The notes under the pieces: generated by a model | Told to the model about the DNA's origin: nothing | Databases searched by the model: none | Seen by the model: the letters and a program-made list of their open reading frames with translations, nothing else | Shown here: positions 1-64,000 of the stretch, one piece after another | How positions within the stretch are numbered: the stretch's first letter is position 1 | How the letters are laid out: every line of letters starts with the position of its first letter | Assembly: GCA_019058275.1 (NCBI GenBank) | Contig: JAHLVW010000036.1 | Coordinates: 89,322 to 153,321, forward strand | Length of the DNA: 64,000 nucleotides | DNA from: Candidatus Heimdallarchaeota archaeon | Lineage (GTDB): Archaea > Asgardarchaeota > Heimdallarchaeia > JABLTI01 | Reading direction: 5' to 3' | Made by a program: the position numbers and the translations under genes

Positions 1-11
1 TTCATCAAGTC

Positions 12-467
12 TTATGGAAATAAATCTATTACAATTTTAACTGCATCAACAACAAATTTTGGGCAGATTGTACTAAAAATTCCTTCATCGTTTCCCTTCT
101 GGCGAGCATCAGGATTTGTCATATCGAATCCAACAAGTTCATTACAAATTGGCGTATCATGAATTTCACTGAATTTCTCAATTAACTCAGCAGTTGATTT
201 GTATGTTGCAGCTTTAAGTTCTGATCTGTCATCAATTGTTTGTTCATGTATAACTCCTATAGCCATAATTGCTCCAGTTAAGGTCCCACATATTTCACCT
301 CTACGACTAATACCTCCACCAAATCCTGCAGCAACCATAGGAGCTTCGTTAAAATATAATCCCTTGTGCTCAAGTACTGTTCTTAAAACTGCTTGTGCAC
401 AATTATATCCAGTAGCGAAGTAATCTTTAGCTATTTTTTCAATATCATCTGTCATCTTGTAACTCAA
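12..467 (-). CDS. C_GCAxxG_C_C family redox-active protein
   Basis: A 151-residue protein of the C_GCAxxG_C_C family, small proteins with conserved cysteines thought to be redox active; no reaction is established. Visible motifs are GYNCAQAV near the N terminus, the glycine-rich GFGGGISRRGEICG with a second cysteine, PICNEL, and ICPKFV near the C terminus, which gives the usual cysteine spacing. No signal peptide or membrane segment is seen, so it is probably cytosolic. The listed start is TTG; an ATG twelve bases further in (455) is an equally good start. It is transcribed in the same direction as the PAP2 gene upstream, 47 bp away. Confidence 0.8.
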   Translation of the reverse strand: MSYKMTDDIEKIAKDYFATGYNCAQAVLRTVLEHKGLYFNEAPMVAAGFGGGISRRGEICGTLTGAIMAIGVIHEQTIDDRSELKAATYKSTAELIEKFSEIHDTPICNELVGFDMTNPDARQKGNDEGIFSTICPKFVVDAVKIVIDLFP

Positions 468-514
468 ACCATAAATCTGTTGATAGTTTTATCACAAAAA
501 TGGTTATAAGTATT

Positions 515-1366
515 TCACTCAAGTGGATTATTTTCTTCCTTTTCAACTTTTTTTGGTTTGAGATACATGTAGTAATAGAGAATAGCAAATGCTAATAATC
601 CCATGCCTGTTGAAAAGAGAACATCTGAAGCAAAATGGGCTCCCACAACAACTCGAGAGCAAGCAACAAAAAAGCCCCAAAGGAAAACAAAACCAACAGT
701 AATTATTTTCATAGGATCCTTAGTTTCTTTTTCTCTGACAAGTACAAGTAATGGCAGTACCATCCATCCCATTGCAGTATGCCCTGATGGAAAACTCATA
801 TGACGTATAGTTGGTTCGGGTGGTAAATACCAAGGAGTATAAAATTCAAATCCCATGTCTACTAAATCTCTAAAACGAACACGCCCACAAAGCAATTTGG
901 TAATTTGAACAAAGCCTAATGGATTTATTATCGATAGTAGTAAAACTAACCATGCGAATTTTTTGTAATTATTCAAGTCTCTATTTAACTCTAAAAATGA
1001 AAAAATTAAAACTGAACCAGCAATAGATCCACAAATAGTGGCTGCTTTGGGAGTATAATCAAATAAGAAGTAAATCATCAAGGTAATTCCAATTGCACTT
1101 ATAACAAAAGCTGGTATTTTTTGCATTTTAGTTTTCTTAATAAAGCTACCAAAAAGCACTGCAATTGATATGCCAATTAATCCAAATCCTGGTGTTTCTC
1201 CATAATCCGCTCCAAAATTTCCCCACCATGATTCAAAATTAACAACTGCATTAGAAATTTGAAGATCATATATACCAAAAACAATAGCAAGAATAATCCA
1301 AGGAATGAATATTGCCAATAAGGCAATTAAAAGAAATTGCTGTCGCTTATTTTCCAAAACATTCAT
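515..1366 (-). CDS. PAP2 superfamily membrane phosphatase
   Basis: Integral membrane phosphatase of the PAP2/phosphatidic-acid-phosphatase type, expected to remove phosphate from a lipid phosphate at the membrane. The three signature blocks are present: K157...R164 (KLLCGRVRF, with Phe where the family usually has Pro), PSGH at 193-196, and SRVVVGAHFASD at 237-248 with the catalytic His. Roughly six hydrophobic helices surround them. The substrate cannot be read from sequence; isoprenoid or dolichyl diphosphate is possible. The C-terminal tail is charged. The first 35 codons and the upstream region are duplicated about 1.26 kb away (see the pseudogene at 2524). Confidence 0.85.
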   Translation of the reverse strand: MNVLENKRQQFLLIALLAIFIPWIILAIVFGIYDLQISNAVVNFESWWGNFGADYGETPGFGLIGISIAVLFGSFIKKTKMQKIPAFVISAIGITLMIYFLFDYTPKAATICGSIAGSVLIFSFLELNRDLNNYKKFAWLVLLLSIINPLGFVQITKLLCGRVRFRDLVDMGFEFYTPWYLPPEPTIRHMSFPSGHTAMGWMVLPLLVLVREKETKDPMKIITVGFVFLWGFFVACSRVVVGAHFASDVLFSTGMGLLAFAILYYYMYLKPKKVEKEENNPLE

Positions 1367-1467
1367 TCTTATAATTCAGTAATATCTGACATATTTAGGT
1401 TTTGAAACAAGAAAAAAACTAGTAAATCTTAATCGTCTGATAAGTCAACAGCAATTCTAAGTTTAGC
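1255..1467. repeat. Long direct repeat, copy A
   Basis: About 210 bp that recurs at 2520-2731 in the same orientation, roughly 80% identical by eye. This copy holds the 5' end of the intact PAP2 gene, its leader, and a short remnant of the last codons of the small membrane protein gene (minus strand reads KLRIAVDLSDD then stop, compared with AKPRVPIDLSED in the intact gene). The run TTATTTTCCAAAACATTCAT is identical in both copies. Confidence 0.8.
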
Positions 1468-1565
1468 ATGTTGTCAATTTTTTGGGAAATTCCCAAAGCA
1501 AATCAAGAGATAAATAAATATAGTGCACTGCTTTTTCATAAGACAGAAATTGCTGTACAAAGTGT

Positions 1566-2495
1566 GTGAACTCAGTGGGTAAGAAACAGGAAGAAAAACT
1601 CGAAGCTTTAAAGTCTAATTTTGAACGTAGTGCAACAGAACAATATATTCAGGTTAATGATGGAAATCAATTGAGGGTACTTTCCTTTATTAGGGAAGAA
1701 CAAACTGTAAATGAAATTGAAGTTATGTTTATACCAGGTTTATTAACGATTTTTCCTCGCTGGGAAAAGGTGGTCAAAGAGTTAAACAAACACTATACAG
1801 TTCATTATATTGAGAGCCGAGAGAAAATCTCTAGTAAACTCCTAAAAAGAGCATCTCTTGATCTGCGAAAAATTTGGAAGGATCTTTCAAACATCGAAAA
1901 AACTCTTGGTTTGGACAAGAAAAGATATATTACAATCTCAAGCTCAATGGGTGGATCTATGATTATTGAGAATTTAGCAACAAATGAGTTATCACCCATA
2001 GGTTCAATACTAATTGGTCCTGGTGTTAAGGTTCACTTTCCTAAATGGGTTCCCATATTTCTCCATGTCTTTCCAGCATTTGGCATGCGAATGTTAAAAC
2101 CACTCATTCGATGGTATCTTAGAACTTTTACAGTTGATGCTAAGAAAGAACCTAAACAAGCTAAACAATATACACGTTCTGTGAATGAAGCAGACATGCC
2201 TAAACTCAGAAAATGGATAATTAAGAATGCTAACAAATACAATGGATGGCATCTTTTACCTAAAATCGAAGATAGGATAATACTAATAGCTGCTTCAACT
2301 GATAAAGTTCACAAAAGTGACTTCTCAGCTAAAGTATCTGAAGCATTGTCTAATTGCACCTATGTTGATCTCGGAACCAATGAAGCAGCTCATGACACTC
2401 CTCTCGTTGAATTAGCAATAGAATTTACTAATGAACTTCAGGGTATAGGTCCAAAAGTTGTAGAACGTGATTTATTAAGTAGAGATAAGTATTAG
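1566..2495 (+). CDS. Alpha/beta hydrolase family protein
   Basis: A 309-residue cytosolic alpha/beta hydrolase. MFIPGLLTIFPRW (about 54-66) resembles the HG/oxyanion region, and the nucleophile elbow is SSSMG at 125-129, where Ser replaces the first Gly of GxSxG and S127 is the likely nucleophile. The Asp is probably in AASTDKVHKSD and the His in NEAAHDTP. Substrate unknown. The start is GTG; the ribosome binding site is weak. The gene lies on the opposite strand between the two copies of the 210-bp direct repeat, so it separates the halves of a duplicated PAP2 locus. Confidence 0.7.
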   Translation: MNSVGKKQEEKLEALKSNFERSATEQYIQVNDGNQLRVLSFIREEQTVNEIEVMFIPGLLTIFPRWEKVVKELNKHYTVHYIESREKISSKLLKRASLDLRKIWKDLSNIEKTLGLDKKRYITISSSMGGSMIIENLATNELSPIGSILIGPGVKVHFPKWVPIFLHVFPAFGMRMLKPLIRWYLRTFTVDAKKEPKQAKQYTRSVNEADMPKLRKWIIKNANKYNGWHLLPKIEDRIILIAASTDKVHKSDFSAKVSEALSNCTYVDLGTNEAAHDTPLVELAIEFTNELQGIGPKVVERDLLSRDKY

Positions 2496-2519
2496 GGTGC
2501 AGAAGATACAAAGTAAACG

Positions 2520-2731
2520 AAATTTAAAAATCATATACACCAAAATCAATTGCCAGAACAATCCAAGGAATAAATATTGCCAATAAGCTAATCAATAGAA
2601 ACAGTTGTTGCTTATTTTCCAAAACATTCATTCTTATAATTCAGCAATATCTTGCATATTTAGGATTTTTATTAAAAAAATGATTAATGTATCTTAATCT
2701 TCTGAAAGGTCAATAGGAACTCTAGGTTTAG
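2520..2731. repeat. Long direct repeat, copy B
   Basis: Second copy of the repeat at 1255-1467. It contains a truncated start of a PAP2 gene, the leader, and the 3' end of the intact 76-residue membrane protein gene. Identity stops at both ends, which fits an old tandem duplication followed by deletion. Confidence 0.8.
2524..2631 (-). pseudogene. Truncated 5' copy of the PAP2 phosphatase gene
   Basis: Reading the minus strand from the ATG at 2631 gives 35 codons (MNVLENKQQLFLLISLLAIF and on to FGVYDF), nearly identical to residues 1-35 of the intact PAP2 protein (MNVLENKRQQFLLIALLAIF ...), then a TAA. None of the phosphatase signature blocks follow. This is a gene fragment left by duplication, not a functional gene. 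Confidence 0.8.
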
Positions 2732-2924
2732 CTGGACCAAACAAACGTAAAGCGTAACTAACTAGAATTAATAAAATCAATATACTAAGTGTTAAGTAAA
2801 TGTAGTTGTAGAGTTCTGAAGGATTAGCAAAAATTCGTATAATGCTGATAATTAAACCTGGAACGGTTACTACTGCGATTAATAACATCATGAGTAATAT
2901 TGATTTTAGTGTTGCTTGTACCAA
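2694..2924 (-). CDS. Small two-helix membrane protein
   Basis: A 76-residue protein with two clear hydrophobic helices (about 8-31 and 41-62) and a short charged C-terminal tail ending in DLSED. No family recognised. It sits immediately upstream of the truncated PAP2 copy on the same strand, and a remnant of its last codons precedes the intact PAP2 gene, so the two were probably an ancestral pair. Conservation through the duplication argues that the reading frame was real. Function unknown. Confidence 0.55.
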   Translation of the reverse strand: MVQATLKSILLMMLLIAVVTVPGLIISIIRIFANPSELYNYIYLTLSILILLILVSYALRLFGPAKPRVPIDLSED

Positions 2925-2979
2925 GTACTTCCTCTCAAATATATAATAAAGAAAACTTATCTTTAATATTATTGCCTAA

Positions 2980-3287
2980 TCAATCACTTGTTTTCTTATC
3001 CAGAATTTCTTGTAGCATAACAGCTAATTCTTGAGTGCAAGAGCTTGCTCTTCTGCAACCAGCTTCTTTTAGCTCATCAATAGGAATATCTTCTGCTTTC
3101 TTGTCTCTAATCAATATAGACATTGATTTATTATGACCTATACAACCTTTCTTACCTTCAATTGTAAGATTTCTTATGATAGTTTTTCCTACATCTTCTT
3201 CTATTTCAAAAATAAATTCTGTTTTACAGGTATCTGTTCCTTCTGCTGGTTTGAAGTATGAGTATAGATTTTACCCAATACATTCAT
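2980..3287 (-). pseudogene. TSCPD-domain protein gene with a frameshift near its start
   Basis: Not in the ORF track. The minus strand encodes about 95 residues that match the TSCPD domain, the Cys-rich domain found alone or at the C terminus of NrdJ-type ribonucleotide reductases: KKGCIGHNKSMSILI, then EAGCRRASSCTQELAVMLQ at the end. The domain frame has no start codon before a TAA at 3271-3273. An ATG at 3287 (MNVLGK) lies in another frame and would join it if one A were restored in an A-run (GGTAAAAT to GGTAAAAAT). It is either a recent pseudogene or a homopolymer sequencing error. Confidence 0.6.
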
Positions 3288-3574
3288 CTCTTTAATTTCT
3301 AGTTCTTTCAAATGATTTAATCTTTAAATAAATGGTTACTTAGATTGTAAAAGTGGTGATAAGTTTACATCAACTCTTACATGATTTTTTTCAATAATTT
3401 AGGGATTGTAATCTATCATTAAATGGTATGTGTTTGGCATTCTTGCTCCAATATTGATCAATGTTACCAATTTGAAATTAAGTGAAGGGTATATTTGTTC
3501 AGTAAAATTAGTACTATTATTCAACAAAACATTTAATAATGTTCAGCTTAAATAGGTATTTGTGAGATGAAATA

Positions 3575-4441
3575 ATGATGGAAAATTTCGATGATAGAAA
3601 TGATATCGAACTAACAAAAGTTCCATTGGATGATTTAGCAAATATCTTAAGTGCTATTGCAAACAAAAGCAGACTGCAATTAATCGAAGCGTTATTTGAA
3701 GGTCCTAAGGAATTTAGTGAGTTGAAAGAAGTTGTCAAGCTGAGTAAAACAGCACTAGCTCATCATCTGGAGAAATTGGTTCAATTTGGGATAATCAAGA
3801 ATGTTGGTAGAGGGAAGTATAAGATAAATGATGATGGAAAAGAGCTTTTCATAACTGTGAAAGATGTTTACTTTAATTTAGAAGTAAGGAAAAAAATGAA
3901 TGCTAAAAGAAAAGCAGATCATATACAGCAAATGTATTCTTCACGTCATAAAGATGAATTGAAATTTGAATTCATACGTCTTTTACCTATGAGAGTCATT
4001 AGTTTTCATGCTGTAAGTGATACACCAGAAAATGATGCTTGGATAAAGCTTCGCTCTTGGGCTGAACCAAGGGGTTATTTTGAAGATTTAGATAATCATC
4101 CCATATATGGTTTTAATAATCCTAATCCACGACTAGGAGAAAAGGTATACGGTTATGAGTTCTGGCTTGTTGTAGAACCTGATTATGAAACAGATGATGT
4201 TACTGTTAAGGATGTTCCAGAATCATTTAACGTTGTGACTAGATGCCATGTAGAAGATCCAATGAAAGATATTCCAAAAGCATGGGGAAAATTGCTTGAT
4301 TGGATAAAAACCAATAATGTAAAATTTGCTGGAAAATGTGGTTTGGAGAAGGTCATCGATTCAAGTCATTCTAGTGGGGAGTTTATTCTTGATATCTATA
4401 TCCCTATTGTTGAGAGCAGTATCCCAAGAAATTTGAAGTGA
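3575..4441 (+). CDS. Transcription regulator: ArsR-type winged helix plus GyrI-like effector domain
   Basis: A 288-residue cytosolic regulator. Residues about 15-85 form an ArsR-type winged helix (AIANKSRLQLIEALFEGPKE, then KTALAHHLEKLVQFGII). The C-terminal 150 residues resemble the GyrI-like/AraC effector-binding fold that binds small, often aromatic or cationic, ligands (RVISFHAVSDTPENDAW, YGYEFWLVVEPD). It is the first gene of a cassette: its last base pairs overlap the nucleotidyltransferase start (GTGA) and uvrA follows. A ligand-responsive regulator of the two downstream genes is the natural reading, but the ligand is unknown. ATG occurs twice in tandem at 3575 and 3578. Confidence 0.75.
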   Translation: MMENFDDRNDIELTKVPLDDLANILSAIANKSRLQLIEALFEGPKEFSELKEVVKLSKTALAHHLEKLVQFGIIKNVGRGKYKINDDGKELFITVKDVYFNLEVRKKMNAKRKADHIQQMYSSRHKDELKFEFIRLLPMRVISFHAVSDTPENDAWIKLRSWAEPRGYFEDLDNHPIYGFNNPNPRLGEKVYGYEFWLVVEPDYETDDVTVKDVPESFNVVTRCHVEDPMKDIPKAWGKLLDWIKTNNVKFAGKCGLEKVIDSSHSSGEFILDIYIPIVESSIPRNLK

Positions 4442-5385
4442 TTATTATGCCAGAAGATATTGTTGTTAGGAAACAATTCGAAGAAGCTCTTGAAGCTTTT
4501 ATTGAACAAGTAAAACAAGATGAGAGTATAACTGCTGCTTTATTATTCGGTAGTTTAGTAAAGGGTACAGTATGGAAGAAATCAGATATTGATTTAGTTT
4601 TAATAACTAAAGATCAGAAAACACCACTTCGAGATTTTTGGTTGATGGATGAAGACATAAACATTCAAGTTACAGTTTTTACAAGGAATTCATTCATTAG
4701 ACACCAGCAAAGGTCTTTACAGGGTTCTGGTACACACCATGTATTAACTACTAGCAAAGTCTTGTTTTCTAATGATGAAACCTTAGATGAGTTTATTGAG
4801 AGTATGAAGCAAGTAGGAAGGCGTGATTTTGAGATTGAGATACTTAGGATAATAAATATGGTAATTGGTGATTTAGAAAAAGCAGAAAAATATCTTACCG
4901 TTAATGATGATGTCCTCCAAAGCTACTTGTTTATCACTCGATTACTTGATAGATTTGCTTCAGTTATTGTTATGCTAAATGATGAAATACCTGGAAGAGA
5001 ATCTGTAGAACAAGCTATGAAATTTGAACCGGATTTGTTCAATGAAATATATTCACAAGTGATTATCTGTAAAACAGACAAAAAGACCATGTCTAAAATT
5101 ATTTCTAGAATAAGAAAGTATCTTGAAGATAAAACTCCCATCATTTTCAAGCCTATTATCGATTATATGAAAAAGGAAAGCACTTTTCGAAGTGTAACTG
5201 ATATTGCTAATTTTCTTGATGATAAAGTAAAAACATCTTGGTGGCAGATTGCTGCTATGGCACTAGGTAATTGGTTAGTCGAACTAGGTTACTTAGAGAG
5301 ATCTCCATGTCCTACTAGGTTAACATTAAGAAGTCATCATGAAGTAAACGAAATTGGTTATTATTTTATTGGAGATGAAATATAA
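4438..5385 (+). CDS. MNT-type nucleotidyltransferase domain protein
   Basis: A 315-residue protein. The N-terminal domain carries the polymerase-beta-type nucleotidyltransferase motif: LLFGSLVKGTVWKKSDIDLV, with Gly-Ser and the metal-binding Asp pair. The rest is mostly helical (about 110-315) and ends in a winged-helix-like segment; I do not recognise it. Such domains transfer AMP or another nucleotide to a drug, tRNA or protein; the target here is unknown. The start overlaps the upstream stop by four bases (GTG at 4438), with an ATG at 4447 as alternative, and the stop overlaps the uvrA start by one base, which indicates translational coupling. Confidence 0.7.
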   Translation: MIIMPEDIVVRKQFEEALEAFIEQVKQDESITAALLFGSLVKGTVWKKSDIDLVLITKDQKTPLRDFWLMDEDINIQVTVFTRNSFIRHQQRSLQGSGTHHVLTTSKVLFSNDETLDEFIESMKQVGRRDFEIEILRIINMVIGDLEKAEKYLTVNDDVLQSYLFITRLLDRFASVIVMLNDEIPGRESVEQAMKFEPDLFNEIYSQVIICKTDKKTMSKIISRIRKYLEDKTPIIFKPIIDYMKKESTFRSVTDIANFLDDKVKTSWWQIAAMALGNWLVELGYLERSPCPTRLTLRSHHEVNEIGYYFIGDEI

Positions 5386-8276
5386 TGAAAAATTACATAG
5401 AAATTATTGGTGCAAAAGAAAATAATCTAAAGAATGTCACTGTAAAGATTCCTCGAGATAAATTTACTGTGGTAACTGGTGTATCCAGATCTGGGAAATC
5501 CTCACTAGCATTTGATGTATTATATGCTGAAGGACAAAGAAGATTCTTAGAGACTCTTTCAGCTTATGCTAGATCTCGAGTTCCACAAATGAAAAGACCT
5601 GATGTTCAATTTATCAAAGGATTATCTCCAATTGTAAGTATAGATCAAAAACGAGGTATAAGTAATCCTAGATCAACAGTTGGTAGTTTAACAGATGTGG
5701 GAAGCTATGTTAGGTTACTATATTCAGTTATAGGAGATGCGTATTGTCCTTATTGCGATCATCAGATTAGTATCAAAACAGCTGGTCAATTAGCTGATGA
5801 AATTGGATCTTTACCAGAAGGAGCTATTATAGAGGTTCGTTCTATTCTCTTCAAAGTTTATGGAGAAGATTATCAGTATTTACTCGATCAAATAAGAAAT
5901 CATGGTTATAGACGCTTTAGGATTAATAATGAAGTATTTGACATAGGAAAAGAGATTGAATTAGATGCAGATAATGACTATCAAATAGAAGCGATTATTG
6001 ACAAATTTACTGTTAAGGGAGATATCTATAAGCAAATTATCGAAACAATCGAAAATGCATTTTTCATTGGTCAGAAATTAATTATTATAGAGGTATTAAA
6101 TTCAAAAGAGATTAAGGTTGATTTGAAGGATTTCTTTAGTTTCATGTGTCCGGAACATCATACTGTTTGTGGTGAATTATTACCTTGGTTTTTCACATCA
6201 AATGATCCTGAAAGTGCTTGTGTGACATGTGCTGGATTAGGCACTCAATTTAGAGCTTCTCCATTCTTAATTGTGAATGATGAAAATAAAACTATAAGAG
6301 ATGGAGCATTAGATACCAGAATCTTTAATTTTAGTCAGAAAACATACAAGCGATTCAATAATATGGATGGAGTTATGATGCATAGTTTAGCAGAACATTA
6401 TAACTTCAGCTGGGATGATACATTCAAGGATTTACCTGAAAAAATACGAAATATTCTTTTTTATGGTTCAGAAGGTGAGAAGATAGAAATAATCATTCCT
6501 CCTGATGCCCCTATTCAAGATGATAAAAATAAAGGTAAGCTAGTTGCTTGGGAAGGCTATATTTCTAGAATTGATCGTTGGTACAAAAGAGTCACTAATC
6601 AAAGAACTCCGAAGTCATACGAAGAGGATATGTACAAACGAGTAATGGTAGAACAAACATGCCCTGATTGTAAAGGGTTGAAATTACAAAAACATCGAAC
6701 GTTCATACGCATTAAGAACAAGAGTATATTTGAAGTAAATTCACTGCCTCTAGATGAACTGTTTGAATTTCTTGGGAAATTAGATATCTCTGAGGAAAAA
6801 AAACACCTAGCATTACCTGTTCTTGAGGAAATTAACAAACGACTTAAGGTTATGATTCGAATTGGTTTGGATTACATTAGCTTGAATAGAAGAACAGATA
6901 CACTATCTGGTGGGGAGCTACAAAGAACAAAACTGTCTACACAAATTGGTTCAGAACTAATGGGATTAATGTTTGTTCTTGATGAACCTTCGATTGGTCT
7001 ACATCCCAGAGATTCTCATAAACTGATTACTGTGCTAAAGGAAATGCGCGACCTTGGAAATACAGTCATTGTCATTGAGCATGACGTTGATACAATACAA
7101 GCTGCTGATCATTTAATTGAAATGGGACCTGGTCCAGGAATTTATGGTGGAGAATTGGTAGCTCAAGGCACTATTAATGAAATAATGAATCACAAAACCT
7201 CAATTACTGGTCAGTATTTATCTGGTGTGAAAAAGATAGCTACTCCATCAAAACGAAGAAAATCAAATGGTCATTCGCTGGTAATAAAAGGTGCTCGAGA
7301 AAATAATCTGAAAAATCTGAATGTAAAAATACCTTTAGGGAATTTTGTATGTATAACTGGAGTATCCGGATCTGGAAAAAGCAGTTTGATTCATGAAATC
7401 CTTTACAAGAAACTCTATTCAATATTCAGAGATAAAAGAATCTTACCTGGAAAGCATAATGCAGTTGAAGGAACAGAGTTTTTAGAAGATGTTAGAAATA
7501 TTGATCAAACTCCTATTGGTAGATCAGCCAGATCAAATCCTGCTACTTACATTGGTTTCTTTGATAAAATAAGACGAATATTTACTAATTTAGAAGAATC
7601 AAAAGCAAGAGGTTATAATGTAGGCCATTTTAGCTTCAATGCTAGTACTGGTGGAAGATGTCCAGAATGTAGAGGCTGGGGTAGGATTGTAACACCATTA
7701 CAATATATGGCTGATATTGAATCGATATGTCCTGTCTGCAAAGGAGCACGATTTAGAAAAGAGATTTTAGAAATAAAATACAAGAATAAGACAATTGCTG
7801 ATGTCCTAGATATGAGTGTTGAAGAAGCATTAGAATTTTTTAAAGATGATAACTACCTTGTAAATAAACTAAAAGTGATGAAAGATTTAGGATTAAGTTA
7901 TCTGAAAATCGGACAATCATCCTCAACTATTTCAGGTGGAGAAGCTCAACGAATAAAATTGGCTCAAGAACTAGGCAAAATGAAACGAAGAAAAAACAAT
8001 TTGTATATTTTGGATGAGCCTACTACAGGTTTACATCTAGCAGATATTCAATGTTTACTTGATATTATCAATCGTTTAGTGGATGAAGGAAACACTGTTC
8101 TAGTTGTTGAGCATAATCTTGACGTCATAAAAACGGCTGATCATGTTATTGATCTTGGACCTGAAGGAGGAAAACTAGGTGGCGAGCTTGTTGCACAAGG
8201 AACTCCCGAGGACAATGTAAAAATTTCTTCTTCATACACCGGTCAACATCTACAAAAATTTATTAATGCTTCATAG
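5385..8276 (+). CDS. uvrA: UvrA-family excinuclease ATPase
   Basis: A 963-residue UvrA homolog, the ABC-type ATPase that recognises damaged DNA in nucleotide excision repair. Both nucleotide-binding modules are complete: Walker A GVSRSGKSS (about 32-40) and GVSGSGKSS in the second half, signatures LSGGELQRTKL and ISGGEAQRIKL, and Walker B regions LDEPSIGLHPRD and LDEPTTGLH. Zinc motifs CVTC...CPDC and CPECRGWG...CPVCKG are present. No uvrB or uvrC lies in the window. Its place behind a GyrI-type regulator and a nucleotidyltransferase suggests induction by a DNA-binding compound rather than a housekeeping role; this is inference. It ends TAG followed at once by TGA. Confidence 0.9.
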   Translation: MKNYIEIIGAKENNLKNVTVKIPRDKFTVVTGVSRSGKSSLAFDVLYAEGQRRFLETLSAYARSRVPQMKRPDVQFIKGLSPIVSIDQKRGISNPRSTVGSLTDVGSYVRLLYSVIGDAYCPYCDHQISIKTAGQLADEIGSLPEGAIIEVRSILFKVYGEDYQYLLDQIRNHGYRRFRINNEVFDIGKEIELDADNDYQIEAIIDKFTVKGDIYKQIIETIENAFFIGQKLIIIEVLNSKEIKVDLKDFFSFMCPEHHTVCGELLPWFFTSNDPESACVTCAGLGTQFRASPFLIVNDENKTIRDGALDTRIFNFSQKTYKRFNNMDGVMMHSLAEHYNFSWDDTFKDLPEKIRNILFYGSEGEKIEIIIPPDAPIQDDKNKGKLVAWEGYISRIDRWYKRVTNQRTPKSYEEDMYKRVMVEQTCPDCKGLKLQKHRTFIRIKNKSIFEVNSLPLDELFEFLGKLDISEEKKHLALPVLEEINKRLKVMIRIGLDYISLNRRTDTLSGGELQRTKLSTQIGSELMGLMFVLDEPSIGLHPRDSHKLITVLKEMRDLGNTVIVIEHDVDTIQAADHLIEMGPGPGIYGGELVAQGTINEIMNHKTSITGQYLSGVKKIATPSKRRKSNGHSLVIKGARENNLKNLNVKIPLGNFVCITGVSGSGKSSLIHEILYKKLYSIFRDKRILPGKHNAVEGTEFLEDVRNIDQTPIGRSARSNPATYIGFFDKIRRIFTNLEESKARGYNVGHFSFNASTGGRCPECRGWGRIVTPLQYMADIESICPVCKGARFRKEILEIKYKNKTIADVLDMSVEEALEFFKDDNYLVNKLKVMKDLGLSYLKIGQSSSTISGGEAQRIKLAQELGKMKRRKNNLYILDEPTTGLHLADIQCLLDIINRLVDEGNTVLVVEHNLDVIKTADHVIDLGPEGGKLGGELVAQGTPEDNVKISSSYTGQHLQKFINAS

Positions 8277-8406
8277 TGATTATTCAAAGAATCTCTTATC
8301 AACGTAATTCCATATAACTTAAAGACTTGAAGATTCAAATATAGTTAGAAGTCTGTTTGATTTGAAAAAGGAGTTTTTTATCTCAACAGTAATGGAGTTA
8401 CTAATT

Positions 8407-10455
8407 ATGAAAATACGTCAGAAAAATGCTTCTTTCTTACTATCATTTGTTGTAATCATGCTTTTTTTTACAATTTATATTGATGTTTATAGTAGAAATG
8501 TTAGTGAGATAAAGCCAATTGTTTCAGCTTTAGAGATTTGTGAACCTGACGTTCTTGAACCAATGGTTGAGCATTTTGATTGGTTAATTATGATCTATTT
8601 AGATGGTGACAATAATCTGGAAGAAGATGCAATTAATGATTTCAATGAATTAGAAGATGGAATTGAAGTAGGTTCATCAATAGCTATCATCGTTCTTTTT
8701 GATCGAATACCCGGCGAAGACAGTTTAAATGATGATTGGACTGGTACAAGATTATTTAATGTAACATCTGATTCAGATGCTACAAATATAAATTCTGAAC
8801 TACTAGAAGATTGGGGTGAGAAAAACATGGGAGAAAGCAATACTTTAGAACTTTTCATAAATTATTGTTTTGACAAATATACTGCTGATAATTACTGGCT
8901 GAACATTTGGGATCATGGTGGAGGAGTTGTTGGTCTCTGTACAGATGATACAGATTCTGATTTTCTAACTCTTGATGAAATGCAACAAGCAATTGATGCA
9001 AGTACCACACTATATGCACAGGACTTTGATCTGATTTCCCATGATGCATGCTATATGAATATGATAGAGGTTGCATATGAATTAGAAGAATATACAGATT
9101 ATTTTGTTGGTTCTGAAGAATCAGTACCACTTGATGGTTTTGATTACTTAACGATTATTTCACAACTCGAATCTGATACTTCTATGAATGAAACTACTCT
9201 AGCAGAGATAATTGTTGATTCTTATAATGCATCCTACGATTCAATTTACTATGATGTCGCTCTTTCATGTCTGAATCTAAGTGTGTTTGATACTCTAATT
9301 CCTAATGTAAATAATTTTGCTGGTTATCTTTCTCTGGTTATTGATGATGGACAGGGAGCAAGTATTGAGAATGCTTACTTTAACACATTAATCTTAATGT
9401 TTGATTATTCAATTGATTTCATAAATTTCGTTGAAGAAATTATGGCTGATACCACATTAATGGCGACTTATCCTGATCTTAATAGTGCTGCTCAAGATCT
9501 TTTATCTAATCTTACATCTCTTGTTTTGTTTAATTACCAAAATAGCTACTATTCAGGTGATGCAAATGGAGTTACTATTTTCATGCCACTCATGAATTTT
9601 ATTAATTCACCTGATATAGATGATTATATAAATTCAAGTGTTAATTATGCAAACATTGATTGGCAAACTGATACTTTCTGGGATGAATTCTTAGCTGACT
9701 TCTATTCGAATTGTTTTGGAGTATCTCTAGCTTACGAAGAACTTTTACTAGGTGTTTCAACAGGTACACAAACAATTTCTCTGGGAGAAGGACATCTCTA
9801 TGCATTTGAAGTAGTTGAAGAAGGTCCATATGATATTAGAGTTAATATTGTAGATGGTGACGTTGATCTTTATTTATTTAATGGCACAGATTTATCTGAC
9901 ATGGCTTATAGTAAGCTATATAATTCAATTGATGGCTCTATTGAGAGAATCCGAGGTTATTTCATACCAGGAATTTACATTGTAGATATAATTGGTTGGA
10001 TGTATTCTAGTTATAATTTAGTAGTGAATCAATACACTTTGCCAATTGTTGAACCTAGTGAATCAATTACTGTCAGTAGTGGAACAGCATTAGGAGATGA
10101 GTCGGGTCATTACCAGCAAATTGTATATCACTATTTTGAGGTACCAATTACTGAACTAGGAAACTATACGTTCAGTTTATCTTATAATTCACATGCAGTT
10201 AACTACGATCTCTTTCTTTTAAATAAAGCATATAACTTGCAATATTATTCTGAATCTACTTCTTCTTTAGATTCCATAACAGTGAGCTTTAGCGAATCAG
10301 CAACAGTAATTGTATGTATATTTGGATTAACAGGATATGGATCATTTACTTTAGAAATAATACATCTTACACCTACTTCAGAAACTTCTGGATTAACTTT
10401 TATCTTTAGCTTTATTGCTTTGCTAGGAATGGCTTTTTGGAAAACGAAAAATTAG
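8407..10455 (+). CDS. Clostripain-family (C11) secreted or membrane-anchored peptidase
   Basis: Cysteine peptidase of the clostripain family, probably exported and held in the membrane. A hydrophobic signal segment starts at the chosen ATG (MKIRQKNASFLL...), which has TGGAG ten bases upstream; the ORF track starts 45 bases earlier at TTG. The catalytic His lies in WDHGGG and the Cys in SHDACYMNM. The middle has a beta-rich PPC-like segment (GHLYAFEVVEEGPYDIRVNI) repeated in weaker form, and the C terminus ends in a single helix and a basic tail (FSFIALLGMAFWKTKN), a typical archaeal surface anchor. The family cleaves after Arg in known bacterial members. Confidence 0.85.
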   Translation: MKIRQKNASFLLSFVVIMLFFTIYIDVYSRNVSEIKPIVSALEICEPDVLEPMVEHFDWLIMIYLDGDNNLEEDAINDFNELEDGIEVGSSIAIIVLFDRIPGEDSLNDDWTGTRLFNVTSDSDATNINSELLEDWGEKNMGESNTLELFINYCFDKYTADNYWLNIWDHGGGVVGLCTDDTDSDFLTLDEMQQAIDASTTLYAQDFDLISHDACYMNMIEVAYELEEYTDYFVGSEESVPLDGFDYLTIISQLESDTSMNETTLAEIIVDSYNASYDSIYYDVALSCLNLSVFDTLIPNVNNFAGYLSLVIDDGQGASIENAYFNTLILMFDYSIDFINFVEEIMADTTLMATYPDLNSAAQDLLSNLTSLVLFNYQNSYYSGDANGVTIFMPLMNFINSPDIDDYINSSVNYANIDWQTDTFWDEFLADFYSNCFGVSLAYEELLLGVSTGTQTISLGEGHLYAFEVVEEGPYDIRVNIVDGDVDLYLFNGTDLSDMAYSKLYNSIDGSIERIRGYFIPGIYIVDIIGWMYSSYNLVVNQYTLPIVEPSESITVSSGTALGDESGHYQQIVYHYFEVPITELGNYTFSLSYNSHAVNYDLFLLNKAYNLQYYSESTSSLDSITVSFSESATVIVCIFGLTGYGSFTLEIIHLTPTSETSGLTFIFSFIALLGMAFWKTKN

Positions 10456-10551
10456 AAAATAGATTTTTAACAGATTTATTTTCTTTTAATTTTTTCTAAG
10501 TTTTACCTATCGTCAAAAATAAAACTGAAAATAAAATTTGATATCCAGCAA

Positions 10552-10965
10552 TCAATCTTCCCAATCAAGAGTTTTCCAGAAATTATAGAAGATGTCAGCT
10601 TCTTCTAGATATTCAAAACCAACTTTGTCTATAAATAACCAAATATAACGTTTACCTACAATAAACAAATCAGATAATTCATTCTCTTCTTGCGAATAAT
10701 GCACAAAGGAATTGATGCTTAGCATTTGTAGTACTTTCTGATAGATTTCCAATTTGGTATCGGATGCATGTTGTATGGATAAAATCATCTCTCCATTATC
10801 ATTAGTGAATACCAATCCTCTACTATCAAAAACCCCACGTAGATATGCGCTTAAATTTCCTTTCTTCCAGGTGAGCACATCTTCGGGATTTGTTTCAGAT
10901 TCATCAATTTTCTTACTATAACTTCGAAGATTATAAATTGGTTTATCTTCATTTTTATGACTCAC
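10552..10965 (-). CDS. Free-standing single LAGLIDADG-like domain, catalytic acid replaced
   Basis: A 137-residue protein resembling one LAGLIDADG homing-endonuclease domain: AYLRGVFDSRGLVF fits the helix motif, followed by strands and helices with the usual pattern (LEIYQKVLQMLSI, LFIVGKRYIWLFIDKVGF). The second acidic residue of the motif, which binds the catalytic metal, is Arg (DSRG rather than DADG or DGEG), so cleavage activity is unlikely. It is not inside another gene, and no intron or intein is evident nearby. A DNA-binding or structural role after domestication is possible. Confidence 0.5.
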   Translation of the reverse strand: MSHKNEDKPIYNLRSYSKKIDESETNPEDVLTWKKGNLSAYLRGVFDSRGLVFTNDNGEMILSIQHASDTKLEIYQKVLQMLSINSFVHYSQEENELSDLFIVGKRYIWLFIDKVGFEYLEEADIFYNFWKTLDWED

Positions 10966-11104
10966 AGCAATAACTCTCTTGGTATTTTTTGATTCAATTT
11001 GCTTTTATCAAATAATCCTCTGAAATTATATATAAAAACAACTAAAAAATCTAGCAATCACAAATTAGTTGGTTTTAAAAGAAAGAAAAATGATAAAGAT
11101 TATT

Positions 11105-11582
11105 CTAACTCTTTATCCATTTTGAAATTTCCTTACATTCCTTTTCGATTCTTTCTATAACTCCTTCTTTAAATGGTCCTTCAGCAGTTTTCACTTGGCC
11201 ATCTATCCATTCAGGGTAAACATTGGCAATTACATTTCCCTTTTTTAATGACTCATTAAATCTGTTACCTTTGTTCTTTATTTTATCAAAATCTAGCACA
11301 TGAGTAACAAAGGAAATACCATATTTTATGCTCTTTTTGTTTTTGTTCAATTGTCCTTTTAATTTTCGTAACCATTTCTTAGATACAGGACTTATCATAA
11401 AAATCCTAACAGCAGTACCAACAATAAGAACATCTGGGGAATCATTGGCAACCATTTCGGGGGCTGTATTTTTTATATAGACCAATATTAACATCCATTT
11501 TTTTACCCAAGACTTCTCCTAAAGTCTTCGCTAACTTCTCACCATTACCAAAAGTAGAATCATGAACTATCCATAGTTTCAC
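11105..11582 (-). pseudogene. Flavodoxin-domain protein gene with a frameshift in a G5/C5 run
   Basis: The 129-residue ORF at 11105-11494 is only the C-terminal part of a flavodoxin-like protein (SPDVLIVGTAVRIF). The FMN phosphate-binding start lies in another frame from GTG at 11582: VKLWIVHDSTFGNGEKLAKT, ending NIGLYKKYSP. The frames meet at the run GGGGG (11459-11463, CCCCC on the coding strand); removing one base restores YSPEMVANDSP. A TAA precedes the GTG, which fixes the start. It is a recent pseudogene or a homopolymer sequencing error. Confidence 0.65.
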
Positions 11583-11750
11583 AGATTATCACAATAATAT
11601 TAACAAAGATTTCTTGGTTGAAAGCTAATATAAACATTAGTTTTCAATTTCAATCATATTATTGTTTTTCTGTAAGTTAAATCAAAATAACTAAAAATGA
11701 AGACATCCCCAATAATAGTGGTTTGAAAAAATTCTGGGAAGAAGATACAA

Positions 11751-12785
11751 TTGAAGAAGAATAAGGTAATATCACTTTTAGTTCGATTCAGTATACTAAT
11801 GGTTGTGTCAGTTACATTAATTGTTAGTAGTGTTTTAATCGCTTATTACCCACCAGCTCAATATAACTATACTGATGAGAGTTTTAATTTTGAATTAAAA
11901 CCTGAATATAATGAAACTCAGTTCAACATAGTTTTTGATCATCATAGTCACACAAAGTACTCAGATGGCATTTTAACAGTTGAACATAACATACTATGGC
12001 ATATTGCTCATGGATTCAATGCTATGGCTTTATCTGATCATAATACTCTTGATAATGCAGATGAGCTTGCAATAATGGTTAATAAATATAAAGATCAGAT
12101 AGTAATAATTCAAGGATTTGAATGGACTACAAATCGTATTCATCTTAATTTTATTGGAATTTCTGAAGATATTCCTGTACCATCAAATAAATCCACTGAT
12201 GTAGAAATCCAAGAAGCTATTGATGCTGCTCATGATCAAGGTGGAATTGTTATTGTTAATCACATTCCCTGGAGTTTGCCAATTATGCCCGATCATCCTA
12301 CTCGAGCTCAATTACTCGCTTGGGAAGTTGATTATATAGAGATTGTCAATGAAAACATCTATGATGAAGAATCAGTACCATGGTGCAACAACACTGGAGG
12401 GTTTGGTATGATTACTGGCACTGATATGCATTATCCAATGAATGTTTACAGTTGGACTTTAATGAATACTACAAGCTTTACTGCAACAGCTGTTATGGAA
12501 CAATTATCAGCAAGAAATACAACTATTCTTTATGATAGAGCTAGTCAGGTTGATCAAACAACAGGTCCACCGAGTGTAAAATATAAACTAGTTAAACCTT
12601 TAATTTCCATTGGTAGGAATTTTAAACCAACAGATATTGCTGTTGGTTTAATTGACTGGCAAGCTTTTGGCATCGCAATTGCTTATATTATTGTTGGTTT
12701 TGTGGTTGTAGAATCGGTAACTATTGGAATAGCTGCCATAAGAAAACGAAAGAAAAAGGAAGATTACGATAAATACTATGATTAG
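11751..12785 (+). CDS. Membrane-anchored PHP-domain phosphoesterase
   Basis: A 344-residue protein with an N-terminal membrane helix (about 9-31), a PHP metal-dependent phosphoesterase domain and a C-terminal helix followed by a lysine-rich tail (RKRKKKEDYDKYYD). PHP motifs are DHHSHTKYSDG, ALSDHNTLDNA, QGFEWTT and VNHIPW, whose His, Asp and Glu residues would bind the metals. The topology suggests the catalytic domain is outside the cell, between two helices. The TTG start is favoured because the first helix begins well before the next Met. Substrate unknown. Confidence 0.75.
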   Translation: MKKNKVISLLVRFSILMVVSVTLIVSSVLIAYYPPAQYNYTDESFNFELKPEYNETQFNIVFDHHSHTKYSDGILTVEHNILWHIAHGFNAMALSDHNTLDNADELAIMVNKYKDQIVIIQGFEWTTNRIHLNFIGISEDIPVPSNKSTDVEIQEAIDAAHDQGGIVIVNHIPWSLPIMPDHPTRAQLLAWEVDYIEIVNENIYDEESVPWCNNTGGFGMITGTDMHYPMNVYSWTLMNTTSFTATAVMEQLSARNTTILYDRASQVDQTTGPPSVKYKLVKPLISIGRNFKPTDIAVGLIDWQAFGIAIAYIIVGFVVVESVTIGIAAIRKRKKKEDYDKYYD

Positions 12786-12892
12786 AATGATGTTGGAGCA
12801 ATTACAATCAATTGTTTCAATTATTTCTTTGTTTTTTAACAAAATTTTCGATAGCAAAATATATCAGCATTAAACCTATTTGTTGCTTTAAT

Positions 12893-13972
12893 ATGGTCGA
12901 AAAATCCTTCTCTATAGATGCTCCTGGTAGAGTATTCCTTTTCGGAGAACATAGTGATTATCTAGGATTAGAAGTTATCTCAGCTGCTCTGAACAAGACA
13001 ATAACTATTGATGTGAAACCAAATGCTGAGAAACAGATTCATATTAAGTATACAGATCTTGCTGAAGTAGATAGTTTTGAAATATCTGATAATTTGATTT
13101 ATAGACATAAACGCGATTATGTGAGAAGCTCACTAAATGTTTTAAAAAATAATAATATCATTCCAAAGAATGGAGCTTCTTTGGAAATTTCTGGGAGCAT
13201 ACCAATTGCTGCTGGGTTATCAAGCTCATCAGCCCTTTCAGTTGCAAGTATATTGACCTTTTCAAAATTAGCTGATGTTGAATTAAATAAAGAAGAAGTC
13301 GCTCAATATGCATTTGAAGCTGAAGTGCTTGAGTTTGGCGAGAGTGGTGGAATGATGGATCATCTCGCATCAATTTTCGGAGGGATAATTCATGTGGACT
13401 TTGGTCATCAGTTTAAAATCACTCCATTATCAACCAAAATTACTGGATTAATCATTGGCGATTCTTTAGAAAAAAAGAAAGATACAGTAGGGGATTTGAG
13501 AATGATTAGAACCAACGTAGAAGCAGGTTATAATCAACTCAAGAATTATATTCAAGGTTTTGATCACAGATTAACTTCACTTGATGATGTATTGACTCAT
13601 ATTGGAAAAATATCCGATTCGACTAGTAGAATGATGACCGAAGCAACCATCCGCAACCGTGATTTAACGAGAGAAGCACTGCAATATCTTATAGAAGGAG
13701 CTAAAGAACCTAATACTTTTGGTAAGTTGATTGATAGACATCACATGTTAATGAAAGATGGACTTAGACGCTCTACAAAGAAAATTGAGAGGATGATTTT
13801 AGCAGCTAAGGATGCTGGAGCCTTAGGAGGTAAAATTAATGGTAGTGGTGGAGGAGGTACTATGCTTGCATATGCTCCTGGGAAGGAGGATGATGTAGCT
13901 AATGCTTTAGAGGATGTTGGTGGTAAACCTTACATTGTTAAAATTAGTGATGGGGCTTCTATTAGATATTAA
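12893..13972 (+). CDS. GHMP kinase, galactokinase/mevalonate-kinase-like
   Basis: A small-molecule kinase of the GHMP family. The start is taken at ATG 12893 (MVEKSFSIDAPGRV), because the 27 residues before it in the ORF track are unlike the family. Motif 1 is PGRVFLFGEHSDYLG, close to the galactokinase signature; motif 2 (ATP loop) is IPIAAGLSSSSALSVA; motif 3 is KINGSGGGGTM. About 359 residues, the usual galactokinase length. The sugar or mevalonate substrate cannot be settled from motifs alone, though GEHSDY favours a sugar kinase. It follows the PHP gene on the same strand. Confidence 0.75.
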   Translation: MVEKSFSIDAPGRVFLFGEHSDYLGLEVISAALNKTITIDVKPNAEKQIHIKYTDLAEVDSFEISDNLIYRHKRDYVRSSLNVLKNNNIIPKNGASLEISGSIPIAAGLSSSSALSVASILTFSKLADVELNKEEVAQYAFEAEVLEFGESGGMMDHLASIFGGIIHVDFGHQFKITPLSTKITGLIIGDSLEKKKDTVGDLRMIRTNVEAGYNQLKNYIQGFDHRLTSLDDVLTHIGKISDSTSRMMTEATIRNRDLTREALQYLIEGAKEPNTFGKLIDRHHMLMKDGLRRSTKKIERMILAAKDAGALGGKINGSGGGGTMLAYAPGKEDDVANALEDVGGKPYIVKISDGASIRY

Positions 13973-14029
13973 GGAACTAATTCTATTTAGAGAGATAATT
14001 ATTGTAACAGTGTAAGTATATGCTGTTGT

Positions 14030-14596
14030 GTGATTTTGAATAAAGAGTCAACATTGGATGAGAGTAATGACAAAATAGATGGTAAAGGAATCATTTGTGA
14101 GGTTACTTTTCAGAATAAGATAGTAGCTATAATTTACAAACAACCAGGGACTCTGTCTAATTGGAACACAATTCGAGAAAAATTGTTTAAGCATATTGAA
14201 GAGAAATTGCTCAAAAAGATAGTTGATAGAGGTTTAAAGAAACCACATCATAAAGATCTAATCAAAAACAATTACAGCGATTTTAGTCGTTTCTTTGAAC
14301 GTAAAATTCGTTATCTAATTTCACACTATATTAAATTAGGAAAATTCGATGTTATATTTTCTGACTATAATTCAAAATTAGAAAAAGAAATAGAACTAAA
14401 TCTAAAAGAATCAATCCAATCAGAAAATAAACACGAAATGGAAACAAAAATTTCTGATGTAAATAAGCAAATTGACTTTATACAACAGAATGATTTAGTT
14501 GATATGCTACAAGAATCATTGTTAAAGGATAGAGATTTTCTTGATAATATTTTGAATTATACCTCTGAGTTCATTTATTACTTGGTTATGTTCTAA
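14030..14596 (+). CDS. Hypothetical protein, lysine-rich helical
   Basis: A 188-residue protein without a recognised domain. It opens with a short beta-rich segment (GIICEVTFQNKIVAII), followed by long charged helices rich in Lys, Glu and Ile, with possible coiled-coil character around 110-160. No signal peptide. GTG start. Codon and base use resemble its neighbours. It lies 57 bp after the GHMP kinase, and the next gene is convergent. Function unknown. Confidence 0.5.
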   Translation: MILNKESTLDESNDKIDGKGIICEVTFQNKIVAIIYKQPGTLSNWNTIREKLFKHIEEKLLKKIVDRGLKKPHHKDLIKNNYSDFSRFFERKIRYLISHYIKLGKFDVIFSDYNSKLEKEIELNLKESIQSENKHEMETKISDVNKQIDFIQQNDLVDMLQESLLKDRDFLDNILNYTSEFIYYLVMF

Positions 14597-14646
14597 AGAT
14601 GATTTCATTCTGAATAAATCTTAAATTCATTGAATTACATTTTTGC

Positions 14647-15369
14647 TTAGCTGGTTGTGAGTGTTTTGATAAAAGTATCCTCCAACTGCTTCAATATCTC
14701 TGGTTTCTCTAATAACAAAATGAAAATTGCTGCATAAAGATTGATATAATTGATTTTATCAAGGCTTGTTTTACTATATAGATCAGATAGCTTTTCACTG
14801 TCCTTTGCTTTATCTAACAGATCCATAACGATTCTATTTTCTTCACCAGCAACTGCTTTAAATAACTCAAAAACTGCTTTTGATTCCGCTGGTTGTTTGC
14901 TAAAATATTCAGTTACAAGTATGTTCAGTTTTTCTGATATCATCTTACCTTTTTCTTTCTCCCACCACTTATAATCATCATCTTGTTTTTGGAAAAAGAT
15001 ACTTGCAGTTCGAGCATACAACTTTTCAGCTATTCGACTTCCTTCTGTCATTCTATGGCCTGCAACAGCGACTAAACCAGTTTTTTCCATCTTTTCTAAA
15101 TGACGATATATTGTCTTTATTGTAAATCGATGTTTGTTTGCTTCTTTCTCAAAGAATAGATTGTGAATCTCCTTTGCTGTCATGTACTTGTTTCGTAAAG
15201 CTCCTATAATTTCATATCTTTCATAGAGTATTTTTGATTCGTCAGCTTCAAGAAACTTCACTACTTTTGGTTTAAAAGAAATGTAATCTTTGTGTTTACG
15301 AGTTTTATTATTCTCGCTATTCTTTTCTTCCATGACGCTCACTACTTTAATTAAAAGTTTTACTGACAT
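14647..15369 (-). CDS. Winged-helix transcription regulator
   Basis: A 240-residue cytosolic regulator. A winged helix spans about 38-105 (YEIIGALRNKYMTAKEIHNLF, then TIKTIYRHLEKMEKTGLV), followed by a helical C-terminal half of about 100 residues that probably mediates dimerisation or ligand sensing. It is divergently placed 125 bp from the first aldo/keto reductase gene, the usual layout of a local regulator. The listed start is ATG 15369; ATG 15333 (MEEKNSEN) is a possible alternative since the extra twelve residues precede a charged, unstructured stretch. Confidence 0.7.
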   Translation of the reverse strand: MSVKLLIKVVSVMEEKNSENNKTRKHKDYISFKPKVVKFLEADESKILYERYEIIGALRNKYMTAKEIHNLFFEKEANKHRFTIKTIYRHLEKMEKTGLVAVAGHRMTEGSRIAEKLYARTASIFFQKQDDDYKWWEKEKGKMISEKLNILVTEYFSKQPAESKAVFELFKAVAGEENRIVMDLLDKAKDSEKLSDLYSKTSLDKINYINLYAAIFILLLEKPEILKQLEDTFIKTLTTS

Positions 15370-15380
15370 ATAAGGTTATC

Positions 15381-15412
15381 AGTGTGTATTGTTAAAGACA
15401 ATCAATAACACT
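15381..15412. promoter_or_regulatory. Candidate operator between regulator and reductase operon
   Basis: Imperfect palindrome in the divergent intergenic region: inner arms ATTGT and ACAAT separated by five bases, outer arms AGTGT and ACACT with unequal spacing (two and five bases). It lies close to the regulator gene start and could control both directions. Weak evidence on its own. Confidence 0.3.
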
Positions 15413-15494
15413 CATGGAAATACTAATATACAAAAGAGACAATGAATGTTATAATATGTCACTTGTTATGGATTGTTTTAAGTGAGGAATTATA

Positions 15495-16655
15495 GTGGAA
15501 AAAAGAAAATTAGGAAACACAGGAATAGAAACTTCGATTTTAGGTTTTGGTTGTATGAGATTACCAACTATCAAAGTAGGTGAAAATGCAATAAAACATG
15601 ATGAAGCAATCAAAATTATTCGTAAGGGAATTGACGGTGGAATAAACTATGTTGATTCTGCGTATAATTATCATGCTGATGAAAGTGAAATTGTACTTGG
15701 TAAAGCTTTGAAAGATGGTTATAGAGAAAAAGTAACACTAGCAACAAAAGCACCAGTTTGGAAAGCTGAATACAATAAACCTGAGCATTTCGAAGAATAT
15801 CTTGATGAGCAATTAAAGAAATTGCAAGTAGATACCATTGATGTCTATTTGCTTCATGCATTAAATGAAGCTCGATGGAAAAAAATTCAAGATCTGAAAT
15901 TATATGAACGAGCAGAAGTTGCTAAGAAAGAAGGAAAGATCAAGCATCTAGCATTCTCTTTCCATGATAAACCAGAGATTCTAAAGGAAATAATCGATTC
16001 CAGTTATTTTGAGGTAATGCTAGTTCAGTACAATGCATTAGATACAGTTAATGAAGAAATGATAAAATATGCTCATGTTAAAGGAATTGGAGTAGTAATA
16101 ATGGGTCCTGTTGGTGGAGGAAGATTATCTGGAAATCCACCAAAAGATATGCAAAACCTTCTTACTGAGGGACGAACAAATTTCACAGATTTAGCATTGA
16201 AATTCGTTTGGACCAATCCTAATGTATCTGTAGCACTCTCAGGTATGGGTTCTGAGGAAATGGTTGATGATAATTTAGCAGTTACCTCAGGTGATTACAA
16301 ATTAACAGAGAAAGAGATGAAGAATGTCAAGATCATCACTGAGAAATTCAAAAAATTGACAGACAACATTTGTACAGGCTGTAATTATTGTATGCCTTGC
16401 CCTAATGAGGTTGAAATCTCCTTCATCTTTGAATCGCTTATCTATCATGATGTTTATGGTGATCTAGAACAAGCTAAAATTTACTACTCAAAGATTGGTG
16501 AGCCCGATTGGCCACCAGGGGAAAACGCAACTGCATGTATTGAATGTGGTGAATGTGAACCTAAGTGCCCACAGAAAATACCCATCATAGATCAACTAAA
16601 GAAGGCTCATAAAGTATTATCCCAATTAGGATCTTCTAGATCAAAAGATAACTGA
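15495..16655 (+). CDS. Aldo/keto reductase with C-terminal double [4Fe-4S] ferredoxin domain (1)
   Basis: A 386-residue oxidoreductase. Residues about 1-280 form an aldo/keto reductase barrel with the tetrad visible (DSAYNYH with Asp and Tyr, ATKAP with Lys, LLHALNE with His). Residues about 290-370 bind two clusters: CTGCNYCMPCPNEV and CIECGECEPKCPQKIP. This fusion is known in anaerobes and may pass electrons between an iron-sulfur carrier and a carbonyl substrate; the substrate is unknown. GTG start with GTGAGG twelve bases upstream. First of four genes in the same direction. Confidence 0.85.
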   Translation: MEKRKLGNTGIETSILGFGCMRLPTIKVGENAIKHDEAIKIIRKGIDGGINYVDSAYNYHADESEIVLGKALKDGYREKVTLATKAPVWKAEYNKPEHFEEYLDEQLKKLQVDTIDVYLLHALNEARWKKIQDLKLYERAEVAKKEGKIKHLAFSFHDKPEILKEIIDSSYFEVMLVQYNALDTVNEEMIKYAHVKGIGVVIMGPVGGGRLSGNPPKDMQNLLTEGRTNFTDLALKFVWTNPNVSVALSGMGSEEMVDDNLAVTSGDYKLTEKEMKNVKIITEKFKKLTDNICTGCNYCMPCPNEVEISFIFESLIYHDVYGDLEQAKIYYSKIGEPDWPPGENATACIECGECEPKCPQKIPIIDQLKKAHKVLSQLGSSRSKDN

Positions 16656-16724
16656 GCTAATACTCGGTTATCTCAATTTATTAGACAATACATTAACTAA
16701 AATTAATATTATGAGGGTTGGAAT

Positions 16725-17747
16725 TTGGAACAAATTCGATTAGGTAGAACAAACTTAAAAGTTTCTCGAGTGGGCATTGGTGGTATACCTTTACAGCGTC
16801 CTTCAGAGAAGAAAGCTATAGAAGTAGTTCAATATGCTGTTGATAATGGAATCAGTATTATTGATACTTCAATTGGTTATGGTACTAGTGAGGAGAGAAT
16901 TGGTAAAGCACTCGTTGGACGAAGAGATGAAGTTATATTAATTACCAGAACTGGTGTGATAGATAAACAACGTGCAACTGAGCATTTAGAGAAAAGCCTA
17001 AGGCAATTACAAACTGATTTTATTGATATTTATGAATTGCATAATATTAGTACTGCTGTAAGGTATCAAGCAGCTACTAGTGAAGGTGGTTCATTAGAAG
17101 CAATTTATGAAGCACAAGATAAAGGTAAGATTGGGTATATTGGAATAACAAGTCACTGTATGAAAACAATCAAAACTGCTGTTAAATCAGAATTATTTGA
17201 TATCATACTTTTTCCATTTAATTTTGTAAACAATGAATCTGCTAGTGAGTTAGTTCCTTTAACAAAAAAATATGATATTGGGTTTACTGCGATGAAACCT
17301 TTCGCTGGTGGAAGACTAAATGATGCTAATCTAGCAATAAAGTATCTTTTACAATTCGATAATGTTGTTCCAGTACCTGGTGTAGAAAAGAAACAAGAAA
17401 TTGATGAAATTTTGGATGTTGTTAATGGTTCCTGGGTAATGACTGGTGAAGAAAGTCGTAAAATAGAAAATATCCGAAAGGAATTAGGTAATCCATTTTG
17501 TCAATGGTGTGGTTATTGTGAACCAGGATGCCCACAAGAAATCTCTATTCCCATGATTATTAATGCTGAAGGCATGTGGAAACTTTGGCCCCATGAAAGG
17601 ATTGTAAATAATTACAAAGAGCTTCTAGTAACTGCAAAAACCTGTATTGATTGTGGGGAATGCGAAGAAAATTGCCCTTATAATCTACCAATCAGAGAAA
17701 TGATGGCTGAAAGTATTGAATATATCGAAAGAAAAATTGAGATTTAG
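16725..17747 (+). CDS. Aldo/keto reductase with C-terminal ferredoxin domain (2), catalytic Lys replaced
   Basis: A 340-residue homolog of the preceding gene, with barrel and two cluster motifs (CQWCGYCEPGCPQEIS, CIDCGECEENCPYNLP). It differs from its neighbours at catalytic positions: the Lys strand reads LITRTGV rather than ATK, and the Asp/Tyr block is DTSIGYGTSEE. The His block is ELHNIST. The shorter barrel and substitutions suggest another substrate or a mainly electron-transfer role. TTG start after GAGGGTTGG. It lies 69 bp behind the first reductase and 15 bp before the flavoprotein gene. Confidence 0.8.
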   Translation: MEQIRLGRTNLKVSRVGIGGIPLQRPSEKKAIEVVQYAVDNGISIIDTSIGYGTSEERIGKALVGRRDEVILITRTGVIDKQRATEHLEKSLRQLQTDFIDIYELHNISTAVRYQAATSEGGSLEAIYEAQDKGKIGYIGITSHCMKTIKTAVKSELFDIILFPFNFVNNESASELVPLTKKYDIGFTAMKPFAGGRLNDANLAIKYLLQFDNVVPVPGVEKKQEIDEILDVVNGSWVMTGEESRKIENIRKELGNPFCQWCGYCEPGCPQEISIPMIINAEGMWKLWPHERIVNNYKELLVTAKTCIDCGECEENCPYNLPIREMMAESIEYIERKIEI

Positions 17748-17762
17748 ATAAGGTGATTAAGA

Positions 17763-18326
17763 ATGAATGAAAAAAAAGAAAGAATATTAGGTATTGTTGA
17801 CAGTCCTCGTAAGGGAGGAAATACTGAGACATTGGTTGATGAAGTTTTAGCAGGAGCTAAAGAAGCTGGTGCTGAAATATCAAAAATCATCCTCAATGAT
17901 TTAAATATTGGATATTGTCAAGCGTGTAATTCATGTGCAAATAATGGTAAATGCAGATATGATGATGATATGACTAAAATCAATAAGGAAATGAGTGAGA
18001 GTACTATTTTTGTTTTCGGAACCCCAGTTTACTATTGGGGTCCAACGGGTATATTCAAAACATTTCATGATCGTTTACTAGCTACTTCAAGACAAGGAAT
18101 AATCAAAGGCAAAAAAGCAATACTTGTTGTTCCGTTGGGTGGTCCTGCATCAGTAGCACGACATACAGTAGGAATGCTAGAAGATGCATTGAATTATCAA
18201 ATAGCAGATCTAGTTGCTCAAATAGTCTCTCCTTCAACGATGGAAATTGAGGATTTAAAACAGAAAAAAGACATCCTAAAACAAGCGTATAAAGTTCGTT
18301 ATGATGCTGTTAAGAAAACAACCTAA
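17763..18326 (+). CDS. Flavodoxin-like NADPH-dependent FMN reductase / iron-sulfur flavoprotein
   Basis: A 187-residue flavoprotein of the NAD(P)H:FMN oxidoreductase fold. The FMN phosphate loop is SPRKGGNTETL (about 14-24). CQACNSCANNGKC (about 54-66) has the compact cysteine cluster of archaeal iron-sulfur flavoproteins that binds a [4Fe-4S] cluster. FGTPVYYWGPTGIFKTFHDR completes the flavin site. It sits between the second and third reductases in the same operon (15 bp and 37 bp gaps), so it probably exchanges electrons with them. Confidence 0.85.
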   Translation: MNEKKERILGIVDSPRKGGNTETLVDEVLAGAKEAGAEISKIILNDLNIGYCQACNSCANNGKCRYDDDMTKINKEMSESTIFVFGTPVYYWGPTGIFKTFHDRLLATSRQGIIKGKKAILVVPLGGPASVARHTVGMLEDALNYQIADLVAQIVSPSTMEIEDLKQKKDILKQAYKVRYDAVKKTT

Positions 18327-18363
18327 TAATGAAGAATGATCAGAAGAAGTGAGGAATGAATAA

Positions 18364-19575
18364 ATGAAATACCGTAAATTTGGTAAACTAGATTGGAAAG
18401 CATCTGTATTGGGATTTGGTTGTATGCGATTGCCATTAATTGATGATGATTATTCCAAAATTGATGAACCTGAAGCAACAAAAATGATACATTATGCAAT
18501 AGATAATGGTATCAATTATCTGGATACAGCCTATAATTACCACCAAGGGAATAGCGAGGTTTTCCTTGGAAAAGCATTGCAAAATGGTTATCGTGAAAAA
18601 GTCAAGCTTGCAACCAAACTCTTACCTATAGAAGTAAAGCAGTATGAGGATTTTGATAAGTTGCTCAACGAGCAGCTAGAAAAACTACAAACTGATTATG
18701 TTGATTTTTATCTTCTTCATGGAATAAATAGACGATGGTTTCCAAAACTGCGTGATCTAGGTGTACTAAAATGGGCTGAAGGAGCTATTGAAGATGGTCG
18801 AATAAAGCATTTAGGCTTTTCATTTCATGATGAATTGGACATTTTCAAAAAAATAGTAGATTCCTATGAAAACTGGACATTCTGTCAAATTCTCTATAAT
18901 TATATGAGTTCAGAGTATCAAGCTGGAACATTAGGATTGAAGTATGCTGCTGCAAAAGGATTGGCAGTTGTGATTATGAGTCCATTACTTGGCAGTTGGT
19001 TAGCTAAAGCACCCCAAGCTGTTCAAGATATATGGGATACTGCTCCAGTAAAACGAACTTCTGCAGAATGGGGTTTACAGTGGTTGTGGAATCAACCAGA
19101 AGTATCTGTTGTCTTAAGTGGTATGAGTACAATGGAAGTAGTTCAGGAGAACATTAATAGTGCAAAAACTTCTGCAATTGGTAAATTAACAAAGGAAGAA
19201 TTAGCTATTATAAATAAGGCAAGAGAAGTCTACCATAGGCTAAGAGAAATACCATGTAATAGTTGTGGTTATTGTATGGATTGTCCAAATGGAGTCGATA
19301 TTCCTTATAATTTTAAGTTATTCAATGAAGGTTCAATGTATGAAAATGTACAACGTGCAAGAGGTTGGTACAGATTTATGGTGGATGGTTATGAGGGTGA
19401 TTACCACCGAGAAAAAGGACAAGCTGTCAAATGTACACAATGTCGGGAATGCGAATTAAAATGCCCACAAAATATAGCAATAAGTGAATGGATGCCTATT
19501 GTTCATCAAGTTCTGGGCGAAAGAAAATCATATGATGACTTTCCAAAACCTAAGCAACTAGTGCCTAAAAGATAA
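18364..19575 (+). CDS. Aldo/keto reductase with C-terminal ferredoxin domain (3)
   Basis: A 403-residue paralog of the gene at 15495 and closer to it than to the middle copy. The tetrad is intact (DTAYNYHQGNSE, ATKLLP, LLHGINR). Cluster motifs are CNSCGYCMDCPNGVD and CTQCRECELKCPQNIA. The stretch between the two cluster motifs is longer than in copy 2. SD-like GTGAGG lies ten bases before the ATG. It ends the operon; a poorly conserved stretch of about 120 bp follows. Confidence 0.85.
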   Translation: MKYRKFGKLDWKASVLGFGCMRLPLIDDDYSKIDEPEATKMIHYAIDNGINYLDTAYNYHQGNSEVFLGKALQNGYREKVKLATKLLPIEVKQYEDFDKLLNEQLEKLQTDYVDFYLLHGINRRWFPKLRDLGVLKWAEGAIEDGRIKHLGFSFHDELDIFKKIVDSYENWTFCQILYNYMSSEYQAGTLGLKYAAAKGLAVVIMSPLLGSWLAKAPQAVQDIWDTAPVKRTSAEWGLQWLWNQPEVSVVLSGMSTMEVVQENINSAKTSAIGKLTKEELAIINKAREVYHRLREIPCNSCGYCMDCPNGVDIPYNFKLFNEGSMYENVQRARGWYRFMVDGYEGDYHREKGQAVKCTQCRECELKCPQNIAISEWMPIVHQVLGERKSYDDFPKPKQLVPKR

Positions 19576-19697
19576 TTTACTCAATTAAAAACCCCTAAAT
19601 CAAGAGAAAGAGCAATTGAATACAGGTTTTCTTAAACATAATAAAATCTCAAGATACGAAAAGGAGATTTAATATACAATTTGATGAGGACTGATGA

Positions 19698-20066
19698 ATG
19701 TTAGAAATAGCAATAAACCAAATAAATGTTCCAGATTTGGATAAAGCAATAGAGTGGTATACAGAGAAATTAGGATTCAAAGTATCAAAAGAACACTACT
19801 ATCCTCCCCAAGCAGTTGATTTATTGCAAAAAAGTGGTATAAGATTACTTCTCTATAAAGTAGAGAAAAGTGTGAAAATTGATTATCCGAATGTTAATCA
19901 ATCAGTTATTATTTTTAAAACTGATGATTTGAAAAAAACCATGAAGACGATGAAAGATAACGGTGTTGAACTAATATATCCTGATGCTATTGAATTCCCT
20001 GCAGGTCTTTTTAACGCTTTCAAGGATCCCTTTGGAAACGTCCATGAACTCGTACAATTTAGTTAA
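19698..20066 (+). CDS. VOC-superfamily (glyoxalase-like) protein
   Basis: A 122-residue protein with two beta-alpha-beta-beta-beta modules of the vicinal oxygen chelate fold: NQINVPDLDKAIEWYTEKLGF at the start and DPFGNVHELVQFS at the end. Metal ligands would be His/Glu/Gln at strand starts, but the exact set cannot be assigned. A second VOC gene lies at 30995. Substrate unknown. Strong T-rich sequence follows the stop. Confidence 0.75.
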   Translation: MLEIAINQINVPDLDKAIEWYTEKLGFKVSKEHYYPPQAVDLLQKSGIRLLLYKVEKSVKIDYPNVNQSVIIFKTDDLKKTMKTMKDNGVELIYPDAIEFPAGLFNAFKDPFGNVHELVQFS

Positions 20067-20086
20067 TTATCTCTTCGAACTATTAT

Positions 20087-20141
20087 TTGTTTTTTCTTTT
20101 CATTTTTTCGTCTATTTATTTTACTTTTTTCTCTTTTTTTA
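20087..20141 (+). terminator. T-rich transcription terminator
   Basis: Several runs of five to seven T follow the VOC gene (TTTTTTCTTTTCATTTTTTCG and CTCTTTTTTT). This is the usual archaeal terminator form, and it separates the gene from the promoter of the ribbon-helix-helix regulator. Confidence 0.6.
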
Positions 20142-20152
20142 TCTATGAAAAC

Positions 20153-20198
20153 CTTTATATTCTAGAACATCTATAGACCATCTGTAGAGATGTTCTAG
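20153..20198 (+). promoter_or_regulatory. TATA box and palindromic operator of the RHH regulator
   Basis: TATA-like CTTTATAT (20153-20160) is followed at once by a perfect 11-bp inverted repeat, CTAGAACATCT (20162-20172) and AGATGTTCTAG (20188-20198), with a 15-bp spacer. The expected transcription start falls inside the palindrome, so a bound dimer would block the polymerase. This fits autorepression by the adjacent ribbon-helix-helix protein. Confidence 0.65.
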
Positions 20199-20225
20199 GG
20201 AATCTCTCTAAGGAGTAGAAAAACG

Positions 20226-20684
20226 ATGTATGAAGAAGCAAAAATGGAAAAACTGACGATCAATCTTCCCCCTGTAGAGATTGGACGAGTAGACATTTTA
20301 GTTGAAGCTGGGTATTATCCAAGTAGAACTGAATTCATAAGAGCTGCTATAAGGAAAACTTTGGATTCACATCAAGCATTCATAGATTCAAAAATCGATG
20401 AGCAAAGAGAGGAAATTAAAGTTGCGGAAGCAGATCATAAGAAGTATAGTTCTACGCTTTTTGGTATGGGTGTTATAAGTATTAACAAAAAAACATTCGA
20501 AAGAGCACTTTCCCAAAGTAAGAAAGTGAAAATTCATGTTATTGGAATGCTTAATCTTGAGAGAGATATTACCCCTGAATTGATTGAAGAAACGGTTGAT
20601 ACTATTAAGGTCTACGGTGTTTTAAGAGCCTCTAAAGAGGTAAAAGATGCATTGCAAAAGATTAAGAGGAAGGATAAGGTGTGA
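20226..20684 (+). CDS. Ribbon-helix-helix (CopG/NikR-like) transcription regulator
   Basis: A 152-residue protein with an N-terminal ribbon-helix-helix domain (KLTINLPPVEIGRVDILVEA, then SRTEFIRAAIRKTL), followed by a helix and an alpha/beta C-terminal domain (VKIHVIGMLNL, DTIKVYGVLRAS) that could sense a ligand. It resembles NikR in layout, but the NikR nickel His/Cys ligands are not apparent. AAGGAG (20210-20215) gives a strong ribosome binding site ten bases from the ATG. A palindrome overlapping its promoter suggests autoregulation. A 37-codon gene follows three bases after the stop. Confidence 0.75.
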   Translation: MYEEAKMEKLTINLPPVEIGRVDILVEAGYYPSRTEFIRAAIRKTLDSHQAFIDSKIDEQREEIKVAEADHKKYSSTLFGMGVISINKKTFERALSQSKKVKIHVIGMLNLERDITPELIEETVDTIKVYGVLRASKEVKDALQKIKRKDKV

Positions 20685-20687
20685 AAA

Positions 20688-20801
20688 ATGAAAGTAAATA
20701 CTGAAATTCATCTACCAAATATACAAATTAATTTACCATTAATGAAAATCAAAATTAATTTGACTGAAAAGAAAATCCTATTAATTGTAGGAATTTTATA
20801 A
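20688..20801 (+). CDS. Small 37-residue protein, co-transcribed with the RHH regulator
   Basis: Too short for the ORF track. ATG three bases after the regulator stop, with AAGGTG just upstream. The product starts MKVNTEIHLPNIQINLPLMK and has a striking alternation of polar and aliphatic residues, as in beta strands, then a hydrophobic end (ILLIVGIL). No family recognised. The good ribosome binding site and operon position support translation; the function is unknown. Confidence 0.45.
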   Translation: MKVNTEIHLPNIQINLPLMKIKINLTEKKILLIVGIL

Positions 20802-20964
20802 CATCTAAAAGGTAAAGAATTATTTCTATGCCTTTTCTCTTCTGTGTCTGTTATTTCATTTTTAGATATCTGTTTCTTTTCTACAAAAAGTATTAATTAA
20901 CCAAAATCAATTGTCAATTTAATAATAGATTATTTGAGTTATGTTTGTTGGAGGGTTTATTCCA

Positions 20965-23298
20965 ATGGAAGAAAATACTTCTATTGAAACAAGAACAGTA
21001 GAATCAGTTAAGGGAATATCAAATTTTTCTAACAGACTTTTATTATCTATTCTTTGCTCTGTTGTTGGTTTGGGATTACTATCTTTATTAATATATAAGA
21101 TACCAAATGTTGACTTTGCTAACGGTTACACTCCTTATCCATATAATTTCTTTTATGATATTTATAATGACAGTCGTGTAGGTGTTGGTCTTGGATATTA
21201 TATTTTGATGCCAGTAGCAATTTGTCTTATCATGGTTTCAGGAACTACAATTTTGATTAAAAATAATAGGGAAAAGGTAATTCTCATCTTAACGAATCTG
21301 TTTCTTTATATAGCACCCATTGTGATGGGTTTAATCAAATATTATCAAAATGACATTTATTATGATAGAAATATTGAACAACCTTTAGGATTCTTCCCAC
21401 TTTACCTTAATATCTTCCTTTATGTAGCTCTATTGATAGATCAAACTACTTTTCTCGAATGGATTGGAGCTAAATCAAGTGATTTGCCAAAAGAGGACAG
21501 ATTCACTAGAATCTATAGAATAATTAATGCATCAATCTTTGCAGTCATTTATCTATATACTGCTTCTATACCTTTAGTTGGGATTGTTACCCAGAGAAAC
21601 CTTTCCTATTATTATATGATGAATCATATGTGGACAATAATCGGAGTTTTTCCTGCTTGGTTCTTTTTTGGTGAATTAATTCGTTTATTGGTTACACATT
21701 CAGGAGGAAGAAGACTTGTATTAAATACAATTGCTTCTGGAGAATTATCTTTACTAAATATCTCCTTTCAATTGGGCTTGAAATTGGTACGAGTTCAGAG
21801 AATTGTTAGAAGCTATATCGAAAGTGGAGCCATTTTAGGAATACTTTCAGATGACGAGCTATATATCATTCCAAAAAGACCTGATGAGCTTTATGCTGAA
21901 CCTAAAATTGAAGTTGCTGAAAAGGAAGATGAAATAGCTAAAGAAGTTCTTGAAACAAAAATGGAAGCTAAAGCAATTGCTAGTAACAAATTCTGGATTT
22001 CAGTAGCTTTACAAATTATTGCTACTGGATTACTAACACTTCTGATTTGTATGACACCAACCACTATTTTAAGTAGAATTATGGGTGGTACTGATCCTAG
22101 TGGTAATAATTTCTTTTATCGATGGGATTATACTTTTGATATACCAAATTGGGAAATTACTAGGTTTTCTCCTTATATCGGATTCTATATTTTGATGCCA
22201 ATTGCTATTGTTGCATTAGTAGTTTCTGGATTTACTATATTAACTACTGATAAAGAACAATCAAAAAAACTCTCTCTTATAAACCTTGGATTATTCCTTA
22301 TACCTATAATTGTTGGATATGTTTTTGGTACATTGATTTCAATTTATAATATTGATGTATATCAATATTGGAGGAACTTTCATGGTATAGAATTTACGTT
22401 CTTATTAGGTATTATCTACCTTTCACCTTTTATTTTCATTTTAGGCTCTATGTTTATTGAAGAAGAGACATTTATTGATTGGTCTGGCTTTCACAAAAAG
22501 AAATCACCATTAAATCGTTTAGCTATTGGAAGAATTATTAATGCAATATTATTCTTTTTGTGTTTCATTGGTATGTGGATTTATCCAATACTTCTTTGTT
22601 TACCTATGAGATTTGCTTCCTACTCAGCTGTTATATTTCTAATGTCATTTTATATTGCTGTGCTAGTTTGGTGGGTATTTGGAGAACTTGTAAAAATAAT
22701 CGTTTTTAGAAATCGTCGTAGAAGAATAATCATTGGAATAATTAATCAAGGAATTTACGATTTGAAAACAATATCAAGAAGATTGAATATTCAGCTAAAC
22801 GAAGTACAAGATGTTACTTATAGATTAATAGCAGAAGGTAAAATTGAAGGAACATTATCAGATAGCGAAACAAAAATAATTCCAATTGAAAAAGAAGATA
22901 CTATTTTATGCGAAAAGTGTAAAAAATACAATGATAAAGATGCAAAATTCTGTTCTCATTGCGGAGCAACAATTGATAGAGTAGCTGGTATTTCGAGTTC
23001 TACTTCAACTGAACCAACCAAATCGATGAAAAATGATAACGAATACATGCCCAGGAATAAATTGTATGGAATAATTTCATTAATAATCGCTTTATTGACA
23101 ATTCCAATTTATTCCTATATGATGTCATTCGATGCTGACTATTACTTTGTTCAATATCCAATTTTGATTTTCATGTATATAGGTTTAATATTAGGAACTA
23201 AATCATCTTATTACTGTATAGGAAAAGCTGGATACGCACTTAATGCTGTTGGTATCTTTCCAGTTGCCATTTACATCTTTGTAATGCTTTTCTGGTAA
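20965..23298 (+). CDS. Duplicated multi-pass membrane protein with winged-helix-like segments and zinc ribbon
   Basis: Start taken at ATG 20965 (GGAGGG nine bases upstream), eight codons inside the ORF track start. The protein has two homologous halves. Each has about five membrane helices with shared phrases (GLGYYILMPVAI and GFYILMPIAI; FPAWFFFGELIRLL and WWVFGELVKII), followed by a winged-helix-like cytosolic segment (LNISFQLGLKLVRVQRIV; LKTISRRLNIQLNEVQDVTY). After the second half come a zinc ribbon (CEKCKKYNDKDAKFCSHCG) and two more helices. No catalytic motif is seen. A membrane-bound regulator or sensor is possible. No family recognised. Confidence 0.65.
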   Translation: MEENTSIETRTVESVKGISNFSNRLLLSILCSVVGLGLLSLLIYKIPNVDFANGYTPYPYNFFYDIYNDSRVGVGLGYYILMPVAICLIMVSGTTILIKNNREKVILILTNLFLYIAPIVMGLIKYYQNDIYYDRNIEQPLGFFPLYLNIFLYVALLIDQTTFLEWIGAKSSDLPKEDRFTRIYRIINASIFAVIYLYTASIPLVGIVTQRNLSYYYMMNHMWTIIGVFPAWFFFGELIRLLVTHSGGRRLVLNTIASGELSLLNISFQLGLKLVRVQRIVRSYIESGAILGILSDDELYIIPKRPDELYAEPKIEVAEKEDEIAKEVLETKMEAKAIASNKFWISVALQIIATGLLTLLICMTPTTILSRIMGGTDPSGNNFFYRWDYTFDIPNWEITRFSPYIGFYILMPIAIVALVVSGFTILTTDKEQSKKLSLINLGLFLIPIIVGYVFGTLISIYNIDVYQYWRNFHGIEFTFLLGIIYLSPFIFILGSMFIEEETFIDWSGFHKKKSPLNRLAIGRIINAILFFLCFIGMWIYPILLCLPMRFASYSAVIFLMSFYIAVLVWWVFGELVKIIVFRNRRRRIIIGIINQGIYDLKTISRRLNIQLNEVQDVTYRLIAEGKIEGTLSDSETKIIPIEKEDTILCEKCKKYNDKDAKFCSHCGATIDRVAGISSSTSTEPTKSMKNDNEYMPRNKLYGIISLIIALLTIPIYSYMMSFDADYYFVQYPILIFMYIGLILGTKSSYYCIGKAGYALNAVGIFPVAIYIFVMLFW

Positions 23299-23350
23299 AA
23301 TACTACAAATCCAAATATCTATGTTAATTGGAATTGGCTAAGCAAAAATC

Positions 23351-24304
23351 TCATATGGGATATTGTAAAGGATAGATATCAAAGATATGTATAGACCCCT
23401 CCATTTCATATATAGCTTCTTCTGTCCAGTTTAAATTTGACCAATAATTTCCCTCTTGTAATGTTGCATCATACCAACGATTATTATACGAAGTATAGCT
23501 TTTGCGCTTTTCATAACCTTGTGATCTATTATTATTATTCAAAATATAGTGATTATCTATGAAATTATTATGATATATATGATTATAGTCACAATAGTAA
23601 AGACTAACACCATAATCAGAATTATATTTAAGGGTATTATGATAAATGACACAAGAATCTGATCTTATAATTATTCCCCTATCATTAAATTGACAAAGGT
23701 TATTTTCAATTGTTGAAAAATCTGAACCAGAAGTTACTTCTATTCCGATAAGAAATCCAAAACAAGTATTGTTTGCAATGATTGAATTACGAGAATCGTA
23801 AATAGTTATACCATAACCAGAAGTATATATTTCATTATCAAAGCTGCAAGTATTGTTACAAATAACAATATCGGACGCAAAATAAACAACAATTGATTGA
23901 AGATTAGAATAATAATAGGCTTGTTTATATTCCATTATATTATTTTCAATTTTCGCTGTTCCTCTTTTTATATTGTTTAAGTATATTCCTATTTGATTGA
24001 AGATTATTTCACAATTACGAATGACAAAAAAGCTTGTAGTGTCACCAATAAAGATTGCATATCTTTTTTGTGTACTTAAAATCAAATTTTCAATAATATA
24101 AGGATCATTTTCGGTTCCTGAACCTGGAAAGTTGTATCTATTAACAAAGTCACTATTTTTATGAATTACAATTTCACCATAGCTGTATTTGCTATGATAG
24201 TTTTCCCATATGATGAATCCTGTTGGTGAACCAATCAATATTACAAATGCAGTAGCTAAAGCAAAAATAAGAGTATTTTTGCTGACATACATTGACTGTG
24301 GCAA
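23351..24304 (-). CDS. Surface right-handed beta-helix protein (NosD-like), copy 1
   Basis: A 317-residue protein with an N-terminal signal or anchor helix (about 9-31), then NFPGSGTENDPYIIENL and a series of about 22-residue beta-helix turns rich in Asn and Ile (FVIRNCEI, IENNIMEY, IIANNTC, IENNLCQF, IYHNTLKY, IYHNNF). The end carries ASN-rich and Trp-rich phrases (EGNYWSNLNWTEE). It fits the NosD/CASH family of extracellular carbohydrate-related or adhesive beta helices; no catalytic residues can be named. The next gene upstream is a close paralog, so this is a tandem duplicate. Confidence 0.75.
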   Translation of the reverse strand: MPQSMYVSKNTLIFALATAFVILIGSPTGFIIWENYHSKYSYGEIVIHKNSDFVNRYNFPGSGTENDPYIIENLILSTQKRYAIFIGDTTSFFVIRNCEIIFNQIGIYLNNIKRGTAKIENNIMEYKQAYYYSNLQSIVVYFASDIVICNNTCSFDNEIYTSGYGITIYDSRNSIIANNTCFGFLIGIEVTSGSDFSTIENNLCQFNDRGIIIRSDSCVIYHNTLKYNSDYGVSLYYCDYNHIYHNNFIDNHYILNNNNRSQGYEKRKSYTSYNNRWYDATLQEGNYWSNLNWTEEAIYEMEGSIHIFDIYPLQYPI

Positions 24305-24455
24305 TTTAATCCATCCCTTTACCTAATTGAAAATCTAGTTCACATTTATCACTATAATTAAATAACTTTTAGTTTACAAGATTTTCCAAATAAATACGAT
24401 AGCTAATTTTTTACGGAAATTTTCAAAAGCAATCATCAATCTTAATGCATCAGTC

Positions 24456-25397
24456 CTATATTAGTATGGGATATTGTAAAGGATAAGGATCAGATACCTT
24501 TGCGTGACCTTCAATTTCGTATATAGCTTCCTCTGTCCAATTTAAATCTGACCAATAATTCCCCTCGAGTAAAGTTGAATTAAACCATCTATCACCATTC
24601 CAATCATAAGCTTGAGACCGATTAGGATTGTTTAACATGTTATATAGAAAATTATTATGAAATATGGTATTAGTACTAAGATATTCTTCGCAATAATTAA
24701 TGTTCATACCATAAATAATGTTATAAATTAACGTGTTTTGATATATAACACAATAATATGATCTAGCAACATCAATTCCAAAATAATTTGATCCGCAATA
24801 ATTCTTTTTAATTTCTATAAAATCAGAGATTCCGATATCTATACCAGAAAAAAATCCAGTACAAGTATTGTTTACAATTTTTGAATAAGGAGATTTATAA
24901 ATAGATATTCCGCAACCTTCATTGTTTATCTCATCAAGAATACATATATTATTGTAAATTTTAATTTCTGGTGAAGACTCAACATCTATAGCTCGGAGAA
25001 AACTCGAAATTGAACCTCCCCGATATTTAATCATATTATTTTCAATTTTTGCAGTTCCATCTTTTATATTTTCTAAATAAATTCCTATCTGACTGAAACT
25101 TATTTCACAATTTCGTATTTCAAAAAAGCTTGTTGTTTGATCAATATAAATGACATATCTCAATTCTGTACTAATATCTAGATTTTCAATTAGATAAGGA
25201 TCGTTTTCAGTTCCTGAACCTGGAAAGTTATATTTTTTAAAATCCCTGTCTTTATGAATTACAATTTCACCATAGCTGTATTTACTATGATAATTTTCCC
25301 AAATACTGAACCCTATTGGTGAAGCAATTATTATTACTAATGTTGAAACTAGAACAATTATTAATACATTTTTGCTCACAAACATAGACCTTGACAA
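24456..25397 (-). CDS. Surface right-handed beta-helix protein (NosD-like), copy 2
   Basis: A 313-residue paralog of the preceding gene, with the same signal helix, the same PGSGTENDPYLIENL entry and the same end (EGNYWSDLNWTEEAIYEIEG, then YPLQYPI). The central turns differ more than the two ends, which suggests diversification of the exposed face. The upstream regions are also similar (GGAAATTTTCAAAAG...AATCAT in both), so the duplication included the promoter. Surface location expected. Confidence 0.75.
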   Translation of the reverse strand: MSRSMFVSKNVLIIVLVSTLVIIIASPIGFSIWENYHSKYSYGEIVIHKDRDFKKYNFPGSGTENDPYLIENLDISTELRYVIYIDQTTSFFEIRNCEISFSQIGIYLENIKDGTAKIENNMIKYRGGSISSFLRAIDVESSPEIKIYNNICILDEINNEGCGISIYKSPYSKIVNNTCTGFFSGIDIGISDFIEIKKNYCGSNYFGIDVARSYYCVIYQNTLIYNIIYGMNINYCEEYLSTNTIFHNNFLYNMLNNPNRSQAYDWNGDRWFNSTLLEGNYWSDLNWTEEAIYEIEGHAKVSDPYPLQYPILI

Positions 25398-25545
25398 TTA
25401 ATCCCCATACCTTTGCTTATTTGAATAACTAGTACATATAGATCTTCTAAATTAAAGAATTTATAGTTCACGAGTAATCTAGCTTAAACACCATAGATAT
25501 TTTCTTATGGAAATTTTCAAAAGGAATCATTAATGTTTGTTATTT

Positions 25546-26268
25546 ATGAAAGAACAAGATCTATATAAGAAACTAGCAAAATACTATGATTATCTTTATG
25601 CTTGGAAAGATTACAAAAAGGAAGCAGAGCAGATAAAAGAAGAGATTGTAAAATACAAAAAATCAACTGGTAATAAGTTGCTTGATATGGCTTGTGGGAC
25701 TGGCAGTCATCTTGAGCATTTTACTGATGACTATGAATGTACAGGAATTGATATTAATTCTGAAATATTGGAGGTTGCAAAGAGCAAAGGCCTTAAAGCA
25801 TCTTTTATTCTGGGTGACATGACTGATTTTGACCTCGGAACAGAATTCGACATTATATTATGCTTATTTAGCTCAATTGGTTATGTTAAAACAAAGGAAA
25901 ATCTAACAAAAACTATAGAGTGTTTTACTAAACATCTAAAGAAAGGAGGGGTGTTAATTATAGAACCTTGGTTAACAAAGGAGATCTACAGAGCTGGTTC
26001 CCCACATATGACAACATTTGATGGTGAAAAGCTAAAAATCGCTCGAGTAAATATCTCTGAACTAAAAGGTGATATATCATATTTTGAAATGCACTATCTG
26101 ATAGCTGAAGAAAATAAGCATGTAATTCATTTTGTTGATCAGCATGAGCTTGCTTTGTTTCCTATTGAGCTAATGGTTTCTCTTTGTCAGAATAATGGGT
26201 TAATTACTCATCATAATAAAGAAGGATTATTCGACAATCGTGGACTGTTGATTGGTGTTAAGGAATAA
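25546..26268 (+). CDS. SAM-dependent methyltransferase (class I)
   Basis: Start taken at ATG 25546 (MKEQDLYKKLAKYYDYLY) rather than the TTG three codons earlier. Motif I is LDMACGTGSHLEHF, motif II is TGIDINSEIL, and ILGDMTDFDL with IILCLFSSIGY are motifs III-IV, giving a standard seven-strand Rossmann SAM fold. About 240 residues. The ending (NRGLLIGVKE) is typical of the family. Substrate unknown. Divergent from the beta-helix gene pair. Confidence 0.75.
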   Translation: MKEQDLYKKLAKYYDYLYAWKDYKKEAEQIKEEIVKYKKSTGNKLLDMACGTGSHLEHFTDDYECTGIDINSEILEVAKSKGLKASFILGDMTDFDLGTEFDIILCLFSSIGYVKTKENLTKTIECFTKHLKKGGVLIIEPWLTKEIYRAGSPHMTTFDGEKLKIARVNISELKGDISYFEMHYLIAEENKHVIHFVDQHELALFPIELMVSLCQNNGLITHHNKEGLFDNRGLLIGVKE

Positions 26269-26351
26269 ATTGACCCATTATTATTAGTATCAAGGATATT
26301 CCTGCACAAATATATGATGATAATAAAGACCAGATGCATGATTTATTTGTT

Positions 26352-28475
26352 TCATTTTATTCCTTTGTAGATAGCTTCACTGAAATTAATTCTCCTCATT
26401 TGTGATTGAGAAATAATCTCCTCGAAATAATGAGCAGACATTCCTGCAACTCTACCAAAAATAAAGACTGCTTTAGCTATTTTTGGGTCGAGATTCAAAT
26501 CTGCAATAATGGCACCAATAACTCCATCAACATTTATTGGAAGTTCAATACCTCTTACTTGTTTGAAGATATCAGTAATTACTTTAGAAATTTCTATGCT
26601 TTCAGCTGCTATGTTAGCATTATCTGCTTTCTTCCATAAAACATCACGTCTAGGATCCTTAGTATGAATTCTGTGACCTAATCCTTGCACTCTTTTTCCA
26701 TCTTTGATATACTCAGTAATAACTACCTGAGTAGCTTCAGCAAGACCTATGTTTTTTTCTTTGGCTAGTTGAATGCATTTCTTATAGAATAGAGTAGCTT
26801 TTGTTCCTGCACCTCCATGAACATCAGTTATCGCACCAATTCCTTGTGCAATTGCTACTTCATATGGAGCTCTAACAGATGCAGCGATTCTTGCAGCTTG
26901 TGTAGAAGGTGGTGTGACTCCATGGTCAACACTAGCAACTATCATAGCTTCGATTAGCTCAGCTTTTTTGTTTTGTGTTGACGCTTCACCTGTTATTACT
27001 GAATAAATAACTTGAGTAAAAGTATGTTTGTTTTCAACGTTATCAATTATCTTCTCATAACCTAGTATGGATGCTAAATATCTTGTAATCCTTCCAAGTC
27101 CAAAAACAGCTATTTCCAATGATGATTTAATACCCTTTTTAGAGTACTCTGCAAGTTCTTCATCTAGTAAAAGATATTTGCTAAGCGTTTTTGCTATATC
27201 CTCATCCTTAATTGGTTTTACTTTTGGAACAGGTAATTTTACAGCTTCAATTGCAATTTTGTTTAATTCATTACTAATTTCTTTTGTTGGAAGTTTTCCT
27301 TTCAAAAGTAAATGAGTTGTCTCGAGTAGATTATTGTTCTTAATTATCTCTTGTAATGGTTTTCCAGAGACAATAATATTATTGGGTTCAATTTTCGTGA
27401 TTAATGTTGCCCATTCTGGTTTTTTCGGAGGTTCTTCCCAATTTTTCCTAAGTTTTTCTTGATAGCTTTCAACAGAGAAATATTGTTTGTCATGCAATTT
27501 CTTTTTGACTTCTTTTATCAAATTATGTTGACCATTTACTACAGGAATACCTACCTTTTCAAAAGCTTCCTTTTTTGTTATGAAGGTACCATATTCTTGT
27601 CCAGGAGTAACTATAGCTCCCGCGTGTCCCATGGTTTTTCCTTCAGGAGCATTTGCTCCAGAAATCAAAGCTACCATTGGTTTTGGGTATTTCTCTGGAT
27701 GCTTTTCAACATCCTCTGCTAAAATCTCTTCTTGGCATCCTCCAATTTCTCCTGCAATAACAATAAGATCTGTATTGAAATATTTCTGTACTAGTGGAAC
27801 AATGTCCAAGAATCTTGTTCCGATGGCTCCATCTCCACCTATTCCTAATACTGCATTTTGTGCTATGCCTACACTTGCTAATGCATCTGACATGTGATAG
27901 AGAATTGCTCCACTTCTCGAGACAATTGTAACTCCTTTTGGTCCAAATTCAGTTGATGTTTTTTCTTCTGGATAGAAGATATCAGGTAACATACCTACCT
28001 TGATTCCTTCTGGTGGAAAGATTATTCCCGGAGTATTTCCACCAAATAATATCGTTTTATGTTTTTTTGCAGCAACAATAATATCTCTTACATCTTTGAG
28101 AGGTATAAATTCACTAATTAGAACTACTATTGGTATTCCTGCTTCTATTACTTCAATTGCTAAATCCTTTACTGCTGAATAATGTTTCCAGATGCTAGCA
28201 ATTGCTACATTAGGATTTTCTTTTAGACATTCTGTGATTGTATCATATACGGGAATAACTTCATGAATTCTAGTTCCACCTCGTCCTATTGATACTCCAG
28301 CAGTAATTTTAGTACCAAAATCTTTCATTAATCCAGCATGTTTCATTCCTTGTCTGCCTAATCCAATGATTACTGTGTCAACTGTACCAGTTTTTTCAAT
28401 ATGTGCAGCTAGATCTGGTCTTACTTGATTAATTAGAAAATATAACATACCATCTTTTACTGGTATTCTTTTCAT
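26352..28475 (-). CDS. aclA: ATP-citrate lyase large subunit (succinyl-CoA-synthetase alpha plus citrate-synthase domain)
   Basis: A 707-residue protein. The first half is a succinyl-CoA synthetase alpha-like module with CoA-binding Rossmann domain (VIIGLGRQGMKHAG) and the phosphohistidine loop GKTMGHAGAIV (His about 284). The last 270 residues are citrate-synthase-like (DHGVTPPSTQAARIAASV, GGAGTKA, VQGLGHRIHTKDPR), which in ATP-citrate lyase splits citryl-CoA into acetyl-CoA and oxaloacetate. It is longer than the about 610 residues of green sulfur bacteria. The upstream ATP-grasp subunit overlaps it by four bases. Naming follows the bacterial large subunit; plants use the opposite letters. 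A citryl-CoA synthetase/lyase hybrid is the alternative. Confidence 0.8.
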   Translation of the reverse strand: MKRIPVKDGMLYFLINQVRPDLAAHIEKTGTVDTVIIGLGRQGMKHAGLMKDFGTKITAGVSIGRGGTRIHEVIPVYDTITECLKENPNVAIASIWKHYSAVKDLAIEVIEAGIPIVVLISEFIPLKDVRDIIVAAKKHKTILFGGNTPGIIFPPEGIKVGMLPDIFYPEEKTSTEFGPKGVTIVSRSGAILYHMSDALASVGIAQNAVLGIGGDGAIGTRFLDIVPLVQKYFNTDLIVIAGEIGGCQEEILAEDVEKHPEKYPKPMVALISGANAPEGKTMGHAGAIVTPGQEYGTFITKKEAFEKVGIPVVNGQHNLIKEVKKKLHDKQYFSVESYQEKLRKNWEEPPKKPEWATLITKIEPNNIIVSGKPLQEIIKNNNLLETTHLLLKGKLPTKEISNELNKIAIEAVKLPVPKVKPIKDEDIAKTLSKYLLLDEELAEYSKKGIKSSLEIAVFGLGRITRYLASILGYEKIIDNVENKHTFTQVIYSVITGEASTQNKKAELIEAMIVASVDHGVTPPSTQAARIAASVRAPYEVAIAQGIGAITDVHGGAGTKATLFYKKCIQLAKEKNIGLAEATQVVITEYIKDGKRVQGLGHRIHTKDPRRDVLWKKADNANIAAESIEISKVITDIFKQVRGIELPINVDGVIGAIIADLNLDPKIAKAVFIFGRVAGMSAHYFEEIISQSQMRRINFSEAIYKGIK

Positions 28476-29758
28476 GCTGCTTCCTCCTTAAGAATTTCAA
28501 AGCCTTTTTTCAGAGCATCTTTGATGACATCTGCCATAATCCTTTCATTTCCAACCTCTATTTGCATTAAAAACAATGCATCAGGTGTTTCAATGATCGC
28601 TTTCTCAAGATATTTCTTTGCAGAGGGTAAATCAGTTCCCACCATTCTACCAATAACTGGAATCATTCTTTGCTCGTTTTTATAACGATCTCTGAACGCC
28701 TTTACAACACCTCGTATGAATATATCACAGCTCGAGATACCTCCAAATCTTGAAGTGACAATGAGGTCAACAAGTGGATAATCCATTAAAAGATGAAACA
28801 TTTCTGCTACTCTAGCAACTGGAGGTCCTCCTCCGCTATCCATAAAGTTTATTGGAATAACCTTTCCATCAAAGAATTTCTTTCCAATATTTGCTACTTC
28901 ATCTATTGATAAAATTCCATAACCTGCTCCACCGGGAACTAATCCAACATACAGAATACCCTTTTCTTTTTTATCATTGAAAGGCAATAAATCAACATAA
29001 GGAAATTCATTGTCATATGATCGAATTTCATTTGCTGTTGGTTCCGCAACATCATGTCTCTTGTGTGTCAAATCAACACTTTCAAGGAGTTTACTTTGTC
29101 TGTATAATCCATTATCGTCTAATACAACCTTAGCATCTGCAGCTAAAACATCAGTTGGAGTGATTATTAATGGATTTATCTCGCACAATTTGGCATCTAT
29201 TTTTTGATAAAGGTTGTAAAGATTGCTTATTATTGTTGCCAATATCTTGACCTTTTCTTTTGTAAGTTTAAGAGTCTGATTAAGTTTTTCAGCGAGTTCA
29301 TTAGCAATTTTTCTTGGGAGTTCTTTTTCATTTTTTGTTAATTCTTTTCTGAAAATCAGCTCAGGATTTGTCTTTGCAACCTCTTCAATATCCACACCAC
29401 CAGAAGGACTGACAATTATTACATTGTTGTATGATTTAGGTTCCATTGTAACTCCTAAATAGCAAGCTTTAACCTCTCCTACTGCTTCCTCAAAAAAGAC
29501 AATTTCAACAGGATAATCCTTAATCACAAGGTTGAGTAAATCTTCTGTTACCTTTTTTGCTTCCTTTAGAGAATTTACTTTTTTTACTCCACCAGCTTTC
29601 CCACGACCACCAATTAAAACAGACGCTTTAACCATAGCTGGGAATTTAATTTTAAGTTGTTCGATCTCTGAAACATTGGTCACAACACCATATTGTTTTG
29701 GGATTGGTATGTCATTTTCTGCGAAAATCTTCTTGGCTTCATGTTCATAAAGTCTCAA
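28472..29758 (-). CDS. aclB: ATP-citrate lyase small subunit (ATP-grasp, succinyl-CoA-synthetase beta-like)
   Basis: A 428-residue ATP-grasp protein that should phosphorylate and load citrate onto CoA together with its partner. The N-terminal ATP-grasp start is MRLYEHEAKKIFAENDIPIPK, with the nucleotide-binding VKASVLIGGRGKAGGV and CEINPLIIT, and the C-terminal domain carries MDSGGGPPVARVAE and SRFGGISSCDIFIRGVV in the place of the succinate/citrate site. The stop overlaps the large-subunit start (ATGA). This gene is first in the pair. The ACL assignment rests on the partner's citrate-synthase domain. Confidence 0.8.
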   Translation of the reverse strand: MRLYEHEAKKIFAENDIPIPKQYGVVTNVSEIEQLKIKFPAMVKASVLIGGRGKAGGVKKVNSLKEAKKVTEDLLNLVIKDYPVEIVFFEEAVGEVKACYLGVTMEPKSYNNVIIVSPSGGVDIEEVAKTNPELIFRKELTKNEKELPRKIANELAEKLNQTLKLTKEKVKILATIISNLYNLYQKIDAKLCEINPLIITPTDVLAADAKVVLDDNGLYRQSKLLESVDLTHKRHDVAEPTANEIRSYDNEFPYVDLLPFNDKKEKGILYVGLVPGGAGYGILSIDEVANIGKKFFDGKVIPINFMDSGGGPPVARVAEMFHLLMDYPLVDLIVTSRFGGISSCDIFIRGVVKAFRDRYKNEQRMIPVIGRMVGTDLPSAKKYLEKAIIETPDALFLMQIEVGNERIMADVIKDALKKGFEILKEEAA

Positions 29759-29848
29759 CTTTTGGTCCTCCCAAGATGATCATTTTACGAATTTAATATA
29801 CAATAATACTTCATAAATTATATGTAGTGCTTTATTTATAGTTATCAT

Positions 29849-30413
29849 ATGAAATTGGTTGTTATTTTTGGTCCACCTGCTGTAGGAAAAATGGCTGTTG
29901 GTAGAGAGTTAGCAAAATTGACAGGATTCAAATTATTCCATAATCATATGACAATAGAATTAGTGATAGAATTTTTTGATTATGGTACACCAAAGTTCAA
30001 TATTCTTAATCAAGAGTTTCGACGTAGAATCTTTGAAGAAGTAGCATCAAGCGATTTGCCTGGTTATGATTTTTACCTATGTTTGGGCACTTGATGAAGA
30101 ATCTGACACAAAGTATGTTGACGGATTTACTCAATTATTCAAAGAAAAAGGCGGAGAGGTTTTTTTTGTTGAATTAGAGGCTACTTTAGAGGAACGGTTA
30201 AAGAGAAATGTTTCTGAATTACGTTTACAAAAAAACCCTATAAAAGAGATACAGAACTAAGTCAAAAACGAATGTTAAGAACTGAAAAAAAAATACAAAA
30301 TGAATACAGATAATGATTTCTTTTATCAAGAGAATTATGTCAAGATAAATAATACAAAACTTAGTGCTGAAGAAACTGCCCAACAAATCAAAAAGGAATT
30401 TAGTTTTTTGTGA
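29849..30413 (+). pseudogene. P-loop AAA-type small kinase gene broken by three frameshifts
   Basis: Two ORF-track pieces (29849-30094 and 30066-30260) and a third piece are consecutive parts of one protein of about 180 residues. N-terminal part: FGPPAVGKMAVGRELA (P-loop) and LFHNHMTIEL. Middle: FTYVWALDEES and FFVELEATLEERLKRN. Third piece KRDTELSQKRMLRTEKK, fourth piece QENYVKINNTKLSAEE to the TGA at 30411. The joins need one base removed near 30062-30066, one A restored near 30243-30250 and one base restored near 30312. The gene is decaying, or the assembly has indel errors here. Confidence 0.65.
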
Positions 30414-30496
30414 TTTTACATCAATCTAGAATTTATCTGAGATAAAAAGTATCTTAAGAACAAGAAGTAATAATATAATCATTTAATTTCGTTATG

Positions 30497-30820
30497 TTAT
30501 GCTGATTTGTTACTTCTTTTAGTTGACAATTCTAAATCTAGTTGTAAGGCTATATTATTTTTTTCTGAATAGAGCTTTGCTTCTCGCTTAGTTTTGAAAG
30601 TCTTGATAACATAGCATTCGTAAAAATTTGTTTTATCATTTATTGTGAATTCCATAACACAACTTGCTTGTTCTCGAGGTTCTGTGTAGACTTTTAGAAG
30701 ACAAATTTGCTTTTCTTTAGCAAATTCCTTACATTTCTAGCAATGTTTTGGTCCTCTTGCACAATGGCTGGGTATAATTTCTCTTATAAAAAGAAGTTCT
30801 TTAATTGCTTTCTACCTCAT
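30497..30820 (-). pseudogene. Cys-rich 107-codon reading frame interrupted by two in-frame TAG codons
   Basis: Minus strand from ATG 30820 to TAA 30497 is open except for two amber codons: MR[TAG]KAIKELLFIREII, then SHCARGPKHC[TAG]KCKEFAKEK, then QICLLKVYTEPREQASC and VIKTFKTKREAKLYSE. There is no frameshift and no in-frame TAA or TGA. The CxxxxxxxC[X]KC spacing looks like a zinc-binding or redox motif in which the ambers sit where Trp, Gln or Lys would be expected. Either two nonsense mutations or amber read-through. An intact 51-codon ORF begins inside it. No family recognised. Confidence 0.45.
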
Positions 30821-30994
30821 ATTTCATCTAATAGCATATTATAATCATTTTGTCACTTAAAAAATTATATAACAAATATCTGTAAATACTTTCGATGAAG
30901 TCTTACAATAACAAATATCTTACTTTATGAATCATAGTTTTTAATTGATTGTAATACATAAACAACTTGTAAATATACAAAGGAGAATTATGTT

Positions 30995-31381
30995 TTGAAA
31001 AATCCAATGAAAATTAGAAGAGTCTATTTTCAAGTAAAAGTAGATGATTTAATTAGAGCTAAAGATTTTTACAATGATGTTTTTAGTTTCGATGTTGCCT
31101 ATTTCGAGGGAGCTGCAATTGGTTGGTGCGAAATGCAATTGCCTGGTGACTCAAGATTAGGATTAAATCTAAGACGACCAGATGAAGAAAAGAAACCTCC
31201 AAGTTGGGGCGTTCTTACTCTTGAAGTTGAAAACCTTGAAGAAACAAGAGAGTATTTAGTGAAGAAAGAATTAGAAGCAAGTGAGATTTTTGATAATCCT
31301 AATTACGTCTCATTCTTTAACGTAAAAGATTCAGAAGGTAATACAATACAAATAGTTGGTGATCCTCGAATAAAGGATTAG
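30995..31381 (+). CDS. VOC-superfamily (glyoxalase/bleomycin-resistance-like) protein
   Basis: A 128-residue VOC protein: RRVYFQVKVDDLIRAKDFYNDVF at the start, LTLEVENLEETREYL in the middle and FNVKDSEGNTIQIVGDP at the end. It is closer to the bleomycin-resistance/ring-cleavage-like group than to the gene at 19698, but no substrate can be given. The TTG start has AAAGGAG nine bases upstream, better than the Met at residue 5. The gene converges with the acyltransferase-domain gene. Confidence 0.75.
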   Translation: MKNPMKIRRVYFQVKVDDLIRAKDFYNDVFSFDVAYFEGAAIGWCEMQLPGDSRLGLNLRRPDEEKKPPSWGVLTLEVENLEETREYLVKKELEASEIFDNPNYVSFFNVKDSEGNTIQIVGDPRIKD

Positions 31382-31387
31382 AGATTA

Positions 31388-32206
31388 TTACATATAATCC
31401 TCTAATCCATAAGCTTCATTTAATAGTTCATATAACCTGGCAACACATCGAACAGCTGGTGCTCCGTCGACTACATCATGATTGAACTCGACTACAACAT
31501 GTAGAATATCTCTTATAACTATCTTATCATCCCTAACAACAGGCTTCTTAACGATACCCGCTATTGCAAAAGTTGTTGAGTGCATAGTTTTAGGAATTGC
31601 CCAACCAGTAATACCTTTGCCCATCATACCCATAGAAGTACAACCTACTGTTCCAAAATGTTTCCTTATCTTAAATGGATTAGTCATAATTGAACCCCAG
31701 ACAACTTTCCTACGTATGAATTGTGGTACTTTCATCAAGAGTTTTTGTGTGTTCTTTACCTTACGTTCCTTCTCTCTTTGATCATCATCATACTTTTGGG
31801 CAGATCGAATTTCATCATTGATTTCTTTAAAGCTCTTCTTATCTGCTTTTCTGATTATATAAACAATAGGAACTTTCCTATCTTTGATTTGCTTTTCAAC
31901 TAAGCACTTAATATCTACATCATGAAAGACAATCATCTTTCTTCGACCTTTTCTAAAAGTCTGAACAACTTTATTCTCTGAAACTGCTTGTCCAATGCAT
32001 TTCATTACCCAAGAAGTAAATGACAATCTCTCTCCAGTTTTCTCTCTATGTTTGGCGATAATTTCTACACCCTTTGTTACATCGTATTCTATTAAGCCAA
32101 TAATATGATTATAATATTTACTCATGTTTACTGCATCTGTAATCATTTCACGTGCTTTTGTAAACCGCTCAACGTGATAATCTTCTGTTCTGGTCATTCT
32201 TATCAC
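31388..32206 (-). CDS. Stand-alone 2-oxoacid dehydrogenase acyltransferase (E2) catalytic domain protein
   Basis: A 272-residue protein matching only the catalytic domain of E2 acyltransferases or the related chloramphenicol acetyltransferase fold: SFTSWVMKCIGQAVSENKVV, IMTNPFKIRKHFG...TSMGMMG, and the active-site block EFNHDVVDGAPAVR, where the catalytic His and Asp are kept (canonical HRxxDG, here HDVVDG). No lipoyl or subunit-binding domain is fused, and no E1 or E3 gene is nearby. It may acylate another substrate. Converges with the VOC gene. Confidence 0.7.
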   Translation of the reverse strand: MIRMTRTEDYHVERFTKAREMITDAVNMSKYYNHIIGLIEYDVTKGVEIIAKHREKTGERLSFTSWVMKCIGQAVSENKVVQTFRKGRRKMIVFHDVDIKCLVEKQIKDRKVPIVYIIRKADKKSFKEINDEIRSAQKYDDDQREKERKVKNTQKLLMKVPQFIRRKVVWGSIMTNPFKIRKHFGTVGCTSMGMMGKGITGWAIPKTMHSTTFAIAGIVKKPVVRDDKIVIRDILHVVVEFNHDVVDGAPAVRCVARLYELLNEAYGLEDYM

Positions 32207-32411
32207 ATCAATCTTTTAGGAAATACACATTAAAAAATTTTATCAGTTGTTATTGTAAAATTTGTCTATGTTTATATCAAAATTATTTATCTCAGTAATA
32301 AATTTTCATTACTTTATTTTTTAATAGGAAAGACTAAAACACAACGTTACTACTAGAATTACTGATGATAAATTCACCTCTAGATAATCTATGTAAGGAA
32401 ATAAATTTGGA

Positions 32412-32987
32412 TTGAGTAAAATGAACATATTCTCTAAGGTAGCACATAAATATGATAAAATCGTCGGAACATTTGATCTTAACAGCATAATAGATTACAT
32501 GCCACTTGATGACAAAACATTATTGGTTGATCTAGGAGGAGGGACTGGTAGAGTAGCAAAAGATCTTCAAAACTATGTTAATGATTGTCTTGTTTTTGAT
32601 TTGTCCTATGAAATGCTACAACAAGCTAAATCTAAAACAAATGCGTTTATTTTACTTCAAGGAAGTAGTGATGAATTACCAATAAAATCAAATTCTATTA
32701 ATCAAATTTTCTTGAATGATTCATTGCATCATATTAGAAAATATAGAGAAACTTTAGATGAATGCTATAGGTCTTTGAAACCAAATGGTAAATTAATCAT
32801 TCGCGAATTTGACAAAAAATACATAGGAAATATTTTCTTAAGATTTTTTGAGTTCATCTTTGGCTTTAAGAGTAAATTCTTTTCTGTTAAAGAGATTTCA
32901 ACTTTGTGCCAGGAAATTGGTTTTTCAGTTACTGTTAATAAACCAAATAAAAGCACCTTTATCTTAGTTGCTGAAAAGAAAGCATAG
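32412..32987 (+). CDS. SAM-dependent methyltransferase (Methyltransf_11 type)
   Basis: A 191-residue class I methyltransferase. Motif I is LLVDLGGGTGRVAKDL, motif II VFDLSYEMLQQAKSK, followed by SDELPIKSNSINQIFLNDSLHHI and LKPNGKLIIREFD. It belongs to the small UbiE/COQ5-like group that methylates small molecules or lipids. TTG start. It stands alone between a weakly conserved 200-bp gap and a convergent dehydratase. Confidence 0.75.
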   Translation: MSKMNIFSKVAHKYDKIVGTFDLNSIIDYMPLDDKTLLVDLGGGTGRVAKDLQNYVNDCLVFDLSYEMLQQAKSKTNAFILLQGSSDELPIKSNSINQIFLNDSLHHIRKYRETLDECYRSLKPNGKLIIREFDKKYIGNIFLRFFEFIFGFKSKFFSVKEISTLCQEIGFSVTVNKPNKSTFILVAEKKA

Positions 32988-33006
32988 AATTTCTCATCTA
33001 TAAATT

Positions 33007-33972
33007 TCAGTGTGTATTAATGATTTCATAAAATAAATCATCCTCAATATTGCCACCTGAAATTATACAAACAATTTTCTTTCCAACAAATTTTTCTGTT
33101 GTTTCAATTAAAGGAGCAATTGCTGCAGCTGCTGAACCTTCTGTTATGAGCTTCTCTTTTCTCCAGAGTAATGCTAATGCATCTTTTATCGTTTCTTCTT
33201 CAACTACCACAACTTCATCTACAAATTCCTTAATAATATCAAAAGTCATTGAATCCTTCTCAATTCCCCCGTACATGCCATCAGCAATTGATTCTTTCAT
33301 ATCAACGTTAACGATTTTGCCTGCTTTGAGTGATTCATACATAGCAGGACAAGCAGCAGTTTGTATGCCTGTTATCCGTTTTTTCTTATCACTATTTTTT
33401 ATAGCAATTGCTATTCCTGATATTAATCCTCCCCCACCAACAGGAACAAGTACTTCATCAACTTCAGGTAATTCATCAAGTATTTCTAATCCGATTGTAC
33501 CTTGACCAGCAATAATCCATTTGTCATTATAAGCTGAAACGTAGGTTCTTCCTTCTGAATAGGCTAAAAGTAAAGCTTCTTTTTCAGCTTCATCATAATT
33601 TTCTCCATGAAGAACAAGTTCAACTTCAAATTTCTTAATTTTATCAAGTTTAATTTTTGGAGTAGTTTTTGGTACAATTATTTTTGCAGATATATTTAGC
33701 ACTTTAGCACTAATTGCAATTGCTTGTGCATGGTTCCCAGAAGATGCAGTTATGATCCCTTTTATAGACTCCTCTTTCGTTAAATTCAGTAATTTGGAAA
33801 AAGCTCCTCTAATTTTGAATGAATTAGTTAATTGCTTATTTTCTAATTTGAGGTAAATCTCATTGTTAAATAATGTACTTAAGAACTCTGATTTAATTAG
33901 TGGAGTTTTCTTGATATAAGGATCTATTAATTCTTTGGCTCGAATAATTTCTTTGATATCTATCATCATCAA
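33007..33972 (-). CDS. Threonine/serine dehydratase (PLP-dependent, no ACT domain)
   Basis: A 321-residue fold-type II PLP enzyme that deaminates Thr to 2-oxobutyrate or Ser to pyruvate. The PLP-Lys block is LTNSFKIRGAFSKLL, the substrate loop ASSGNHAQAIA, and the phosphate loop VPVGGGGLISGIA. At 321 residues it lacks the ACT regulatory domain of biosynthetic IlvA, so it is the catabolic (TdcB-like) form or a serine racemase-like relative. Three consecutive Met codons leave the start uncertain by six bases. Confidence 0.8.
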   Translation of the reverse strand: MMMIDIKEIIRAKELIDPYIKKTPLIKSEFLSTLFNNEIYLKLENKQLTNSFKIRGAFSKLLNLTKEESIKGIITASSGNHAQAIAISAKVLNISAKIIVPKTTPKIKLDKIKKFEVELVLHGENYDEAEKEALLLAYSEGRTYVSAYNDKWIIAGQGTIGLEILDELPEVDEVLVPVGGGGLISGIAIAIKNSDKKKRITGIQTAACPAMYESLKAGKIVNVDMKESIADGMYGGIEKDSMTFDIIKEFVDEVVVVEEETIKDALALLWRKEKLITEGSAAAAIAPLIETTEKFVGKKIVCIISGGNIEDDLFYEIINTH

Positions 33973-34057
33973 ATAATATTAGTGCTCGTAGATTTAAGCT
34001 TTACACAAAAAACGATGAAAGTTTAAAAATTTAGATGCGATTATAATATTGATTGTA

Positions 34058-34669
34058 ATGTTAATAAACGAAATGATTAGCTGCAAAGATTTTTCTTGTT
34101 ATGATCTAAATAAAAGTGGCTATCTTGTTCCTGATGTATCCATTAATCCTGAGAAAATTAAGATATTAATGATTGCTGAAGCTATGCCTGAAAATCCTAA
34201 TGATTATTTTTATTCCAAGAAAGATCCTGTTTTTATGGAAACAACTTTACAAGCATTTAGAGATGCAAATCTAGAAGTTAATACAATTGATGATATTGTG
34301 GACCTAGGATTTTACCTAACAATTGCTGTGAAATGCGCAAAGATAGGGTATTCTGTACCAACTAATGCAATCAAGAATTGTTCTTTTATTCTCGAGAAAG
34401 AAATTAATCTTTTTCTGAATTATAAGGTAATAATGCTTATGGGTGATGTAGCAATAAAAGCAATGAACTATATAGCTAGAAGAAATTCTGGAAAACGAGC
34501 AATTCCCAGTGGTTCGACATATAAGATTAGAAAGGATGAGTTTTATTATAAAAATATTCGATTGTTCCCTTCCTATCTTATAACAGGCAAAAATTATCTT
34601 ATAGAAAAATCAAAAAGAAGAATGATAGCTGAAGATATTACAAATGCTATGGATTATATTAAGAAATAA
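34058..34669 (+). CDS. Uracil-DNA-glycosylase-superfamily protein
   Basis: About 203 residues. ILMIAEAMPENPNDYFYS matches the glycosylase motif A region (usual form GEAPG), TIAVKCAKIGY fits the conserved strand and CAKIGYSVPTNAIKNCSFILEKEI a later helix, and the end (LFPSYLITGKN) fits motif B. The water-activating residue is not obvious, so catalysis is uncertain. Start moved to ATG 34058 from the TTG of the ORF track. Alone, 91 bp before rpoP. Confidence 0.5.
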   Translation: MLINEMISCKDFSCYDLNKSGYLVPDVSINPEKIKILMIAEAMPENPNDYFYSKKDPVFMETTLQAFRDANLEVNTIDDIVDLGFYLTIAVKCAKIGYSVPTNAIKNCSFILEKEINLFLNYKVIMLMGDVAIKAMNYIARRNSGKRAIPSGSTYKIRKDEFYYKNIRLFPSYLITGKNYLIEKSKRRMIAEDITNAMDYIKK

Positions 34670-34759
34670 TATCTTAATCATCCATCACTTTAATATATTA
34701 GAAACAGTGAATAACATTAAAAAAGGGTAGTTAACAAATTTCAAACGAGGAAAAATATT

Positions 34760-34906
34760 ATGACAAAATATGTTTGTCACCGTTGTGGTAAAATAATTAC
34801 TCCAGAAGCATTAAACTTAATGCCTGGATCAAAATGCCCTGATTGTGGTCACAGAATACTATTAAAAACTAGACCACCAATTATCAAGAAATTAAAAGCA
34901 AGATAA
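34760..34906 (+). CDS. rpoP: DNA-directed RNA polymerase subunit P (Rpb12 homolog)
   Basis: Too short for the ORF track. 48 codons from ATG 34760: MTKYVCHRCGKIITPEA, then SKCPDCGHRILLKTRPP and a basic end KKLKAR. The two CxxC pairs form the zinc ribbon of archaeal RpoP/Rpb12, and RILxKxRPP is diagnostic. The subunit is part of the archaeal RNA polymerase assembly platform. CGAGG lies nine bases before the start. This is one of the clearest archaeal markers in the window. Confidence 0.9.
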   Translation: MTKYVCHRCGKIITPEALNLMPGSKCPDCGHRILLKTRPPIIKKLKAR

Positions 34907-34945
34907 TCATCCTTTTTTTAAATAAAGAAATTAGAATAAATGAGA

Positions 34946-36505
34946 TTAGCTCTCATTTTTTTCTTTTAAAATCTTATCCATTTCTGTAAAGGAATATTCG
35001 CCTGATAGTAACAAAACTAAAGCTTCTGTTAATTCATCTAAGTGAATTCTTACTTGTTCCATTGAATCTCTGTCTCTTATAGTAACTGTTTCATCTTGCA
35101 AAGTGTCATAATCAATAGTCACACAATAGGGTGTTCCTATTTCATCAGAACGAGCATAACGCTTTCCTATTTTTCCACTACTATCAAAGATTGCTTCTAA
35201 TCCTTCAGCTTTCAAATCATCAAATATCTCAAGAGCTTTCTCTTCTAAGCCATCCTTTTTCATTAATGGACAAACCTGAACATCATAAGGTGAAATTGTG
35301 GATGGAAATTGAAACCATGTCCAATCTCTATCATCTGTTTCTTTATAGCAACTCTCGAGTATACAATACATTGTTCTACCAACACCAATAGATGGTTCTA
35401 CAACATAAGGTATGACATTTCCAGCAATGTGTTGAATTCCCATTTTTGTTTTGCTTGCTTTCTCATGACTTGTTAAATCATGTTGTTGTCTGAAAGCATT
35501 ACCAACAACTTCTGTCCAACCAATTGAAAGTTTTACCTCAAGATCAAAATTTCCTCCACTATAATGAGGAGTTTCTTTTGGAAGCATGTGTCTGAATCGT
35601 ATTAGCTCTGGTTTTATTCCAGCTTCCTCAAAGAATATTTTTTCTTTTACAAGATAATATGCTATGGCAGCGTTTGGTAATATGCCTTTTTTAACTGCAT
35701 CATCAGCAGTCACTAGCAGTGGTTCTTCTTCAGTTTTGTCTTGTTGTTCTCGAGTTAAAATTGGTAGAACTTCATCAGCTAGCTCTTCAAATCTTGGAGG
35801 ATCATTTAGTTGCTCTTCTGCAAAGAAAACTTCTAGCTCCATCTGTGTGAATTCCCTAACTCGAATAATGAATTGTCTTGGAGAAATCTCGTTTCTAAAC
35901 ACTTTACCAACTTGTGCAATACCAAAAGGTAATTTAGCTCTCATTGCATGAGAGACTCGTTTGAAACTTGTGAAGATATTCTGAGCTGTTTCGGGACGTA
36001 AGTACGATACATTACCCTTTAATGAACCAACTTCTGTTTTAAGCATTAAATTAAACTCTCTTGCATCCATGAACTCTCCTTGACATTGAGGACATGTGAG
36101 TTTATTTTTTACAATAATCTTATCAAGTTCATCAAGTGCTAAGCCATCTGTATTTTGATTCAGATTATCTTCAATAACCTTGTCTGCTCGAAACATTGAC
36201 TTACATTTTTTGCACTGAACTAGTGGATCATTGAATTTATCAACATGTCCTGAAGCCTTGAAGACCTTTTCAGGAAGAATGATTGCACCTGAAATTTCAA
36301 AATGATTCTCTTCTTTTACAAAGTATTCTCGCCAGAAATTAATCAATTTATGTCTCATCAATGTTCCTAGTGGTCCATAGTCAAATGTACCCGATAACCC
36401 ACCATAAATTTCACCTGTAGGGTAAGCAAACCCTCTTCTAAGTGAAACTTCTTGGATCTTATCTAAGAGTGTTTGTTCTTTCTTTGAAATACTCACTTCC
36501 TCCAA
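34946..36505 (-). CDS. glyS: Glycyl-tRNA synthetase, archaeal/eukaryotic dimeric type
   Basis: A 519-residue class II synthetase that charges tRNA-Gly. The N terminus RRGFAYPTGEIYGGLSGTFDYGPLG is characteristic, with CKKCKSMFRADK and CPQCQGEF of a zinc element, motif 2 (FRNEISPRQFIIRVREFTQMELEVFF) and the late SIGVGRTMYCI. The C-terminal anticodon domain is shown by VQVCPLMKKDG. Length is slightly short of typical archaeal enzymes (about 560-570 residues). The start may be TTG at 36505. It converges with rpoP. Confidence 0.85.
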   Translation of the reverse strand: MEEVSISKKEQTLLDKIQEVSLRRGFAYPTGEIYGGLSGTFDYGPLGTLMRHKLINFWREYFVKEENHFEISGAIILPEKVFKASGHVDKFNDPLVQCKKCKSMFRADKVIEDNLNQNTDGLALDELDKIIVKNKLTCPQCQGEFMDAREFNLMLKTEVGSLKGNVSYLRPETAQNIFTSFKRVSHAMRAKLPFGIAQVGKVFRNEISPRQFIIRVREFTQMELEVFFAEEQLNDPPRFEELADEVLPILTREQQDKTEEEPLLVTADDAVKKGILPNAAIAYYLVKEKIFFEEAGIKPELIRFRHMLPKETPHYSGGNFDLEVKLSIGWTEVVGNAFRQQHDLTSHEKASKTKMGIQHIAGNVIPYVVEPSIGVGRTMYCILESCYKETDDRDWTWFQFPSTISPYDVQVCPLMKKDGLEEKALEIFDDLKAEGLEAIFDSSGKIGKRYARSDEIGTPYCVTIDYDTLQDETVTIRDRDSMEQVRIHLDELTEALVLLLSGEYSFTEMDKILKEKNES

Positions 36506-36685
36506 ATTGGTTAATTATTTACAGATTTTTTAATATGTATATGGATTTTTTGCTTTTGTTTTAGATTAAAAGCATTTTCTTTTCAACGGTCTTTTTTTCA
36601 AAAGAGATATCTGTTTTTCAACAAAGTAGTAAATTTTATGTAATCAAGGTATCAGAATTAACTAAAAATAACTCGAGGAATTATC

Positions 36686-37384
36686 TTGCCTAAAGAAAAG
36701 AAAAAAACGATTACTAAAGAAACGACTAAAGAAAAGAAAGAAACAACTGCTAAAGAAACTAAAGAAGAAAAGGGTGAAGCAAGTAAAGAAAAACCATCAA
36801 AATTCAAATTTGAATGTACAAGATGTGGCACTTGTTGTCAAAACCAGGACTCCATACCAGTAACTTTTACTGATTTAGCAAGATGGACAAAACAAGGAAG
36901 TTTTATGTCTATTATATTACCACACCTTGAGCTTGGGAGTATAAGTGAGGACGATGAGTTAGGCAAGCTTGCGTTAGTTCCATATATAGCTGTGAAAGAT
37001 AAAGATGATAATGGCAAAGGAACATGTCCCTTCTATGATGAAGAAAATAAGATGTGCAATATCTACTTTACTCTACCAGTTTTTTGTAAAACCTTTCCAC
37101 TATCGTATAATGGTGAAAAATACTATATTTCTGATCCCTCTTGCCCGGGAATAGGTCAAGGTTCAATGACTAAAGAAAAACTTCTTGAAATACGTAATGT
37201 TGCTATGAGAGACTTTAATGAAAGAGCAGATACAACTATTGCTATGGTTCCACTACAAGGATTATTTATTAGACATTTCATGAAACAATCTCAAGAAACA
37301 GTTGATCGTTTATCTGATGAAGAAAAAACAAAACTTGATGAATTAATCAAAAAGTCACAAGAACAAGCATCTGATGGATCTTAA
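36686..37384 (+). CDS. YkgJ-type cysteine-cluster protein
   Basis: A 232-residue protein. After a lysine/glutamate-rich N-terminal tail of about 50 residues comes a Cys-cluster domain of the YkgJ/Fe-S oxidoreductase type: FECTRCGTCCQ, CPFYDEENKMCNIY, FCKTFPLSY and DPSCPGIG. Such clusters are assumed to bind zinc or an iron-sulfur centre; the reaction is not known. The charged tail could be a linker or degraded repeat (KETTKEKKETTAKETKEEK). TTG start with ACTCGAGGAA upstream. Confidence 0.7.
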   Translation: MPKEKKKTITKETTKEKKETTAKETKEEKGEASKEKPSKFKFECTRCGTCCQNQDSIPVTFTDLARWTKQGSFMSIILPHLELGSISEDDELGKLALVPYIAVKDKDDNGKGTCPFYDEENKMCNIYFTLPVFCKTFPLSYNGEKYYISDPSCPGIGQGSMTKEKLLEIRNVAMRDFNERADTTIAMVPLQGLFIRHFMKQSQETVDRLSDEEKTKLDELIKKSQEQASDGS

Positions 37385-37442
37385 ATTTAAAGAAACAATT
37401 TTCCCATTTCTAAATTTCTAGCTGGAACATATTTCCAGCATT

Positions 37443-38417
37443 TTATTCCAACATTTCTACCGAATCTATAGTTCCGTCTCCGTCTAAGTCATACCCTTTG
37501 ACAACTGTTCTAAAGGAACCTTTCTTGTAATTCTTCAGTATAGTTTCCCAATTATTCGTTAGAGCTATGATTGCAGCTTTGGTTCCTCTTCTTCCTTGTC
37601 CTGCAAAAGCAATGACAGTTTTCTCGGGGTTGAATGGGTTTGGAACTTTGAAGATTATACCAGCATTATTTTGTGAGTAAAATGTTTTGGGATCCTTAGA
37701 GGTAATACCTCTACCGAATCTCGCATCAGGTGCAATACCTTGCATATGATTATCAAAAGCTGGATTCTTTAATCGTGTATTAATATCATGAGTTACTAAA
37801 TTAACTGCTGGGCCACCAACTAAGATAAGATTTTGATCTAATGCTTTTTCTGCTCTAACTTCAACATCTAATTTAACAAAAAGTTCATCTGATGGATGTA
37901 AAAATTGTCCCATGAACATTGCCAGATATATTGCATAATGACCATCTCTTGCCCATGTTTTGTGTGGACCATGAGCATCAGGAGCACCTACAACAATTAA
38001 ACCATTAAATTTCGAATTACGATAAAATTCTTGGAAAAATTTCAATAATTTATCATTCACTGGTGTATTTGCATTAAAATGCATGCCGACATCTTTTGAG
38101 TCAATTTCTATTCCAAATGCTTTTTCTGTTGTTTTATAATAACGTGCTTTTGCTCCTCTTATCTCCTTTTCAAAAACTACTTCTACTAATCCAACATTGA
38201 TTAATTGTCTAATATGATAGTAGACTTTCTGTTCATGTAGTCTCATCTCTCTTGCAAGGTCTGCTGGATATCTAGCTTCTTTCGATAGTTTCTTCAATAT
38301 TGTCCAGCGGATGTCATTGAGTATTGTTTTCATTTTATTTGGATCATCAAACATTTTAATCTCTTTTGCAGCTATTCCCTTATCTGTTTCTGAGATTAAT
38401 CTTTTCTTCATTTTCAT
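37443..38417 (-). CDS. Winged-helix protein fused to an S-layer-C-like domain
   Basis: A 324-residue protein joining two unusual parts. Residues about 30-110 form an ArsR/HTH winged helix (IRWTILKKLSKEARYPADLA, then QKVYYHIRQLINVGLVEVV). The rest resembles the C-terminal domain of archaeal S-layer proteins: LILVGGPAVNLVTHDIN, NAGIIFKVPNPFNPEKTVIA, GQGRRGTKAAIIAL and the ending VVKGYDLDGDGTIDSVEMLE, with an EF-hand-like DxDxDGxxD. No signal peptide or membrane helix precedes it, so it would be cytosolic. A repurposed domain is likely. Function unknown. Confidence 0.65.
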   Translation of the reverse strand: MKMKKRLISETDKGIAAKEIKMFDDPNKMKTILNDIRWTILKKLSKEARYPADLAREMRLHEQKVYYHIRQLINVGLVEVVFEKEIRGAKARYYKTTEKAFGIEIDSKDVGMHFNANTPVNDKLLKFFQEFYRNSKFNGLIVVGAPDAHGPHKTWARDGHYAIYLAMFMGQFLHPSDELFVKLDVEVRAEKALDQNLILVGGPAVNLVTHDINTRLKNPAFDNHMQGIAPDARFGRGITSKDPKTFYSQNNAGIIFKVPNPFNPEKTVIAFAGQGRRGTKAAIIALTNNWETILKNYKKGSFRTVVKGYDLDGDGTIDSVEMLE

Positions 38418-38643
38418 TCATCACAGTTATGCTGGCTCAATAATAATTCGCAATTGTTGTCCAATTTTGAAATCAATTCAAATAAATCTTTAATGCATAG
38501 AATCACCTAACTACTATAAATTTTTTTATAATAGTTTACAATTGTAAAATATCTAATCACCAAAATTCAAACACCTACCACTAACATTTTTTTATTAATG
38601 GTTCAAGCACAATATTAGAATTACTTTTAATAAATGGATGCGA

Positions 38644-38653
38644 CTTTATATTT
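38644..38653 (+). promoter_or_regulatory. TATA-like element upstream of glmS
   Basis: CTTTATATTT lies 51 bp before the glmS start. The expected start of transcription leaves a short leader of about 25 bases. A short overlapping frame starts at ATG 38661 but is probably not translated. Weak evidence on its own. Confidence 0.35.
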
Positions 38654-38703
38654 CAGTGAAATGGATTTAAACATTCTCGAACAAAAAATCAGAGAAGATA
38701 GCT

Positions 38704-40476
38704 ATGTGTGGAATTATTGGTTACGTTGGAAAAAAAACAGCTTCTCCAATCTTATATGACTCATTAAAGAAATTAGAATATCGTGGATACGATTCATGTG
38801 GGGTGGCAACTGTTAATGGGGATGGAGAGATTGAGCTTAAGAAGGGTGTAGGAAGGATAGAATCTGTTGATAAGAAAGTAGACTTTAAATCATTAACAGG
38901 GAAAATTGGGATTGCTCATACAAGATGGGCAACTCATGGTAAGGTTGAAACCAGAAATGCTCACCCCTTCACCTCATGTAATCGTCATTATGCTTTAGTT
39001 CATAATGGTATTTTAGAGAACTATGTTGAATTAAAAAAAGAATTAGTGAAGAAAGGTCACACTTTTACCTCATCCACAGATACTGAGGTATTAGTTCATC
39101 TTATTGAAGAGAAAATGGCTCATGATGATAATAGCAATCTAATTAAGATTATTACAGAAGTGTCTCAAGAAGCAAAAGGAGCTTTCACATTTCTACTATT
39201 AGATAAAGTAAGAAAAGAAATCTATGCTTTCAGAAAAGATTCACCGCTTATCATCGGTCTTGGTGATAACGAGTTCTTCGCATCATCTGACATAACTTCC
39301 TTTTTAGAGTACACAAATAAAGCTATAATTCTTGAGAATTATCAATTAGCAGTGTTAAATGAAGATTGTATTGTATATGATGTATCAACTGGTTTGAAGA
39401 TAAAGCCAAAAGTAAGCACAATTGATTGGACTGCAGAACAAGCAAGTAAAAGTGGTTATCCTCATTTCATGTTAAAAGAGATTTTTGAAGAAGTTGAGAT
39501 ATCAAAGCATTCATTGGAACAAGATCCTGTGAAGCTAAAAGCTATGATTGAGGTTCTTAAGAAATCTAAGAAGGTATTCATTTTAGGTTCAGGAACATCT
39601 TATAGAGCTTGTTTACTTGCATCTATCTATTTTGCTCAAATTGCTGGAAAACAAATAACACCTGTTTTAGGTTCAGAGTACAAAACTTATCAAAATCTTG
39701 TGGATAAGGACACCGTTATTTTTGCAATCAGTCAGAGTGGTGAAACAGCTGATGTATTAGAAGGCATTTATCTGGCAAAAGAAAAAGGTGCAAGAGTAGT
39801 TTCATTGGTTAATGTTATGGGAAGTACAATCATGCGAGAATCAGATCAGTATTTAACATTAAATGCTGGACCTGAGATAGCTGTAGCCTCAACGAAAGCT
39901 TTTACCTCACAAGTTTTGATTTTAACTTTACTTGCATATGGTTTGGCTGATAAACTCAACGAAGGGAAGGACAATCTTAATGAAATTGTTAGTGTTCTCG
40001 ATCAAGTGATGAATCTTTCTGAAACTTTAGTAAAACTAGCAAAAGATGTTTTGAATAAAGATGATTTATATCTAATCGGTCGTGGTTCTTCATATCCTGT
40101 TGCTATGGAAGGTGAGTTGAAAATCAAAGAAATCGCTTATATCCATGCTGATGCACTGGCTGGTGGAGAACTTAAACATCATACACTTGCGCTTATTGTA
40201 CCTGGTGTTACTTGTTTAGCACTTGTACCAAATGACCAAACAAAAGATGATATGATTAACAATATCATGCAAATAAAGGCTCGTGGTGGAGAGATAATAG
40301 GTATATCATCTGAAAATCTTGATGTGTTCGATTACTATATTCCTATTCCACAAGTTCATCTTGAATCTATACTTATGATTCCTGTTTTGCAAATGATATC
40401 CTATTACCTATCAGTTATTCGAGGAAATGATCCTGACTTTCCAAGGAATTTGGCAAAATCAGTTACAGTTTTGTAG
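38704..40476 (+). CDS. glmS: Glutamine-fructose-6-phosphate aminotransferase
   Basis: A 590-residue enzyme that makes glucosamine-6-phosphate from fructose-6-phosphate and glutamine, the entry to amino-sugar synthesis for surface glycans. The N-terminal nucleophile Cys follows the start (MCGIIGYVG), with glutaminase residues [10 protein letters not shown] and NHAHPFTSC-like HPFTSC. Two SIS domains follow ([39 protein letters not shown]) and the end [27 protein letters not shown] is typical. The start is fixed by the catalytic Cys. Expected cytosolic. Confidence 0.95.
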   Translation: [590 protein letters not shown]

Positions 40477-40483
40477 ATTCACT

Positions 40484-40511
40484 TTTTTTTCTCATTTTTT
40501 TATTTTATTAT
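40484..40511 (+). terminator. T-rich terminator after glmS
   Basis: TTTTTTTTCTCATTTTTTTATTTTATT follows the glmS stop within ten bases, the usual archaeal poly-T termination signal. Confidence 0.5.
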
Positions 40512-40617
40512 GCTCAGGGATAAATTATAAGAAAAATAATCAAAGGAAAAACCTTAACCATTCATTATTTTAAATAATTAATTATTTTATCTTTTAAATA
40601 ATTTATTCGACGATATG

Positions 40618-40667
40618 TTTATATATAAAATGTTCTGAACTATCTATTGATATACAATATGTTGTGG
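40618..40667 (+). promoter_or_regulatory. nrdD promoter: TATA box followed by an NrdR-box-like palindrome
   Basis: TATA box TTTATATATAAAA (40618-40630). Twenty-odd bases on, ATACAATATGTTGTGG (40652-40667) matches 13 of 16 positions of the bacterial NrdR-box consensus acaCwAtATaTwGtgt, and lies about where transcription should start. Upstream, AAATAATTAATTATTT (40572-40587) is a perfect 16-bp palindrome. NrdD in this operon begins with an NrdR-like repressor, so autorepression is plausible. Confidence 0.5.
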
Positions 40668-40794
40668 TTAGGGGAATAAAAAACACAAGGACTGGTATGC
40701 TTGGGTTAGTACACAAAACCAAACATTTCCCTCTAGTAAGAACTCTAAACAGGTAAAATAACTAAAATAAGTAAAAAAAGCCGGAGAAAAAGCG

Positions 40795-43215
40795 ATGAAG
40801 TGTCCATACTGTCAATCACCAAACACAAGAGTGGTTGACAAACGACTGTCAGACGATATGAAACAGAATCGTAGAAGACGAGAATGTCTACAATGCAATA
40901 AACGTTTTACCACTTATGAGCGCGTAGATGATGTTAAGTTAACAATTGTAAAGAAAGATAAAAGACGAGAACCCTTCAATCGTGATAAAATTAAAGCAGG
41001 AATTGTCAGGGCTTGTGAAAAAAGACCAATTAGTCTCGAGGAAATTGAAGAAATAATTGATGAAATCGAAAGTGAACTTCGTCAACATGATGATCTGGAA
41101 ATTGAATCACAATATGTTGGCGAAAAAGTAATGGAAAAACTACGAGAACTAGACGAAGTTGCTTTCATTAGGTTTGCTTCTGTTTATAGACGATTCACTG
41201 ACATTGCTTCTTTTGAAAGAGAACTTGAAAAATTAAAAGTCGTAAAAGAAATACAAATTCCGAGTCAAGATTCTACTGAGTTACTATTGTTGGTAGCAGG
41301 TGACACCAAAGAGGAAATATCAAGCTGGGATCGTGATAAAATAACTGCTGCACTTGTAAAAGAAGCTGGCTTGCCCAAAATTGATGCTGAAGATATTGCT
41401 GCTGAAGTTGAGAGAAAGATTTTCGCATCTGGCATTGATGTTATATCAGTTGATCTCATCAGAAGTTTAGTTGATAATGAACTCTTTATCAAAGGTCACA
41501 GTACAAAACTAGCCCAACAAAGAATTGTTGGTATACCAACTTATGATTTGAACCAACTTATCCTTTCAAAAAGCAAAGAAAACAGTAATGTTGTAGCTAA
41601 TAATCCAGAAGCTGTAAATTTGGCTATTGCTGAAACAATTTTGAAGAAATTTGCTTTACAAGAGTTATTTACACCTGAAGTATCAAATGCACATCGTAAA
41701 GGAATGATCTATCTTCATGATTTGGGATTTCCTGTACGTGTTTATTGTTCAGCACACAGTTTAGAGTATATCAAGAAATATGGCTTGAATTTATTGAATC
41801 TCTCTACTGTTTCCTGCCCTGCGAAACATGCTGACACATTAACAGGTCATCTTAATACTTATCTTGCATCAATGCAAGCATATTATGCTGGAGCTTTAGG
41901 CTTAGCTTATTTGAATATCTTCTATGCACCATTTTTTGTGGGAGTTCCTTATAAACAAATCAAACAAGAAGCTCAACGATTAATTTACTCTTGTAGTCAA
42001 AATGCTTTCTCTCGTGGAGGACAAACATTATTCGTTGATTTCAACATTCATCTTGGCATACCTAATTATCTCAAAGATATTCCCGCAATTGGTCCTGGAG
42101 GAAAGTATACCGGTAAAAATTATGGTGACTATGAAAAAGAAACGCAATTGTTTGCTAAAGCATTAATGGATGTATGGTTAGAAGGCGATTCTCAAGGTAA
42201 GGTCTTTCCATTTCCAAAATTCGATCTTCATGTAGATCAAAGTTCATTCGATGATCCAAAACAATACAAATTGCTACAACACGCTTGTAAAATTGCTTCA
42301 GATAATGGATCAACTTACTTTATCTTTGATCGTAACGATATTAATCTTTCAATGTGTTGCAGATTAAAAACAACTATTAAAGACATGTATATGATCGAAC
42401 ATCCAGAGAGCATGCGTTATTGTGGATTCCAAAATGTAAGCATCAATTTACCACAAGCAGCTTATCGTGCAGGTAAAGGAAACACCAAAGAATGTATCGA
42501 AGAAATAAAACGAGCAATGGACATCGCAATGAAAGCTCACTTAGAAAAGAAGGATTTTGTTTACAAATTAATGACTCAAGAAAATGGAACGTTATGGCAA
42601 ATTGGTAAGTTAGCTGAAGATGGAAGACCTTATGTTGATCTAGAAAAAGCCACCTACATTATTGGTGTAATAGGTCTTAATGAGTGTGTTCAATATTTAA
42701 TCGACGAACAAATGCATGAAAGCGAAAAAGCTTACAAACTAGGATTAAGGCTTATTGCAGGAATGAATCTTAAAGCAAAGAGCCTCCAAGAAGAAAATGG
42801 TCTTACCGTAGCATTAGAAGAAACTCCTGGAGAAAGTGCTCCATTCAAATTTGCTAGAACTGATATTCAAGAGTATCCTAATAGTATCCACTATGTTAAG
42901 GGTGACGTAGAAGAAGGATCTATCTATTATACGAATAGTGCACACTTTGCAGCTGATGCACCTATTGATATAATTGACCGTATTTCAAAACAAGGGAAAT
43001 TCAATACCTTAATTGAAAGTGGTTCTATCACTCATGTATTTATTGGTGAACAAAAAATCTCACCAGAATCTATCATGAACTTGGTTAAGAAAACATGGGA
43101 GAATACCCAGAGCGCTCAAATTGTTTTCTCACCAGAATTCACAGTCTGCAATGACTGTGGAAAAGTTAGTAGGGGTTATGGTCGAGCTATGAGTTCATCT
43201 GCTCACAGCCCATAA
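40795..43215 (+). CDS. nrdD: Anaerobic ribonucleoside-triphosphate reductase with N-terminal NrdR-like repressor module, lacking its glycyl-radical tail
   Basis: An 806-residue class III reductase that makes deoxynucleotides without oxygen. Residues 1-37 are an NrdR-type zinc ribbon (CPYCQSPNTRVVDKRLSDD, CLQCNKRFTTYERV), about 46-136 an ATP-cone as in NrdR (VKKDKRREPFNRDKIKAGI), about 155-255 a second ATP-cone, and the rest the NrdD barrel (LHDLGFPVRVYCSAHSL, SMCCRL, GVIGLNECVQYL). The end has only the first zinc pair (VCNDCG) and stops at SSSAHSP, without the RVxGYxxxxxxWN radical motif; that lies in the next gene. GGAG precedes the ATG by nine bases. Confidence 0.9.
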   Translation: MKCPYCQSPNTRVVDKRLSDDMKQNRRRRECLQCNKRFTTYERVDDVKLTIVKKDKRREPFNRDKIKAGIVRACEKRPISLEEIEEIIDEIESELRQHDDLEIESQYVGEKVMEKLRELDEVAFIRFASVYRRFTDIASFERELEKLKVVKEIQIPSQDSTELLLLVAGDTKEEISSWDRDKITAALVKEAGLPKIDAEDIAAEVERKIFASGIDVISVDLIRSLVDNELFIKGHSTKLAQQRIVGIPTYDLNQLILSKSKENSNVVANNPEAVNLAIAETILKKFALQELFTPEVSNAHRKGMIYLHDLGFPVRVYCSAHSLEYIKKYGLNLLNLSTVSCPAKHADTLTGHLNTYLASMQAYYAGALGLAYLNIFYAPFFVGVPYKQIKQEAQRLIYSCSQNAFSRGGQTLFVDFNIHLGIPNYLKDIPAIGPGGKYTGKNYGDYEKETQLFAKALMDVWLEGDSQGKVFPFPKFDLHVDQSSFDDPKQYKLLQHACKIASDNGSTYFIFDRNDINLSMCCRLKTTIKDMYMIEHPESMRYCGFQNVSINLPQAAYRAGKGNTKECIEEIKRAMDIAMKAHLEKKDFVYKLMTQENGTLWQIGKLAEDGRPYVDLEKATYIIGVIGLNECVQYLIDEQMHESEKAYKLGLRLIAGMNLKAKSLQEENGLTVALEETPGESAPFKFARTDIQEYPNSIHYVKGDVEEGSIYYTNSAHFAADAPIDIIDRISKQGKFNTLIESGSITHVFIGEQKISPESIMNLVKKTWENTQSAQIVFSPEFTVCNDCGKVSRGYGRAMSSSAHSP

Positions 43216-43267
43216 TTTGAGGAAAGAGTAATAACTCAACGAAAAACCATTCGAGGATAAACAGGCC

Positions 43268-43513
43268 ATGGAACAGGCAAATATTCAGAACAAAATGACT
43301 AAAGTAACAGAAATAGCTACTACTTTAGAACACGAGAATAATATTGAAGCGGGTGTTACATGCTCTCCTAACTGCCCACACTGTAAAAGTGATAATGTTT
43401 ATGGTATGAGCAGAGTAGTTGGTTATTTCAGTGTAATTGAAAACTGGAATAATTCCAAAAAATCAGAGCTAAAGAGAAGGCAGAACGGTAACTACTGGTC
43501 TGATGAAGTCTAA
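43268..43513 (+). CDS. Separate glycyl-radical/zinc domain of anaerobic ribonucleotide reductase
   Basis: An 81-residue protein carrying exactly the segment missing from NrdD: CPHCKSDNVYGMSRVVGYF, then VIENWNNSKKSELKRR, with the radical glycine in VVGY. A 35-residue N-terminal extension not seen in NrdD comes first. It has its own ATG with CGAGG eleven bases before, and lies 52 bp downstream in another frame, so it should be a separate polypeptide completing the NrdD active site in trans, much as the autonomous glycyl-radical protein GrcA does for pyruvate formate-lyase. An intervening sequence removed from the mRNA is the alternative. Confidence 0.75.
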   Translation: MEQANIQNKMTKVTEIATTLEHENNIEAGVTCSPNCPHCKSDNVYGMSRVVGYFSVIENWNNSKKSELKRRQNGNYWSDEV

Positions 43514-43624
43514 TTAGAAGACCTTCACCAACAGGAACCAAATTCCCTTCTCTCCTCTTATCTTTTTTAAGGTAAAAATCAAACTAAAAGATAATAGTAT
43601 TAATAAAAATGAGGTAATATAAAT

Positions 43625-43885
43625 ATGAAATTAAAAATATTCATAAAAACAGATTGTCCAAATTGCCCAGCAGCAAAAGAAGTTGGGAAACAACTTGAAA
43701 GCAAAGGTGCAAACATAGAGTGGTTTGACCTTGATAATGAAGATGGATTGTCTGAAGCAGCTTATTTTGATGTGCTCTCAACACCATCATTGATTGTTAT
43801 TGATGAAGATGATAATGAAGTAAAGGCATGGCGTGGAGATATGCCAGAAATAGAGATATTACAAAAAGAATTACAAATAAAATAA
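43625..43885 (+). CDS. Glutaredoxin/thioredoxin-like protein (NrdH-type)
   Basis: An 86-residue thioredoxin-fold protein with the redox motif CPNC (DCPNCPAAKEVG) at about residues 12-15 and the cis-proline loop STPSLIVI. It sits between the radical domain gene and nrdG, so it is a good candidate for the reductant or repair thiol of the reductase; class III enzymes usually use formate, but some use redoxin reductants. ATG with AATGAGGTAATATAA upstream. Confidence 0.75.
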   Translation: MKLKIFIKTDCPNCPAAKEVGKQLESKGANIEWFDLDNEDGLSEAAYFDVLSTPSLIVIDEDDNEVKAWRGDMPEIEILQKELQIK

Positions 43886-43902
43886 AGAGATGAGTTTACG
43901 AA

Positions 43903-44607
43903 TTGCCCAAATTAGAAATTAAGGGATATAAGCAAGGATCACTAATTGAATGGTCAGGATTAGTAGTTGATAGTATTTTCTTAGCGGGATGTGATTTTCG
44001 ATGTCCATATTGTCACAATCCTGATTTAGTTTTTACAGATAAAGTCGAAAGTTATGATGTTAACGAAGTCTTAGCTGAGATTGTTAAAAGGGCAAAAAGC
44101 AAATGGCTTGATGGCGTTTCAATAACTGGAGGGGAACCAACCCTTAGTAAGAGATTACCTGATTTCCTAAGAATAATAAAAAACATGGGATTAAAAACTA
44201 AATTTGATACAAATGGAAATCATCCAGATGTAGTGAAAAAAATGATCGAAGAAAATCTAGTAGATTATATTGCTATGGATGTAAAAGCAACACCAGAGAA
44301 ATATCATTTAGCTACAGGGAAAAAAGTGGATATGAAACCAATAAAAGAGACGATTAAAATAATAATTAATTCTGGATTGGATCATGAATTTAGAACAACA
44401 GTTGCACCAACAATTGTGGATCCCATAAAAGATATCCCAAAAATAGCTACAATGATTAAAGGTGCAAAAAGATTTTACATACAGCAATTTAGACCACTTA
44501 GATGTTTAGATAAAAAATTCGAAAAAATGGAACCTTATACCTTAGCAGTTCTTGAGAAAGCTTGGAATAAAGTAAAGGATAAATTCGAGGTTTGTGAAAT
44601 CAGATAA
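43903..44607 (+). CDS. nrdG: Anaerobic ribonucleotide-reductase-activating protein (radical SAM)
   Basis: A 234-residue radical-SAM activase that generates the glycyl radical on NrdD or on the separate radical domain. The [4Fe-4S]-binding motif is CDFRCPYC (about 29-36), followed by the SAM contact ITGGEPTLSKRLPDFL. Length and layout fit the archaeal/clostridial form (start MPKLEIKGYKQGSLIEWSGL). TTG start, 17 bp behind the glutaredoxin gene, which closes the four-gene operon. Confidence 0.9.
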   Translation: MPKLEIKGYKQGSLIEWSGLVVDSIFLAGCDFRCPYCHNPDLVFTDKVESYDVNEVLAEIVKRAKSKWLDGVSITGGEPTLSKRLPDFLRIIKNMGLKTKFDTNGNHPDVVKKMIEENLVDYIAMDVKATPEKYHLATGKKVDMKPIKETIKIIINSGLDHEFRTTVAPTIVDPIKDIPKIATMIKGAKRFYIQQFRPLRCLDKKFEKMEPYTLAVLEKAWNKVKDKFEVCEIR

Positions 44608-44708
44608 GATAATTTAAATAAATGAAATCTATTTTTCACTATAAAATTGAACAATTAGGTAGCCTTTAAAATTAAACAAATTTCAACATGTTAGTGAGGT
44701 AGTGACCT

Positions 44709-46550
44709 TTGGCAAAGATTCAAACATTAGTACATAAAGGAGTTCTCGTAAACGAAATACTACATATAGGGTTGGGTATTGAAATTGACGGTAAATCACA
44801 TAAACTTACACCAAAACAAGAACAAATGGCAATTGCTTGGGTAAAGAAACTTTCAACAGTTTATGTTGAGGATCCAATTTTTTGTAAGAACTTCTTCAAA
44901 GATTTTAGTAAAGAACTAGGGCAACCAAGTTTAACGGATGAAAATATAGACTTCTCTGAAGTAATTACACATATTGAAGCTGAACGAACAGCTAGAGAAG
45001 CAATGACGAAAGAAGAAAAGAAAGCAGCAAGAGAAGATAGAAAAGTAATTCGTGAAGACCTAAAGAAAGAATATGGAACCGCTTTATTAGATGGTGTAGA
45101 GGTCGAAATATCAAATTATATTGCTGAACCAAGTAGCATATTCATGGGGAGAGGAGAACACCCAATGAGGGGAAAATGGAAAGAGGGTCCTGAAAAAAGT
45201 GACATTATTTTGAATCATAGCTCAAAAGATCAGCTAAATGAAAGTGATTGGAAAGTAATCGTTTGGGAACCAGAATGTTTATGGATTGCAAAATGGGAAG
45301 ATAAACTCTCAGGTAAAACAAAATATGTTTGGTTATCTGATAATACTCCTATTAAGCAAGATAGAGAAATTGAGAAATATGATAAAGCTAGGTTGGTTGG
45401 TGACAATCTAGGGAAAATCAGATCTAAAACAATGAACGCAATAAGAAGTGAAGACAAAGCAAAAAGAAAAATCGCAACAGCATGTTATTTAATTGATTAT
45501 TTAACCATGCGTGTTGGTGATGAAAAAGATGAAGATGAAGCTGACACAGTTGGTGCAACAACCTTACGACCAGAACATATAACAATAAATGGTAATATTG
45601 TGAAATTCAATTTTCTAGGAAAAGACTCTGTTGAATGGAATAAGAAGGAAGAATTTCCAGATGAAGCTATTAAAGTTCTGAAAGAACTAATAGAAGAGGC
45701 TAATAATTCAGGGGAAGATAAACCTCAGATTTTTGGAAATATTGGCAGTCGTCATGTCAATGCTTTTCTGGGTGAAATTGTTGATGGGTTGACAGCTAAA
45801 GTCTTTAGAACATATCATGCTACTAGCATAGTTGAAAAACATATTGAAGAAGCAGACGTAGATTCAAATGATCCTGATTTTGTAAAGAAAGAAGCAGCAG
45901 TTATGGCTAATAGAGAAGCAGCAATTAATTGTACTCATATGAAGCAAGAACCAAAGAATTGGGAAAATAGGATTCAACGATTCAGAGAGCGAAAAATAAA
46001 AGCTAATGTACGACTAGATAAAGCAAAAGCTAACCAAGAGAATAGAGAAATGAGATTGGAAGATCTCAAAGAGAATTTAAAACTAAGAAGAAAAGCAGCG
46101 AAAGAACAACAGAAAATACTTGAGCAAACAAAAGCTGATTTAGAAGAAATAAAAAGCATGGAAGTGAATCCAGAGGACAAAAAGGAAAAAGAACGACATA
46201 AGAAAGCAATAGAGAAAGCCAAGAAAAAAGTTGAGACAAAGAAAAAACGAATGATAACAGCTGAGAAAAGAATTGATACAGCTAAAGGACAAATAGAGAG
46301 AGGAAAGAATAGTCTAGGAACAGCAAAGGAACGAATATACAAAGCTAAACTAGCGTTAAAGAAAATTGAATCACAAGAAAGAATCTCAAAGAAAACTAAG
46401 ACATGGAACTTAGGAACAAGTTTGAAATCATATATTGATCCAAGAGTCTATTACAATTGGGGTAAAGAAGTAGATTATGATTGGCGAAATTACTATTCAA
46501 ATACTTTACAAAAGAAGTTTTCTTGGGTTGAAAGAGAAGAAAATGACTAA
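44709..46550 (+). CDS. Eukaryotic-type DNA topoisomerase IB with long coiled-coil linker
   Basis: A 613-residue type IB topoisomerase that relaxes supercoils by a 3'-phosphotyrosyl intermediate. Active-site elements: TMRVGDEKDEDEADTVGATTLR (Arg), LGKDS (Lys), FRTYHATSIVEKHI (Arg), NREAAINCTHMK (His) and the Tyr about 575 in GTSLKSYIDPRVYYNWG. A charged, about 110-residue coiled coil (REMRLEDLKENLKLRRKAA and on) forms the linker, as in eukaryotic Top1. Found in some Thaumarchaeota and Asgard archaea. TTG start with GTGAGGTAGTGA upstream. The N-terminal domain (1-200) is also of the eukaryotic type (FMGRGEHPMRGKWK). Confidence 0.9.
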   Translation: MAKIQTLVHKGVLVNEILHIGLGIEIDGKSHKLTPKQEQMAIAWVKKLSTVYVEDPIFCKNFFKDFSKELGQPSLTDENIDFSEVITHIEAERTAREAMTKEEKKAAREDRKVIREDLKKEYGTALLDGVEVEISNYIAEPSSIFMGRGEHPMRGKWKEGPEKSDIILNHSSKDQLNESDWKVIVWEPECLWIAKWEDKLSGKTKYVWLSDNTPIKQDREIEKYDKARLVGDNLGKIRSKTMNAIRSEDKAKRKIATACYLIDYLTMRVGDEKDEDEADTVGATTLRPEHITINGNIVKFNFLGKDSVEWNKKEEFPDEAIKVLKELIEEANNSGEDKPQIFGNIGSRHVNAFLGEIVDGLTAKVFRTYHATSIVEKHIEEADVDSNDPDFVKKEAAVMANREAAINCTHMKQEPKNWENRIQRFRERKIKANVRLDKAKANQENREMRLEDLKENLKLRRKAAKEQQKILEQTKADLEEIKSMEVNPEDKKEKERHKKAIEKAKKKVETKKKRMITAEKRIDTAKGQIERGKNSLGTAKERIYKAKLALKKIESQERISKKTKTWNLGTSLKSYIDPRVYYNWGKEVDYDWRNYYSNTLQKKFSWVEREEND

Positions 46551-46704
46551 AAATCATATTTTATAGTCGTTAAACAAGATTTAAAATAGTGAATGACTCA
46601 AGAAACTAAATAGAAACACTTTGAAAAGGCGAACAATAAACGTTAATTTTGAACTAATAACTAATTTGTAAAATTTTAATGAATTTTAATCGGTTGGTTA
46701 AATC

Positions 46705-47499
46705 GTGGCAGAATTAAAGGTCAATCTTGAAGAAGGAAATGGCTGTTATTATGCGCATACAGCTGATTTACTAGGATGTTTTTCAAAAGCAGAAAGCCGA
46801 AGTGAAGCTATAGATGCTTTACTCAAAGATGTTAAGAAATATAGTGAATGGCTACTTTCGATTGGAGTAGACAATGAATTCAAAACAATGTCAAAGGATT
46901 TTCTCTCAGGGATTAATGAACTTGTAATCATAGAAGAAGTTACAGGCATAGAAAAGCTAAGAGAATCACATGGAACATCTGCACTTTTTAAAACAGATAA
47001 AGAGTTAATATCCGAGGAAATGTTTGAGTTTTATCTAATGATAATAAATAAACTTCCTGAAGAACTCTTGAGAATAGTCTTCCAATATTCAGATGAAGAT
47101 AGGAATAAAAAAATAATTCCAGAAAAACCAACTATTAATGAAGAACTAATTGATATCTACAATACAGAGCTTTTTTACATTTCTAGATTTGGTGAGGAAG
47201 TTGAACACAAATTCTATGTAGCAATTAATATGACAAAAGATGAATTGGATTCACTTACACTGCTAGAACGAGTAGTAAAAGTTCGACAAGGGGCAGTAAC
47301 AGTTCTAAAAATCTACTATCCAAAACAACATGAAAAAGTTTTCAAAAATAAAAAAGATACCGCTTTTCCTGATGAACTGTGGACAATAAAGAAGATAATA
47401 AGGAAATTTATTGAGTACGAAAGAGAAAAAATCAATGCAATACGTGCACTAGTAGAAGTTCTGGAATCAAGTAAAACAACAAATGAAGAAAGTAGGTAA
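46705..47499 (+). CDS. Fusion of a HicB-like domain and a DinB-like helical domain
   Basis: A 264-residue protein. The first 50 residues resemble HicB/UPF0150 antitoxin folds (YYAHTADLLGCFSKAESRSEAIDALLKDV), which bind a partner toxin or RNA. The rest is helical, with features of the DinB/mycothiol-transferase bundle (LLERVVKVRQGAVTVLKIYYP, LWTIKKIIRKFIEYEREK), though the usual metal-binding His pattern is not complete. No HicA-like toxin is adjacent. GTG start after GGTTGGTTAAATC. Function unknown. Confidence 0.5.
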   Translation: MAELKVNLEEGNGCYYAHTADLLGCFSKAESRSEAIDALLKDVKKYSEWLLSIGVDNEFKTMSKDFLSGINELVIIEEVTGIEKLRESHGTSALFKTDKELISEEMFEFYLMIINKLPEELLRIVFQYSDEDRNKKIIPEKPTINEELIDIYNTELFYISRFGEEVEHKFYVAINMTKDELDSLTLLERVVKVRQGAVTVLKIYYPKQHEKVFKNKKDTAFPDELWTIKKIIRKFIEYEREKINAIRALVEVLESSKTTNEESR

Positions 47500-47581
47500 A
47501 GAAAATTTCCATTGGAATAGTTTTCTGTTTTCAATTTCTCTGATTTTTATTTTACATTTACTAGTTCTATTTGAAAAAAAA

Positions 47582-47621
47582 CTGGTCACTAATATTCAGA
47601 GTGGATATATAGAGTGACCAG
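47582..47621 (+). promoter_or_regulatory. Inverted repeat flanking a TATA box
   Basis: Perfect nine-base inverted repeat, CTGGTCACT (47582-47590) and AGTGACCAG (47613-47621), around the TATA-like GGATATATAG. A dimeric repressor binding here would cover the TATA box. The only gene downstream is a 33-codon reading frame starting 38 bp further on. Confidence 0.5.
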
Positions 47622-47659
47622 ATATAGCATAAATTAGAACAAAGATGTGGTGATAAAAA

Positions 47660-47761
47660 ATGATTGGAGTTATACATAAAAAGAGAAAAAGACACACAAA
47701 AAAAATAGATGTATCAGAAATTAAGAAAACAATTAACACATTCAGAATAGAATTTCGTTAG
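47660..47761 (+). CDS. Small basic protein, 33 residues
   Basis: Too short for the ORF track. ATG 47660, stop TAG 47759-47761; starts MIGVIHKKRKRHTKKIDVSE. Very rich in Lys and Arg, so RNA or DNA binding is possible. GGTGA lies eight bases upstream, and a palindrome-flanked TATA box 38 bp upstream. Too short to recognise a family; it may equally be a leader peptide. Confidence 0.4.
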   Translation: MIGVIHKKRKRHTKKIDVSEIKKTINTFRIEFR

Positions 47762-47850
47762 ATAATGCTAAATTCGGTTACAGCGAAAGCAAACCGAAAA
47801 AAATTCACTCAAATAAGAAAATATAAGGTGATCAGAAACAACTGCCTTCA

Positions 47851-47883
47851 AGAGAAGAACGGTCTTTAGTATCGTTCTTCTCT
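47851..47883 (+). ncRNA. Perfect 11-bp hairpin, candidate terminator or small-RNA structure
   Basis: AGAGAAGAACG (47851-47861) pairs with CGTTCTTCTCT (47873-47883) across an 11-base loop. It is not followed by a T-run, so it is less like a terminator than like an RNA structural element. It lies 90 bp after the small basic ORF in an otherwise featureless stretch (47762-47989). Confidence 0.35.
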
Positions 47884-47983
47884 CTGATTCTTATACAATT
47901 TATTAGTAACAAAGAAATTAGTTTGAAATTATATTTTTTCTGAGAAAAGAAAATTATGTTTTTTTTTAATTTATCAAAAAAAG

Positions 47984-48009
47984 AGTAAAAAAGACGCAAA
48001 AGCGTCTTT
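47984..48009 (-). terminator. Hairpin terminator of the LVIVD gene
   Basis: On the minus strand, AAAGACGC loops through four bases to GCGTCTTT and is followed by a T-run; it starts just after the stop of the LVIVD-repeat gene, so it is an intrinsic-style terminator for that gene. Confidence 0.55.
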
Positions 48010-48018
48010 CTAGATTTT

Positions 48019-50121
48019 TTAACGTGCAGGTATGGCTTTCCGTTTTCTTACCATAACTACGACAACGATGATGACTATAATAAGTACTAAACCACCACCA
48101 ACAATGACATAAGCCCACCATGGTATATTAGTTGCTGGGATTTCAACTTTAATATCGACAACATCGCTCCAATCGCTAGCAAGGTCATAATTGTCTACAG
48201 CCAGTACTCGGAAGTAATAGGTTCCATTTGTCAAACCTGAAACGACATGAGATAAGTCAGTAACATTGTAACTATTGATTGGTGTTGCAAAACCTATTTC
48301 TCTATCTACTTGTAATTCATAGTGATCAATTCCAGTATCATCTGTACTAGCATTCCAAGTAACTTCAACATTGCTTACCTCACTTACATCTCCAGGATCA
48401 TTAATATGAGGGTCAGTTGGTGGATCGTTGTAGAAGTAATCTATAGTTAATTCATACAAATGAGGACTTCGGTCACTTGCTCCAGTTATTTCTGCACGCC
48501 AACGTAGATCACTGCCTGGATTTGCGAAAATATGCTCTACACCTGGAGTAACAACATCCCAATTTGTTCCTCCATCTGCAGACATGAAGTAATCAATATC
48601 TGAACCTTCTGGAGTAAAATCTTCAGCATTAAGTGTTGCACTGTAAATAATACGACTTACTGAATCAACAGACAAGGATTGTGCAAAAGTTGTTCCAGCT
48701 ACATAAGTATCTGCTGCACTTTCAAAGTGACGGAGAATAACAAGGGAGGATTTGTTAGCAACGTAAGTAAAGTCACCATGTGTAGTAATTTGTATTGCAC
48801 CAGTTGCATCAGCATAATTGCTTTCTTCAACGATATTTATTGTATTTGTGGCATTTATAATTGAAACACCGTCAGTTAATGCAGCACTTAAAACATATGG
48901 ACCGAAATTCCAAACACCCATTGAATCATGAATAATCCAATCCGGGTATGTGAAAGCGAAAGGATCAGAAACATTGTATTCCGACATCCAACGACCCGCT
49001 CCAAGATAAGCTAACCCCCCATCAACTTTGATATCCCAAATTGTAGGAACTCTATTTTTTGATAAAATGATTCTAGTATTTGTTAAATCTCGGATATCAT
49101 GAACATGGAAACAAGGATCTGCACTTGAATGCCATTCAACAGTGTACAAATGTGGTCCCTGCACCCAGAGAGCTGTGACGTTTGTTCCAAAGTGGGGTTC
49201 GCTAAATTGATCTGGTAGAAAATTGAAGTTTGTTGGTTGTGAAACATTCTCTATAGCTACTCCTCCTTGTCCCCAAGATATATACACTACTTCTCCATGT
49301 ACAAATACATCTATGCATTGATTAAGCCAATTATAATGCACTTGTTTAATATCTGATGGATCTCGAATGTCAAAAATATAGTATCCATTGTAGCTTATGA
49401 CATGAGCGAATGATCCTTTAATATCTAATTTTCGTGCGTTACCTGCTATTGGGATATGGTCAAGAAGAGTAGGATTTGAAGGATCACTTACATCCAATGT
49501 ATAGAAACCATCAGGTCCTCCAGCACAATATGCTATATTGCCATCCACACGTACATCCCAACATTGAAGATCATCAAAAGCATTTGGATAAGCGGATTTT
49601 GAGAAATCAGTAATCCCTCCACCAAAAGCAGCAATTTCATAAGTGTAGATTCCAAGATCCGCTCCTACAACAAGAATTCCGCCATATATATCAACGTCCC
49701 AAGCGTCACCAAATGGAAGTGGGTATTGTTCAGTAGCTAAAATAGGATTTTCTGGATCTCTAACATCAAGAACTTTTACACCACCACTGCCATCAGCAAC
49801 AAAAAGGGTGTTTCCTTGTTTAACCAATCGTCTTGCATTACCGTTTGTATCGTAGCTTCCAATAATCTCAGGATTTGAAGGATCTCGAATGTCAATAACA
49901 TGAACTCCTCCTGGACCATCTGCTAAATACGCATAATATCCATCAATAATTACATCCGTGGCGTTTCCCGGTGTATCAACATGACCATACTCAATTACAT
50001 GATTTTTATTTGATACATTAAGAATATACATTCCCATATCGCTTTCGGCTAGATATGCAAAATGTCCTTCAACTTCCAAACCTAAAGTTTTACTGGAACT
50101 CCAATCACAAAGGTGTATCAA
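48019..50121 (-). pseudogene. LVIVD-repeat surface protein, C-terminal part of a frameshifted gene
   Basis: A 700-residue reading frame that is the larger part of a gene whose N-terminal portion lies in two other frames upstream. Repeats of the LVIVD beta-propeller type are clear (VKVLDVRDPENPILA, VHVIDIRDPSNPEIIGSY, FYTLDVSDPSNPTLL). Near the end, a fibronectin-III-like domain (VSGLTNGTYYFRVLAVDNYD) and a single membrane helix with basic tail (VIVGGGLVLIIVIIVVVVMVRK) anchor it at the cell surface. The family is extracellular, probably adhesive or carbohydrate binding. One base must be removed near 50113 to join the upstream part. Confidence 0.7.
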
Positions 50122-50783
50122 TTATATTATTGAGATTCATTACATCAACAATGTTTAATGAACTGTCAATAGTGCTTCCATATGATGTATAATACGCAAA
50201 AGGTCCTTCAATATCAATATCTGTTACAGAACCAGTAGCACCTTCATAGTCTCTAAGTAGCTGAAATACCCAATTCATATGGTGATGTATTGTTATAAGA
50301 AGAAATCCTGGGTGCACTACCTGCTCTTCCAGTTAAAAGCAAATGTCCTTCGACAGCAATGGAGATTAAGTCTCCCCATGAATTTCTAGTACTATCTAAA
50401 ACTAAATTCGAAGGTTCTCTTAGGCTTACTGCTTGAAGGTCTCTATCTGCTAAACCAGAGGGATTATAATTAACGTAATAAACATGACGTCCATCAACAT
50501 CGATTTCACGTACAGGGTGTGGTGTCATATAGAGATCTAACCAATCCCAAGTGAAATTTCTGGGATTTGTTACAGTTCCATCACCCCATCCTTCAGCAGT
50601 TGTAGAGACATCCATAAAGGTAGTGGTATCAAAGTTTTCATTATAAAGTGCATATGTATTAGGAATAAAACTATCAGAAGGATTAGAGGTTTTTGAACTA
50701 ACATTAATTAAAATCATACTTGCGTTCATAAGTAAAATTAAAATTGCAAAATATGAAAATAAATTTCTAGATTCAATTCTCAT
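50105..50783 (-). pseudogene. LVIVD-repeat surface protein, N-terminal parts in two shifted frames
   Basis: Two pieces: 50253-50783 (176 residues, with a signal or anchor segment FSYFAILILLMNASMIL) and 50105-50317 (70 residues). A restored base near 50255-50260 changes the frame from ...LGISAT to RDYEGATGSVTDIDIEG, and a removed base near 50113 joins ...NNIIDTPL to DWSSSKTLGLEVEG. The whole gene would be about 920 residues. Indels here are in or near short runs. Confidence 0.65.
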
Positions 50784-50968
50784 AGGAATTTAACTCCAAC
50801 AAATACTATAAATAAAAAATAGCAGAGATTTAATAAAAGGATATCTTACTTTTTTAATCCAATAAGGCAAGAATTTGAATACATTTCTTGTTTTAATATT
50901 ATTTATCCATTATTTTTAACAACAACAAAAGGTTTATTTTTGAACAGATTTAATCTCAGAAGAAGAAA

Positions 50969-51670
50969 ATGTTAAAGCAAAAGAAATCATATTTAATGAT
51001 TTTTAGTATATTATTACTTACAATTAGCTTAGGGATTAGTGTAACATTAGTAAGAAGCTATAGTGTATTGATTATAGAAGATGAAGTGGAACAACTTGTT
51101 ATTGAAGATCTAGTAGCTGATGTCAATTATGATATTACAGTAGAACCATATTCTTCATATTTTAGTTATGACATTGGATTTACAATTCATACTAATGATG
51201 ATTTTGACAATAATTCTAAACTCATTACTGTTGATAATCCTGGATTAGGAATTGAGAATATAGTTTTTGTAGTTGAAAATGATGGAGACTATTACTTAGA
51301 GACTTGGATTACTGATGATGATGGTCTCTTGGAAATAACAGTTAAAGAAAATGATACTGGTATAGAAATGGATATCAGTACCTATTATACAACATATGAA
51401 CCTCCAAATCTAACTTGGTTATGGATTGTAATTGGAGTTATTCCATTTCTATTAATAATGATAGTAGTAGTATTAGTCATAGTATTTGCTTCTCGAGCTG
51501 GAAAGAAGCTTTTAGATGAAGCCAGATCGATTGATTACACTCAAATTGAACAACCACTTACAGTAATAAAGAAAAGAGGAAAAAGAATCTGTCCATATTG
51601 TAAAATTAAACTGTCTGTTGATGCAGAAATTAAATGTCCTTATTGTGGAGCTCCTATAACTGAGGAGTAA
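50969..51670 (+). CDS. Membrane protein with extracellular domain and cytosolic zinc ribbon
   Basis: A 233-residue protein with a signal or first helix (about 8-30), an external domain of about 110 residues, a membrane helix (LWIVIGVIPFLLIMIVVVLVIVF) and a cytosolic end with a zinc ribbon (CPYCKIKLSVDAEIKCPYCG). No family recognised beyond this layout, which is common in Asgard surface proteins. Divergent from the LVIVD gene. A transmembrane signal or assembly role is possible. Confidence 0.65.
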   Translation: MLKQKKSYLMIFSILLLTISLGISVTLVRSYSVLIIEDEVEQLVIEDLVADVNYDITVEPYSSYFSYDIGFTIHTNDDFDNNSKLITVDNPGLGIENIVFVVENDGDYYLETWITDDDGLLEITVKENDTGIEMDISTYYTTYEPPNLTWLWIVIGVIPFLLIMIVVVLVIVFASRAGKKLLDEARSIDYTQIEQPLTVIKKRGKRICPYCKIKLSVDAEIKCPYCGAPITEE

Positions 51671-51761
51671 CATCTTCAGATATTCATTTCTTTTTGCATA
51701 AAAAAAACAAATATCCTTGAGCTTTAATATTTCAAATATAACACTTTAATTGTTGTTATTT

Positions 51762-51920
51762 ATGACAGCTATAGATATTCTTTGCTTGGATCATCGTACA
51801 ATTTACAAATCTGGTTTCTCTTTTGATGAGACAAGTGATATGCTTGTTGCTTTCTCTTGGACTATAAGAAATGCAAACAGATACATGTCTGAACCATTTA
51901 TACATTTCTATAAAAAATAA
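51762..51920 (+). CDS. Possible 52-residue protein
   Basis: ATG 51762 to TAA 51918-51920, reading MTAIDILCLDHRTIYKSGFS and on. No family recognised. Composition is normal for a protein and unlike the overlapping minus-strand ORF (51756-52001), but the ribosome binding site is poor. The surrounding gap (51671-52039) shows no other structure. Real translation is uncertain. Confidence 0.25.
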   Translation: MTAIDILCLDHRTIYKSGFSFDETSDMLVAFSWTIRNANRYMSEPFIHFYKK

Positions 51921-52039
51921 AACCAATAAAGAAATGATTTTCTTTTTATGTTTTATGTAGTTTATAATTTGATTTGTCTTAAGAAAATTTTTTATAATCA
52001 TAAAAGATTACTATATCGAATTTAAAGGAAGGAAGAGAT

Positions 52040-53203
52040 TTGTTCTCTTTAAAACCTAAAAGATTGAAATTACTATTTTCGATAATTCTTATGTTCTCAA
52101 TTAGTTGGTCGAGTATGTTAATTTTGGGTACATACTGCTTCAATCATAATGATAATTTTATTCAAAATGATGCTGATATAACAGTTAATATAACAGTAGC
52201 TGATGGACCATTAGTTGTGCAAAATGATTTTGTTTTTTTGAAGCAATGGGAAAGTACAATTATTAAAATTGATATTTCTGATATTAATAATCCTAGCTCA
52301 CCAACAAATGTTACTGACGGAGAACTTAGAACTGGTGACTATGTTGTTTATGAAAATAAGCTCTTTGTATCCACGCCAGAAAATATGTTGGTATATGATG
52401 TAACCAATCCAGGTTCAATAGGTGATCCAATCTACAATTGGTCAAATCCAGATTTTGGTAATATAATAACTAGTGCTGATTATTTCGCTATTGTAAATGA
52501 TATTGCTTACATGACTGAAAATCGAATTCTATATATTTTTGACTTCTCAGATTTATCAAATTTAACATATCTAAATTCATCAAATTTAGATATATGTTCA
52601 AATGATTTTACTTACAATAATGGTTATCTTTACTTTCCGTTAGAGCAAGAGAATCCAATTGATGAAAGCAGTTGTTACTATTTTGGTTTAGTAGATGTAT
52701 CAAATCCTTCAGTTTTGAATCCAATGATTACTTTGGAGAATGATTCAATTAGTGGCAGTTGTGATGTAGAAGTAAAAGGAAACTATGCTTATTTAACAGT
52801 AAATGATTTTGATAATCATCGATGCTTTCTAACAGTAGTTGATGTTTCTAATAAAACTCAACCTGAAAAAGTTACTTCTGTAGAACTTGGTGCAGATTAT
52901 GTACATCACATAACCATCAATGAAAATACTATCTATATTGGTTTAGACGATGAGGGATTAGCTGTAATAGATATTTCTGATCCTGATAACCCTAGTGAAC
53001 CTATCTATAATAGATTTAATAGATTTCCTTGTGATGTTCGTTATGTTTTAGTTCACAACGATTATCTACTTTTTACTTATAATCCTGGTTTAGGAATAAT
53101 CGCTCTAAGTGAAGCTTCGAAATCTAACTTAGCAACTATATTTTATCCATTAATAATAATAACAGGATTGATCTTTCCAGTTGTTATTAAAAGGAAAAGA
53201 TAG
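52040..53203 (+). CDS. LVIVD-repeat surface protein (intact)
   Basis: A 387-residue secreted and membrane-anchored LVIVD beta-propeller protein: signal segment about 8-30, repeats such as IIKIDISDINNPSSPTNV, FGLVDVSNPSVLNP, LAVIDISDPDNPSEPIY and a C-terminal helix with basic tail (FYPLIIITGLIFPVVIKRKR). Smaller relative of the broken gene at 48019. TTG start after GGAAGGAAGAGA. Probably a surface-exposed adhesin or binding protein. Confidence 0.75.
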   Translation: MFSLKPKRLKLLFSIILMFSISWSSMLILGTYCFNHNDNFIQNDADITVNITVADGPLVVQNDFVFLKQWESTIIKIDISDINNPSSPTNVTDGELRTGDYVVYENKLFVSTPENMLVYDVTNPGSIGDPIYNWSNPDFGNIITSADYFAIVNDIAYMTENRILYIFDFSDLSNLTYLNSSNLDICSNDFTYNNGYLYFPLEQENPIDESSCYYFGLVDVSNPSVLNPMITLENDSISGSCDVEVKGNYAYLTVNDFDNHRCFLTVVDVSNKTQPEKVTSVELGADYVHHITINENTIYIGLDDEGLAVIDISDPDNPSEPIYNRFNRFPCDVRYVLVHNDYLLFTYNPGLGIIALSEASKSNLATIFYPLIIITGLIFPVVIKRKR

Positions 53204-53215
53204 ATTCCTTTTCTT

Positions 53216-53776
53216 TCATCTTATTTTTTGAATCATTTCATATTCTCTTTTTTCGTCCTCTTTGCTTGAAAAGATGCCTAATTGTTTTCCAATAGTAACA
53301 GCAAATTTAGCTACTGCGACACCTTTTGCAGTTATAACATTTCCATCAACAACTACATCCTCTTTTACATAGTTACCTTCTGTGAAATTTTTTTGCCACG
53401 ATTCAGGAAGCTCACCACCACATGCAGTAAAATTTTTATTTTCTAAAATATCTGTGTTTGCAAGTAAAACTGGTCCACCACATATAGCAGCAATCAGCTT
53501 CTTTTTGGAATGTAATTGTTCAAGAAGAGTTTGAATTGCAGATCCCTTTTTTAGGTGTTGATGAGTATTTCCACCAGGTATAACTAGAACATCAACTTTA
53601 TCCACATCAATCTCATTGATTGACATGTCAGGAGTAAAATTTAATGTCTCCTCACTTACAATTCGTTCCTTTTTCTCACTAACAGTAATTACATTAGTTT
53701 TTCTAAGAATAAATGCTGGGAAAATCATTTCATAACCAGAGAAATCTTTAAACAATAAGAAGTATGAATTGATCAT
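53216..53776 (-). CDS. DJ-1/PfpI family protein
   Basis: A 186-residue protein of the DJ-1/PfpI class. The nucleophile elbow is IAAICGGPVLLA with Cys about 99, and GNVITAKGVAVAKFAV fits the later strand. Members act as glyoxalases/deglycases or chaperones; the activity here is not known. Convergent with the LVIVD gene (12-bp gap between stops). Confidence 0.75.
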   Translation of the reverse strand: MINSYFLLFKDFSGYEMIFPAFILRKTNVITVSEKKERIVSEETLNFTPDMSINEIDVDKVDVLVIPGGNTHQHLKKGSAIQTLLEQLHSKKKLIAAICGGPVLLANTDILENKNFTACGGELPESWQKNFTEGNYVKEDVVVDGNVITAKGVAVAKFAVTIGKQLGIFSSKEDEKREYEMIQKIR

Positions 53777-53860
53777 GATAAATCAATTAAAAAGGTACTA
53801 GTCAATGTATATGTTTTATTCTAACTCTGAAAAGAAAAAAAAGAAAGATGATGAATGAAT

Positions 53861-54676
53861 TCATCGCTTTCTCATATAACCTACTGCTAATCCTAACGTA
53901 AGTAAAGCTATAAAACCTGTTGCCCAATGAATTGATGCTTTTTGAGTACTATTCTCATTAAGTAGAATAAGATGTACCTCAGAAACTTCGCCTTCGATCT
54001 TTATATACGCATAGACATCTACTTTGTCCAATATTCCCCATTCAGTATTGTAGCTAATTTCCATACTCTGTCTAATTGTCACAAATCCTCCAACAAAGAA
54101 AAGCACATATTGATCTTCAAATTCATATCTCTGTGTAAATAAGTCGTCTGTGAGTGTTACATCAAAAACATGGGTATCATTATCGACTATATATGGTTCC
54201 ATTTCATCGTATAAGTAATCAAATGAACTTTCATTTCCAGTTGCAAATTCAAATACCGTAGGTATTACAAATAACCATGCAACAAGTATTTCATCTGTCG
54301 CATCTAGTAACAAATTCAATGATGATAGATTATCTGTTACATAGACATCATTGAGATAAAATTCTGCCCAATCTACATCAGTGAAGAATAAATCAGTGAA
54401 ACTGCTAATGTTAGCTTCATCAGGATCCTTTGTAATTTTTAATTTAAGTTGATCTCCTTCTTCTACTTGATGACCAGTTTTTAAAATCCATTCAGCTTCT
54501 TGTCCTTTTGTATCGAATTTGGCAACATCCCATACAAGTTCTTCATCTGGAACTAAATGGTCGGAATAGTAAAAATCAGTGATAACATCATTTGCTACTA
54601 AATTTCCACTACTATATGAAAATGTTAGAAATGAAATGATGAGTATACCAAAAATAATTTTGTTTTTAATTCGCAT
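53861..54676 (-). CDS. Surface protein with single C-terminal anchor
   Basis: A 271-residue secreted protein: N-terminal signal helix (IIFGILIISFLTFSYSSG), a beta-rich external domain of about 210 residues (EWILKTGHQVEEGDQLKLKI), and a C-terminal helix with basic end (GFIALLTLGLAVGYMRKR). No domain recognised. The layout matches archaeal surface proteins with a C-terminal membrane-anchor signal. Confidence 0.6.
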   Translation of the reverse strand: MRIKNKIIFGILIISFLTFSYSSGNLVANDVITDFYYSDHLVPDEELVWDVAKFDTKGQEAEWILKTGHQVEEGDQLKLKITKDPDEANISSFTDLFFTDVDWAEFYLNDVYVTDNLSSLNLLLDATDEILVAWLFVIPTVFEFATGNESSFDYLYDEMEPYIVDNDTHVFDVTLTDDLFTQRYEFEDQYVLFFVGGFVTIRQSMEISYNTEWGILDKVDVYAYIKIEGEVSEVHLILLNENSTQKASIHWATGFIALLTLGLAVGYMRKR

Positions 54677-54878
54677 ATATCCTACTCCTCGTAAAAAATA
54701 TTGTTGCTAAAGTAATCTTTTAGTCTTTAATAAATTATTCTCGAAAAAAAGATAATAATGATAAAAAAGACATACAATAATTAGTTGTACACTCATTTAT
54801 TGAACTCACTTCAATTTGGAAAATATAATTTTTGAATAAAAATCCAAGAAAAGGATTTTTACACCCTTTCTTTGCAAT

Positions 54879-55979
54879 TTATACTATTCTGATGTGGGTT
54901 TGTTCAATTGGACTTTTTATTGGTTCACCATATGGCAGGTATTTATCAATCAATGCTGAAACATCATTATAGTTCATATCTGCGTTATAATTTTCCATCA
55001 CTCTTTTCAAACCAAGATGGATTTGCTCTGTAGGGTACTTGCATGCAATAAAACCTGCAAATTTACCTTCTTTATTAAGAATAAGCGAATATTCGCCCAA
55101 ATCAATTTCTCGTGGAAAGACCTCCTCTCCAACTATTTCTGTTGCGAATGCTGCTATTGCTGTAGCAACTCCAGAAATTAGATGCTAATTCATTTTGTGT
55201 GTTGTTGAGAAGATACCTTGGTAGAGGTTTAATCCATGTTCATTATAGATGTTTATTGAAATTACTTGTGAAGAACCATAAAGAGAAGTTTTACCTCCTA
55301 ATAACATCCCTATAGCAAGTAAACCTGCCCCAATGCTAGTAGATACAAGTTCAGCATGAAGAAAGGCTTTCTGGAATAATACTATGAATCTTAATACATA
55401 AATTCCGATGCTCACAAAGAAAGCAATTATCACTCCAGCAATCAAGAAGTTAGTACTCTTCTTGTATTTTTCATCAATTATTGAAAGCTATCGAATGAGA
55501 TGCGTTAGAAAGTAAGTTCCTGATAGAATCACGCTGCTTGCTAAGCAGATTATCCATACAATGTTAGCTGATGCTTTTGTAAGATCCAAATCAGCGTCAT
55601 AAACAACTGAAAAAACATCAGGAGAGAGTGTTAATGCAAATACCCCGCCAATAACTAGGAAAACGACATATAATGTAACTCGTTTCAAAGGTATTTGACC
55701 ACTTAAAGAGCTAGCAAAAAGAACATTACATATCATTGCCAAACCGTTAGCAATAACTCCAATAACAATAAAATAATAAGAAATCTTGACATCAATAGGA
55801 TTACTAAAAATTGTCTGGAACAAACCAGCAAGAATCCATAAACCAATTAGTACTTCTAAACCTAGGAAATAATATAACGGAGTTGATTTTAGACTCCATT
55901 GTTTTACAATAATTATAATTATACTTACAATGATTATTACTAAAGAGATAGAACTGTAAATAATAGATAAGTAATTCAT
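54879..55979 (-). CDS. Seven-helix membrane protein with cytosolic sensor-like domain, interrupted by two in-frame TAG codons
   Basis: ORF-track pieces 55488-55979, 55185-55445 and 54879-55100 are all in one frame. The whole, 366 codons plus TAA, is open except for TAG at 55488-55490 (THLIR[TAG]LSIIDEKYKKS) and 55185-55187 (STTHKMN[TAG]HLISGVA). Five helices precede the first amber and two follow it; a cytosolic domain of about 120 residues (QVISINIYNEHGLNLYQGIF, LISGVATAIAAFATEIVGEEV, LGEYSLILNKEGKFAGF) ends the protein. Both ambers would fit Gln in the ancestral protein. No indel, TAA or TGA interrupts. It is either recoded or a young pseudogene. Confidence 0.6.
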
Positions 55980-56127
55980 AACTCTTATAGGATTAAAGGA
56001 ATTAAATAAGTTACTTTCTTTGCAAACGACAAAATTTTAGTTTGAAGATTTCATTTATCTTTTTAAGGTAAAAAAATAAACGAAAAGAAGTCCTGTTCAG
56101 ATAAAAGAAAAATAGCGATAAGCTAAA

Positions 56128-57837
56128 TTATGCTTTTTTTAGATCATTATTTTTCTGTAAAAATTCTTCAGCTAAACGCCATTGAGTAATGTCTTCACCA
56201 GAACAAATCGTTGCTTCTACTACTCCTTCATCATTTTTTATGATACTATTATGCCAGGAAATAAGTCTTTCATCATAATCTTTAGTTAAAATATAATTTT
56301 CAAAATAATCTTCTGGAGAAATCTCCCCATTAATTGCTTTATTGAAAGTGTCTCTCACTCCAGCTTTTACTCGTTCAGGAAGACAATAATCAATCCAATT
56401 TTTGCCAATAAGCTCATTTTTAGTATAACCAAAGATTTCACATCCACGTTTATTTATTTGAACTATGTTGGCGTTCCTATCAAGAACAACTAAAAGGGCA
56501 CCAGCCATTTCAAAATACTTTTGGGCAATATTACGTTCTTTCAGTAGTTTTTGTTCAAGTTCAGCTCTTTTTGTTACCTCAACGATTATTAGTGCAATTG
56601 CAGAACTATCTTCAGAAGAAAATTTCTTTAATTGAGTGGAAACCCAGATTGTTCTTTTATCTTGAGTAATTATTCTGCAATAAAATTCAGGAACTTCACC
56701 TTCTTCTTCAACGATTTTGAATTGCTCCATGACATTATCTACATCTTCAGGATGAATGATATTTCTGAGATGAGCTAATTCCATAGAAGAAATTTTAGTA
56801 TGAGTATAACCAGAATGTTTGATTATAACATCATTTGCAAAAATTACTTTACAATCCTTTATGATCATTATCCCCGCTACAGATTGTTCAATTAATGAAC
56901 GGAACTTATCCTCACTTTGCACTAATTTCCTTTCAGTGTTTTTACGATTGGTAATGTCAATAATTATTCCCTCACAATTGCCTTCTTTTGGATAATAGCT
57001 AGCTGAATGACTGCCCCAAACAGTTGAACCATCCCTGCGCTTTAATTGAACTTCATAATCAGTAATTTTACCTTGAGTTTTCAAAACTTCAATAATATGT
57101 TTTCGATCCTCAAGATTCAAGTAAAAATCAAAAACCTTAGATTTTTCTTTTAATTCCTTTACAGATGAATAGCCTGCAGCAAGAGCAAGTTTCAAATTTG
57201 CTTCTAATATTTCACCAGTTTCAATATCTGTTCGAAATACTCCTGCATTTAGATTTTCAAATAAATTGCTATACTTAATTTCAGTCTCTTTATATTCTGT
57301 ATTATCTATTATAACTGATGAAATGGATACAAGTTTACCTTCGATATTATAAGCGCCAATGTTGAATTGAAGACACCATCGTTCTGCTCCATCTTTCTTA
57401 ATTATTTTATAATCCATCAATTTTGGAACAATTCCACTTTCCATTTCATTATAGAATCTCATGTAATATTCACGAAAATCTGGATGAACTATAGAAGATA
57501 TAAAATTAGGGATTTTCTTCCATTCAGTTATCGAATATCCACTTAATTCAGCAAGAAATTTATCAATTAAAGTCATTTTTCCAGAAGGAATATCCATCTT
57601 GATAAAACCTCTTACTCTTTTAGTAAGCTGTTGATAGAGATTATCAAGTTCAGAAATCTGTTGTTCTAATTGAGCTACTTGAAATTCTAATTTTTTCTCA
57701 GCAATTAATTTGTCTGTTTCAGACAAATTATTTATTTTAACTGTAGAACATTCAAATCCATTTTCATTTAGTAATGTTATTGCTTCATCTATTTTTTTTG
57801 CTTCTAATTGTATCACTTTCAAATTAATTTCTCCCAC
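56128..57837 (-). CDS. Protein with four PAS domains and no output domain
   Basis: A 569-residue cytosolic sensor protein. A coiled-coil-like start (about 45-75) is followed by four PAS/PAC units: about 80-190, 190-305, 310-430 and 435-560 (SGYSITEWKKIPNFISSIVHPDF; YSSVKELKEK...LNLEDRKHIIEVL; FRSLIEQSVAGIMIIKD; YFEMAGALLVVLDRNANIVQI). No histidine kinase, GGDEF, or other output follows the last PAS. It would signal by protein contact. GTG start. It lies 148 bp upstream of the amber-interrupted membrane protein on the same strand, so the two may work together. Confidence 0.75.
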   Translation of the reverse strand: MGEINLKVIQLEAKKIDEAITLLNENGFECSTVKINNLSETDKLIAEKKLEFQVAQLEQQISELDNLYQQLTKRVRGFIKMDIPSGKMTLIDKFLAELSGYSITEWKKIPNFISSIVHPDFREYYMRFYNEMESGIVPKLMDYKIIKKDGAERWCLQFNIGAYNIEGKLVSISSVIIDNTEYKETEIKYSNLFENLNAGVFRTDIETGEILEANLKLALAAGYSSVKELKEKSKVFDFYLNLEDRKHIIEVLKTQGKITDYEVQLKRRDGSTVWGSHSASYYPKEGNCEGIIIDITNRKNTERKLVQSEDKFRSLIEQSVAGIMIIKDCKVIFANDVIIKHSGYTHTKISSMELAHLRNIIHPEDVDNVMEQFKIVEEEGEVPEFYCRIITQDKRTIWVSTQLKKFSSEDSSAIALIIVEVTKRAELEQKLLKERNIAQKYFEMAGALLVVLDRNANIVQINKRGCEIFGYTKNELIGKNWIDYCLPERVKAGVRDTFNKAINGEISPEDYFENYILTKDYDERLISWHNSIIKNDEGVVEATICSGEDITQWRLAEEFLQKNNDLKKA

Positions 57838-58047
57838 AATACAAATGAGAAAGGTTGGCGTGATTAAAAATTAACAGTTTTAAGACACTATTTCTGAAAC
57901 GATACAATCAGCTATTTAAACCTAATATCTAATTTGATTTTGAAACAATAATTGAAAATTCTCGATGAAAGCTATATTTGTTGTTTTAAAGATCATTAAT
58001 GTTATCTTGAAGCAGCCCTGTAATATCATTTAATAGAAATAAAATAG

Positions 58048-58161
58048 GACAGGAGCAAAGAAAGCCCCTGTCACAGGAAAAGGGAGTTATTTTATAGGGG
58101 AGAGAGGTTTATGGGATTCGGAGAGCAAAATCTTACAAGAAAATGTATTACTTCGCTCTCC
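58048..58161. ncRNA. Candidate structured RNA in a GC-richer island
   Basis: The stretch 57838-58266 has no gene. Within it, 58048-58161 is richer in G and C than its surroundings, with GACAGG (58048-58053) pairing with CCTGTC (58067-58072) around a short loop, and GGAGAGC (58120-58126) pairing with GCTCTCC (58155-58161). RNA genes in AT-rich genomes often stand out in this way. Orientation and class are unknown. Confidence 0.35.
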
Positions 58162-58266
58162 ACATCATCTTATACTCATTTAGTTATAAATAGTTATTAG
58201 TTTAGAAACAAAGGTTCTCTCTTTTTTCTCTTTCTAAAGTTTTTCCAGAGAAATAGTTGTTGAGTA

Positions 58267-58899
58267 TTAAATTTCTTTAAGGACAACTTCTCCTTTGGGT
58301 TCCAATTCTTTGTAGATTATCCCCGAGAAGAAGTGAATCTCAGTCTTTGGATTTTTCCAAGCATCTGTTGGTAACCAAGCCTTATTGCAGGTGTGTTCCA
58401 GAAATTCCTCTACATTCCATTTCCACTCGACTGGCACTTGTGGAAGTAGTAAACCACTTTGTCCTCCTCTCTTGACTATTAATCCATCTCTTCCAATCTT
58501 TATTTTCTTGAGATATTCCTTTGGATCTTTTACCTTAAGCAATTTTGGTGGTGTTAAAATTGTTACTTCTATCAAGATTTCATTCATTTCATCTATTTCT
58601 ACGGCTGGAAATCTAGGATCTCCGACAGCAGCGCTTTTTGCTGCTTCAATTGTTGCTTTTATTAAAGGATAAATTGGAGTTGGAAATCCAATGCATCCAC
58701 GAAGCCTTTTCTTTCCCTCTTCATCTGGTTTGTTTAAAGTAACGAATATTCCTGAATCTTCAAGAAATTTTTCAGGAGTATCTTCTGGTTGTGGAAGTAA
58801 TTTTCCAAAAGTTAGAAAGTTTAAGATTGATTTTCTTGCAATGGAAACTAGATATCTCCCATCTTCTATTGTATATTCAGGATCACTTTTTTGACTCAT
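58267..58899 (-). CDS. AMMECR1-domain protein
   Basis: A 210-residue protein of the AMMECR1 family, conserved in archaea and eukaryotes, of unknown biochemical role. The core motif LRGCIG appears in KKRLRGCIGFPTPI, with AAKSAAVGDPRF and VEVTILTPP of the core and GLLLPQVPVEWKWNVEEFLEHTC near the end. It may bind a partner or nucleic acid. It is in the same direction as the Mut7-C and pyrC genes upstream. Confidence 0.85.
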   Translation of the reverse strand: MSQKSDPEYTIEDGRYLVSIARKSILNFLTFGKLLPQPEDTPEKFLEDSGIFVTLNKPDEEGKKRLRGCIGFPTPIYPLIKATIEAAKSAAVGDPRFPAVEIDEMNEILIEVTILTPPKLLKVKDPKEYLKKIKIGRDGLIVKRGGQSGLLLPQVPVEWKWNVEEFLEHTCNKAWLPTDAWKNPKTEIHFFSGIIYKELEPKGEVVLKEI

Positions 58900-58936
58900 T
58901 CTCTATCTCTCTTTCATTTTTAATTTATAAAGACTA

Positions 58937-59443
58937 TTAATTCTTATTTTGTTTTTCATTATCTAACTTTATCATCTCATTGCAATCATTCAATGTTTCT
59001 TCCATTTTTGTCCAATGAGATCCTTTCCAATATATCTGGTCGCATTCTGCATTCTTGCATATCCAAAATTCATTGTAATGTAACTGTGTTAATTCTGATA
59101 TTTTATCCAAAATTTCATCCATTTCAATTTTTCTTATTTCCGAATTGCAAACAGAACACCTTGATAAAGTAGACTCAGAAAATGCTAATTCTAATCCAAC
59201 TTCTTTATGTAATTTTATTAGTCTCTCCTCAATTGTTGGTGCATCTAATGTTACAACTCTTATTCCGAGTTTTTCTGCTCTCCTCTTCAAATCTTCATCT
59301 CTAGTGATAAGAATCCTATTATCCTTTTTTGCTAATTGGATGTAATCTTGATCTACAAAATCCTCGTTGAGAATTGTATCGTAACCTAGCATTCTCAACC
59401 ATCGCGCGATTCGATTATACATTCTATCAACGATAAATTTCAT
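58937..59443 (-). CDS. Mut7-C RNase domain protein (DUF82)
   Basis: A 168-residue protein of the Mut7-C family, a PIN-like RNase fold with a C-terminal zinc ribbon. Start block MKFIVDRMYNRIARWLRMLGYDT, acidic residues in LITRDEDL and a C-terminal zinc region with CSVC and CKNAECDQIYWKG. Family members are RNases or RNA-processing proteins in archaea; the target is unknown. The end is highly charged. Confidence 0.8.
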   Translation of the reverse strand: MKFIVDRMYNRIARWLRMLGYDTILNEDFVDQDYIQLAKKDNRILITRDEDLKRRAEKLGIRVVTLDAPTIEERLIKLHKEVGLELAFSESTLSRCSVCNSEIRKIEMDEILDKISELTQLHYNEFWICKNAECDQIYWKGSHWTKMEETLNDCNEMIKLDNEKQNKN

Positions 59444-59493
59444 TTTCCTTTTTTTATCAGGTGTGATGATTCATCACTCCCCAAATTTTTATT

Positions 59494-60852
59494 TTAATCT
59501 TCATCAGCAAGAGTTTCTTTTGGGATTTTGTTTTTCTTTTGCAATATTTTTCCTGCTCTTGCTTTTGTTACAACATAGTCTTCTTCCTTTGACATAAATC
59601 CATTTACAAATACATACTTTGGAGTATAGAGTATTTCATTTCCGTCAAAGGGAGTCCATTTTGCTTTTGATTCAAAATTTACTGCGTTAATTTTTCCTTT
59701 TTCTTTAGCTACAATAACTATGTCTGCAAAATAACCTTCTTTTAATTCTCCACGTTTTTCGATTTTCATCAATTTCGCAGGATTTGTTGTTAATGTTGGT
59801 ATTAATTTTTCAAAAGTTATTTTTCCTTTTGCTGCTGCTGTAAACATCAGTGGTAAAAGCGTTTCTAGTCCATGTATACCTGCTGCTGCTGATTCAAATT
59901 CGCAATGTTTCTCATTATAAGAGTGTGGTGCATGATCCGTAGCAACGATTTTGATGATTTCTTCATTAAGTGCTTTCCATAGATATGCTTGGTCGTCACC
60001 TGTTCGCACTGGAGGTAAGCATTTTGCTTGTGCTTTTAATTTCTTTAAATCATCAGTTGTAAGTAGTAAATGGTGAGCACAGACTTCGCTTGAAAGATTA
60101 TTTTGATTCTTATTTTTTTGTAAAACCTCTATTGTTTCTTTTGCAGTTACATGTGCACAATGCAAGTGTGCATTTGTTTGTTTATTTAAATCTATGAAAT
60201 CGTTTAGTGCTTTACCTTCATCTACCTGATTATGTGCTTTTAGAAATGCTTCAATGTATGGCCTGTCATTTTCTATAAGTCGTTTTTCATTCTCTGCTGC
60301 ATATCCATTATCAGGATGAATTACTAATGGCAATTCAACCTCAGCTATCTGTCGCAAAAATAGTTGTAATTTTTCGTTGTTTTTTGGTGGATAGATTAGT
60401 GATGCAGGATAAATTTTGTATCCAAAAATACCTTCCTTTGCAATTGGAATTATTTCATCAACTTTTTCTGGAACTAGTGAATGAAACCCAATATTTGCTG
60501 CTGCTTTCCCTTGGATAATCTTTCTTTTATTTTGTAAGCGAATAGCAGTATTTGTTGGTGGTTTATTATTTGGCATATCAAGTACAGTTGTTACTCCACC
60601 AGAAATAGCTGATCTGGAACCTGTCTCCATGGTCTCTTTGTACTTTTGTTCTAGATCTCTAAAATGAACATGAATGTCTATAAGTCCCGGTATAATCAGT
60701 GCACCTTTAGCGTTAATTTTCAAAGAAGCTTTAGGCAGGGAGGGTTCTTTGCCGATTTTGACAATTTTATTACCATCAATGGAAATCCCCCCATAACGGA
60801 AACCGTCTGAGGTAAACAGATTACCATTTATTATATTGACATCGATTGTCAA
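59494..60852 (-). CDS. pyrC: Dihydroorotase
   Basis: A 452-residue zinc-dependent dihydroorotase of pyrimidine synthesis. Metal ligands include DIHVHFRD (HxH), the carboxylated Lys in FGYKIYPAS, His of VIHPD and CAHV, and ATDHAPH. Further family motifs are GGVTTVLDMPNN and GIHGLETLLP. Full length for the archaeal class I type. Allantoinase is the close alternative, but the MPNN motif and length fit dihydroorotase. No other pyr gene is in the window. Confidence 0.85.
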   Translation of the reverse strand: MTIDVNIINGNLFTSDGFRYGGISIDGNKIVKIGKEPSLPKASLKINAKGALIIPGLIDIHVHFRDLEQKYKETMETGSRSAISGGVTTVLDMPNNKPPTNTAIRLQNKRKIIQGKAAANIGFHSLVPEKVDEIIPIAKEGIFGYKIYPASLIYPPKNNEKLQLFLRQIAEVELPLVIHPDNGYAAENEKRLIENDRPYIEAFLKAHNQVDEGKALNDFIDLNKQTNAHLHCAHVTAKETIEVLQKNKNQNNLSSEVCAHHLLLTTDDLKKLKAQAKCLPPVRTGDDQAYLWKALNEEIIKIVATDHAPHSYNEKHCEFESAAAGIHGLETLLPLMFTAAAKGKITFEKLIPTLTTNPAKLMKIEKRGELKEGYFADIVIVAKEKGKINAVNFESKAKWTPFDGNEILYTPKYVFVNGFMSKEEDYVVTKARAGKILQKKNKIPKETLADED

Positions 60853-60876
60853 CTAACGAACTCCTCTTCTAGAACT

Positions 60877-61677
60877 CTATTTCTTACCTTCAACAATTGC
60901 TTTAGTGATATCAGTTAAAGTTACAATACCTACAAGTTTATCGGTATTATCTAATACAAAAACACCTTTGTAGTTTGTGTCTTGGAATACCTGTATTAAG
61001 TCACATAGGGGAGCCCTCTCATTTATTGTAGGAGGATCAGATTTCATTACTTGACCAACAAAGAATTCATGTAATCTGCTCTTTTGGTGTTTTGCTGGAA
61101 ATTGTTCTCTAAATCTTGCTAATGCATCTGCTAATGTCTCATCATCAATTATACCTATTATTGTTCCTTCATCCATAACAGGTAAAATGCTGAATTTCTT
61201 CTCTAGCATTGTATTTCTTGCTGAGAGAATTCTTTCACTTTCGGTTATTGTCACAGGATCATGTGTCATTAGATCATTTACTTTAATTTTCTTGCAAGTG
61301 TCATAGACTTTCAATAGATCAAATTTTCTTAGTAGACCCTTTAATTCCTCGTTTTCCATGACAAGTAGGCTTGAGATGCCTTTCTCTATCATTAGTTCTG
61401 CAGCGTTTTTTACATCCTCATTTGGATTTACAGATAATAATGGATAAGACATTGCACCTGACACTCGTAAACTTTTAGCAGAAATTCCCTCAGTTTTATG
61501 GGTTCCTAATTTATTTGCCACATCTCTGAAAGAAATTATACCGACTGGTTTTTCATTATGAATAACAATCAGTCGTGAGATGTCTTTTTTCTTTCTCATT
61601 AAGCCTAAGGCTTTAGCTAAATTAAGGTCTTTCTCTATAGTTTCAAAATCAGTTGTCATTACTTCAGAAACTTTCAT
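60877..61677 (-). CDS. Protein with four CBS domains
   Basis: About 266 residues after moving the start to ATG 61677 (MKVSEVMTTDFETIEKD), where GGAGG precedes by eight bases; the ORF track start at 61773 adds 32 basic residues. Four CBS repeats: VSEVMTTDFETI, MSYPLLSVNPNEDVKNAAEL, VNDLMTHDPVTITESERI and VGQVMKSDPPTINERAPL. CBS pairs bind adenosine nucleotides and regulate a partner. It follows the CBS/zinc gene on the same strand, so the two are likely a pair. Confidence 0.75.
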   Translation of the reverse strand: MKVSEVMTTDFETIEKDLNLAKALGLMRKKKDISRLIVIHNEKPVGIISFRDVANKLGTHKTEGISAKSLRVSGAMSYPLLSVNPNEDVKNAAELMIEKGISSLLVMENEELKGLLRKFDLLKVYDTCKKIKVNDLMTHDPVTITESERILSARNTMLEKKFSILPVMDEGTIIGIIDDETLADALARFREQFPAKHQKSRLHEFFVGQVMKSDPPTINERAPLCDLIQVFQDTNYKGVFVLDNTDKLVGIVTLTDITKAIVEGKK

Positions 61678-61769
61678 TAGATTTCCTCCTGGAAATAATA
61701 ATTCTCCTAATCTCCTGATTTTTTTCTTTTCTGTTTTTACGTGAAACAATCGTTTTTTATTAGTTATTA

Positions 61770-62423
61770 TCATTCAATATTCTGATCTATATTTATACAG
61801 TCACCACATAATGGAGCATCAATTTCATCGTTAGAAGGTGATCCTTCACACCATTGTCCACATTCTGAACAATAGAAACCTAAGGATAGGTCTTTTTGGT
61901 TTAACTCCGAATCTTCATCATAGTCTCCAAAAGCATAATCGATAATCATATCTGTTTCTCTTTGATTTCCGAAACCAATCCTTTCATATTCTAAAGCAAT
62001 TTCAAGTAAACTTGGAGTAACTCTTAGCAAGTCTCTATATGTAACAATTCCTGCAACAATATTCTCCTCTACAATAATTAATCTCCGGATATTCATTTTT
62101 GCCATTAATGACATTGCTTTAGCTACATCTAATGTTGGTGAAGCTGTAATTACTGGTTTTGTTGCGATTTCATCTACTGTTATTTTTGCTGGATTCTTAC
62201 CTATTGCAACCACTCGAGTAACAATATCTCTTTCAGTAATTATCCCTAAGGGTTTCTTTTCACCCTTCTTTGGTTGAATCATTATACTTCCAACACAGTT
62301 ATCTAGCATGAGCTTTGCTGCATCAGCTACAGATTGATCTGGATAGATAGAATGTACTGTAGAAGTCATTACTTCTGATATATCCATCTTGATTTTTGAT
62401 TCGTAGAAATTGTTGTTACTCAT
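61770..62423 (-). CDS. CBS-pair protein with C-terminal zinc ribbon
   Basis: A 217-residue protein: two CBS domains (ISEVMTSTVHSIYPDQSVADAA and VDEIATKPVITASPTLDVAKAM) and a C-terminal zinc-binding segment (CSECGQWCEG, then CGDCINID). This layout is common in archaea and suggests a nucleotide-sensing regulator. The stop overlaps the ORF-track start of the next gene, but the likely start of that gene lies downstream. ATG start. Confidence 0.8.
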   Translation of the reverse strand: MSNNNFYESKIKMDISEVMTSTVHSIYPDQSVADAAKLMLDNCVGSIMIQPKKGEKKPLGIITERDIVTRVVAIGKNPAKITVDEIATKPVITASPTLDVAKAMSLMAKMNIRRLIIVEENIVAGIVTYRDLLRVTPSLLEIALEYERIGFGNQRETDMIIDYAFGDYDEDSELNQKDLSLGFYCSECGQWCEGSPSNDEIDAPLCGDCINIDQNIE

Positions 62424-62660
62424 TGAGATGACTCAGCTCCCAAAAAGTTCTAAGGAATATTATCTGTTTCATTTATTATAAATTGTTGTGAATAAACTTA
62501 AGAAATTTACAACGAAAAGTTCATAGTTTAAACAATTGAGGAGTAATTGTTAATTTTTAATCTTGAATTTTTTCTAATCATCTTGGAAAAATTTTTGATT
62601 ATAAACAGTTGATATTTATTTGTGTCAATGAAGAAACCTGACAAGTTGAATCAGGATCAA

Positions 62661-62980
62661 TGCTTGGCTAGCACCTGGTAAGGACAAATCATAGTTACAC
62701 CGAGACACACATCTTACTTGTAAAGGGTTGTAAACTTGCAAAAGTATTCAAGTAATATGATGAGCTTGAATTGGGTTCTCTCTATTGTTATGTTGATCCA
62801 GCAAAAAGCATGACTTCTAATGAAAAACAAAAAATCATTCCTAAATCATGTAAAGCTATTGGGTATGACAAATGTACTCTAGTTATAGTACCTACTACAA
62901 CTGAAGCGGATAGAGAGCATTTCGCAAAAATGGATGATAAATTACTTTCTCTTAATCCATATTTAGTTAGAGATTTTTAA
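62661..62980 (+). pseudogene. Decayed ATC-hydrolase-like fragment
   Basis: The 69-residue ORF (62771-62980) begins inside a homologous stretch: CKLAKVFK then an in-frame TAA, then YDELELGSLYCYVDPAKSMT and KCTLVIVPTTTEADREHFA. This resembles the C-terminal part of L-2-amino-thiazoline-4-carboxylate hydrolase-like proteins (ELGxLYCYVDPAKSM). The N-terminal half is missing. Family recognition is from memory and moderate. The preceding stretch, 62424-62660, holds no gene that I can see. Confidence 0.45.
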
Positions 62981-63020
62981 AGAAATAAATGAAGTGGTAG
63001 ATCTTGAAATCAAAAAATAA

Positions 63021-63977
63021 ATGGTGTCGAGGGCAAGTGTAGACCTCGCTTCAGCTCCCTTCAAAGAGACAGTTGAACGAAAATATTATCCAATTATTGA
63101 TGTTTTTCACGGTGTTAATCATTCTCCAAAGTACTTTGATTTTCATCTCTATTGTGATCAAATTCTAATTCCATTCAATCTTGTTTTTGAAGGTAAAATA
63201 AAACTTGATTATGTTCAATTCCTAAAAGAGCTAAATAAAACAATAGTTATTGATAGTGGTGCTGCAGCATTCCATATTGATGCTGAAAAGAAACGAGCAA
63301 AAGGAAAACAAGTAGGTTATCCTGAAGGATATCTTGAAAAGTATCTTGATTTCATAGAAGAAGTTCAGCCAGCATTTGCTTTTGCTTTAGATACTTGTTT
63401 TGAAGAGAAGGAATTTCAAACAATTCCTCAATTTGCCAGGAATATTATAAGACAGAAAGAAACAATAGAAGCTGCTCAAGAAAGAGGTTTATCAGTAAAA
63501 ATCTATCCTGTTGTCCAAGGCTGGGAAAGGATCTCTTATAGTTTCTCTGCTAGATTAACAGAAATTTTGATGAAAGAACATAAGTTAGATAGATTTGGCA
63601 TTGGTAGTATTTGCCGAGCCTTATCTGAAAGAGTATATGAAGTCTTATCCTGGATTGATCCAATTCTAGATTTATCTCAAGCTCATGCTTTTGGACAGAC
63701 TCAAAGAACAGCAGTTATTCTGAAAGAATTCGGAGTTAAATCACTAGATTCAGCTAATGCTACTAGTAATGCTGGACGTCTTTCCTATTGTGATCTTGAA
63801 GGAACCTGGTTCTATTCTAGAAAAAGTAAACAGGGTAGTAGAAAACATGATCTTGATCAAGGATTTCTTATTAATAGAGACAAATACCTCTATTTATTTT
63901 TCTTGAATGTTGAAAGTCTTGATTTTTCTTGTTTTAATATGGTTCCTGATTGGTGGGAACATCCAGTTTCTGGATAA
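63021..63977 (+). CDS. tRNA-guanine-transglycosylase-like protein (DpdA-like)
   Basis: A 318-residue TIM-barrel protein with TGT-superfamily hallmarks: TIVIDSGAAAFHI (family form DSGG), AFALDTCF, YPVVQGW, RFGIGSICRAL, AHAFGQT and KSLDSANATSN, the last resembling the DSMAWS-like active-site segment. It lacks the CxCxxC zinc motif of bacterial TGT. DpdA-type enzymes put 7-deazaguanine into DNA; archaeal TGT puts it into tRNA. Which of the two applies is open. No partner gene is visible, as the window ends 23 bp later. Confidence 0.6.
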   Translation: MVSRASVDLASAPFKETVERKYYPIIDVFHGVNHSPKYFDFHLYCDQILIPFNLVFEGKIKLDYVQFLKELNKTIVIDSGAAAFHIDAEKKRAKGKQVGYPEGYLEKYLDFIEEVQPAFAFALDTCFEEKEFQTIPQFARNIIRQKETIEAAQERGLSVKIYPVVQGWERISYSFSARLTEILMKEHKLDRFGIGSICRALSERVYEVLSWIDPILDLSQAHAFGQTQRTAVILKEFGVKSLDSANATSNAGRLSYCDLEGTWFYSRKSKQGSRKHDLDQGFLINRDKYLYLFFLNVESLDFSCFNMVPDWWEHPVSG

Positions 63978-64000
63978 TTTTGTTGAAAAATAAAAATGAA

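What the first reader, a model, noticed from the sequence alone, without database searches (positions are those of the whole stretch)
54879..55979. Seven-helix receptor-like protein with two in-frame amber codons
All 366 codons are open apart from TAG at 55488 and 55185, in the loop between helices 5 and 6 and in the cytosolic domain. Both would replace Gln-like positions, and flanking sequence continues without any loss. This is the best candidate here for programmed amber decoding, or for a very recent double nonsense event.
Basis: partly seen in the sequence, partly recalled or inferred. Interest (0 to 1): 0.65.

Follow-up and report, generated by a model that had tools for sequence, protein, structure and literature searches.

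The report
Recently broken archaeal receptor gene
In one Heimdallarchaeota genome a gene for a seven-helix membrane protein with a GTPase-regulator-like tail has recently picked up two stop codons that no relative has, and the genome shows no sign of machinery to read them through, so it looks like a freshly broken gene and not a new genetic-code trick; the intact protein family is the more interesting part.

Summary
In detail: on the minus strand, 55979 to 54879 is a 366-codon gene, open except for TAG at codons 164 (55490-55488) and 265 (55187-55185). The amber-decoding reading does not. The nearest relative, at the same locus (93% protein identity), is intact. Site 1 is Gln in all 15 homologues that cover it; site 2 is Glu in near homologues. 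Of 26 near-full-length homologues in 228 Asgard genomes, only this copy has internal stops. No pyrrolysyl-tRNA synthetase exceeds its cut-off here or in 37 relatives; no CUA-anticodon tRNA was found. TAG ends ordinary genes at the expected rate. 83 ABC domains carry no in-frame stop. Interrupted PAS domains in this genome carry TAA (3) or TGA (1), never TAG. The other amber candidate (30497) is a decayed remnant, and its neighbour is frameshifted. N/S on this branch (9/10) resembles the intact sister's (14/11), so the loss looks recent. Best reading: a young pseudogene.

The intact family is more interesting: seven helices fused to a longin/roadblock-like domain resembling Rab-activator subunits (Mon1-Ccz1, TRAPP), full-length in two Heimdallarchaeia families. 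It may be a small-GTPase-linked receptor; that is inferred, not shown.

The parts
54879..55979 (-). 366-codon gene of the 7TM-longin family, interrupted by two in-frame TAG codons (recent pseudogene)
55488..55490 (-). in-frame TAG 1, codon 164, near the cytosolic end of helix 5; Gln in all 15 homologues that cover the site
55185..55187 (-). in-frame TAG 2, codon 265, first residue of the first helix of the C-terminal domain; Glu in near homologues, Gln in one
55278..55973 (-). seven predicted transmembrane helices (residues 3-234)
   Evidence: AF2 model; weak TM-score matches to rhodopsins and GPCRs
54939..55265 (-). longin/roadblock-like domain (residues 239-347), topology b-b-a-b-b-b-a-a
   Evidence: AF2 models; Foldseek against PDB (Mon1-Ccz1 1.3e-4, BLOC-3, TRAPP, Ragulator, MglB, Asgard Roadblock3)

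Best explanation
The locus is a recently inactivated copy (pseudogene) of a Heimdallarchaeia gene for a seven-helix membrane protein with a cytosolic longin/roadblock-like domain. Two single-base nonsense substitutions, both giving TAG, arose in this lineage after it split from its nearest sampled relative. Translation is expected to stop at codon 164, near the end of helix 5, so no GTPase-regulator-like domain is made. Shown: the two stops, their absence in every relative, an intact orthologue at the same locus, no PylS above cut-off, and TAG used as an ordinary stop. Inferred: that termination happens in the cell, and that the intact protein is a receptor acting on small GTPases.
For: Intact ortholog at the same locus in G003/CSMAG_1263: 93% aa identity, shared downstream neighbours. 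Sense codons at both sites in all homologues that cover them. Of 26 near-full-length homologues in 228 Asgard genomes only this one has internal stops. No PylS above cut-off in 38 genomes, with one control genome above it; published work infers that Heimdallarchaeia lost Pyl (PMC9723677). About 35 tRNAs read, none with anticodon CTA. TAG ends 8 of 39 coding-like ORFs, as composition predicts. 83 ABC domains: no in-frame stops. PAS domains in this genome: 4/34 interrupted, 3 TAA + 1 TGA + 0 TAG, versus 1/129 in four relatives, Fisher p = 0.007. A nearby kinase gene (29849-30415) is open in G003 but frameshifted here. The gene has no confident copy in three of eight same-genus relatives, and only its 3' part remains in a fourth.
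Against: The rest of the frame is undamaged and N/S on this branch is still low (9/10; P = 0.006-0.03 against neutrality along the whole branch), so a functional gene with readthrough is not formally excluded. The neutral fraction of the branch is poorly bounded (0 to about 0.75). Both stops are TAG, although for each site's codon in the nearest relative TAG is the only stop one base away. Raw reads could not be checked.
Confidence: 0.85

Rival explanations
1. The TAGs are decoded (pyrrolysine, or Gln/other through a suppressor tRNA, or leaky readthrough) and a full-length protein is made.
For: Frame intact beyond both stops; low N/S on the branch. TAG 1 sits at an invariant Gln, so Gln insertion would restore it. 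Stop-bearing prokaryotic genes with low dN/dS have been argued to reflect frequent readthrough (PMC7918605).
Against: No PylS above cut-off; no CUA tRNA among those read or by pattern; TAG is an ordinary stop in the window; no TAG inside 83 ABC or 34 PAS domains; neither TAG occurs in any relative; interrupted PAS genes carry TAA and TGA, not TAG.
Confidence: 0.07
2. Assembly, sequencing or strain-mixture artefact: the population carries an intact gene and the consensus is wrong at one or both bases.
For: The genome is a draft (118 contigs, contamination 6.78%); the nearby kinase differs from G003 by small frameshifts; the excess of interrupted PAS domains over relatives could partly reflect base errors.
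Against: Two independent substitutions, not indels, in otherwise clean coding sequence; 83 ABC domains show no stop, so the overall error rate is low.
Confidence: 0.06
3. A shortened protein (residues 1-163, about five helices) is made and kept as a functional product, possibly with a separate ORF restarting downstream (55185-55445).
For: The 163-aa ORF with its ATG start is intact; an 86-aa ORF lies between the TAGs.
Against: TAG 2 also kills the downstream part; no relative has a five-helix-only version among the matches; no conserved internal start was seen.
Confidence: 0.02

Closest known systems
Ordinary prokaryotic nonsense pseudogenes
   Same: Lineage-specific stops at positions conserved in intact orthologues; same-genus genomes that lack the gene; other decayed genes close by.
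   Different: Two stops but no frameshift or deletion, so decay is at an early stage.
Pyrrolysine (amber) decoding in archaea, including Asgard Sifarchaeia (PMC9723677)
   Same: In-frame TAG in an archaeal gene.
   Different: No PylS above cut-off, no CUA tRNA found, gene is not a methylamine methyltransferase, the TAG is not conserved, and Pyl is inferred lost in Heimdallarchaeia.
Asgard longin/roadblock proteins (PMC10933270: longin-GTPase and longin-TRAPPC3 combinations)
   Same: C-terminal domain has the longin topology; best PDB matches are Rab-activator and Ragulator longin/roadblock subunits. A more distant homologue of the domain lies between two Ras-family GTPase genes.
   Different: Here the domain is fused to a seven-helix membrane region, a combination not mentioned in the passages read and with no Pfam family at its cut-off.
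GPCRs and microbial rhodopsins
   Same: Seven helices; loop charges suggest N-terminus out and C-terminus in; weak fold matches (TM-score about 0.4 by query, E about 0.01-0.05).
   Different: No significant fold match and no Pfam match; the invariant Lys of helix 7 (K230) is near the helix end, not mid-helix as in retinal proteins. Membership not claimed.

Membership tests
Pseudogene | Intact orthologue at the same locus with sense codons at the stop positions | tested here: met
   G003/CSMAG_1263
Pseudogene | Lesions restricted to this lineage | tested here: met
   1 of 26 near-full-length homologues in 228 genomes has stops
Pseudogene | Relaxed selection after the lesion | tested here: inconclusive
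   Branch N/S 9/10 versus 14/11 in the sister; too few changes
Pseudogene | No functional product | not testable with these tools
   needs transcript or protein data
Pyrrolysine/amber decoding | PylS present | tested here: not met
   TIGR02367: no match above cut-off in 38 genomes; one of the 14 control genomes is above it
Pyrrolysine/amber decoding | tRNA with CUA anticodon | tested here: not met
   genome about 93% complete and tRNA list not complete
Pyrrolysine/amber decoding | TAG rare or absent as a true stop | tested here: not met
   8 of 39 coding-like ORFs in the window end in TAG, (Sifarchaeia break this rule, PMC9723677)
Pyrrolysine/amber decoding | In-frame TAG conserved in orthologues | tested here: not met
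Longin/roadblock domain proteins | b-b-a-b-b-b-a(-a) fold matching known longin/roadblock structures | tested here: met
   (34 PDB hits at E <= 0.001)
Longin/roadblock domain proteins | Sequence-profile match to a known longin or roadblock family | tested here: not met
   No such Pfam or NCBIfam match for the A2 homologues; so the domain is called longin/roadblock-like by fold only
Longin/roadblock domain proteins | Binding to a small GTPase | not testable with these tools
   only indirect: a distant domain homologue flanked by two Ras-family genes
GPCR / rhodopsin | Significant fold or sequence match to the family | tested here: not met
   No Pfam hit; Foldseek E about 0.01, TM-score about 0.4

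The most novel reading that the evidence does not exclude
The intact gene family encodes seven-helix membrane receptors that signal through a fused longin/roadblock domain to small Ras/Rab-like GTPases: a receptor-to-small-GTPase architecture in Heimdallarchaeia, analogous to but not shown to be homologous with eukaryotic GPCR signalling.
Probability: 0.35. Interest if true: 0.7.

Novelty: new member of a known kind. Interest (0 to 1): 0.3.

Why it matters
As an amber-decoding claim it should be dropped: showing that saves effort and records a clean test (PylS, tRNA, stop usage, conservation, stop types in other interrupted genes). The gene family is worth keeping. A seven-helix membrane protein fused to a domain shaped like Rab-activator subunits, in Asgard archaea of the Heimdallarchaeia class, would be a directly testable link between membrane sensing and small-GTPase control.

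Tried and rejected
Global TAG reassignment: rejected. Pyrrolysine: rejected. Suppressor tRNA: patterns TCTAR..GTTCRANYC gave only chance matches and ordinary tRNAs; the two tRNA-like leads (C59:8304, C33:42142) have 3' tRNA sequence but no recognisable 5' half or CUA anticodon stem. Recent gene exchange with G003: the low dS of this gene (0.12) first looked odd beside its two downstream neighbours (0.7), but other orthologues give 0.14-0.26, so the neighbours are the outliers. Codon-usage scan for interrupted genes in the window: too weak, missed this gene. First alignment used wrong strands and was discarded.

Full report
Observation. The minus-strand frame 55979 to 54879 is as described: 366 codons, ATG start, TAA end, interrupted only by TAG at codons 164 and 265. 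There is no tRNA gene in the window. No Pfam family matches.

Relatives. The window lies on contig C22 of a 4.12 Mb, 118-contig draft genome (completeness 93%, contamination 6.8%). Named relatives are Candidatus Heimdallarchaeota MAGs. The best relative, G003 (CSMAG_1263), has an intact gene with 93% protein identity; the two genes downstream of it (271 aa, and the LVIVD-repeat gene) are shared. In MAG_147 the order CBS - amidohydrolase - Mut7-C - AMMECR1 - this gene matches the window, judged from ORF sequences (window Pfam; MAG_147 ORFs); in the window a PAS-domain gene (56128-57837) lies between AMMECR1 and this gene.

The two sites. Codon 164 is Gln in all 15 homologues that cover it; codon 265 is Glu in the near homologues, Gln in one, and Gly or Thr in the distant ones. 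A profile search of 228 Asgard genomes found 26 matches covering nearly the whole profile; only the window's copy has internal stops. A TAA reported in one copy (G030:C1) is not inside the match.

Timing. G000 versus G003: dS 0.12, dN 0.035, ratio 0.29; 0.18 before TAG 1, 0.17 between the stops, 0.79 after TAG 2 on few changes. Polarised with outgroups, this branch has 9 nonsynonymous, 10 synonymous and 2 nonsense changes; the sister branch has 14 and 11. Whole-branch neutrality is disfavoured (P = 0.006-0.03, depending on kappa), but a neutral fraction from 0 to about 0.75 is compatible. The stops are therefore probably recent; the data do not by themselves separate 'recent pseudogene' from 'still read through'.

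Decoding machinery. No match to PylS above cut-off in this genome or 37 relatives; weaker hits lie in open frames mostly near 500 aa and are taken to be other class II synthetases (inference). A published survey infers loss of Pyl on the branch to Heimdallarchaeia (PMC9723677). 33 tRNA matches were taken out of the genome, plus candidates from T-arm patterns; about 35 tRNAs could be read, including intron-containing ones, none with CTA. The tRNA list is not complete, because some tRNAs have introns that ARAGORN does not resolve.

Is TAG special here? Coding-like ORFs in the window end TAA 22, TGA 9, TAG 8, close to the composition expectation. None of 83 ABC-transporter domains has an in-frame stop. 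Of 34 PAS domains 4 are interrupted, by TAA (3) and TGA (1), never TAG; four relatives have 1 of 129 (Fisher p = 0.007; two of the four are on one contig, and counting three loci gives p = 0.03). So some sensory genes in this genome carry nonsense lesions of any stop type, or some base errors. These point to gene decay (or error), not to TAG decoding.

The protein. AlphaFold2 with 12 sequences gives seven long helices and a b-b-a-b-b-b-a-a domain (pLDDT 74.6). The domain alone (pLDDT 84) matches longin/roadblock structures: Mon1-Ccz1 (E 1.3e-4), BLOC-3, TRAPP, Ragulator, MglB and an Asgard roadblock protein, with 34 hits at E <= 0.001. No sequence profile in Pfam or NCBIfam identifies it. The helical part has only weak matches to rhodopsins and GPCRs. 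Loop charges read from the sequence suggest N-terminus out, C-terminus in (inference). Weaker homologues of the domain occur in a TPR protein and in a protein encoded between two Ras-family GTPases. Literature searches found Asgard longin fusions to GTPases and TRAPPC3 (PMC10933270); no paper held all of 'Asgard', 'longin' and 'seven transmembrane'. The function of the intact family, a membrane receptor acting on small GTPases, is inferred.

Verdict. A recently broken gene of an interesting family; amber decoding not supported.

Noticed in passing
window 29849-30415: P-loop kinase-like gene, open in G003 (L167) but frameshifted here.
   Followed up: partly
   Followed up: yes
window 53861-54676 and 52040-53203: Two genes with dS about 0.7 to the sister genome, while other orthologues show 0.12-0.26: replaced, paralogous or fast-evolving.
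   Followed up: no
G000 C55:207227, C101:16718, C62:1647 and C62:2943: Four PAS domains interrupted by TAA (3) or TGA (1); relatives have 1 in 129.
   Followed up: partly
L150 (C59:8304) and L152 (C33:42142): tRNA-like 3' ends (Ile-like and Leu-like) with no 5' half found nearby: relics, integration scars, or split tRNAs.
   Followed up: no
L058 and L106: tRNA-Asn and tRNA-Pro(CGG) that seem to have extra introns in the D arm, not resolved by ARAGORN.
   Followed up: no
L165:3848-4366 (12R2_15): Only the 3' part of this gene (longin-like domain) survives, joined to an unrelated N-terminus.
   Followed up: partly
L157 (MAG_147): Two 7TM-longin genes close together on the same strand.
   Followed up: no
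G082 (family f16, outside Heimdallarchaeia), C5:1264142 and C3:180055: Two 375-388-aa relatives matching part of the helices plus the domain, so the architecture may reach beyond Heimdallarchaeia.
   Followed up: no
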